38,227 nt of DNA. Origin: Fidelibacterota bacterium (GTDB lineage Bacteria > Pseudomonadota > Alphaproteobacteria > Rhodospirillales > Rhodospirillaceae). The position numbers and the translations under genes are program-made. This document shows, piece after piece, positions 1 through 38,227 of this stretch (positions within the stretch are counted from its first letter, which is position 1; each line of letters starts with the position of its first letter). The notes under the pieces were generated by a model that was given only the letters and a program-made list of their open reading frames with translations, was not told where the DNA came from and searched no databases. The stretch is taken from the NCBI GenBank assembly GCA_947475365.1, contig CANJOI010000005.1:1-38227 (forward strand). Direction: 5' to 3'.

Positions 1-819
1 CATGTGGACGAATACCGCGACCGGCTCACACCCGGCGCGCGGGTGGTGATGATCGGCGGGGGATATATCGGCCTGGAGGCGGCGGCCGCGGCCACGGTAC
101 GCGGCTGCAGGGCGACCGTCATCGAAGCCGCCGACCGCGTGCTCGCGCGCGTCACCGCGCCCGAGGTTTCGCATTTCTACGAGCAGGTCCACCGTTCGCG
201 CGGCGTTGAGATCCACACCAGCGAGACCGTCACCGGATTCGCCCATAGCCACGGCGTCCTGCAGGTCAAATGCGGCAGCGTGAGCCATGACGCCGACCTG
301 GTGATTATCGGCATCGGCATCTCGCCCAATGTGGAACTGGCGCACGCGGCCGGCCTTGCTGTCGAGGACGGCATCGTCGTGGATGACTGCACGCGCACCG
401 CGGACCCCGATATCTATGCCATCGGCGACTGCAGCAATCACCCAAGCGCCCTTTACGGCGAGCGCCAACGCGTCGAATCCGTGCCCAATGCCCTGGGGCA
501 GGGCAAAGCCTGCGCGGCGGCGATCCTGGGACGGCCCGTGCCGTTCACCGACGTGCCGTGGTTCTGGTCCGATCAATTCGACCTGAAACTCCAAATCAAC
601 GGCGTCTCGCGCGCGGGCGACCGGGTCGTGATCCGCGGCGATATGGCGGCGCAAAAATTCTCCGCCTGTTACCTGCGCGACGGTGTTCTGGTGGCCTGTC
701 AGGCGGTGAACCAGACCAAGGACTTCATCCAGTCGAAGAAACTGATCGCCGCCCGCGCCCGGCCCGACCCCACGCGGCTCGCGGACGCCACGATCGCGCT
801 CAAGGATCTCGAAGCATGA
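1..819 (+). CDS. NAD(P)H-dependent ferredoxin/rubredoxin-type reductase, C-terminal part (5' partial)
   Basis: FAD flavoprotein that passes electrons from NAD(P)H to a small iron-sulfur protein, usually feeding a P450 or ring-hydroxylating oxygenase. The frame is open at the first base, and the N-terminal FAD-binding half of the family (about 130 residues) is missing, so the true start lies outside the window; the GTG at 4 is probably not a start. Visible are the NAD(P)-binding Rossmann motif IGGGYIGLEAA near the N-terminus of the fragment, the second FAD-contact motif YAIGDC around residue 140, and a C-terminal reductase domain (VPWFWSDQFDLKLQ onward). The stop overlaps the start of matB (ATGA at 816-819), so the two are probably co-translated. 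The electron acceptor is not in the window. Family assignment is firm; the specific partner is unknown. Confidence 0.85.
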   Translation, partial: HVDEYRDRLTPGARVVMIGGGYIGLEAAAAATVRGCRATVIEAADRVLARVTAPEVSHFYEQVHRSRGVEIHTSETVTGFAHSHGVLQVKCGSVSHDADLVIIGIGISPNVELAHAAGLAVEDGIVVDDCTRTADPDIYAIGDCSNHPSALYGERQRVESVPNALGQGKACAAAILGRPVPFTDVPWFWSDQFDLKLQINGVSRAGDRVVIRGDMAAQKFSACYLRDGVLVACQAVNQTKDFIQSKKLIAARARPDPTRLADATIALKDLEA

Positions 820-2333
820 ACCTGTTCGCCGCCTTCCAGGAACGCTTCCCCCAGGACCGGGCCGCGCCCTTCCTCATCGAACGCGCCCGCACCACCAGCT
901 ACGGCGACCTGGAACAGGAAACCGCGCGCATCGCGAACTTGCTGGTTTCGCTGAAGGTGAAGCTGGGCGACCGCGTGATGGTGCAGGTCGAGAAAACACC
1001 CCAGGCGGTGTTTCTCTATCTCGCGTGCCTGCGGGCCGGTGCGGTGTTCCTGCCGCTCAACACCGCCTATCGCGCCGACGAACTCGAATATTTCCTGAAA
1101 GATGCCGAACCCGTGGTGGTGGTGTGCGATCCCGGCGCGAGCGCACTCATGGACCTGTGCCGCGCCGCGGGCGTGCCCCATGTACTGACCCTGGATGAAA
1201 AGGGCGAGGGCAGCCTTGTCGCCCGCGCCGCCGGTTTGCCCGGTCAGTTCGCCACAACGGTGGTGTCGTCCACCGACCTGGGCGCCATTCTCTATTCGTC
1301 GGGCACCACCGGCCGGCCCAAAGGCGTCATGCTCAGTCACGGCGCGCTCAAAGCCAACGCCGCCACTTTGCATCAGCTGTGGAAATTCGACGCCAAGGAC
1401 GTGCTGCTGCATTGTCTGCCGATTTTCCATGTCCACGGGCTTTTCGTCGCGCTGCACACAACCTTGTGGAACGGCACCGCCCTGATCTTCCACGCCAAGT
1501 ACGCGGTGGACGATGTGGTGAAAGACCTGCCGCGCGCCACCGTGTTCATGGGCGTGCCGACCTATTATGTGCGCCTGGTTCAGCATGCGGCGTTCTCGCC
1601 GGAGCTGTGCCGCACGGTCAGGCTGTTCCTGTGCGGCTCGGCGCCGCTGCTGGAAGAGACCTTCGCCACCTTCGCGGCCAAATCCGGCAAGCAGATCGTG
1701 GAGCGCTACGGCATGACCGAAGCCGGGATGATCACCAGCGCCCATCTCGACAAACCGCGCCGCGCCGGTACGGTCGGCTGGCCCTTGCCCGACGTCACCT
1801 TGCGCATCGCCGGCGAGGATAACCGCGAGGCCGCCAAAGGCGGCACCGGCGAGATCCAGATCAAAAGCCCGGCCCTGTTCAGCGGTTACTGGCGCAAGCC
1901 GGAGAAGACCGCCGAGGACTTCACCGCCGACGGCTATTTCAAGACCGGCGACCTGGGCCAGATCGAACCCGACGGCATGGTCGCGATCGTCGGCCGCGCC
2001 AAGGACATGCTGATCTCCGGCGGTTACAACGTCTACCCCAAGGAAATCGAAACCGTGATCGACGGCCTGCCGGGGGTGATTGAATCCGCTGTCGTGGGAA
2101 TGCCGCACCCGGATTTCGGCGAGGCCGGGCTCGCCGTCATCACGCTGCAGCCAGGTGCTTTTCTTGATCTTGCGGTCGTCCGCACGGCATTGAAGGACGC
2201 GCTGGCGAACTACAAGATCCCCAAGCTGATCCTGTTCGCGGAGTCGCTGCCGCGCAACGCCATGGGCAAGGTGCAGAAGAACCTGCTGCGCACCGAATAT
2301 CGCGCGCAGTGGGACACATTTCTCTCTACATGA
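816..2333 (+). CDS. matB: Malonyl-CoA synthetase (MatB-like acyl-CoA ligase)
   Basis: ANL-family adenylating enzyme of 505 residues, predicted to convert malonate (or methylmalonate), ATP and CoA to malonyl-CoA, AMP and PPi in the cytoplasm. Seen in the sequence: P-loop SSGTTGRPKG around residues 161-170, A5 motif ERYGMTEAG around 296-304, hinge region TGDL (377-380) and GRAKDM, GGYNVYPKE near 402-410, and the C-terminal catalytic lysine in AMGKVQK (K485). The N-terminus MNLF and segments such as LPLNTAYRADELEYF recall the Rhodopseudomonas MatB sequence more than long-chain acyl-CoA ligases. The ATG at 816 is chosen because it overlaps the upstream stop (ATGA) and matches the family N-terminus; the frame stays open further upstream. 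It overlaps the ABC gene on the opposite strand by 8 nt. Substrate preference is inferred. Confidence 0.86.
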   Translation: MNLFAAFQERFPQDRAAPFLIERARTTSYGDLEQETARIANLLVSLKVKLGDRVMVQVEKTPQAVFLYLACLRAGAVFLPLNTAYRADELEYFLKDAEPVVVVCDPGASALMDLCRAAGVPHVLTLDEKGEGSLVARAAGLPGQFATTVVSSTDLGAILYSSGTTGRPKGVMLSHGALKANAATLHQLWKFDAKDVLLHCLPIFHVHGLFVALHTTLWNGTALIFHAKYAVDDVVKDLPRATVFMGVPTYYVRLVQHAAFSPELCRTVRLFLCGSAPLLEETFATFAAKSGKQIVERYGMTEAGMITSAHLDKPRRAGTVGWPLPDVTLRIAGEDNREAAKGGTGEIQIKSPALFSGYWRKPEKTAEDFTADGYFKTGDLGQIEPDGMVAIVGRAKDMLISGGYNVYPKEIETVIDGLPGVIESAVVGMPHPDFGEAGLAVITLQPGAFLDLAVVRTALKDALANYKIPKLILFAESLPRNAMGKVQKNLLRTEYRAQWDTFLST

Positions 2334-4071
2334 ACCCGCCGGCCTGGCGATTCCACAGCCGGGCGTAGACACCGTTGCGCGCCAACAGCGCGGCGTGATT
2401 GCCGTCCTCCACGACCTTGCCGTCCTCCAGCACCACGATGCGGTCGAGGTGCATGATGGTCGAGAGGCGGTGCGCGATGGCGATCACCGTGCGCCCTTCC
2501 ATCAGTTTCAAGAGCCCGTCCTGGATGAGGTGTTCGGCCTCGCTGTCCAGCGACGATGTGGCTTCGTCCAGGATCAGCACCGGTGCGTTCTTGAGGAAGG
2601 CGCGCGCGATCGCCACCCTCTGACGCTCGCCGCCCGAGAGCTTCATGCCCTTTTCGCCGACGATGGAGTCGTACCCCTTGGCCCGGCCTTCGATGAACTC
2701 ATGGCAATGGGCTTTCTTCGCCGCGTCGATCACTTCGGCCTCGCCGGCCTCGGGGCGGCTGTAGCGGATGTTGTCGCGCACGCTGCGGTGAAACAGGTTG
2801 GGGCTTTGCGGCACCTCGCCGAAGGCCTCGTGCAGCGAATCCCAGGTGACATGGGTAATGTCCTGCCCATCCACCAGGATGCATCCGGCGCGCAGCGGGA
2901 ACTGCCGGCGGATCAGTTTTACCAGTGTGCTCTTGCCGGCGCCCGACGCGCCGACGAGGCCGATGCGCTCGCCCGCGCGAATCGCCAGGGAGAATCCGTC
3001 GAACACCGTGGTTCCATCGGCGTAGCCAAAGGTGATGTCCTGAATGTCGATGGCGCCGCCCTTCACATGCAAGGGCCGCGCGCCCGGAGCGTCCACCACT
3101 TCATGCGGCGTGAGCAAGGTTGCCAGTCCGTCGCTGAGCAGGCCGTAGTGTTCAAACAACGAAAACACGTTGTCGCCCAGGTTACGGATATTGGTGGCGA
3201 CCAGGATCGAAAGCGTAACGATGGTGGTGAAACCCCCGACGGTGAGCGCCCCCTCGCGCGTGGCCTCGAAGGCGTGCCATGCCAGGATCGCCAGAAAGAC
3301 CACGCTGAGAACATGCAGCGTCACGCGCCGGCGCGACGCCGCGAACCGCAAGCGCACTTGGGCCTCCAGCTCCGCGTCGTTGAAGGGCATCAGCCCCGCG
3401 CGCTCGAAATCGGTCTTGGCGAAGCTGCGGACCGAATCCCAGTTTGAGACCGAATCCACCAGCCGCGCCACCTGAGCGGCGGCGGCGGTGGCGGTAGCGC
3501 GGGCGAAGGGCCGCAGCCGCTTGGACAGGATTGCCGAGACCGCGGAAAACACCACCACGAACAGCGCGAAGATCGGCAGCAGGTCCGGGGCCTGCCGCAG
3601 GATCAGGAAGGTCGTGATGCTGAACATCACCGAAAGCCGCACCACGTTGGTGCAGAGGTATTCGACAATAGCGGCGGCCGCCGTGGCGGTGGTGCGGATT
3701 TTTTGCGCCAGCGCGCCGCTGGCCTGGTCGAGAAAGTAGCGCGGCGCATGGCCCATCAGGTAGGCAAACAACGCATCATGGATACGCACGCGCATCGCCA
3801 CCTGCGTGTAGTTGGTGAAGGTGGCGTAGGCGTGGGCGGAGAGGTAGCCGCCGAGCCATATGCCGATCAGACAGGCGAACCAGCCCACCGGACTAAGGCC
3901 CGCGACGAGGGGCGGAACGCCGGACAACACGTTCACCAGCTGGCCCAGCACGAAACTCTGCGAGGTTTCGATGCTGGTATTGATCGCCAGCAGCACGACC
4001 ATCAGCGCCGCGTGGCCCTTGAACCCGCGCAGCAGGAAGTAAACGACAAAGCGGAGTGGTTGGCGGGGCAT
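2326..4071 (-). CDS. ABC exporter half-transporter (fused membrane and ATPase domains)
   Basis: A 581-residue inner-membrane ABC transporter with an exporter-type membrane domain (about residues 1-310, several hydrophobic helices) fused to an ATPase domain. ATPase motifs are complete: Walker A GASGAGKS (374-381), signature LSGGERQ (478-484), Walker B VLILDE with catalytic E503, D-loop SSLD and H-loop H534. Such half-transporters work as homo- or heterodimers; no partner is nearby, so a homodimer is likely. The substrate cannot be read from the sequence. The ATG at 4071 (MPRQPLR) is chosen; an in-frame extension to 4107 runs into the terminator hairpin of the gene upstream. There is no clear ribosome-binding site and almost no room for a promoter after that terminator. 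Confidence 0.85.
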   Translation of the reverse strand: MPRQPLRFVVYFLLRGFKGHAALMVVLLAINTSIETSQSFVLGQLVNVLSGVPPLVAGLSPVGWFACLIGIWLGGYLSAHAYATFTNYTQVAMRVRIHDALFAYLMGHAPRYFLDQASGALAQKIRTTATAAAAIVEYLCTNVVRLSVMFSITTFLILRQAPDLLPIFALFVVVFSAVSAILSKRLRPFARATATAAAAQVARLVDSVSNWDSVRSFAKTDFERAGLMPFNDAELEAQVRLRFAASRRRVTLHVLSVVFLAILAWHAFEATREGALTVGGFTTIVTLSILVATNIRNLGDNVFSLFEHYGLLSDGLATLLTPHEVVDAPGARPLHVKGGAIDIQDITFGYADGTTVFDGFSLAIRAGERIGLVGASGAGKSTLVKLIRRQFPLRAGCILVDGQDITHVTWDSLHEAFGEVPQSPNLFHRSVRDNIRYSRPEAGEAEVIDAAKKAHCHEFIEGRAKGYDSIVGEKGMKLSGGERQRVAIARAFLKNAPVLILDEATSSLDSEAEHLIQDGLLKLMEGRTVIAIAHRLSTIMHLDRIVVLEDGKVVEDGNHAALLARNGVYARLWNRQAGGFM

Positions 4072-4083
4072 GGAGTATGGCCG

Positions 4084-4117
4084 AAAAGCAAAAGGCCGGG
4101 CACACACGCCCGGCCTT
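4084..4117 (-). terminator. Intrinsic terminator of the CHRD gene
   Basis: A perfect 10-bp stem (AAGGCCGGGC at 4092-4101 pairs with GCCCGGCCTT at 4108-4117) with a 6-nt loop is followed on the minus strand by TTTTGCTTTT. It starts 24 nt after the CHRD stop codon. It lies only 13 nt before the start chosen for the ABC transporter. Confidence 0.85.
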
Positions 4118-4140
4118 CCGCCGTTTGTTACGGAAGCTGA

Positions 4141-4572
4141 TTACTTGGTGATCTGGCCGCGGATCTCGCCGCCCTTGTTGGCGGCGGTATGCACGTTCAC
4201 ATAGCTCTTGCCGGCGGAGATGTCGGCGATCTGGGCGTCGGTCAGCGGCGCCTCGCCCTTGATCGGGCTCTTGAGGCCCCCGGCCATGCCGATATTGACC
4301 ATCACGCCGGCATTGGCGCCGGCGTCGGCCGGGCCGTGGATGTGGGCCGCGACCGCGTCACCCGACAGGCCGTCGAAGTTCACGGTGAACATGACCTTCT
4401 TGGCGGTGGTGTCGACGGTGATTTCAGCCGTGCCCGTGCCCTTGCTGTCGTTGGCGGGGACTTCCTGGGCCGAGGTCAGGCTGGCCTTCATCTTCATCAT
4501 TTCGGCATGGGCCGCGGAGAACGAAAGGCCGGCGGCAAGCAAAGCGCCGGTGGCGACGTGAAGCACCTTCAT
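4141..4572 (-). CDS. Secreted CHRD-domain protein
   Basis: A 143-residue exported protein made of a signal peptide and one CHRD (chordin-type) domain. The N-terminus MKVLHVATGALLAAG...SAAHA-E is a clear Sec signal with a likely cleavage after AHA, residue 22. The rest matches the CHRD pattern: SAQEVPAND, a central HIHGPADAGANAGV segment, and the C-terminal YVNVHTAANKGGEIRGQI, where the family signature N-V-H-T-x-x-x-x-G-E-I-R-G is nearly perfect. The domain's molecular role in bacteria is not established. The ATG at 4572 has a GGGAGA ribosome-binding site about 8 nt upstream; the open frame extends further but would bury the signal peptide. It is followed by a strong terminator and looks monocistronic. 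Confidence 0.85.
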   Translation of the reverse strand: MKVLHVATGALLAAGLSFSAAHAEMMKMKASLTSAQEVPANDSKGTGTAEITVDTTAKKVMFTVNFDGLSGDAVAAHIHGPADAGANAGVMVNIGMAGGLKSPIKGEAPLTDAQIADISAGKSYVNVHTAANKGGEIRGQITK

Positions 4573-4813
4573 GGCGGTTTCTCCCTGTTGTCCTGGACTG
4601 GATTTGGCGTGTTTACGTCTGGGGGCGCGCGGGAAACGGCGGGGGCTGCCGCCCGCTAAGCACCCCAAAGATAAACCTGAATCGGGGGGTGTCCATGCAC
4701 TTTCGCCCCGCAAAACTTGGCTGCCGCGAAAGAGTCACCTCGCCTGTAACAGGCGTTGAAATCAGCCTCCCGCGACTCGCCGGATTCGGAACCTAATCGT
4801 CTGGAAGATTTAG

Positions 4814-4835
4814 AAAATCCTTGCGGAAGCAAGGA
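4814..4835 (-). terminator. Probable terminator of tRNA-Arg
   Basis: TCCTTGC (4818-4824) and GCAAGGA (4829-4835) form a 7-bp stem with a GGAA/TTCC loop just 3 nt past the encoded CCA end of the tRNA. The minus strand then reads TTTT (4817-4814). It is short, but its position fits. Confidence 0.6.
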
Positions 4836-4838
4836 AAA

Positions 4839-4915
4839 TGGCGCGCCCGGAAGGACTCGAACCTCCAGCCTTCTGATTCGTAGTCAGATGCTCTATCCAA
4901 TTGAGCTACGGGCGC
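4839..4915 (-). tRNA. tRNA-Arg (anticodon ACG)
   Basis: A 77-nt tRNA read on the minus strand. The acceptor stem GCGCCCG (from 4915) pairs with CGGGCGC near the 3' end, followed by discriminator G and an encoded CCA (4841-4839). The D-arm (TAGCTCAATTGGATAGAGCA), an anticodon arm TCTGA-CTACGAA-TCAGA with anticodon ACG, and the T-arm GGTTCGAGTCC are all canonical. The ACG anticodon is normally deaminated to ICG by TadA to read CGU/CGC/CGA; the tadA gene is not in this window. Confidence 0.97.
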
Positions 4916-5338
4916 CCGGCGAACAGCTCTGGAATGAGCCGCCGCGAGGTCTCGCGAGGGAGATCGCCGTGGACCGACCCCCGAGAGGCCGCATCACATA
5001 CTAACATCGCAGCATGCCTGCAACAAAAACCTCTGGAATTTCATGGTTCAGGCCGCGCGAGGTGCGCAAGCCCGCTTGTTCTGGCTACGAGCATTGCTGT
5101 ACAGTCCGCGAAGGTGTGGGGTGATGCCGAAAATTGGTGCATCCGCAGGCCTTTGGGGGCGCTTTCTGAGAAACGGTTTCGGGCAAGACCGAAGGATAGG
5201 TGGGCTGGTTTCAGCGCACGGCTTTGGTCGGTTGCGGGGAATGTGAGTGTGAGGATGCAGGTACAGGGGTTGCCGCGCGGATTAGCCGGCGGGCTAAATC
5301 AGCAATCGGCGCAAGCTTCGGCTTCCGGAGCAGGGTTC
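4916..5338 (+). other. Non-coding stretch between tRNA-Arg and the coiled-coil protein gene
   Basis: About 420 bp without a convincing gene. An open frame continuous with the downstream gene runs through it, but it contains the antisense of the tRNA and the downstream gene has its own ribosome-binding site and signal peptide. It must hold the promoter of the tRNA (minus) and of the downstream gene (plus); I could not pick either with confidence. The one clear structure is a small dyad, TTAGCC-GGCG-GGCTAA (5282-5297), 41 nt before the downstream start codon. Confidence 0.5.
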
Positions 5339-6328
5339 ATGCGGTACGTGATGATTGCGGCTATTGGCTCTGCTTTGGCGGGTAATCTCGCCTTTGCCGC
5401 CGACGGCTCAGTACAAGCTACCGCCAATGCCCCGACCAAATCGGCCTTCGGCCCTACGGCCGTGGGACAGAAAGCCGCGCAATTCAGGGCCGATTTCGAG
5501 AAACTTAAGACCAATACCCAGACCCGCAGCGCCCAGCTCGACGCGGTGCGCGAGCAGACGGTTCGCAACGTCAACGCCTACCACACCCTGGTCGGCGGCA
5601 TCCGTTCGCGCCTGCAGATGGGCTCGACCCCCGGCAATCCTGAGCTTCTGGCGCAATGGGCCCAGGCTCAGACCCAGCTGACCCAGATCGACGCCGACAT
5701 CTCGACCCTCAACACCCTGTCGGCCCAGGTGTCCGGCGATGCCGGTACCTCGTCCTACCTCCTGGAAAACATCCGCGCCGCTTACGGTCTGTCGGGCGCT
5801 CTGGAAGAAGACCATCGCAGCCTCCGCCTGCTGGAGGATGAGGTCAATCAGAACGCCATCGTCGTCGATCGCGCGCTGCAGAACCTGAACGCCGAGATCA
5901 ACCGCCAGCAGCAATATGTCACCACCGAACGCACCTCGCTGGTGCAGCTGGCGGCCGACATTAATGCCGGCCAGTCATTCCCGGCCACCGCGCGCCGCGC
6001 GATTCCGGCCCGCGCCGTGGCGACCGTGAGCACGCAGTCTTTCGCCGACAAGAAGCCGCTGGTGGTGATTAAGTTCGACAAGCCGGATGTGGCTTATGAA
6101 CCCGCCCTGTACCAGGCGCTGAGCCGCGCCCTGGAGCGCCGCCCGGATGCGGTGTTCGACCTGGTGGCCGTGTCGCCCGACGGCGGCAACGCCTCGGCCG
6201 CGCGTACTGACGCCGATGCCGTGTTCCAGTCCATGACCAATATGGGCCTGCCCGCCGAGCGCGTGGTCATGGCCAGCATGGGTTCCAACGGCGCAAAAAC
6301 GCCCGAAGTGCACATTTACGTACACTAA
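5339..6328 (+). CDS. Exported coiled-coil protein with OmpA-like C-terminal region
   Basis: A 329-residue secreted protein that I do not recognise as a named gene. Residues 1-20 (MRYVMIAAIGSALAGNLAFA) are a signal peptide. Residues of about 35-220 are rich in A, Q, L, E and R with heptad-like spacing and are probably long coiled-coil helices. The last 90 residues (from KPLVVIKFDKP) have the beta-alpha order and the R-x-x-A-x-x-V...GLPAERV layout of OmpA-like peptidoglycan-binding domains, but the match is weak. It may be a periplasmic or outer-membrane structural factor. ATG 5339 is chosen because GGAG (5327-5330) sits 8 nt upstream and the signal peptide begins there; ATG 5255 is an alternative. 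A strong hairpin terminator follows. Confidence 0.75.
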   Translation: MRYVMIAAIGSALAGNLAFAADGSVQATANAPTKSAFGPTAVGQKAAQFRADFEKLKTNTQTRSAQLDAVREQTVRNVNAYHTLVGGIRSRLQMGSTPGNPELLAQWAQAQTQLTQIDADISTLNTLSAQVSGDAGTSSYLLENIRAAYGLSGALEEDHRSLRLLEDEVNQNAIVVDRALQNLNAEINRQQQYVTTERTSLVQLAADINAGQSFPATARRAIPARAVATVSTQSFADKKPLVVIKFDKPDVAYEPALYQALSRALERRPDAVFDLVAVSPDGGNASAARTDADAVFQSMTNMGLPAERVVMASMGSNGAKTPEVHIYVH

Positions 6329-6342
6329 GGCCGATAGTTCAC

Positions 6343-6376
6343 AAAAAAGGCCGTGTCGCGGGACACGGCCTTTTTT
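6343..6376. terminator. Bidirectional intrinsic terminator
   Basis: A 15-bp perfect stem (6343-6357 with 6362-6376) with loop GCGG, bordered by A6 on one side and T6 on the other. It therefore terminates both the coiled-coil gene (plus) and the panB-panC unit (minus), which converge here. Confidence 0.95.
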
Positions 6377-6383
6377 ATATGCG

Positions 6384-7256
6384 CTATTTGGCCGCCGGGA
6401 TCGGCACGTTGTCGATCAGGCGCGCACGTCCCATGAAAGCCGCGGCAAGCACGCGGCCCGGCTCCTTGCCGCCGGACAACGGCGCCAGCGTATCGGCATT
6501 GCGCGCTTCGACGTAGTCCACCTGGCGGAAGCCCTTCTCGAGCAACGCCGCCTTGGCGGCCGTGGTGATGGCCGCGATCTCGCCGCCCTCCGCGATGGCT
6601 TTGGCCGCGCCGGTCAGCGTCGCGTAAAGCGCCGGCGCCTTGGCGCGCTCGTCCGGCGTCAGGTAGGCGTTGCGTGACGACAGCGCGAGGCCATCGGCTT
6701 CACGCACCGTGGGCACGCCGATGATATCCACCGGGATATTGAGATCCGCCACCACCCGGCGGATCAGCACCAGCTGCTGGTAGTCTTTCTCGCCGAACAG
6801 CGCGATGTCGGGCAGCGTCTGCAGCAGCAGCTTCACCACCACCGTGCTGACGCCATCGAAATGACCGGGGCGGTGCGCGCCATCGAGGATGTCACTCACG
6901 CCCGACACCTGGACGTTGGTCGAAAAGCCCGCCGGATACATGACGTTCACATCGGGCGCGAACAGCAAATGCACGCCGGCGCTGTTGAGCATCTCGAAGT
7001 CAGCGTTTTCCTGGCGCGGATACGCCGCGAAGTCCTCGGTCGGGGCAAACTGTTTCGGGTTCACGAACAGCGACGCCACCACGCAGTCCGCCATCTTCTG
7101 GGCGCGGTCCATGAGCGTGAGGTGGCCCTTGTGCAGCGCGCCCATGGTCGGCACCAGCGCGACCGACTTGCCCTCGCGGCGCCAGGCTTTGACGCGCCGG
7201 CGCAGGCTGTCGACATCGCGGACCGCGATCAGGGTAGAGGTGTTGTTCGCAACCAT
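6384..7256 (-). CDS. panC: Pantothenate synthetase
   Basis: A 290-residue cytoplasmic enzyme that condenses pantoate and beta-alanine with ATP to make pantothenate, the vitamin precursor of CoA. The nucleotidyltransferase HIGH-type motif is visible as PTMGALHKGH (residues 36-45), followed by SLFVNPKQF, then GEKDYQQL and the KMSKS-type region LSSRNAYL. Length is normal for the family. The ATG at 7256 lies one base after the panB stop (TAG-A-ATG), so the two enzymes, which act one after the other, are translationally coupled. An open frame extends upstream inside panB, but only this start fits the family N-terminus. The gene ends 8 nt before a bidirectional terminator. Confidence 0.96.
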   Translation of the reverse strand: MVANNTSTLIAVRDVDSLRRRVKAWRREGKSVALVPTMGALHKGHLTLMDRAQKMADCVVASLFVNPKQFAPTEDFAAYPRQENADFEMLNSAGVHLLFAPDVNVMYPAGFSTNVQVSGVSDILDGAHRPGHFDGVSTVVVKLLLQTLPDIALFGEKDYQQLVLIRRVVADLNIPVDIIGVPTVREADGLALSSRNAYLTPDERAKAPALYATLTGAAKAIAEGGEIAAITTAAKAALLEKGFRQVDYVEARNADTLAPLSGGKEPGRVLAAAFMGRARLIDNVPIPAAK

Positions 7257-7257
7257 T

Positions 7258-8094
7258 CTAGCGCTTCTTCTTAAGCGGCTTCTTCTTCGCGGGCGCGGCG
7301 CCGTAGACATGTTCGGGGCCGGGGAATTTGCGCGCGCGCACATCGGCGGCGTAGGACGCCACCGCCTCCGAAACGGACACGCCCAATTCAGCGTAGCGTT
7401 TGACGAACTTGGGCGTGAAGGCGCCGTAGAGGCCAAGAATGTCTTCGGTCACGATCACCTGGCCGTCGCAGGCGCTGGACGCGCCGATGCCGATGGTGGG
7501 GATGGGAATCGCCCGGGTGATATCGCGCGCGAGGGACTCGACCGTGCCCTCGATCACCACACAAAAAGCGCCCGCGTTCGAAACCGCTTTGGCGTCGGCG
7601 ACGATGGCACGCGCCTCATCCGGCGTGCGGCCCTGGACACGGAAGCCGCCGACCGCGTTCACCGACTGCGGCTTAAGGCCCACATGCGCCATGACCGGGA
7701 TGCCGCGCTGGGTCAGGTGTTCGATGGTCTCGGCCATTTCCCGGCCGCCCTCCAGCTTCACCGCCGCGCAGCCCACTTCGCTCATCACGCGCGCGGCCGC
7801 CTTATAGGCATCCACTTTCGACGCCTGATAACTGCCGAACGGCAGGTCCACGACCACGCAGGCCTTGGCGCTGCCGCGCATGACCGCCTGGCCGTGGGCG
7901 ATGGACATGTCGAGAGTGACGCCCAGCGTGGTGGCCATGCCGTAGATCACCATGCCCATGGAATCGCCCACCAGCATCAGATCGACATAGGGATCCATGA
8001 ACCCGGCCATGGGCGCGGTGTAAGCGGTAACGCAGACAATGGGTTCAGCGCCCTTGCGGTTCGCGATATCGCGCACGGAAAGACGTGGCGACAT
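7258..8094 (-). CDS. panB: 3-methyl-2-oxobutanoate hydroxymethyltransferase
   Basis: A 278-residue TIM-barrel enzyme that adds a one-carbon unit from methylene-THF to alpha-ketoisovalerate, giving ketopantoate, the committed step of pantothenate synthesis. Typical segments are visible: ITAYTAP-like [19 protein letters not shown] (metal-binding Asp), [20 protein letters not shown], and the late GIGAS motif. The C-terminus carries a short lysine-rich tail ([10 protein letters not shown]). ATG 8094 is chosen because GGAGG lies 10 nt upstream and [15 protein letters not shown] matches the family; a GTG at 8163, also with GGAG 8 nt upstream, would add a 23-residue Pro/Gly-rich leader. It is followed directly by panC. 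Confidence 0.95.
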
Positions 8095-8274
8095 GATGGG
8101 CGTGCCTCCCGCGCGGGGGGGCGTTCCGCCGGCGGGGCGGGGTGGTTGCGGAGGTGTGCTCACGGGATCGGCTCCTGGCACCAAGTCTTTGTAGCTCTTC
8201 GTTCCAGCGGGCCGGGTTCTAGCCTAATTCCCGGTCAGCGGTAAGCCGCTTCCCCGCATATCACCCTTCAAATT

Positions 8275-8358
8275 TCAGCTACGTGAGCGGTAGTGCCACA
8301 TAATCACGCCTATGGCCGCCACCAGCACCACTACGCCTAGGATTTCGGACGTGTCCAT
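8275..8358 (-). CDS. Possible 27-residue single-pass membrane peptide
   Basis: A small open frame starts 20 nt after the histidine kinase stop on the same strand. Its product has a short acidic N-terminus (MDTSE), a 15-16-residue hydrophobic core (ILGVVVLVAAIGVIMW) and a basic tail ending HYRSRS, the layout of many small bacterial inner-membrane peptides. Against it: no clear ribosome-binding site precedes the ATG at 8358, and another frame starting nearby is also open. It is unrecognised and has no assigned function; it may be a chance ORF. Confidence 0.35.
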   Translation of the reverse strand: MDTSEILGVVVLVAAIGVIMWHYRSRS

Positions 8359-8378
8359 AACGCGGGTTCATATCTGAT

Positions 8379-9806
8379 TTAAAGGTGGGCCGGAAGGCGC
8401 ACGGCAAAGCACGCCCCTTGCGGGCTGGTGTGCTCGAGCACCACGTCCCCGCCCTGCACACGCAAAAGTTCGCGGGCGATCGGCAGGCCCAGGCCGGACC
8501 CATCCGTGCGCGTGGAACCCGCGAAGGGCACAAACAGATTGTTAAGCGCCTTGGGATTCAGACCGGGACCGTTGTCGCTGATGCACACCACGCCGTAGCG
8601 GTCCTCGCGCCGCACGCTGATATCGATGCGCGTCGCACCGGCTTCGGCGGCGTTGCGCAGCAGGTTCTCGAACGCCCGGTGCAGCAGCTCGGGGTCACCC
8701 TCAAAGGTAAAGTCGGCGATCTGGCCAAAAACGATTTCCACGCCGGGTAAGGCGGCTTGCAAGCTGTCGCGCACCTCGTCGAGAAACGCGCGCAGTTTCA
8801 TTCTACGCGCCTTCACCTGCGGCAAGCCTTCGCGCGCGAAACGCAAGGTGGAGGCCGACAGCGCCACCGCGCGGTCGATGGCGCGCACGATGCCGGCGGT
8901 GATCCGCCGCACTTCCGAATCGTTCACCGAATCCAGCCGGTCGGATTCCAGCATGGCGGTGGCGAGGATGTTGCGCAGGTCATGGGAGATCTTGGTGACG
9001 GCGGTGCCCACACCCGCGAGGCGTTCCTTCTGCAGCAAGGCGGTGCGCAACTCCTGCTGCATCTCGGCCAGCGCCTGTTCGGCCACGCCCACCTCGTCGT
9101 GACGGTCCGACGGCGTGATCACCCGGTGCGGATCCTCCGGCGCGTCGCGGAAGCCGATCATGGACAGTGTCAGGCGCCGCAGAGGCCAGACCGCCAGCCA
9201 TTGCAGGCTGAAATAGACCATTGCGGCGGTGGCGAGCGAGATGAACACCGAAATGAACAAGATCCGCCTTGCGTAGATCCACATCTCGCGGCGTAGCGGG
9301 CCTTCGTCCAGGACCACTTCCACCACCACCGCGGGATCGTCGGGGCTGATGCCGGTCACCGCCATGGCCTCGTCGGCCGGCCGCAGCATGGTGATGAAGG
9401 CATCCAGGATGAAGTCCGAGATGGTGTCGTTGCGCAGGTCGTAAACCTCGGGGATATGCGAAGGCATGTGGGGGCCCAAGGTGCGCGCCGGCATATTGGG
9501 GCGAATCGCGGTCATGCCCAGCATACCGGCCTGGTCCAGGAGCCGGTCGCGCAGAACCGGGTCCACCTGTTCGGGCGACGCCTCCAGCGCCGTCAGCACC
9601 AGGTGGGCGGAGGCGAGCTTGGTATTGAGATAATCCAGCCGGAATCGCGCCATGCTGGGGGCAAACACGCCGATTTCGGCGAGCATGACGAATCCCACCG
9701 TCAACCACAGCAGCCGGGCGGACAGTTTGGACGTGAGCGGCATGAGCACGGGCCCCGGTTTTGCCGCGGCCTTTAGGCCCCGCTCTAGGATGTGGTCGCT
9801 CGCCAT
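8379..9806 (-). CDS. Membrane sensor histidine kinase
   Basis: A 475-residue two-component sensor. Two membrane helices (about residues 32-53 and 182-206) enclose a 130-residue periplasmic sensor region of unrecognised type. A HAMP-like linker (206-260) follows, then a dimerisation/phosphoacceptor segment TKISHDLRN with H275, and an ATPase domain with N-box N385 (LLRNAAEA), G1 DNGPGL (411-416), F-box LFVPF and G2 GSGLGLPIA (436-444). All catalytic motifs are intact, so it should be active. No response regulator gene is adjacent, so its partner and signal are unknown. ATG 9806 is supported by AAGG 7 nt upstream. It may be cotranscribed with the peptide and panB-panC downstream. Confidence 0.92.
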   Translation of the reverse strand: MASDHILERGLKAAAKPGPVLMPLTSKLSARLLWLTVGFVMLAEIGVFAPSMARFRLDYLNTKLASAHLVLTALEASPEQVDPVLRDRLLDQAGMLGMTAIRPNMPARTLGPHMPSHIPEVYDLRNDTISDFILDAFITMLRPADEAMAVTGISPDDPAVVVEVVLDEGPLRREMWIYARRILFISVFISLATAAMVYFSLQWLAVWPLRRLTLSMIGFRDAPEDPHRVITPSDRHDEVGVAEQALAEMQQELRTALLQKERLAGVGTAVTKISHDLRNILATAMLESDRLDSVNDSEVRRITAGIVRAIDRAVALSASTLRFAREGLPQVKARRMKLRAFLDEVRDSLQAALPGVEIVFGQIADFTFEGDPELLHRAFENLLRNAAEAGATRIDISVRREDRYGVVCISDNGPGLNPKALNNLFVPFAGSTRTDGSGLGLPIARELLRVQGGDVVLEHTSPQGACFAVRLPAHL

Positions 9807-9845
9807 GACGGCACCTTAACGCCCTACATCTAGTAATATCATTGA

Positions 9846-9851
9846 ATTATA
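9846..9851 (-). promoter_or_regulatory. Possible -10 box of the histidine kinase gene
   Basis: The minus strand reads a perfect TATAAT here, 39 nt before the kinase start codon, in an AT-rich patch (about 9820-9870) that stands out from the GC-rich surroundings. No good -35 box sits 16-18 nt upstream, so it could depend on an activator or be chance. Confidence 0.35.
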
Positions 9852-9906
9852 AGAGATTTTTGGTTGGATTGCGGTCGAATATCCTGCGAAATCACCGTCT
9901 CTTTCG

Positions 9907-9936
9907 TTGACTTGGGGGGCGAGCCGCCCCTATAAA
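9907..9936 (+). promoter_or_regulatory. Sigma-70-type promoter of rpmH-rnpA operon
   Basis: The -35 box TTGACT (9907-9912) and -10 box TATAAA (9931-9936) are separated by 18 bp. Transcription would start near 9943, leaving a leader of about 60 nt before rpmH. The spacer contains a perfect GC-only dyad, GGGGCG-AGC-CGCCCC (9916-9930). This is the best promoter match in the window, as expected for a ribosomal protein operon. Confidence 0.8.
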
Positions 9937-10005
9937 GCGCCCGCAATTGCGTCCCGCCACCTGAGTCGGCGGGATTTCTTCAATGATTTGATCGGAGTGA
10001 GACTC

Positions 10006-10140
10006 GTGAAACGGACCTATCAGCCGAGCAAACTGGTACGCAAGCGCCGTCACGGATTCCGGTCGCGCATGGCTACTGTCGGCGGCCGCAAAGTGCTCGC
10101 CAACCGTCGCGCCAAAGGCCGCAAGCGCCTGTCGGCGTAA
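10006..10140 (+). CDS. rpmH: 50S ribosomal protein L34
   Basis: A 44-residue, very basic ribosomal protein of the large subunit. The sequence [20 protein letters not shown]... ending GRKRLSA is the textbook L34 pattern and full length. The start is GTG at 10006, with GGAG (9994-9997) 8 nt upstream; the open frame extends upstream to the promoter but only this start gives the conserved MKRTYQPS N-terminus. It is the first gene of the rpmH-rnpA-yidD-yidC-engB run and has a strong promoter. Confidence 0.98.
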
Positions 10141-10203
10141 TTGCCAAGGCGGCGCGGCCGCCTTTATGGGGCAGCCCGCCTGACACTGGTGGAGCCCTGC
10201 CCT

Positions 10204-10599
10204 TTGATCCCGGACAATGCTCTTAAAGTCGCTCTCCCGCCCGGCCGGCGCTGGCAGGCGCTGGTGCGTCGCGCGGATTTCCAGCGTCTGACGGCGAGCG
10301 GCATGCGCCGGGTCACTCCGGGATTCATCCTGCAGGCCGCTCCCCGTGGCGATCATCCGACTCAAAAGCTGCGCATCGGCTTCACGGCCAGCCGTAAGGT
10401 CGGCAACGCCGTGGCCCGCAACCGCGCCAAGCGGCGCCTGCGCGCCCTGGCCGACCTGGTGATGGCCGATCTTCCCGCGACCCTCGACTATGTGCTGGTG
10501 GCCCGGCCCGACGTGCTGGTGCGCAACTTCGCGCAGATGGCGGGCGAACTGCATCACGCCCTTAAGAAGCTGACGGCCCACCCGAAGGCCCTTGTCTGA
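10204..10599 (+). CDS. rnpA: Ribonuclease P protein component
   Basis: The protein subunit (131 residues) that helps RNase P RNA bind and cut the 5' leader from precursor tRNAs. The diagnostic RNR motif is complete: [20 protein letters not shown], followed by LRAL. The frame is open from the base after the rpmH stop. I chose TTG 10204 because GGAG (10191-10194) lies 9 nt upstream and the resulting length is typical; TTG 10141 or GTG 10189 are possible. It is 63 nt downstream of rpmH in the usual order and ends 13 nt before yidD. Confidence 0.93.
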
Positions 10600-10612
10600 T
10601 GGTGGGGGCATC

Positions 10613-10858
10613 GTGAGAAATCTTCCCGCCGTATCGCTGCTCGCGTTGATTCGCGGCTATCAGATCGCCTTGGCGCCATTGCTGGGACCGCGCTGCCGGT
10701 TCGCGCCGAGCTGTTCCCACTACACCGCCGAAGCAATTTCCACGCACGGCGTCCGCGCCGGTCTCGCGCTCGGCGCAAAACGTATCCTTAAATGTCACCC
10801 CTGGGGCGCATCGGGGTTCGACCCTGTGCCCATCCCGTATAAGACCGAGTTGAAATGA
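10613..10858 (+). CDS. yidD: Membrane protein insertion efficiency factor YidD
   Basis: A small (81-residue) membrane-associated protein that assists YidC-dependent insertion of inner-membrane proteins. Family hallmarks are visible: LIRGYQ near the N-terminus, the segment [15 protein letters not shown] with its conserved cysteines, and [18 protein letters not shown] near the end. GTG 10613 is chosen because it gives the normal family N-terminus and follows a GGTGGGGG purine run; a TTG at 10592 would overlap rnpA. Its TGA overlaps the yidC start (ATGA, 10855-10858), coupling the two partners. Confidence 0.95.
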
Positions 10859-12591
10859 CACCTGACCGCAACACCATCATCGCGTTTGCCCTGGCGATCG
10901 TCGTTCTCCTGGGCTGGGAATACTGGTTCGCTCCTAAGAAGGCCGCCGTAGCGCCCGCGCCCGTCGCCGGGGCCCCGTCAGCCACGCCGGTGGCCACCCC
11001 CGCTACTGTGCCCGCGAACCCCAACGCCGCGCTGGGCACGCCGGCCGAGGCCGCCGCGCCCGAACAGCGCATCAAGATCAACACGGCGCACCTGCACGGC
11101 TCGCTCACCCTGACCGGCGGCCGCTTCGACGACATCACGCTCGCGCAATACCGCGACACCCTTGATCCCAAGAGCCCGGAAGTCGTGCTGTTCTCGCCGA
11201 CCGTGGCGGCGAAGCCCTATTATGCCGAGATCGGCTGGCTCTCCTCCGACCAGGGCGTTGTGCTGCCGACCGCCACCACCACCTGGACCACCGAGAACCC
11301 CGACGCGCAGCTCACCGATACGACGCCGGTGGTGCTCACCTGGGACAACGGCCAGGGCCTTACCTTCAAGCGCACCATCAAGGTCGACCGCGACTACCTG
11401 TTCACGGTCGAGCAGAGCGTCCAGAACGCCGGCGAGAAGCCGGTCACCCTGTTCCCCTACAGCCTGATCGCGCGCTTCGACAATCCGGCGGAGAAGGCCA
11501 CCTACATTTCGCATGAAGGCCCCATCGGCGTGTTCAACAGCGCCTCCATGGAAAAGAAATACGCCGACGTGAAGAAGGAAGGCCGCATCGCGGCCGAATC
11601 CGCCGGCGGCTGGATCGGCATGACCGACAAATACTGGCTGTCGGCCATCGCCTTCGACCCCAAGCTCAAGATCGCGGCCTCGTTCAATTACGCCGACGCC
11701 GCCGGCCGCGAGCGCTATCAGACCGACCTGCGCGCCGATCCCATCACCGTGGGCGCGGGCGAAACCAAGGCCGTGTCGTCCTACCTGTTCGCCGGCGCCA
11801 AGGAGCTCGGCATCCTCGATCAATACGCCCAGACTCCCGGGATCGCCCGCCTCGACCTCGCCATCGATTTCGGCTGGTTCTGGTTTCTGACCATCCCGTT
11901 CTTCCACGCGCTGCGCTGGCTGCACGACCTCTTGGGCAACTTCGGCCTGGCGATTCTGGCGTTCTCGACCTTCGTGCGCCTCCTGATGTTCCCGATCGCC
12001 AACAAACAGTTCTCGGCGATGAACAACATGAAGCGCCTGCAGCCGCAGATGAAGGCGCTTCAGGACCGCTACGCCAACGACCGCGCCAAGATGAACCAGG
12101 AGATGATGGAGCTGTACAAGCGCGAGAAGGTCAATCCGCTCACCGGCTGCCTGCCGATCGTGATCCAGATCCCGGTGTTCTTCGCGCTGTATAAAGTGCT
12201 GTTCGTGACCATCGAGATGCGCCACGCGCCGTTCTACGGCTGGATCCACGATCTGTCCGCCGCGGACCCCACCAGCATCCTCAACCTGTTCGGGCTGCTG
12301 CCTTACGGAATCCCGCCGATCCTGCACATCGTCAGCATCGGCGCCTGGCCGCTGATCTACGGCATCACCATGTTCCTGCAACAGAAGCTCTCGCCTCAAC
12401 CCGCCGACCCGATGCAGGCCAAGATCATGATGTACTTCCCCCTGATCTTCACCTTCGTGCTGGCCTCCATGCCGGCCGGGCTTGTGATCTACTGGGCCTG
12501 GAGCAATACCCTGGCGATCCTCCAGCAATGGCTGCTGACGCGTAATACCGGCCCCGGCAAAACCGACTCTGGTAAAACCGCGCCGGCATGA
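10855..12591 (+). CDS. yidC: Membrane protein insertase YidC
   Basis: A 578-residue inner-membrane insertase/chaperone (YidC/Oxa1/Alb3 family) that works alone or with SecYEG. Residues 5-25 form the first membrane helix ([19 protein letters not shown]), followed by an Ala/Pro-rich linker and the large periplasmic beta-domain (about 70-340) found in Gram-negative YidC. The conserved insertase core follows: a helix with the groove arginine region ([17 protein letters not shown]), the cytoplasmic helical hairpin ([12 protein letters not shown]), then further helices ([37 protein letters not shown]). The start overlaps yidD and the stop overlaps engB by 4 nt each. Full length and intact. Confidence 0.97.
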
Positions 12592-13241
12592 ACGCCAACG
12601 AAATGACAGTGGGGCCCGTCCACGATATCGAAGCCGGACGCAGACTGTTCACGCGGCCCTGCCGTTTTCTGAAGGGCGTGATGGCGCTCGATCAGATGCC
12701 GGAAGCCGACATCCCGGAGATCGCCTTCGCGGGCCGCTCCAATGTCGGCAAGTCCAGCCTGATCAACGCACTCACCGGCAACAGCACCATCGCGCGCACG
12801 TCCAACACGCCCGGCCGCACCCAGGAGATCAACTTCTTCGATCTCGGCGGACGCCTGACCATGACCGACCTGCCGGGCTACGGCTTCGCCCAGGCCCCCA
12901 AGGACAAGGTCGGCGCCTGGACCGATTTAATAAAACTGTATCTCAAAGGCCGGCCAACCTTGCGCCGCGCCCTGGTCCTGGTGGACAGCCGCCACGGCCT
13001 CAAGGAGAACGATCGCGAGATCATGAAGCTGATGGATTCGTCGGCCGTGAACTATCAGGTCATCCTGACCAAGGCCGACAAGCTGAAGCCCGGCCCTCTG
13101 GCGAAGGTGCTGGCCGAAGTGACCGAAGCCATCGCCAAGCATGTGGCCGCGCATCCCGAGGTACTGGTTACCAGCGCCGCCGACGGTTTCGGCATCCCCG
13201 AGGCCCGCGCGGCCTTGTCAGAGCTGGCGCTGCCAGAGTAA
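12588..13241 (+). CDS. yihA: Ribosome biogenesis GTPase EngB/YsxC/YihA
   Basis: A 217-residue TRAFAC-class GTPase needed for late large-subunit assembly. GTPase motifs are clear: G1 AGRSNVGKSS, a G2 threonine in SNTPGRTQ, G3 DLPGYGFA, G4 TKADK and G5 VTSAA. The start ATG overlaps the yidC stop (ATGA), giving the usual alphaproteobacterial order yidC-engB-argB. It is the last gene of the tightly coupled run; 96 nt with its own leader structure separate it from argB. Confidence 0.96.
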   Translation: MNANEMTVGPVHDIEAGRRLFTRPCRFLKGVMALDQMPEADIPEIAFAGRSNVGKSSLINALTGNSTIARTSNTPGRTQEINFFDLGGRLTMTDLPGYGFAQAPKDKVGAWTDLIKLYLKGRPTLRRALVLVDSRHGLKENDREIMKLMDSSAVNYQVILTKADKLKPGPLAKVLAEVTEAIAKHVAAHPEVLVTSAADGFGIPEARAALSELALPE

Positions 13242-13273
13242 GTAGAAATTCTCAGTAGGCTTATAGTTTTGTC

Positions 13274-13317
13274 GCGTGTCCGGACGGAAAACCGGTGCCC
13301 ACTTTTCCTGAACACGC
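13274..13317 (+). repeat. Structured 44-bp inverted repeat in the argB leader (copy 1)
   Basis: The outer arms GCGTGT (13274-13279) and ACACGC (13312-13317) pair, as do inner arms GGAAAA (13286-13291) and TTTTCC (13303-13308), around an 11-nt loop CCGGTGCCCAC. It ends 20 nt before the argB ATG. A second copy lies at 34116-34158 with compensatory stem changes. From memory it resembles the short palindromic repeats with a GGAAAACCGG...CCCACTTTTCC core that are common between genes in Rhizobiales. A TATAGT box (13262-13267) sits just upstream, but it lacks a good -35. Confidence 0.8.
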
Positions 13318-13337
13318 TCGCGCGTTGAAAGGCTCTC

Positions 13338-14240
13338 ATGTCCGCCGAGAACGATAATGCCGTCTGGCTGGAGAAAGCGGGCGTCCTGGCCGAGGCGCTG
13401 CCGTTCATGCGCGCCCATGCCGGTGAAACCGTGGTGGTCAAATACGGCGGCCACGCCATGGGCGACGAAACTGTCGCCGAGCGTTTCGCCAAGGACATCG
13501 TGCTGCTGAAGCAGGTCGGCATCAACCCGATCGTCGTCCACGGCGGCGGCCCGCAGATCGGCGCCATGCTTGAGCGCCTGAAGATCAAGAGCGAGTTCAT
13601 CGACGGCTTGCGCGTCACCGACGCCGCCACCGTCGAGATCGTCGAGATGGTGCTGTGCGGCTCCATCAATAAGCAGATCGTCAGCGCCATCAACAAGGCC
13701 GGCGGCTTCGCCGTCGGCATGTCGGGCAAGGACGGCAACCTGATCAAGGCGCGCAAGCTGCGGCGCTCGAAAAAGGACCCGGGCTCGAACATCGAGAAGA
13801 TCCTGGACCTCGGCTTCGTCGGCGAACCCTCCGAAATCAATCCCCATATCCTCGACACCTTTGAGGAATCCGACATCATCCCGATCATCGCGCCCATCGG
13901 CGTGGGGCCGAACGGCGAGACCTACAACATCAATGCCGACACCGTGGCCGGCGCCGTGGCCGGGGCGGCGGGCGCCGCGCGCCTGTTGATGCTCACCGAC
14001 GTGCCGGGCGTGTTGGATGACACCGGCCGCCTGATCAAGGAAATGACCCTTGAGCGCGCCAAGACGCTGATCCAGTCGGGCACCATCTCGGGCGGCATGA
14101 TCCCGAAGGTGGAAACCTGCATGGAAGCGGTCGAACAGGGAGTCGAGGGGGCGGTGATCGTCGATGGCCGCGTGCCGCACGCCGTTCTTCTGGAACTGTT
14201 CACGCCTTCTGGTGCGGGCACATTGATCCGCGCGCGCTAG
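13338..14240 (+). CDS. argB: Acetylglutamate kinase
   Basis: A 300-residue amino-acid kinase that phosphorylates N-acetyl-L-glutamate, the second step of arginine synthesis. Visible motifs include VVKYGGHAM (nucleotide/phosphate binding), [11 protein letters not shown], the [10 protein letters not shown] segment, the [13 protein letters not shown] loop, [12 protein letters not shown] and the C-terminal GGMIPKVE. The N-terminal extension and length fit the arginine-inhibited hexameric type, but inhibition is inferred. ATG 13338 has an AAAGG ribosome-binding site 6-7 nt upstream. A structured repeat sits in its leader. The stop shares one base with the next start (TAGTG). Confidence 0.97.
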
Positions 14241-14917
14241 TGGACAACAGGCTGGCTCACATCGACGCCTGGGTTTTCGACCTGGACAACACGCTTTATC
14301 CGGCGTCGACCAACCTGTTCGCCCAGATCGATGTGCGCATCAAAGGCTTCATCGCCCGGACGCTCTCCTTGAGTCCGGACGAGGCCTTCACCCTGCAGAA
14401 AAAGTACTACCACGAGCATGGCACCTCCCTACGCGGCCTGATGATGCATCACGGCGTGGAGCCGGATGAATTCCTGGACTATGTCCATGACATCGACCAT
14501 TCCGTGCTGCCCGCGAACCCCGCGCTGGAGGCCGCGCTGGCGCGTCTGCCGGGGCGCAAATTCGTCTATACCAATGGTTCGACATACCATGCCGAACAGA
14601 CCCTGAAGAGCCTGGGCATCGACCGGCACTTCGCGGAAATATTCGACATCAAGGCCAGCCGCTATATCCCGAAGCCCGATCCCGGCGCCTTCGCGGAATT
14701 CATCGCCCAGCATGTGATCGCGCCGGAGCGGGCGGCCATGTTCGAGGACCTGCCGCGCAACCTCAAGCCGGCAGTGGACCTCGGGATGACCGCCGTGTGG
14801 GTGCGTCATCCGGAGACACAGCTGCTGCCCGGCGAGGACACCGGTCACTGCCACTATGTCACGGATGACCTGCCCGCCTGGCTGGGCGACGCCGGAAAGA
14901 CGCTCAGCGGCCTTTAG
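14240..14917 (+). CDS. HAD-family pyrimidine 5'-nucleotidase-like phosphatase
   Basis: A 225-residue HAD-superfamily phosphatase of the subfamily called pyrimidine 5'-nucleotidase (yeast Sdt1-like). The nucleophile motif is FDLDNTLYP with the two catalytic aspartates; motif II is VYTNGS; motif III is the lysine in IPKPDP; motif IV is MFEDLPRNL. It probably dephosphorylates small metabolites; the natural substrate is unknown. The GTG start overlaps the argB stop by one base, a coupling I recall as common in alphaproteobacteria. Its 3' end overlaps the DUF2336 gene on the other strand by 14 nt. Confidence 0.9.
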   Translation: MDNRLAHIDAWVFDLDNTLYPASTNLFAQIDVRIKGFIARTLSLSPDEAFTLQKKYYHEHGTSLRGLMMHHGVEPDEFLDYVHDIDHSVLPANPALEAALARLPGRKFVYTNGSTYHAEQTLKSLGIDRHFAEIFDIKASRYIPKPDPGAFAEFIAQHVIAPERAAMFEDLPRNLKPAVDLGMTAVWVRHPETQLLPGEDTGHCHYVTDDLPAWLGDAGKTLSGL

Positions 14918-16253
14918 CCTTAGCGGCTTCCTGGAACATCTCGAGCTGCCACTCGAGTTCGGCCTCGGTGGCGTCGAAGCCGCCGCCCGGCCGGGATTTG
15001 ATGACCTGTTCCGGCGGCACACGCGCGATCTTCAATTGCAGATGTGCGGCCTCTTCAGCGGTGAAATCCGCGGCCCAGGCCACCGCGAGCATTCCCTTGG
15101 CGCTGCCCGCGCGCACCACTTCCGCGACCGCCTCGACCGGCAAATCCGCCTTACGCGCGATCGCGGCCACGGCCACCGTCACCGCGCCATCGGACGCAGC
15201 CTGCAGGACGTACTTGGAGGTCAGCTTGCCCGCTTTCACGACCGCATCCAGCTGCCGGCTCACCACCGCCAGCGCTTCGGGGGCCAGCTGGTCGTCGGGG
15301 TCGTCCTGCACCAAACCGCTCTTGCCCTCCTCACGCCGTAGTTTCTCGTTCACCATCCGGCCCAGGATCGCCGTGGTTTCCAGGTCGAGGTCGGTGCGGT
15401 CGGCTAGCGCCTGGATCAACGACTGGGCCACGAATTCAGCGATGCGCAGCGCCGCCTTGGTGCTCAATTGCCGGCGGTGCACCAGGGGCTCATGCCATGT
15501 CTCTTGCCGGGGCGATGCATCGATGATGGCGTCGAGGGTTTCCTCGCGGATCTGGGCATTGGGGTTTTTGAGCAGCGACGTGATGGCGTCCACGTTTCCC
15601 GCGCCGACAATGGCGTGGGAGACCTCCTCGCCAACATTGATGCGCCGGGAAATCGCCACCAACTGAGCCGTCAAAGGGCTGGCGCGGATGACTTCCTTCA
15701 GGTCTTCATCGGTCAACACCGGCGAGAACTCGAGCACCGGCGTCGCGACGGTGGCTTCGGAGTCCAGCGCCAGGGTGAAGACGATGTCATGGGGCGCATC
15801 GGGCAGAGTCTTGAGAGCCTCCGACAAAGCGCGGCGCACACGCGGCAGCTGGTCGCGCGCCAGCAGGGTCAGCACTTGATGCACCGTGCGCCAGGCCTTG
15901 GCCTGTTGCTCATTTGTCAATCCCGGGACCAGGCGGCCCATGCGGTCGGCGAGATCGGACCGCACGTCGGCGTCTTCGTCCGCGGCCAGTAGCAGGTTCG
16001 CCTTCACGGGCGCTGCACCATTGATCGCCACCGCGCGTCGCACCGCGGCGTCGGGATCGCGCGCCAGAAAGAAAAGGATTTCCGGCTCCACGTCCTCGCG
16101 GGCGGCGAGCGTCGCACGCACCACCGGATCGGAATGGTCGAGCAGGTCGCGCGCCTGTTCGTAGGTGATTTTCTGCCCCGGCAACCCAAGCATGCGCACC
16201 AGGCGGTCCTTGGCGGGCGCGCCGCCGTTGGACGGTTGCTTGGCCGGGGTCAT
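14904..16253 (-). CDS. DUF2336 domain protein (HEAT-like helical repeats)
   Basis: A 449-residue cytoplasmic, all-helical protein of unknown function. Residues of about 25-110 look like HEAT-type repeats (RDLLDHSDPVVRATLA, REDVEPEILFFLARDPDAAVRRAVA). The middle matches the DUF2336 pattern I remember: LPDAPHDIVFTLALD...ATPVLEFSPVLTDEDL and LLKNPNAQI. There is no signal peptide or membrane helix. Its ATG overlaps the stop of the diguanylate cyclase gene (ATGA), so the two were probably made together. The neighbour suggests, but does not prove, a role in c-di-GMP or motility signalling. The protein appears intact even though the cyclase gene is frameshifted. Confidence 0.85.
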   Translation of the reverse strand: MTPAKQPSNGGAPAKDRLVRMLGLPGQKITYEQARDLLDHSDPVVRATLAAREDVEPEILFFLARDPDAAVRRAVAINGAAPVKANLLLAADEDADVRSDLADRMGRLVPGLTNEQQAKAWRTVHQVLTLLARDQLPRVRRALSEALKTLPDAPHDIVFTLALDSEATVATPVLEFSPVLTDEDLKEVIRASPLTAQLVAISRRINVGEEVSHAIVGAGNVDAITSLLKNPNAQIREETLDAIIDASPRQETWHEPLVHRRQLSTKAALRIAEFVAQSLIQALADRTDLDLETTAILGRMVNEKLRREEGKSGLVQDDPDDQLAPEALAVVSRQLDAVVKAGKLTSKYVLQAASDGAVTVAVAAIARKADLPVEAVAEVVRAGSAKGMLAVAWAADFTAEEAAHLQLKIARVPPEQVIKSRPGGGFDATEAELEWQLEMFQEAAKAKGR

Positions 16254-17954
16254 GCGGGCACCGGGTCGGACGCGATCGCGAAGTTATTTTTGCCGCCGCG
16301 CTTGGCTTCGTACATGGCGTGATCGCCACGTGCGAGCAATGCGTCCAGGGTCTCCTGGCTATTGTGATTCCAGGCCGCGATACCGATCGACATGCCGAGC
16401 GGGCGGTCGGCGCTGCCGGATTTTCCGGCGAGCGCGCCGATGCGGGTGAGGAACTGGCTGGCGCGGGTGCGGGCGATCGCGAGATCCGCCCCGGTGAGCC
16501 AGCAAGCGAACTCGTCGCCGCCGAGGCGCGCCACCATGTCGGTCGGGCGTGTATGCTGCAGGAGGATATTGCACACCTCCACCAGAACATCGTCGCCCGC
16601 CTGATGCCCGCGCGAATCATTGACGTGTTTGAAGTTGTCGAGGTCGACATACATCAGCACCGCCATGCCCTTGTCGCGCTGCAGGCGGGACAAGGACCGG
16701 TGCAGGCCATCCATGAAGGCGCCGCGATTCAAGAGGCCCGTCAACGCGTCGGTGCGCGAAATCTTGAGCACATGCTCATGATGCGCGAACTGCTCGATGG
16801 TGATACCGACCTGGTTGGAGATGTCGCCGATCAGCAGGCGGTCGTCATCGGTCCACGTGCCGCGTTCCACCGCGCGCCACAACACGACGGCGCCGTTGGC
16901 CTCGCCCTGATAGCGCGCCGGCGCCGCTGCCGATGGTGTCGAGCACCGCACTGGCAAGAGCCGCGTCGAGATCTCCGTAACGCGCCGCCAGCACGAAGTT
17001 CTTGTGCGGCGGGGTTTCCACGCCCTCCGTCCGGCGGAAGATGTGGCAGTGTTCGCCGCCCAGACCTTTCGCCAATGCCTCCGCCGCCACGCCAAGCATC
17101 GCCTCGGGGTCCACTTCGTCGCGGAAGGCGCGCACGATGCGGGTCAGCACGCGTTCGCGGTTCCTGACGCGGGTCAACGTCGCTTCACGATCACGGGTTT
17201 CGGTGACGTCGCGGCACACACCGCGCGCCCCGGTCCACTCGCCGTTCTTGCCGCGCAGGGGCATCGCGGAAACCACCACACAGGCCGAGCGTCCGTCGGA
17301 GCGCCGCAGCCAGATTTCCTCGTTCTCGATCCGGCGCGTGGTGAGGAAGGCGACTTCAACGGGTACGCCGGCTTCGTGGATCACCAGACTCAGCGGGTCC
17401 GTGGTCATCAGCACGTCGGCGGAATAGCCGAGCGCGCCGCGCGGCGGCACGAAGGAGAACCGGTTGTCCGGTCCTGTTTCCCAGGCGAAGTCGGTGGAGA
17501 TCTCGGTAAAATCCTTATAGCGCCGGCGGCTGTCCACCAGGGCCAGGCGCAAGGAGTTGTCGAGGGTGAGGTCGCGTATGACCAGCAGCGTCCCAGCGCC
17601 GCCATCGAGCGGCATGAGCGTGATCTGCAGGTTCTGCTGGCGCTCGCCTATGCCGACATCGATCAGGTCGACCAGCGCGCGCTCGGCGATGCGGGATTTC
17701 GCTGCGGCGGCCGCGAATTTTTCAATGTCCTCGCGCGACAGGCGTTCGGCGAATTCCTTGGCGACGGGATTGGCGGGCTCGACCCTGCCGTCCGCGATCA
17801 CGCGGAAAACCGCTTCCTCGTAACGCAGCAGCGCCGCTGGCGACACGCCGAACGGCAACGTCCCGGAGAACACGCCCGCGGCTTCCGATACGGGAGCTGC
17901 TCCCGCCGCTCCTTTAGCTTGCGCCTTTCCTGCGCTGGCGCGCTCTAGCACCAT
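16250..17954 (-). pseudogene. PAS-GAF-GGDEF diguanylate cyclase gene split by a frameshift
   Basis: A single gene is read in two frames. The first part (17954 to about 16930; its frame stays open to 16845) encodes a PAS-like segment, a PAS/PAC domain (TEISTDFAWETG to RGVCRDVTETR) and the front of a GAF domain. The second frame (to 16250) continues the GAF domain from ARYQGEANGAVVLW and then encodes a complete GGDEF domain: RTDALTGLLNR, YVDLDNFKHVND, an allosteric I-site RPTD exactly five residues before GGDEF, and YEAKRGGKN. The cyclase would make c-di-GMP. The frame switch falls in a GC-only stretch near 16911-16940; one extra base, or a deletion of a non-multiple of three, would explain it. 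The ATG 17954 has a GGGGGAGA site 7 nt upstream. This may be a real mutation or a sequencing error. Confidence 0.82.
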
Positions 17955-17975
17955 GTTTATCTCTCCCCCGAAAGA

Positions 17976-17993
17976 CCGGTCATTCTTGACCGG
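17976..17993 (-). promoter_or_regulatory. Hairpin in the leader of the diguanylate cyclase gene
   Basis: CCGGTCA and TGACCGG form a perfect 7-bp dyad around a 4-nt loop. On the minus strand it ends 21 nt before the ATG and just ahead of the ribosome-binding site (GGGGGAGA). It could be an operator or an RNA hairpin affecting translation; there is no direct evidence for either. Confidence 0.4.
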
Positions 17994-18100
17994 CGCCGCT
18001 CCCCGCCACCACTTCAGCGGCGTGGGAAGTTTCGACCAAAATATATGGTAGCCTGCGCATCGCTTGAGTCCAATCACTGTCCCACATCGGCCCGGGATTT

Positions 18101-18138
18101 TTGGCCAGCGTTGACTCACCTTGGCCAGCGGCTATGTT
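18101..18138 (+). promoter_or_regulatory. Candidate dapD promoter with paired direct repeats
   Basis: A -35 box TTGACT (18111-18116) and a weaker -10 TATGTT (18133-18138) are 16 bp apart. The 10-mer TTGGCCAGCG occurs twice (18101-18110 and 18121-18130), exactly 20 bp apart, bracketing the -35 box. Two sites on one helix face around -35 are what a repressor or activator operator looks like; the regulator is unknown. Confidence 0.5.
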
Positions 18139-18187
18139 CGCCCCGGCCGCGCCGAGTCGCGCTTTACGGAAGATCTGGAAAATATTT

Positions 18188-19030
18188 ATGGATATCAATT
18201 CATTAAAGCAAGAGATCGAAGCCGCCTGGGAGGCGCGCGAGGGTTTGAGCACCGCCACCACCGGCGCGGTGCGGCAGGCCGTGACTGCAACGCTGGATCT
18301 GCTCGACAGTGGTGCCGTGCGTGTGGCGGAAAAGGCCGCTGGCGGCTGGGTGGTCAATGACTGGCTCAAGAAGGCGGTATTGCTGTCCTTCCGCCTCAAC
18401 GACAACGCCATCATCCCCTATGGCTCCGCGGGCGCCGCGTCTTGGGACAAGGTTCCCTCCAAGTTCGCGGGCTGGAGCGAAGCGCAATTCCGCCAAGCGG
18501 GCTTCCGCGCGGTGCCGGGCAGCGTCGTGCGGCACTCGGCCTATATCGCGCCGTCGGTGGTGCTGATGCCATCGTTCGTCAATGTCGGCGCCCATGTGGG
18601 TTCCGGCACCATGGTCGATACCTGGGCCACCGTCGGCAGCTGCGCCCAGATCGGCAAGAACGTGCACCTCTCGGGGGGCGCGGGCATTGGCGGCGTGCTG
18701 GAGCCCCTGCAGGCCGCGCCTGTGGTGATCGAGGACAATTGCTTCATCGGCGCCCGCTCGGAAGTGGTGGAAGGCGTGCTGGTGGAAGAAGGCGCGGTCC
18801 TGTCCATGGGCGTGTTCATCGGCGCCTCCACCAAGATCATCGACCGCGCCACCGGCGAAGTCTTCATGGGCCGCGTGCCGTCCCACAGCGTGGTGGTGCC
18901 GGGCAGCCTGCCCGGTAAGCCGCTGCCGGACGGCAGCCCGGGCCCGTCGCTTTACTGCGCCGTGATCATTAAGCGCGTGGACGCCAAGACCCGCTCCAAG
19001 GTTTCCATCAACGAACTTCTGCGCACGTGA
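18188..19030 (+). CDS. dapD: Tetrahydrodipicolinate N-succinyltransferase
   Basis: A 280-residue cytoplasmic enzyme that transfers succinyl from succinyl-CoA to tetrahydrodipicolinate in the succinylase branch of lysine/meso-diaminopimelate synthesis. The C-terminal half is a left-handed beta-helix of hexapeptide repeats (for example [31 protein letters not shown] is spread over this region), ending in the family tail [16 protein letters not shown]. Length is normal. ATG 18188 gives the standard N-terminus ([15 protein letters not shown]); the frame is open upstream to 18101 but the candidate promoter lies there. dapE follows 10 nt later. Confidence 0.97.
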
Positions 19031-19040
19031 GCCCCCGCCC

Positions 19041-20192
19041 GTGAACAAAATCAGCGCCCTCGACCTCGCGCAAGCGCTGATCCGCTGCGACAGCGTCACG
19101 CCGCGGGACGCGGGCGCGCTGGGCGTGTTGCAACAGGCGCTGGAAGGCCTGGGATTCCGCTGCGAACGCATGCTGTTCGAGGAACCGGGCGCTGATCCGG
19201 TCGATAACCTCTATGCGCGCCTGGGCGATGCCTCGCCCAACTTCTGCTTCGCCGGGCACACGGACGTGGTGCCGGTGGGCGGAGGCTGGACCACCGATCC
19301 GTTCAAGGCGGAGGTGATCGACGGCCAGCTCTATGGCCGGGGCGCCTCTGACATGAAAAGCGCCATCGCCGCGTTTGTGGAAGCCGTCAGCGCGTTCCTC
19401 GCGGGTGGAAAGCCCGCCGGCTCCATCAGCCTGCTGATCACCGGCGACGAGGAAGGCGATGCCGTCAACGGCACCAAGAAAGTGCTCGCGGCGTTGAAAG
19501 CGCGCGGCGAAGTGCTGGATGCCTGCGTCGTCGGCGAACCCACCAATCCGCTGAAGCTGGGCGAGATGATCAAGATCGGCCGCCGCGGCAGCCTGACCGC
19601 CAAGCTGACGGTGTTCGGCACCCAGGGTCATTCCGCCTATCCGCACCTCGCCGACAATCCCATCAACCGGCTGATGGCGATGCTGAACGCGATCACGGCG
19701 GAGCCCTTGGACAAAGGCTCGGCCCACTTCCAGGCTTCGACTCTGGCGATCACCACCGTCGATGTCGGCAATGCCGCCACCAATGTTATCCCGGGCACGG
19801 CGCGCGCCGGTTTCAACATCCGCTTTAACGATCTGCATTCCGGTAAATCGCTAAGCGACTGGCTGCGCGCCACGTTCGACAAAGTCGCTTCTCCGGATAT
19901 GTACGAACTCGCGATTAAAATCTCGGGTGAGTCGTTCATCACACCGCCTGGCCCGCTTAGCACCATCGTCGCGGACGCGGCGAAGGCGGTCACCGGCCTC
20001 ACGCCGGAACTCTCCACAACCGGCGGCACCTCCGACGCGCGCTTCATCAAGGACGCTTGCCCGGTATGCGAATTCGGCATGGTCGGCCAAACCATGCATA
20101 AGGCGGACGAGCGCTGCTCGGTGGAAGATATCGCCAAACTAAGCACGATCTACCTGCGCGTCCTCCAAAGCTACTTCCAGGCCACGCGGTGA
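19041..20192 (+). CDS. dapE: Succinyl-diaminopimelate desuccinylase
   Basis: A 383-residue M20-family metalloenzyme that removes succinate from N-succinyl-L,L-diaminopimelate, supplying lysine and peptidoglycan precursors. Dinuclear zinc ligands and catalytic residues are visible: GHTDVVP (H73, D75), GASDMK (D104), GDEEGD (the EE pair near 136), GEPT, and the late MHKADE histidine. The dimerisation lid domain starts with [10 protein letters not shown]. The GTG start at 19041 follows dapD by 10 nt, so the two enzymes of one pathway are in one operon. The stop overlaps the next start (GTGA). Confidence 0.97.
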
Positions 20193-20758
20193 TTTCCATC
20201 CCGCAATTCGCGGCGGCCCTCAGGGGCGTGCGGCTGCTCGCCGCCTTCAACCTCAAAGCCTGGGGCTATTTCGACAAATCGCTGGCGGGGTTCTGGGCGT
20301 CGTTCGTGCCGGCCATCGCGCTCGCGCCCGTCAGCATGGCCCATAGCCTGCTGGAATTCCAAAACCACCCGCCGAAGATCGATTTCATTCCTTATCTGGT
20401 GGTCGAGTTCCTGACCTACCTCCTGCAGTGGACGCTGTTTCCCTTCGTGATGCTGTATGTGGCCGACCTCTTGCAGCGGCGCGAGCGCTACTTCTGGCAC
20501 ATGGTGGCGTACAACTGGCTGCAGATGCCGCTGACGTTGTTTTTCCTGACACTCCGGCTGCTGGGGGATTTCCACCTGATCGCGCCGCAAGGCCTCGGCG
20601 TCATGGAACTGGCGGGCATCGCGATCTTCTTCATCTACAGCACCTTCATCGCCGGTGTCGGCCTGCAGGTCAGCATCGGCACCGCGCTTAGTCTCGTGGT
20701 GCTGGACTTCGTGCTGTCGCTGATCACCGGCCAGGTGATCTCCCGGATCGAAAACTAG
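20189..20758 (+). CDS. Multi-pass membrane protein of unknown function
   Basis: A 189-residue integral membrane protein with about four or five hydrophobic helices ([69 protein letters not shown] and the C-terminal [15 protein letters not shown]). No catalytic motif is visible and I do not recognise the family by name. The GTG start overlaps the dapE stop by 4 nt, so it is translationally coupled to lysine synthesis genes. That placement, from memory, is seen in other alphaproteobacteria, but no function is established. Confidence 0.8.
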
Positions 20759-20761
20759 TGC

Positions 20762-20780
20762 GCGCGCGGGAACCGCGCGC
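20762..20780. terminator. Possible bidirectional terminator hairpin
   Basis: GCGCGCGG (20762-20769) and CCGCGCGC (20773-20780) form an 8-bp all-GC stem with a 3-nt loop between the converging dapE-side gene and truA. Only the minus strand shows a short T-run afterwards (GTTTTC), so it is a weak candidate. Confidence 0.4.
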
Positions 20781-20801
20781 CAAGTAACCCAATATCCGGC
20801 C

Positions 20802-21545
20802 TTAGGCGTGATATTTCACATGCGTTAGATATAAGCCTGTCGGGGGCGCGGTCTGCCCGCCGGCGGCGCGGTCGCGTGCGTCCAGGGCGCGTGCGACATC
20901 ACGCGCGCTCCATTTACCCTCACCCACCGTCCGCAGGGTGCCCACGATATTGCGCACCTGATGATGCAGGAATGAGCGCGCGCGCGTGGTCAGTACAATC
21001 ATCTCGGCCTGGCGCGTGATGGTGATGGCATCGATGGTTTTCACGGGCGATTCCGCCTGGCATTCAGCCGCGCGGAAGGTGGTGAAGTCATGTTTCCCCA
21101 CCAGCGCCTGCGCGGCATCGTGCATGGCGTCGGCGTTGAGCGGCGCTGGAATCCACCACACCTTTCCCGCCTCCAGGGCCGCGGGCGCGCGACGATTGAG
21201 GATGCGGTATTCGTAGCCGCGCTCCAGGGCCGAGAACCGCGCATGGAATTCTTCATCCACCACTTCGGCTTTCAGCACCGAGATCAGGTGCGGGCGTAAA
21301 TGCGCGTTGAGGGCGTTGGCCACCACCTCGGGCCGGTCGTTGCGCGGCAGGTCCACATGCGCGACCTGCGCCAGCGCATGCACCCCGGCGTCCGTGCGCC
21401 CGGCGCCGAACACCTGGCCCTTGATCTGGCAATAGCGCTCGACCGCGGTTTCCAGCGCTTCCTGCACCGACATGCCGTTATCCTGGCGCTGCCAGCCGAC
21501 GAACGCGGTGCCGTCGTATTCGATCGTAAGTTTAAAACGCGGCAT
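20802..21545 (-). CDS. truA: tRNA pseudouridine(38-40) synthase
   Basis: A 247-residue enzyme that converts uridines 38-40 in the tRNA anticodon arm to pseudouridine. The catalytic aspartate is D52 in GAGRTDAGVHA; the N-terminal YDGTAFVGWQRQ and the C-terminal SFLHHQVRNIVGTL are diagnostic. Full length. ATG 21545 shares one base with the stop of the acetyltransferase gene upstream (TGATG), so the two are coupled; an open frame extends further upstream but without family similarity. It lies downstream of def-fmt and converges with dapD-dapE, a classic alphaproteobacterial arrangement. Confidence 0.96.
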   Translation of the reverse strand: MPRFKLTIEYDGTAFVGWQRQDNGMSVQEALETAVERYCQIKGQVFGAGRTDAGVHALAQVAHVDLPRNDRPEVVANALNAHLRPHLISVLKAEVVDEEFHARFSALERGYEYRILNRRAPAALEAGKVWWIPAPLNADAMHDAAQALVGKHDFTTFRAAECQAESPVKTIDAITITRQAEMIVLTTRARSFLHHQVRNIVGTLRTVGEGKWSARDVARALDARDRAAGGQTAPPTGLYLTHVKYHA

Positions 21546-22141
21546 CAGACGACCTGGCTCACCCGGGTCTCGGGCGCGGCGCCGTCCTGGTGATGCACAG
21601 CCATCCATTCCTCATTGAGGATCGCCCAGCGCTCGTGATCGCGCCATTCACCGTCGATGCGCAGGAACGCCGGCGAGAATCCTTCCTTGCGGAAGCCCAG
21701 GCGCTTCACCAATCCCAGCGACGCGGCATTCGCCGGCTGGATATTGGCCTCGATGCGGTGCAGTTCCAGGGTCACGAAGGCGTGGTCCAACACCAGCACC
21801 AGGCCCTCGGTCATATAGCCGCGTCCGCTGAAAGCCGCCGCCGCGTAATAACCCAACGAGCCCGACTGGAATCCGCCCAGAATGATGTCGTTGATGTTGA
21901 TGACGCCGACCACGGTGTCGTCGTCGATCCGGGCCACCAGGAAGCCATAGGCGCTGCCTTTTTCAAGCCGCTCCAGATAGGCCTTGTAGCGGCGCAGGTC
22001 CGTGGGCGGAAACACCCAGGGTTCGTGGAACTTGATGCTGGCGGTGGTCATGGCCAGGAAGTCGTCGGCCGCATCGCGCGTGGGCGCGAACAGGTAGACC
22101 GATCCTCCCTTTGAAATGATTTTCCGCCGGCGTCCGAACAT
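21545..22141 (-). CDS. GNAT-family N-acetyltransferase (RimJ/RimL-like)
   Basis: A 198-residue acetyltransferase resembling the ribosomal-protein alanine acetyltransferases RimJ/RimL. The acetyl-CoA-binding region appears as GSLGYYAAAAFSGRGYMTEG, where the usual Q/R-x-x-G-x-G/A loop is represented by AFSGRGYMTEG, followed by ALVLDHAFVTLELHRIEA-like helices and NAASLGLVKRLGFRKEG. The substrate is unknown; it need not be a ribosomal protein. ATG 22141 follows an AGGGGAG site closely; a GTG at 22168 is possible. It precedes truA with a 1-nt overlap and lies 149 nt after fmt. Confidence 0.87.
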   Translation of the reverse strand: MFGRRRKIISKGGSVYLFAPTRDAADDFLAMTTASIKFHEPWVFPPTDLRRYKAYLERLEKGSAYGFLVARIDDDTVVGVININDIILGGFQSGSLGYYAAAAFSGRGYMTEGLVLVLDHAFVTLELHRIEANIQPANAASLGLVKRLGFRKEGFSPAFLRIDGEWRDHERWAILNEEWMAVHHQDGAAPETRVSQVV

Positions 22142-22290
22142 TGTCTCCCCTGGGCTCCCGTCCCTCACCCGCGCGGATTATAGCGAATCGGCGCGGCCTT
22201 CCAGGTGTTATGTTGTCCGGGGCGCAAATCGCTCCAATCCCGCGCGCGCCGCACCGCCAGCGCCCGCGGGCCACTGGGTCGGCCGTGGCT

Positions 22291-23202
22291 TTAGGCGAGG
22301 CGCGTTCCCTTGGGCAAGGCATAGCCGCGCAGGAAGGCCTCCGCCGGGGCGGGCCCGCGGCCAGCGCGCTGCACGGTCAGCAGGCGCACCGCGCCCGATG
22401 CGCAGGCAACGGTCAAGGCGTCATCCAGCACAACGCCCGGCTCACCCCCGCCAGAAGCGACCTCGGCCCGCAGGACTTTGATACGTTCCGCGCCGTGGGC
22501 GAACCAGGCGCCCGGAAACGGCGATAGGCCATTGATGTGCCGGGCCACGTCGGCGGCGGGCCGGTTGAAGTTCACCTGCGCCTCCGCCTTGTCGATCTTC
22601 GCCGCGTAAGTGATTCCCTCCGCCGGCTGGGGCGTGGCGGTGAGCTTCCCGGCGGCGATGCCTTCCAATGTCTTGAGGATCAACTCCCCGCCGCAGGCCG
22701 CAAGGGCATCGTGCAGTTCGCCCGCGGTGGTGACATCCGTGATGGGCACTTCGCCGGTCAGCAACATCGCTCCGGTATCGAGCCCCGCGTCCATCTGCAT
22801 GGTGGTGACGCCGGTCTTGGCGTCGCCCGCCATGATCGCGCGCTGGATCGGCGCGGCGCCGCGCCAGCGCGGCAGGAGCGAGGCATGGATATTGACGCAG
22901 CCATGCTTGGGCGCGTCCAGCACCGCTTGCGGCAGGATCAGGCCATAAGCCGCCACCACCGCGATATCCGCGTTCCAGGCCGCGAATTCGTCCTGCGCGT
23001 CCTTGGACTTCAGGCTTTTGGGTGAACGCACGGGAAACCCGTGCTCTTGCGCGAAGATCTCGACCGGGCTGGGGCGATCCTGCTGGCCCCGTCCGGCCGG
23101 ACGGGGCGGCTGGCAGTAAACCGCTGCGATCTCGTGATGGGCCGCAATCCGCGCGAGCGCGGCGACCGCGAAGTCCGGCGTGCCCATGAAAACGACGCGC
23201 AT
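22291..23202 (-). CDS. fmt: Methionyl-tRNA formyltransferase
   Basis: A 303-residue enzyme that formylates initiator Met-tRNA using 10-formyl-THF, needed to start translation. The N-terminal [13 protein letters not shown] is the family hallmark. The catalytic Asn-His-Asp set is in the segments [18 protein letters not shown] and [10 protein letters not shown]. The C-terminal tRNA-binding OB-like domain begins near residue 205. The ATG at 23202 is chosen; a GTG at 23211, directly after the def stop, would add three residues. The deformylase that removes the same formyl group lies directly upstream. Confidence 0.96.
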
Positions 23203-23211
23203 GGGAGTCAC

Positions 23212-23754
23212 TTAAGCCGATTCAAGCGCGTGGCGCTTATTGCCCTTCTCGATCTTCTTAATCTTGGTCAGGCGCCGCAGGATCATGTTGCGCTTGAGCG
23301 ACGATATATGGTCCACGAACAGCGTACCTTCCAGGTGATCCAACTCGTGCTGGATCACCACCGACAAAAGGCCGTCGGCCTCGATCGTGCGCAGTTCGTT
23401 GAACTCGTCGACATAGCGCACCTTAATCTTATCGGGGCGCTCGACCTGCTCGTACTCCTCCGGCAGCGAGAGACAGCCTTCCTCGTGGAGCTTGGTCTCT
23501 TCGGAGGCCCAGATGATCTCGGGGTTGGCCATCTTGAGGGGGGCGGGCGGGGCGCCATCGCGGGCGGCGTCCACCACGATGATGCGCTTGAGCACACCCA
23601 CCTGCGGCGCGGCCAGGCCCACGCCCGGCGCCTCGTACATGGTCTCGAGCATATCGGCCATGAGCTTCGCCGTGGCCGCGTCAACGCGCTCCACCGGCTG
23701 GGCCTTTTTCTTGAGGCGCGGGTCGGGCGCCGTGATGATTTCAAGCAATGCCAT
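23212..23754 (-). CDS. def: Peptide deformylase
   Basis: A 180-residue metalloenzyme that removes the formyl group from nascent proteins. All three signature motifs are present: GVGLAAPQVG (44-53), EGCLSLP with the metal-ligand Cys (C94), and QHELDHLEG with the metal-ligand histidines and catalytic Glu (about 135-143). A basic C-terminal tail (RRLTKIKKIEKGNKR) is typical of alphaproteobacterial forms. ATG 23754 gives the standard MALLEIITAPDPRLKK start. It abuts fmt with no gap, so the add/remove pair is co-expressed. Confidence 0.97.
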   Translation of the reverse strand: MALLEIITAPDPRLKKKAQPVERVDAATAKLMADMLETMYEAPGVGLAAPQVGVLKRIIVVDAARDGAPPAPLKMANPEIIWASEETKLHEEGCLSLPEEYEQVERPDKIKVRYVDEFNELRTIEADGLLSVVIQHELDHLEGTLFVDHISSLKRNMILRRLTKIKKIEKGNKRHALESA

Positions 23755-23804
23755 GGCTGTGACATAAGCCGCGGCGCGGAGCCCGTCAACCGGCCGCTAA
23801 GCCC

Positions 23805-25355
23805 CTAAAACGTCGATTTAGCGGTGTATTCCAGCACCACCTGGCTTTGCGGCGGGATCTGAAAGTCCCACTGGGCGGCGCCGGCGTCGGATTTGGTATG
23901 GCTGTGGGTTTCCTTGGAGATCTCCCACGATCCCGGGATCGGCTCCACCACCTTCACCGCCTGGGCCTTGGGGCTGGTGTTCTTCACCGTGACGCGCCAA
24001 ACGCTCAAGGTGATGGTGTCGGATGCGCGCACAAAGCTCAGCTGCTCGCGCAGCACCGGCATGTCGTAGTCGCGGCCCGCTTGCAGGATGACGTCCGTAC
24101 CCTCGGCTGCATGCTCCACCCGGCTTTCGCCGATGAACTGCGGCACGCCCTGCGCATCGACGCTGTAGACGCGCATGGTGCCGGCGGGCAGCGGTGCACC
24201 CAGCTTGGCGGTGGCGTCATTCCTGAACGAAAGCTCGATCCCGACGGCCGACGCCTGGGGGCGGTCGTGTACGTTCTGTTGGAACAACGCCGGCTGGCCG
24301 CGCACCACGTTCTCGCGTTTCACCGCGACGTTCTGCGCGCTCAGCAAAGCCAGCTGTTTGGTTTCGTTGGCCGCGAGCGTGGTCGGACGCGGCATGGTGT
24401 AGATGTGATTGCCGACCAGGGATTCCTCGGACACGTTATCCTGCATCGGAGCCGCCATGGCGGCGCGGGCCTCGAACGCCATAGCCGCTTTCATCTGCGG
24501 CAGCGGGCGCTGCATCTCGCGCTTCACCTCGCCGGCCACCAGCTTCACGCGCGCGTCGCGGAAATCCACATTCGTGGTGTTGGTGATGCTGGCCCAGGCG
24601 TTGATGTCCATGCGGTTGCCTTCAGGGTCGTACTGCAGGACGTAGTCCGCGCGCCAGGTCAGGCCGCCGGTGAGATAGCTGAGCTCACTGTCCACGTCCT
24701 GGCCGGGCGTGCCTGCGACCGTCATGGTGAGCGAGGGCGTCGCATGCAGCCCCGGCGGGAGGCCGTCGTAGACCACGCGGCCCGGCGGATTGGTGTGGAT
24801 GCGCCCGTTCATCTGCACCACCAGTCCGTCCACCGCCGACAACACCAGGGCGCGGCTCGATGATTCGTTGCCGTTGGGCGAAGTGCTGATGATCGTAATC
24901 TCGCGCCCGACCGCCTTTTCCAAAAGCCGTGCGGGCGTGAGCAGGTTGAAATCGAAGCTCTGCTCGACGAAGCGGAGGGGCGGGCCTTTGACCACCTGGA
25001 ACAACGCGGTTTCCGGCTGCGCCGTGGCGGCGACGCCGGGGAAGGTCAGGCGCGTGAACGGCGCGGCCAGGCGGAAACTGCGGCGCTCGCGTACCATGGC
25101 GAGGTCATTGAGATAGACCGTGAGTTCGGCGCCGCCCGCCGGGGCCGGCACGTCCAGCTCCGCGGGCCGTGCATCGGCCGGGATCGACGCCAAAGGATCG
25201 ACCGGCTTGGCCGCCGGTGCCTTGGCCGCCGCCGGCGCTTTAGCAGCGGGCGCAGGCGTAGCCTTCGGCGCGGGCGCCTTGGGCGCCTCGGCGGCGCCAA
25301 GTGCAATGACGGCGGCGGACAGCAGAAGAGCGCGGGAGAACGAGCGAAACGGCAT
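23805..25355 (-). CDS. Exported DUF4139 domain protein
   Basis: A 516-residue exported protein of unknown function. An N-terminal signal segment (SRALLLSAAVIALGAAEA) is followed by an Ala/Pro/Lys-rich linker (about 22-50), then a mostly beta DUF4139 region with typical phrases such as LTYLTGGLTWRADY-like SYLTGGLTWRADYVLQY and the C-terminal YTVKNTSPKAQAV-like VTVKNTSPKAQAVKVVEPIPG. No enzymatic motif is seen. ATG 25355 puts the signal peptide at the N-terminus; an ATG at 25397 would give a longer n-region. Neither has a strong ribosome-binding site. It lies 50 nt upstream of def on the same strand and may be cotranscribed. Confidence 0.82.
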   Translation of the reverse strand: MPFRSFSRALLLSAAVIALGAAEAPKAPAPKATPAPAAKAPAAAKAPAAKPVDPLASIPADARPAELDVPAPAGGAELTVYLNDLAMVRERRSFRLAAPFTRLTFPGVAATAQPETALFQVVKGPPLRFVEQSFDFNLLTPARLLEKAVGREITIISTSPNGNESSSRALVLSAVDGLVVQMNGRIHTNPPGRVVYDGLPPGLHATPSLTMTVAGTPGQDVDSELSYLTGGLTWRADYVLQYDPEGNRMDINAWASITNTTNVDFRDARVKLVAGEVKREMQRPLPQMKAAMAFEARAAMAAPMQDNVSEESLVGNHIYTMPRPTTLAANETKQLALLSAQNVAVKRENVVRGQPALFQQNVHDRPQASAVGIELSFRNDATAKLGAPLPAGTMRVYSVDAQGVPQFIGESRVEHAAEGTDVILQAGRDYDMPVLREQLSFVRASDTITLSVWRVTVKNTSPKAQAVKVVEPIPGSWEISKETHSHTKSDAGAAQWDFQIPPQSQVVLEYTAKSTF

Positions 25356-25410
25356 GCGGTATCCAAAGAAAGAGCGAGTCGGAAGCGACGAAATCATTTA
25401 AGATTCGCAT

Positions 25411-25447
25411 GATGGCATGGGTAAGGCGGCATCCCAAAGTTGCCATC
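25411..25447. promoter_or_regulatory. Interrupted dyad between DUF4139 gene and rmuC
   Basis: GATGGCA (25411-25417) pairs with TGCCATC (25441-25447), and inside it TGGG (25418-25421) pairs with CCCA (25433-25436) around an 11-nt loop. It lies between the two divergent starts. It could be an operator shared by both genes or a leader hairpin of rmuC; there is no further evidence. Confidence 0.4.
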
Positions 25448-25490
25448 CTTTAAGACTCTCTCGAACGACGCGAAAAAGGGGCGGATCACC

Positions 25491-26609
25491 GTGGAATTTG
25501 CAACTTTTGCCCTGACCATCGCCGCCGTCGTCATCGCGGGCGTGGCGCTGATGTTCGGGCTCAAGGGCCGCAATGCGGACGGCCTGACTCAGGTGGCCGA
25601 GAAGCTCGCCGACCAGCAGGCGCAGCTGGCTGGCCGGCTGTCGCAGATCGCCGAAGGACAATCGTCCGCTCAGGCGCGCATGGCCGAGCAGCTGCAACTG
25701 CAAGAGCGCGCCGTCACCAAGATGCTTGATCAGCGGCTGGCGGAAGTCACCCGCCGCGTGGCCGAGGATCTCGCCAAGTCCTCGACCAAGAGCACCGAGG
25801 TCATGGGGCAACTGCAGGAACGCCTGGCGGTGATCGACGCCGCCCAGCGCAACATCACCGAACTCTCCGCCGAAGTGGTGTCCTTGCAGGACATCCTGTC
25901 CAACAAACAGGCGCGCGGGGCCATCGGCCAGACCCAGATGGAAGACCTGGTGCGCAATATGCTGCCGCCCGGGGCCTTCGACTTTCAGTTCACCCTGTCC
26001 AACGGCAAGCGCGCCGATTGCGTGATCAAGCTGCCCAACCCGCCAGGCCTGATCGCGGTGGACTCAAAATATCCGCACGAGGCGTTCATGGCGCTGATGT
26101 CCGCCAAGGACGACCGTGAACGCACCCTCGCCGAGCAGTCCTTCAAAGTGGACGTGGTCAAGCACATCAAGGACATTGCCGAGAAATACATCATCCCCGG
26201 CGAGACCGCGGATTCCGCCATCATGTTCGTTCCGGCGGAATCGGTGTTCGCCGAATTACACGACCGGTTCCCGATGATCGTGGAGGAAGGTTTCAAGCGC
26301 CGGGTCTATATCGTCTCGCCCACCACCCTGATGGCGACCCTGAACACCATCCGCACCATCCTCAAGGACGCCAAGATGCGCGAACAGGCGCATGTGCTGC
26401 AGAAGGCCATCGGCGAGATGGTCAAGGATGTGGCGCTGCTCGACAAACGGGTCGGCGCGCTGGGAACGCATTTCGAGCTGGCGCAGAAGGATGTCCGGGA
26501 AATCCAGATCTCGACCCGCAAAATCACCGACCGCGGCGGCAAGATCGAGAGCATGCAACTCGATGGTGACGCCAAGGAACCGGCGTTGCGGCTGGTCAGC
26601 GATAATTGA
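25491..26609 (+). CDS. rmuC: RmuC-family protein (predicted nuclease-like recombination factor)
   Basis: A 372-residue protein linked in E. coli to limiting recombination at inverted repeats. Residues 1-24 form one membrane helix (FATFALTIAAVVIAGVALMFGL), residues of about 30-130 a coiled coil rich in Q, A and E, and the rest the RmuC domain, with the conserved nuclease-fold segments LSNGKRADCVIKLP, IAVDSKYPHEAF and later IVSPTTLMATLNTI. GTG 25491 is chosen because it starts just before the membrane helix and follows GGGGCGGA; a TTG at 25440 would add 17 polar residues. It converges with recR with only 21 nt between stop codons. Confidence 0.92.
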   Translation: MEFATFALTIAAVVIAGVALMFGLKGRNADGLTQVAEKLADQQAQLAGRLSQIAEGQSSAQARMAEQLQLQERAVTKMLDQRLAEVTRRVAEDLAKSSTKSTEVMGQLQERLAVIDAAQRNITELSAEVVSLQDILSNKQARGAIGQTQMEDLVRNMLPPGAFDFQFTLSNGKRADCVIKLPNPPGLIAVDSKYPHEAFMALMSAKDDRERTLAEQSFKVDVVKHIKDIAEKYIIPGETADSAIMFVPAESVFAELHDRFPMIVEEGFKRRVYIVSPTTLMATLNTIRTILKDAKMREQAHVLQKAIGEMVKDVALLDKRVGALGTHFELAQKDVREIQISTRKITDRGGKIESMQLDGDAKEPALRLVSDN

Positions 26610-26630
26610 ACCCCGCGCGGAAGGCGCGAC

Positions 26631-27224
26631 TCAAATAGGCCGCCGCGCCTTCAGCGCCGCCGAAATGGTCCCGTCATCCAGATAGTCGAGTTCACCGCCG
26701 ATGGGCATGCCCTGGGCGAGACCCGAGACGGCCGCTGACGTGCCTTGCAGGCGTTCGGCGATGTAGTGGGCGGTGGTCTGCCCATCCACCGTGGCGCTCA
26801 GCGCCAGGATCACTTCCTTCACGCCGGCCTCGGATGCGCGCCCCGCGAGCCTTTCGATCTTCAGGTCGCCCGGACCGATGCCGTCGAGCGGCGAGAGCAA
26901 ACCGCCGGTGACATGATAGCGCCCGCGAAATGCTCCGGTGCGCTCCAGCGCCCAGACATCGGCCACATCCTCCACCACGCAGATCACCGACGCATCCCGG
27001 CGTGGGTCGTTGCAAATGGTGCAGGGATCGACGCTGTCGAAATTGCCGCAGGTGGTGCACACCTTCACGCTGCGCGCCGCTGCTTCCAGGGTTTGCGCCA
27101 GCGGTTCCAGCAGGGTTTCGCGCCGTTTGATGAGCGCCAGCGCGATGCGCCGCGCTGAACGCGGGCCAAGTCCCGGCAGCTTGGAGAGGCTTTTGATCAG
27201 CGCCTCGATCTCAATGCCGGCCAT
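26631..27224 (-). CDS. recR: Recombination protein RecR
   Basis: A 197-residue DNA repair protein that acts with RecF/RecO to load RecA on gapped DNA. The domain order is visible: helix-hairpin-helix ([14 protein letters not shown]), a four-cysteine zinc finger (C56, C59, C68, C71), then a Toprim domain ([30 protein letters not shown]) and a C-terminal Walker-like segment ([15 protein letters not shown]). The start codon follows the ybaB stop with no gap. Order dnaX-ybaB-recR is widely conserved. Confidence 0.97.
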
Positions 27225-27544
27225 TTAGAAGGGAAGCTTGAAGCCGGGCGGCAGCGGCAGGCCGCCGGTGAGTTTGCTCATTTCCTCTTGGGAATGGGCA
27301 TCGGTCTTGGCCTTGGCGTCATTGACGGCCGCGACGATCAGGTCTTCCAGAACCTCGGCTTCGCTGGCGACCATCAGGCTGGGGTCGATCTTCAGGCGCT
27401 TGAGCTCGCCCTTGCCGTTCATGGTGGCCTGCACCATGCCGCCGCCGGACGCTCCGGTCATTTCGAGTTCAGCGAGCTGGGCCTGCATGTCCGACATGCG
27501 GTTCTGCATGTCCTGCACCTGCTTCATGATCTGGCCGAGGTTCT

Positions 27545-27548
<4 letters not shown>
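27225..27548 (-). CDS. ybaB: YbaB/EbfC-type nucleoid-associated protein
   Basis: A 107-residue DNA-binding protein that forms a tweezer-like homodimer. The family pattern is clear: an N-terminal helix MKNLGQIMKQVQDMQNRM..., the strand TMNGKGELKRLKIDPSL, the segment VLEDLIVAAVNDA and the glycine-rich end GGLPLPPGFKLPF. Its ATG at 27548 overlaps the dnaX stop (ATGA), which decides the start over the longer open frame. recR follows directly. Confidence 0.96.
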
Positions 27549-29242
<1,694 letters not shown>

Positions 29243-29288
29243 GAACCGTGTCTGACCGGGGCTGAGAAAAGGGCGGGGGAAGTAAGGT

Positions 29289-29384
29289 GAGAGACTGGAC
29301 AGCGACCCGGGCCGAAACTCGTTACGGCTGCTTCCTTCCGGACCTGACCGGGTTGGCGAGGAGCCCGTCCACCGCCAGCCTCTC
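29289..29384 (-). ncRNA. ffs: Signal recognition particle RNA (4.5S, small bacterial type)
   Basis: On the minus strand the conserved SRP domain IV core reads GGTCAGGTCCGGAAGGAAGC (about 29354-29330), with the GGAA tetraloop and asymmetric internal loop that bind Ffh. The ends close in a 10-bp helix: GAGAGGCTGG (from 29384) pairs with CCAGTCTCTC (to 29289), with one G-U wobble. The predicted length of 96 nt fits the small bacterial form. The exact ends are inferred from the closing helix. It lies upstream of dnaX. Confidence 0.93.
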
Positions 29385-29393
29385 GAGGGGCAC

Positions 29394-29422
29394 TATATCA
29401 GACAGCCGAACGGCGGACGCAA
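29394..29422 (-). promoter_or_regulatory. Candidate promoter of the SRP RNA gene
   Basis: On the minus strand TTGCGT (29422-29417) and GATATA (29399-29394) are 17 bp apart, placing a start a few bases ahead of the 5' end of the closing helix. An overlapping TATAGT (29397-29392) is an equally good -10 with a longer spacer. Confidence 0.5.
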
Positions 29423-29465
29423 GGGCCCTCAAAAGTTGTCTTAAATGCCTCTCAGGGCTGTATTT

Positions 29466-29479
29466 TTGGCATTTGCCAA
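29466..29479. promoter_or_regulatory. Dyad TTGGCA-TT-TGCCAA between ffs-dnaX and gpmI
   Basis: A perfect 6-bp inverted repeat around 2 nt in the roughly 200-bp region between divergent transcription units. Its size and symmetry suit a dimeric DNA-binding regulator. Nothing identifies the protein. Confidence 0.35.
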
Positions 29480-29582
29480 CGCCCGCCGGAGCGGTCAAAA
29501 GCACTCTGGGCCGCCCGCACGTGAAATATAGCCCCCAGGCCGGGTACAAGCCCGCGAATCGACGCCCTATATTGTGAGCCTC

Positions 29583-31181
29583 ATGGACACCACGCCGCTT
29601 CCCCCTTCTTCTCCCGGCCGCCCCCGCCCTGTGGTGCTGTGCATCCTGGACGGCTGGGGTTCCCGCGCCGAGCGGGAAGACAACGCCGTCGCCCAAGCCA
29701 AACTGCCGGTGTGGGACCGGCTGTTGAAGGAATGTCCCCACGCCCTGGTCGCCACCAGCGGGCGCGACGTGGGCCTGCCGGACGGGCAGATGGGCAACTC
29801 CGAAGTCGGCCACATGAACATCGGCGCGGGCCGGATTCTGACCCAGGAATTGCCGCGCATCGATTTGGCCATCGCCGACGAGTCCATTCTTCAGAACCCC
29901 TCATTGAGCGCGTTCAAGACCGCGCTCGCGGGCACCGGCGGCGCTTGCCATATCCTTGCGCTGATCTCACCGGGTGGCGTGCATTCACATCAGGATCATA
30001 TCGTCGCCCTCGCGCGCCTGCTTGATCGCGCCGGCATCCCGGTGCGCATCCACGCCTTCCTCGATGGCCGTGATACGCCGCCGCAATCGGCGCTGGGCTT
30101 CATGGAAAAATTCCTGAGCGATCTCGCGGGCCTCAAGGACACCACAGTCGCCACTGTCGGCGGGCGCTATTACGGCATGGACCGCGACAAGCGCTGGGAG
30201 CGTGTCGCGAAAGCCTACGGCGTGATCGTCAACGGCCAGGGCGCGCAAGCGAGCGATCCTCTCTCCGCCATTCGCGCCTCTTACGACGCCAAGGTCACCG
30301 ACGAATTCATGCTGCCAGTGGTGATCGCAGGCTATCGGGGCATGAAGGACGGCGACGGCCTGCTCATGGGCAACTTCCGCGCCGACCGGGTGCGCCAGAT
30401 CGCAGCGGCGCTGCTGGATCCGAAGTTCGACGGCTTCCCGCGCGCGCGCACCGTACATTTTTCCGGCGCGGTCAGCCTCACCGAATACTCAAAGGCGCTG
30501 ACCACACTCATGGCGGTGATGTTTCCGCCCCAGGAGGCTATCAACACACTTGGCGAGGTGCTCGCCAAGCAAGGCCTTACCCAACTGCGCATCGCGGAAA
30601 CCGAGAAGTACGCCCACGTTACCTTCTTTCTGAATGGCGGAGTCGAAGCCGAATTTCCGGGCGAGAACCGCATCATGGTCCAGAGCCCCAAGGTCGCCAC
30701 CTACGACCTGCAGCCGGAAATGTCCGCGCCCGAGGTCACCGACAGGATCGTCGAAGCCATCGAAAACCGCCGGTTTGACGTGATTATCGTCAACTATGCC
30801 AATGGCGACATGGTCGGCCACTCCGGCATTCTCGCGGCCGCCATCAAGGCCGCCGAGGCCCTCGACACCGCCCTCGGCCGGCTGGAAACCGCGTTGAAGA
30901 AAGCCGGCGGCTGCATGCTGATCTCCGCCGATCACGGCAACCTGGAAATGATGCGCGACCCCGAGACCGGCGAGCCGCACACCCAGCACACCCTGTTCAA
31001 AGTGCCGCTGGTGCTGGTCAACGGACCCGCCGATGTGACCGCCCTCAGTGACGGCAGGCTATCTGATCTGGCGCCCACGGTGCTCGACCTCCTGGATCTC
31101 GCGAAGCCGGCTGAGATGACCGGCCACTCGCTGCTCGCGCATCATGCGGAGCCGTCGCGGAGTCACCGTGCCACGGCCTAG
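29583..31181 (+). CDS. gpmI: Phosphoglycerate mutase, 2,3-bisphosphoglycerate-independent
   Basis: A 532-residue Mn-dependent alkaline-phosphatase-superfamily enzyme interconverting 3- and 2-phosphoglycerate in glycolysis. Key motifs: CILDGWG (metal ligand D23), GNSEVGHMNIGAGR with the phosphorylated serine S73, ISPGGVHSHQDH, FLDGRDTPP, GRYYGMDRD, GNFRADRVRQI, VNYANGDMVGHSG and SADHGNLEMM. Length is normal. ATG 29583 is chosen; a GTG at 29574 would add three residues. No strong ribosome-binding site is visible, and a TATATT box (29568-29573) lies so close that the transcript could be nearly leaderless. The envC-like gene starts before its stop. Confidence 0.96.
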   Translation: MDTTPLPPSSPGRPRPVVLCILDGWGSRAEREDNAVAQAKLPVWDRLLKECPHALVATSGRDVGLPDGQMGNSEVGHMNIGAGRILTQELPRIDLAIADESILQNPSLSAFKTALAGTGGACHILALISPGGVHSHQDHIVALARLLDRAGIPVRIHAFLDGRDTPPQSALGFMEKFLSDLAGLKDTTVATVGGRYYGMDRDKRWERVAKAYGVIVNGQGAQASDPLSAIRASYDAKVTDEFMLPVVIAGYRGMKDGDGLLMGNFRADRVRQIAAALLDPKFDGFPRARTVHFSGAVSLTEYSKALTTLMAVMFPPQEAINTLGEVLAKQGLTQLRIAETEKYAHVTFFLNGGVEAEFPGENRIMVQSPKVATYDLQPEMSAPEVTDRIVEAIENRRFDVIIVNYANGDMVGHSGILAAAIKAAEALDTALGRLETALKKAGGCMLISADHGNLEMMRDPETGEPHTQHTLFKVPLVLVNGPADVTALSDGRLSDLAPTVLDLLDLAKPAEMTGHSLLAHHAEPSRSHRATA

Positions 31182-32502
31182 AACGCTCAGCGCGGCTTTT
31201 GTCTGCCTCTTCGCCGCCGGGGCGAGCGCGGCCGATGCGCCCGACCCTTCCCAGCTCAAGGCCCTTGAACGCAATCTCGAGGAGACCAGCGCCGCCCGCG
31301 ATAAGCTGCGCGGCGAGAGCGTCGGGATCGCGCGCGACATCGAAGCCATCCGCACCGACCTGATCCGGACGGCCAAAGAAATCCAGGACCAGGAACGCTC
31401 GCTCACCATCATGGAAAGCCGCGTCCGGGATCTGGAGCAGAGCGCCGCGCGCATGAGCGCGACGCTCACCCAGCGCGACGGGCAAATGACCCAGGTGTTG
31501 CTCGCGCTCGAGCGCCTGGCGCTGCGCCCGACCGACGCATTGTCGCTGTCGCCGCTGGCGCCCGCCGACGCGGTACGCACCGCGATCCTGCTGCGCGCCG
31601 CGCTGCCTCACATCAAGCAGTCCGAAATTTCGCTGCAAAAGGAACTGGCCGGTCTCTATGCCGTGCGCGCCGATGCGCAACAGCAGAAGGAAGCCGCCGC
31701 CGCCGCCGCCGCGGCGCTGCTGACCAAACGCGGGCAGCTGGAAGCCTTGGAGCGCGAGAAAGGCGCCCGTCAGGTGCAGCTCGCGAGTCGCAGCGAGGAG
31801 CTGGATGTGCGTGTCACCAAGATGGCGCGCGACGCCCAGGACTTGCGCGATCTTTTCGCCAAACTCGCGGAGGAAAAAACCTCCCGTGACAAAGTGGCCG
31901 CGGAACAGGCCGCCACCGAGAAAGCCGCTGCCGAAAAGGCCCGGGCTGAGGAAGCCGCGAAGGCCGCCGCGACCGAAAAGACCAAAGCCAAAACGGCCGA
32001 ACCGCCGCCCGCCGCAACTTCACCCCATGACGTTGCTGTAACCCGGTCCTTCGCCAAGGCCCGCGGCACCATGCCGTTTCCGGTCGCAGGCTCCCTGGCG
32101 ACCCGCTACGGCGAGGCGGCCGGAAGCGCCGAAGACCCTGGCTTAAGGGCCAAAGGCATCACCATTACCACCCGTGGAGGAGCCCAGGTTGTGGCGCCCT
32201 TCGATGGCATCGTCGCCTTCGCCGGACCGTTCCGCGGTTATGGGCAGCTATTGATCATCGAACATAGCGAGGGATATCATACTTTGCTGGCTGGAATGGG
32301 CCGTATAGACGCCGTCGTTGGCGCCCGAGTCCTGGCCGGCGAACCGGTCGGCGTCATGGAAAACGCTCAAAATTCAGCCGGCGAGAAAGCCGATACGTCG
32401 AAGGCGGGCGCGCCATCACTTTATGTCGAGTTGCGGCGCGACGGTCAGCCGATCAATCCTCTTCCATGGCTCGCCGCGGCCGCGGGAAAAAGCAGCGGCT
32501 AG
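31168..32502 (+). CDS. EnvC-like LytM factor (degenerate M23 domain)
   Basis: A 444-residue periplasmic protein of the murein-hydrolase-activator type. A signal peptide (FVCLFAAGASAAD) is followed by two coiled-coil stretches (about 30-110 and 150-275) rich in A, E, K and Q, a Pro/Ala linker and a C-terminal M23/LytM fold (about 295-440). Zinc ligands are lost: the usual H-x-x-x-D start reads AKGITIT, and the usual H-L-H-F-E near the end reads SLYVEL. It should therefore activate an amidase rather than cut peptidoglycan itself, as EnvC does for AmiA/B; that role is inferred. GTG 31168 is chosen for its GGAG 5 nt upstream and signal peptide; ATG 31144 is an alternative. It overlaps gpmI by 14 nt. 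Confidence 0.88.
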   Translation: MPRPRTLSAAFVCLFAAGASAADAPDPSQLKALERNLEETSAARDKLRGESVGIARDIEAIRTDLIRTAKEIQDQERSLTIMESRVRDLEQSAARMSATLTQRDGQMTQVLLALERLALRPTDALSLSPLAPADAVRTAILLRAALPHIKQSEISLQKELAGLYAVRADAQQQKEAAAAAAAALLTKRGQLEALEREKGARQVQLASRSEELDVRVTKMARDAQDLRDLFAKLAEEKTSRDKVAAEQAATEKAAAEKARAEEAAKAAATEKTKAKTAEPPPAATSPHDVAVTRSFAKARGTMPFPVAGSLATRYGEAAGSAEDPGLRAKGITITTRGGAQVVAPFDGIVAFAGPFRGYGQLLIIEHSEGYHTLLAGMGRIDAVVGARVLAGEPVGVMENAQNSAGEKADTSKAGAPSLYVELRRDGQPINPLPWLAAAAGKSSG

Positions 32503-32539
32503 GCGAAACGTTTAAATTTTCTGGGATGGTGTCACACCC

Positions 32540-33982
32540 ATGCGTCTGAAGACTTTTAAGGCCGGCTTCCGCCGGCGTGCATTCGCGGCTTCGGTGGTGG
32601 CGCTGTCCACCGCGTTTCTGACACCGGCCGGCCAAGCCGCGGACGTCAAGATCGCGCCCAAGGGCGCCAAGTTCTCCGAGGACACTTACAAGTACCTCGA
32701 ACTCTTTGGCGACGTGTTCGAACGCGTGCGCAAGGACTACGTCGAGGACGTGTCCGACCAGCAGCTGCTCGAAAACGCCATCAACGGTATGCTCACCGGC
32801 CTCGATCCGCATTCCGGGTACATGCCGGCCAAGAGCTTCCAGGACATGCAGGAGCAGACCAAGGGTGAGTTCGGGGGCCTCGGCATCGAGGTCGTGATGG
32901 ATAACGGCTTTGTCAAAGTGGTCTCGCCGATCGACGACACCCCGGCGTCCCGCGCCGGCATCCAGTCGGGCGACTACATCGTCGCCATCGACGGCAAGTC
33001 CGCCGGCGGCCTGACGCTCAACGAGGCGGTCGACAAGATGCGCGGCCCCATCAACAGCTCCATCACCGTCACCATCCGCCGCATCGGCCAGGATCCGTTC
33101 GATGTGAAGATGGCCCGCGCCGTGATCAAGGTGCGCACCGTCAGCGCGCGCGCCGAAAACGACGTCGCTTATATCCGCATCGCCCAGTTCACCGAACAGA
33201 CCCAGCCCGGTCTCGACAAGGCGATGAAGGACATGAAGGAAAAAATCGGCGACAAGCTGAAAGGCTATGTCATCGATCTGCGCAACAACCCGGGCGGCCT
33301 GCTCGATCAGGCGGTGTCGGTGTCCGATACTTTCCTCGACCGCGGCGAGATCGTGTCCACGCGCACCCGCCACAGCGAAGAGACCCAGCGTTTCAACGCC
33401 AAGGCCGGCGACCAGGCCGACGGCAAGCCCATCGTCGTGCTGATCAACGACGGCTCGGCCTCCGCGTCGGAAATCGTCGCCGGCGCGCTGCAGGACCACG
33501 GCCGCGCCATCCTGCTCGGCACCAAGAGCTTCGGCAAAGGTTCGGTCCAGACCATCATCCCGCTGGCCCGCGGCGAAAGCGCCATGCGCCTGACCACCGC
33601 GCGCTACTACACGCCGAGCGGCCGCTCGATCCAGGCGCTCGGCATCGAGCCGGATATCGAGGTCCAGCCGGCGAAGGTGGAGAAGATCGTCAGCGCCGCG
33701 GCCAGCCTTCGCCGCGCCGAAGCGGACCTGAAGGGCGCGCTCAAGAACGACACCGTCAAGGACAAGGCGCCTGACGGCAAAGCGGCGCCCGGCCCGACCT
33801 CCCAGGCCCCGGGTGCTCCCGGAGCCCCGTCGGCCGGCGCGAAAGCGCCAGGCCCCGGTGACGCCGCCGCGGCGCCGGAACAACCGCCCGAAGACTATCA
33901 GCTCACCAGGGCGCTGGACCTGCTGCGCGGCATCGCGCTCTATCAGCGGGCCTCGGCCGGCGGCACCAGCGCCGTCAAATAA
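32540..33982 (+). CDS. ctpA: Carboxyl-terminal processing protease (S41, CtpA)
   Basis: A 480-residue periplasmic serine protease. The N-terminus carries a signal peptide (about 1-34, cleavage near GQAA). A PDZ domain (about 110-190, GLGIEV and SGDYIVAIDG) follows, then the S41 core with LRNNPGGLL and the Ser-Lys catalytic dyad S308 in NDGSASASE and K333 in SFGKGS, 25 residues apart as in Prc. The C-terminus has a Pro/Ala/Gly linker (about 415-455) and a conserved DYQLTRALDLLRG segment. Such proteases trim envelope hydrolases or lipoproteins; the EnvC-like neighbour 37 nt upstream fits a role in cell-wall remodelling. A strong terminator follows. Confidence 0.95.
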   Translation: MRLKTFKAGFRRRAFAASVVALSTAFLTPAGQAADVKIAPKGAKFSEDTYKYLELFGDVFERVRKDYVEDVSDQQLLENAINGMLTGLDPHSGYMPAKSFQDMQEQTKGEFGGLGIEVVMDNGFVKVVSPIDDTPASRAGIQSGDYIVAIDGKSAGGLTLNEAVDKMRGPINSSITVTIRRIGQDPFDVKMARAVIKVRTVSARAENDVAYIRIAQFTEQTQPGLDKAMKDMKEKIGDKLKGYVIDLRNNPGGLLDQAVSVSDTFLDRGEIVSTRTRHSEETQRFNAKAGDQADGKPIVVLINDGSASASEIVAGALQDHGRAILLGTKSFGKGSVQTIIPLARGESAMRLTTARYYTPSGRSIQALGIEPDIEVQPAKVEKIVSAAASLRRAEADLKGALKNDTVKDKAPDGKAAPGPTSQAPGAPGAPSAGAKAPGPGDAAAAPEQPPEDYQLTRALDLLRGIALYQRASAGGTSAVK

Positions 33983-34014
33983 GGCCTAACCGGCTGCATA
34001 ACCTCACGTCATGG

Positions 34015-34056
34015 GGCCCATCCTTAACAGCGTGTTAAGGGTGGGCCTCTTACTTT
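34015..34056 (+). terminator. Intrinsic terminator after ctpA
   Basis: A 15-bp stem (34015-34029 with 34033-34047, one G-U pair) with loop GCG, followed by TCTTACTTT. It starts 32 nt after the ctpA stop, so the YibQ-like gene probably needs its own promoter; a TATAGT box (34067-34072) lies just downstream but no good -35 was found. Confidence 0.85.
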
Positions 34057-34081
34057 AGGCTCGTACTATAGTGTGCGTGCT

Positions 34082-34102
34082 GGCTGTGGCGGTGCCACAG
34101 CC
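34082..34102 (+). promoter_or_regulatory. Hairpin in the leader of the YibQ-like gene
   Basis: GGCTGTGGC (34082-34090) and GCCACAGCC (34094-34102) form a perfect 9-bp stem with a 3-nt loop. It lies 13 nt before the structured repeat. No T-run follows, so it is not a terminator; it may be a regulatory RNA hairpin or an operator. Confidence 0.5.
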
Positions 34103-34115
34103 ATGTATGCTGGTC

Positions 34116-34158
34116 GCATTTTCCACGGTGAACCGACGCCCACTTCACCTGAAAATGC
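34116..34158 (+). repeat. Structured 43-bp inverted repeat in the YibQ-like leader (copy 2)
   Basis: Outer arms GCATTTTC (34116-34123) and GAAAATGC (34151-34158) and inner arms GGTGAA (34127-34132) and TTCACC (34144-34149) enclose the 11-nt loop CCGACGCCCAC. It matches copy 1 (13274-13317) in loop, order of arms and orientation relative to the gene, but its stems carry compensatory changes. It ends 20 nt before the GTG start at 34179, the same distance as copy 1 from argB. Confidence 0.8.
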
Positions 34159-34178
34159 TCTGTGGCGGAGCGCAGCCC

Positions 34179-35897
34179 GTGCTGAATTTCCTCAAGCGTG
34201 GCGGTCAGGCGAAAGATCCCTTCAGCGGGGATGGCGACGACATGTTCGACGCCGAATCGCGTTTCGCCGGCAAGGGCCCCAAAATTGCCTTGGCCGCGAG
34301 TGTGGTGTTGTTCCTGATGCTGGCCGGCGGCATCGCCGCAATCATCATGACGGGAAAAGACACGCCACCGCCCGTGACCGGCAGTTTCGCCGATATCGAA
34401 GTGGTCGATGAACCGGAACCGGCCGCCACTGCGGCGGCGCCGGCTGTGCCAGCCGCGCCCGGTGCACCCGCAGCGAAAGCTGTTGCCACCGACGCGGCCG
34501 CCGCCACCGACCGTTCCGTCGAACGCCGGCCATGGCTCGCGGCCCCCCCGGGAAGCACCGAAAAGCGCCCCGGCGTGAACGAGCCCGCACCAAAAGCGGC
34601 GGAGACCAAGACGGCAGCGAAAGCGCCGGACGTCAAAGCCGCGGAAACCAAAGCGCCGGAAACCAAGGCGCCGGAAGCCAAAACTGCTTTGATGACACCG
34701 CCGCCGGCGGTCGCGCCGCCGGCGAAGGCGCCGGAAGCCAAAGCGCCTGAGGTAAAAGCGCCTGAGGCCAAGGCACCTGAGGCCAAAGCCCCCGAAATCA
34801 AGGCGGCGCAAGCACCCGCGCCCGCACCTGCCAAGACCGCGGAAGCCCCCAAAGAGCCCGCAAAGGAACCCGCGCCCGCCGTCGCCGATGCATCACCGTT
34901 CGGCCCCGCACCCGGTGCGCCCGGCCTGTTCGGCGCACCGGTCGGCTCCGATGGCGGTCCTTCAGTGGCCGGTGGACGTCCACGGTTGGTGGACCCGGCC
35001 CAGCCGCCCATCGACAAAACCGCGATCGCATCACCCCCGCCGCGCTTCGCTAATATTGTGACTCCGCGCAAGGACCCCACACCGGCCAAGACGGCGCCCA
35101 ACACCGCCAAGGTGGCCGTGGTGATCGACGGGTTAGGTCTGAGCCAGAGCGCCACCGATGCGGCCATCACCAAGCTGCCGGCCGCCGTGACCCTCGCCTT
35201 CAGCCCTTACACGCGCAACCTCAAGAAGTGGACCGAGAAGGCCAAAGCCGGCGGTCACGAGGTGCTGATCCAGGTCCCCATGGAGAGCAAGGCGTTCCCG
35301 GCCGAGGATCCGGGACCCCTCGGCCTGTTGACCAGCATCGAAGCCAAGGAAAATGCGCTACGCCTGGACGCGGTCCTCAAGGATGCGGGCGACGCTGTCG
35401 GCGTGCTCGATTCCGAAGGCAGCAAGTTCCGCGAGTCCGAGGCGCATATCAATGCGGTGTTCACGAAGCTCAAGGAAAAGAACTTGTTCTATGTGCAGGG
35501 CGAGCCGGGTGTGCGCGTCGGTGAAGCCAGTGTACCGGTGGCCGTGACCGATGTGGTGTTGGACGAACGGCCGTTCCGTGCCGCGGTCGACGCGCGCCTC
35601 GATTACGCCGAGCGCCTCGCCAAATACCAGGGCAGCGCTGTCGCCACCGTGGGTGCCAAGCCCGTGAGCTTTGAACGCCTGGTGCTATGGCTGGAACAGG
35701 CCCAGAAGAAGGGCGTTCAACTGGCGCCGATCTCCGAAGTGCTGATCAGATCGGAAGCCGCCAACGCCCCGGCGCCGAAGGCCGCGGAGCCGGCGAAGGG
35801 CAAGGCCGAGGCCGCACCCGCGAAAGGTAAGGCGGCGGAACGCGACGCCCCGCCCGCGAAAGCCAAGGCGGAACCCAAGGCTAAGACCGCTCACTAA
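34179..35897 (+). CDS. YibQ-like divergent polysaccharide deacetylase with one membrane anchor
   Basis: A 572-residue envelope protein. A cytoplasmic N-terminus is followed by one membrane helix (about 35-57), a 250-residue Ala/Pro/Lys-rich periplasmic linker with KAPE repeats, then the divergent deacetylase domain (about 305-530), starting VAVVIDGLGLS and ending APISEVL. The family is related to NodB-type carbohydrate esterases, but its activity is not established. A second low-complexity Ala/Lys tail follows. GTG 34179 is chosen because GGAG (34167-34170) lies 8 nt upstream; in-frame starts further up fall inside leader hairpins. The stop shares one base with the rppH start (TAATG). Confidence 0.9.
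   Translation: MLNFLKRGGQAKDPFSGDGDDMFDAESRFAGKGPKIALAASVVLFLMLAGGIAAIIMTGKDTPPPVTGSFADIEVVDEPEPAATAAAPAVPAAPGAPAAKAVATDAAAATDRSVERRPWLAAPPGSTEKRPGVNEPAPKAAETKTAAKAPDVKAAETKAPETKAPEAKTALMTPPPAVAPPAKAPEAKAPEVKAPEAKAPEAKAPEIKAAQAPAPAPAKTAEAPKEPAKEPAPAVADASPFGPAPGAPGLFGAPVGSDGGPSVAGGRPRLVDPAQPPIDKTAIASPPPRFANIVTPRKDPTPAKTAPNTAKVAVVIDGLGLSQSATDAAITKLPAAVTLAFSPYTRNLKKWTEKAKAGGHEVLIQVPMESKAFPAEDPGPLGLLTSIEAKENALRLDAVLKDAGDAVGVLDSEGSKFRESEAHINAVFTKLKEKNLFYVQGEPGVRVGEASVPVAVTDVVLDERPFRAAVDARLDYAERLAKYQGSAVATVGAKPVSFERLVLWLEQAQKKGVQLAPISEVLIRSEAANAPAPKAAEPAKGKAEAAPAKGKAAERDAPPAKAKAEPKAKTAH
34725..34799 (+). repeat. Five tandem 15-bp coding repeats (KAPEx)
   Basis: Five consecutive copies encode K-A-P-E followed by A, V, A, A and I. 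Looser copies precede them (for example ETKAPETKAPEAK from about 34644). They lie in the periplasmic linker of the YibQ-like protein, and their number may vary between strains. Confidence 0.8.
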
Positions 35898-36460
35898 TGA
35901 AGCCCAAGCCCTACCGTCGTGGCGTCGGCATTGTCTTGATCGACGCCAAAGGCCGGGTGTTCGTCGGCCAGCGCAGCGACACGAAGAACGCCTGGCAGAT
36001 GCCCCAAGGCGGCATCGACAAAGGCGAAACCCCGCGTGAGGCGGCGCTCCGCGAACTCAAGGAAGAAACCGGCACCGACATGGCGCGCATCATCGGCGTG
36101 ACCCGGTCCTGGCTGCGCTACGACCTGCCCGCCGACCTGCAGGCCAAGGTGTGGAAAGGCAAGTACCGCGGCCAGGAACAGAAATGGTTTCTGATGCGCT
36201 TCACGGGCCGCGACGAAGACATCGACCTCGCGGCTCATACTCCGGAATTCGACACCTGGAAGTGGCTGCCCTTTAAGCAGCTCCCGCGCGTGATCGTGGG
36301 CTTCAAGCGCGAGATCTATAAGCAGGTGGTGGGGTATTTCGGCGACAAAGTGGCGTCGCTCGCGGCCACAAATGCGAAACGCGGGGCCGTCAGGCCGCGG
36401 CGAAAACCGCGCGGAACTTCTCGCCGCGGCGCCGGACAATCAGCCAGAGAATCTGCGTAA
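35897..36460 (+). CDS. rppH: RNA pyrophosphohydrolase
   Basis: A 187-residue Nudix enzyme that removes pyrophosphate from the 5' end of mRNAs, which triggers decay; the alphaproteobacterial forms are often called (di)nucleoside polyphosphate hydrolases. The N-terminus YRRGVGIVLID, the NAWQMPQGGIDKGE segment and a full Nudix box (GGIDKGETPREAALRELKEE then TG) are present, as are QKWFLMRF and FDTWKWLP. The start overlaps the upstream stop (TAATG). The last 24 residues or so form a basic tail (RPRRKPRGTSRRG) encoded opposite the end of the ferritin-like gene, an unusually long 71-nt convergent overlap. Confidence 0.93.
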   Translation: MKPKPYRRGVGIVLIDAKGRVFVGQRSDTKNAWQMPQGGIDKGETPREAALRELKEETGTDMARIIGVTRSWLRYDLPADLQAKVWKGKYRGQEQKWFLMRFTGRDEDIDLAAHTPEFDTWKWLPFKQLPRVIVGFKREIYKQVVGYFGDKVASLAATNAKRGAVRPRRKPRGTSRRGAGQSARESA

Positions 36461-37244
36461 GCACCTTCGCCACCCACCCGTCGGGCGGGAAGCCGGCGGC
36501 CTGGGCGAACATGTGACCGGCGCGGCGCACGTGGCGCTCCTGATAAAACCCGAAGCTGCGCGCGCCGTATGCGCTGGTCGAAGACACGCGGTCGTATGGC
36601 GTCGCAAGGGCATTGCCGGCATGGTAGGCGGACGCGATCTCGTCATCCGATGTTTCACGGAAGCGGGTAACCGCCACCATCAGGCGCTGCCAGCGTTCGC
36701 GCAGCGAGCCGCTGAAATAGCGCTGCATGTGATCGTGGAACAGCCGGTAATGACGGAATTCGTCGGCGGCGATGTTTTTGCAGATCTGCTTGAGCACCGG
36801 TTCGTCCACGGCGTCGCGGATCGCGGAATAGAACGAGCTGGTGCCGGTTTCCACCACGCAGCGGGCGCATAGCTCGGCGCCGAGGGAGCCGCGCACCGAT
36901 TCGGTGGCGTTGACCGGGATTTGGTACATGGCCAGGAACTGGGCGAAGCTGGCGTTCAGGCTGAAGTTGGGGTCGGCCAGCTCGGCCCAGCGGCCGAGCG
37001 CTAGACCATGCTGCTCCTCTTCCGCGGCCCATTCATCCACCGCGGCGCAGAAAGCGGGATCGTCGCGGAATACGTTGCAAAGGTACTTGCCGTAGTCGGC
37101 GCCGTTGCGCTCGACCATGGCCGCGGTCTTGATGACCTTGATCACCTCGGGCGACACTTTGGACGCGTCGAAACGCGCCCAGTCGATATCATCCAATGTC
37201 CAATGCCGCTGCATGCCGCTGCTCACGTGTTGACCCTGAACCAT
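36390..37244 (-). CDS. Ferritin-like diiron protein, acyl-ACP-desaturase-like
   Basis: A 284-residue soluble four-helix-bundle protein with a complete set of carboxylate/His diiron ligands: Glu in AAMVERNG, E-x-x-H in EEEQHG, Glu in CVVETGTSS, and E-x-x-H in ADEFRHYR. The EEEQHG/DEFRH pair resembles the EENRHG/DEKRH pair of soluble acyl-ACP desaturases, but the protein is shorter, so it may be an oxidase or hydroxylase of unknown substrate. No signal peptide. ATG 37244 is used; a GTG at 37226 with AGGG 8 nt upstream is a good alternative. It lies downstream of atpD-atpC on the same strand but has its own candidate promoter. Confidence 0.82.
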   Translation of the reverse strand: MVQGQHVSSGMQRHWTLDDIDWARFDASKVSPEVIKVIKTAAMVERNGADYGKYLCNVFRDDPAFCAAVDEWAAEEEQHGLALGRWAELADPNFSLNASFAQFLAMYQIPVNATESVRGSLGAELCARCVVETGTSSFYSAIRDAVDEPVLKQICKNIAADEFRHYRLFHDHMQRYFSGSLRERWQRLMVAVTRFRETSDDEIASAYHAGNALATPYDRVSSTSAYGARSFGFYQERHVRRAGHMFAQAAGFPPDGWVAKVLTQILWLIVRRRGEKFRAVFAAA

Positions 37245-37309
37245 AAGGCCAGTCCGTCACAAAACGATCAAGTCCCCCAAAATCCTGCGGGGGATGCAAG
37301 TCCAGGAAA

Positions 37310-37338
37310 AGTATAACGAAACCGGCCGCCCTGCCCAA
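37310..37338 (-). promoter_or_regulatory. Candidate promoter of the ferritin-like gene
   Basis: On the minus strand TTGGGC (37338-37333) and TATACT (37315-37310) are 17 bp apart. The -10 is strong and the -35 is weak. It lies between atpC and the ferritin-like gene, suggesting separate control. Confidence 0.45.
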
Positions 37339-37358
37339 GCCGGGGCGGAGCAGGTGCG

Positions 37359-37685
37359 TTAGTGGGCCGCCCCGGTCTGGATTTCGAGCATGCGGCGGTT
37401 GTAGTAGGCCTGGGACAGGTCGCTCTCAGGTGTCGCCACATCCACCAGCACGGTGCAGGTGGACGGGGTCACTTCGACAAATCCGCCGGAGACGAAAAAC
37501 CGCTGCACCACGGCGCCAGCCCGATAGACGTCCACAAACCCCGGCCTGAGGGTCGAGAGGGTTGGCGCGTGCAGCGGCAGCACGCCGAATTCGCCTTCGG
37601 ACCCCGGCACGAGCACCATCTCCACCTGCTCCGAGAGCAGGAGGCTTTCCGGGGACACCAGTTCGAGCTTCAGCGTGTCGGCCAT
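37359..37685 (-). CDS. atpC: ATP synthase epsilon subunit (short form)
   Basis: A 108-residue central-stalk subunit of the F1 ATPase. The N-terminal beta-sandwich is intact: LELVSPESLLLSEQVEMVLVP, GEFGVLPLHAPTLS, RFFVSGGFVEVTP and TVLVDVA. The usual C-terminal two-helix inhibitory domain (about 45 residues) is almost absent: only about 16 residues follow the sandwich. The frames downstream of the stop do not encode a lost helix region, so this is not an obvious frameshift. ATG 37685 has GGAAGGA 8 nt upstream. It follows atpD by 31 nt. Confidence 0.94.
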   Translation of the reverse strand: MADTLKLELVSPESLLLSEQVEMVLVPGSEGEFGVLPLHAPTLSTLRPGFVDVYRAGAVVQRFFVSGGFVEVTPSTCTVLVDVATPESDLSQAYYNRRMLEIQTGAAH

Positions 37686-37716
37686 ACGTAAAGTCCTTCC
37701 GCGATAGCAGCCGCGA

Positions 37717-38227
<511 letters not shown>

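Follow-up and report, generated by a model that had tools for sequence, protein, structure and literature searches.

Several described repeats and leader RNAs resemble the hairpins treated here. The RIMEs (Rhizobium-specific intergenic mosaic elements) are likewise a multi-copy intergenic repeat of rhizobia, and the title of the paper describing them places them within a two-component system of Rhizobium (Osteras et al. 1995). Bru-RS1 and Bru-RS2 of Brucella are related to each other, palindromic, 103-106 bp long and associated with IS711, the reported target of which is YTAR. The REP repeats of the GTAG and CGTC superfamilies are likewise short palindromes dispersed between genes; the CGTC type predominates in Alphaproteobacteria, without a dedicated transposase (PMC3733652). 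Hairpins close to start codons are likewise known as alphaproteobacterial leader RNAs (serC, ybhL and others), and the ybhL element is a doubly bulged hairpin of ~60 nt that occurs only upstream of ybhL-like genes (PMC1273637). Compared with RIME, our element occurs well outside the rhizobia, is often a single hairpin and follows a gene-edge rule, whereas its likeness to Bru-RS lies in the presence of copies in Brucella/Ochrobactrum records and in ends that are often YTAR (37% and 46%); both comparisons are by description only. Unlike the REP superfamilies, it has no GTAG or CGTC end tag, and its loop is larger (PMC3733652).

The window, i.e., the whole 38,227-nucleotide stretch of DNA that was analysed, contains two of these hairpins (Table 1). 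An earlier note, made from the letters alone, had described them as inverted repeats with a common stem order, an 11-nt loop and the same orientation, and all of this was confirmed, as were their coordinates. The 20-nt distance from the end of each hairpin to a start codon was also recovered with the predicted starts of argB (ATG) and the YibQ-like gene. Copy 1 reads GCGTGT-ccggac-GGAAAA-CCGGTGCCCAC-TTTTCC-tga-ACACGC and copy 2 reads GCATTT-tccac-GGTGAA-CCGACGCCCAC-TTCACC-tga-AAATGC; the compensatory changes claimed between them are real, amounting to four double (paired) changes, two per stem. A loose pattern derived from both copies matched the window exactly twice, where shuffled sequences expect 0.17 matches and 0/100 gave two. 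A covariance model returned the copies, both of which belong to its training set, at E-values of 3e-18 and 2.8e-12, with the next-best match in the window at 0.19. Relative to shuffles, RNA folding on the + strand was no better for copy 1 (z -0.98) and better for copy 2 (z -5.0), but the reverse strand was the more stable for both, at -19.7 (copy 1) and -18.2 (copy 2) versus -12.9 and -13.9 kcal/mol on the + strand. At its gathering score, Rfam identified only tRNA and SRP RNA in the whole window, with no match to the hairpins, and gave nothing in nine loci holding copies. In this, and in being dispersed, the element is unlike the ybhL leader (PMC1273637).

Table 1. Coordinates of the two hairpins, their flanking sequences and the adjacent genes in the window.
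Feature	Position	Strand	Evidence or remark
engB/ysxC (ribosome biogenesis GTPase)	12588..13241	+	TIGR03598, 215 bits; gene 5' of copy 1, stop TAA 13239-13241
T-rich linker of copy 1, CTTATAGTTTTGTC	13260..13273	+	left flank conserved across family
Copy 1: outer and inner stems, bulge on the 5' side, 11-nt loop	13274..13317	+	R1 covariance-model match 13252-13326, 78.8 bits
argB (acetylglutamate kinase), start codon 20 nt past copy 1	13338..14240	+	TIGR00761, 259.8 bits
S41 C-terminal processing peptidase, gene 5' of copy 2	32540..33982	+	TIGR00225, 339 bits; PF03572
Small perfect inverted repeat TGGCTGTGG/CCACAGCCA, just 5' of copy 2	34081..34103	+	read by eye
Linker of copy 2, TGTATGCTGGTC	34104..34115	+	read from sequence; family consensus
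Copy 2: architecture as copy 1	34116..34158	+	R1 match 34094-34167, 55.4 bits
YibQ-like divergent polysaccharide deacetylase, GTG start 20 nt past copy 2	34179..35897	+	PF04748, 175.5 bits

The hairpins belong to a genuine and distinct family of palindromes scattered through the genome. The element is ~60 bp long and comprises a T-rich linker, an outer stem, a bulge of 3-6 nt on the 5' side, an inner stem, the loop CCGGNNNCCAC and the right end GCTCTAG; the bulge and the loop remain recognisable across copies, and the consensus ends are TTTGGTC and TCTAG. Within three mismatches, the core pattern occurs at 35 sites in the genome of the window, a 3.53-Mb assembly of 79.9% completeness, versus 0 for a reversed control. 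The genome-wide covariance-model search that the earlier note had proposed was run with a first model built from 31 copies, and the many dispersed copies it returned confirmed the family: there are at least 69 matches, at least 65 of them at E<1e-3, both figures being lower bounds because 150 of the 952 genome candidates were scored. Few copies lie inside predicted genes (2/65 in the own genome, 6/91 in a genus/family set and 3/99 in a set from named genomes). Those of the own genome occur in either orientation, and the gene pairs around them are convergent, tandem or divergent; both flanking genes read in the element's direction at 30 of the 63 intergenic copies, and four of the five convergent junctions are filled by the element, almost stop to stop.

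A second, variable palindrome with GCTCTAG-like ends was seen 5' of the T-rich linker in 15/65 own-genome and 32/99 named copies, counts that stand without a random control. Combined with the T-run, this palindrome could act as a terminator of the gene lying 5' of it. RIME1 is reportedly ~108 bp long with two large palindromes, which would match the two-palindrome form of the element. The automatic count of second palindromes did not flag the small inverted repeat beside copy 2, but this repeat is possibly the accompanying first palindrome of that copy. Paired copies in the same orientation also occur near each other (G000:C46:13529-13660, L094; L164:2313-2538; L258:5687-5872), suggesting local duplication.

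Copies are present in 19/19 genomes of the window's genus including the own genome (18/18 congeners), in 9/18 other genera of its family and in 0/24 other families of the order. Among the matches listed, the named genomes are mostly Hyphomicrobiales (Bradyrhizobium, Mesorhizobium, Rhizobium, Agrobacterium and Brucella/Ochrobactrum), with some Rhodobacterales, Caulobacterales and Sphingomonadales, the assignment of genera to orders being in part presumed. Laboratory strains with the element include Insolitispirillum peregrinum DSM 11589 and Sinorhizobium meliloti 1021. When matches as weak as E = 10 are counted, 540 plasmid records also carry it. The link that the note drew to a widespread Rhizobiales intergenic repeat was right: the copies extend across the Hyphomicrobiales, and the plasmid records are mostly rhizobial. 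A second model (R2), built from 104 copies nearly all out of named records, detected the element in 30 of 289 genomes in a class-wide draw and in 30 of 249 in a phylum sample, the own genome included in each; all 30 of the latter are of the same class, the class make-up of the sample itself not being shown. Both searches scored few candidates per genome, so that per-genome counts are lower bounds. Two of the matches listed are in MAG contigs labelled Syntrophomonadaceae and Acidobacteria (L295, the 23-nt core only, and L297, full length, respectively); mislabelled bins or transfer are possible.

By their descriptions, the family probably includes RIME and perhaps also Bru-RS. The two-component system associated with RIME is one that we take to be chvI-exoS next to pckA. 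Among 81 genomes of the family of G499, pckA was matched in 80 and 30 loci were examined; three of the 30 hold a copy, and two of these rhizobial copies are directly behind the response-regulator gene adjoining pckA, with the downstream kinase not recognised. Such a position would be in keeping with the title of the RIME paper.

The same junctions were compared across genomes. ArgB was found in 34 of 37 genomes, giving 30 readable engB-argB loci, and only two of these junctions hold the element, those of the own genome (G000) and its sister G007. The other 28 gaps are without it, including that of G013, in which ArgB is 94% identical. At the deacetylase leader, the element is present in one of 16 readable loci (of 30), again in the own genome; the G007 leader runs off its contig and was not counted, and most of the other 15 keep, as judged by eye, a similar stretch 5' of the copy-2 position. 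Neither hairpin is thus an ancestral leader, and a leader RNA specific to argB is rejected on the 2/30 count. The 5'-UTR role that the earlier note had raised for argB or the YibQ-like gene is unsupported, given these counts and a family that occupies both orientations and all junction types. Between engB and argB of G038 (L126) there is a ~21-nt direct repeat, CAGAAGCCCCTGGCACGTTAA, in four copies, the last of them diverged.

Turnover was seen at other sites too. Flank comparison with the 48 G007 copies left 56 own elements without a counterpart, of which 36 had both sides alignable to G007 or G013; 35 of the 36 junctions were without hairpin or model match, and one (C55) was filled in both genomes. 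C46 enters this tally twice, because a single site there carries two copies. The sister has unrelated sequence in place of the element at C35 and C44:678; at the latter, a convergent junction (L096, G000:C44:678-752, versus L396, G007:C51), this is a long, perfect, bidirectional hairpin that is unrelated. One of the 35, the C115 site, is empty in the sister G007 (L386) but carries the element in G013 (L364:26-99), the more distant genome, as it does in G000; the element could have been lost, or gained more than once, at this stop codon, and possibly, then, not all empty sites are ancestral.

The position of the element relative to genes follows a rule, here determined with gene starts and stops from a home-made gene finder after dropping one short match of 92 and five of 104, plus copies inside genes. 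The right base lies 0-4 nt from an opposite-strand stop codon in 45/70 cases when the copies come from the window's genus and family, and in 31/61 of the named set. A distance of precisely 1 nt accounts for 60 of the 79 stops that lie within 5 nt; 57 of these 79 are TAG, versus 275/1081 for other genes. Where the intergenic gap has at least 40 nt to spare, 21/43 and 22/43 copies are at 0-2 nt, with only 1.2 and 1.0 expected. Distances from the right base to a same-strand start codon peak at 15-24 nt in the genus/family set (24/77), and 32/77 fall at 10-27 nt versus 16.0 expected (P 6e-6); in the mixed named set, enrichment on the start side was not significant (6/31 versus 4.1 expected, P 0.21). 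The left end is weakly anchored, to stop codons in the first set (23/85 versus 15.7 expected, P 0.0005) and otherwise not significantly. The stop-codon side is thus anchored more tightly than the start-codon side, and the 20-nt spacing found twice, at argB and at the deacetylase gene, is one face of the gene-edge rule of the family. Random distances and orientations had been put forward as evidence against a leader; the orientations indeed go both ways, whereas the distances are strongly non-random, but in the manner of this rule.

Database annotation gave the same picture. Eleven records among the best-scoring plasmid hits were examined, seven of which had usable gene tables; an opposite-strand stop was at 1 nt in 3/3 cases and a same-strand start at 17-21 nt in 3/4, the remaining one being at 126 nt. 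Because the ranking query ended in TCTAG, copies ending likewise were favoured among these hits. Within the CC-licensed PMC papers, the accessible text on palindromic repeats, RIME, Bru-RS and MITEs does not describe a gene-edge rule, and the motif strings of the element are absent from that literature. The dinucleotide TA is at +3/+4 of the right end in 41% and 54% of copies versus a background of 1.6% and 1.5%, with a weaker TA on the left, hinting at a TA or YTAR target; no constant target-site duplication, TA included, was consistently readable at the aligned junctions of these diverged genomes. Examined by eye, insertions had occurred at overlapping stop and start codons (C11:4972 and C204), at shared or overlapping stops of convergent genes (L196 vs L037, and C52), and just 5' of a Shine-Dalgarno-like GGAG (C18:13520). 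Chance truncation yielding an in-frame stop is not the rule, because the stop keeps its codon position where both alleles are readable. By eye, this was the case at C115, C153, C47, C97, C52, C204, C18:9765 and L196 vs L037; at C7 and C3, the stop had shifted by one or two codons.

Paired changes extend well beyond the two copies in the window. Over 104 copies, 91.7% of the outer-stem cells are standard pairs versus 75.0% in shuffles, and 226 cells have changed on both sides versus 74.8, a number reached by none of 500 shuffles. The 64 own copies behave alike, except that 10/500 shuffles reach the number of double-change pairs and 1/500 the pair-type number. Independent weight rests with the outer stem, since the search pattern dictated the inner stem of the seed and the model structure guided the A4 and A3 alignments. 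Nine element pairs, plus a tenth (C55), each occupy a junction shared by G000 and G007. Of the 124 base pairs compared in the nine, 100 are unchanged. Double changes affect six pairs and break none, and one-sided changes leave six paired and break 12. Because 30 of the 248 stem letters have changed, ~1.8 double changes would be expected under independence (hand arithmetic), and pairing seems to be restored in place between orthologous copies, if only weakly, and the numbers are small. As 12 of the 24 changed pairs are broken, maintenance of the palindrome is weak.

Selection on a leader RNA should make G.U mismatches outnumber A.C in the strand concerned. Over three alignments, the 11 of 14 pairs away from the bulge have 35 G.U and 36 A.C mismatches. 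Including the three bulge-edge pairs (6-8), which were left out of the count after the table was seen, gives 114 G.U versus 83 A.C, but pair 8, a poorly aligned position, accounts for this excess. Furthermore, the reverse strand gives the more stable RNA in 132/155 and 91/99 copies. The near equality of G.U and A.C away from the bulge leans to maintenance of the palindrome at the DNA level and not in a leader RNA; more broadly, the data lean towards pairing that is upheld by a DNA-level process or by a function on both strands. Covariation had originally been attributed either to a fold under selection or to a palindrome-preserving process, and it is the second that these mismatch counts lean to. 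Selection on a DNA hairpin and template-switch repair fit the data alike.

A cis-regulatory leader in the argB and deacetylase mRNAs, one that controls translation by lying a set distance 5' of the ribosome-binding site, would account for the orientation and 20-nt distance shared by both copies, for the strong paired changes across copies, and for the two-fold excess of genus/family right ends shortly before start codons. Copy 2 is probably transcribed, judging from the similar upstream stretch in most other deacetylase leaders, and transcription of REP elements and repeats is reported in S. meliloti, where 26 REP elements and 16 repeats have transcriptional activity; by analogy, some copies of the family may have an RNA role. 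However, the copies are lineage-specific at both genes, the host genes are unrelated, the stop-codon side is anchored even more tightly than the start side, G.U is in no excess over A.C away from the bulge, and it is the reverse strand that usually folds better, leaving such a leader very improbable. The last point, together with the one-nucleotide spacing to stop codons, would suit a hairpin kept behind stop codons as the terminated or processed end of an mRNA and lying only incidentally before the next gene. The filling of convergent junctions almost stop to stop, and the unrelated bidirectional hairpin that takes the element's place in the sister at C44:678, are in keeping with that idea. 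We nevertheless consider it unlikely, as nearly half of the intergenic copies lie between two genes reading the element's way and sites turn over between genomes. An intrinsic terminator was rejected: the right end is TCTAG, the T-rich left flank is A-rich in reverse, and the consensus has no U-tract after the hairpin in either direction.

Mobility raises the matter of an enzyme. A REP/REPIN-type repeat moved by a REP-associated tyrosine transposase of the genus has in its favour a Y1 transposase gene (PF01797) in 18/19 genomes of the genus and a match of the own-genome protein to REP_Tyr_transpos at 69.2 bits, below the cut-off of 80. The RAYT-like gene is at L422:3120-3788, with equivalents in L415-L417, L419, L421, L423, L424, L429, L431, L433 and L434. 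Across 26 transposase loci, some of them cut by contig ends, the only copy of the element (E<0.1) is ~1.7 kb from the gene (L422, own genome), whereas 12/26 hold a different palindrome, GTACC[A/T]GGTAC, versus 1/59 other loci of the genus. Moreover, G020 has 12 copies and no Y1 match, and the element ends in TCTAG on the right, without a GTAG tag; we therefore give this origin hardly any credence. The GTACC[A/T]GGTAC palindrome mostly brackets the Y1 gene on both sides. As it also occurs where the C185 element is absent (L368), this palindrome may constitute a separate dispersed repeat. No mobilising enzyme for the element was identified.

We thus regard it as very probable that both hairpins are lineage-specific copies of a non-autonomous palindromic DNA repeat that lodges at gene edges and whose pairing is kept at the DNA level. 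Judged from sequence comparison, the repeat is most likely a RIME-like, non-autonomous mobile palindrome. It would move as DNA through an enzyme supplied in trans and would persist at sites where a stop codon (TAG) is provided or adjoined by its end, or where a ribosome-binding site is left intact; the host genes would thus be undamaged. Covariation of the stems would then stem from restoration at the DNA level, through either selection of a hairpin or cruciform for movement or palindrome-correcting replication, and a need of the argB or deacetylase mRNA for the fold would not be its cause. A wider proposal is offered tentatively, as one we think may well prove wrong: a class-wide mobile hairpin would dock its right end on stop codons with 1-nt precision, rebuilding TAG, or just outside the ribosome-binding site, would be harmless to both genes at junctions, even those with 4-bp overlaps, and would have its palindrome continuously repaired at the DNA level.

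The unusual point is the combination of one-nucleotide docking at stop codons with signs of palindrome maintenance at the DNA level. If true, the proposal would add a new type of targeting, in which a non-autonomous element is directed to gene boundaries. Because the stems covary, such hairpins, present in many alphaproteobacterial genomes, could be mistaken for riboswitch-like leaders, and the G.U versus A.C strand test, combined with an empty-site comparison, is a simple way to separate a repeat from a leader. Docking 1 nt from the stop, which recurs in records with database annotation, is a precise regularity that lends itself to testing, and it raises the questions of which enzyme places the element and what effects it may have on termination, translation or operon structure.
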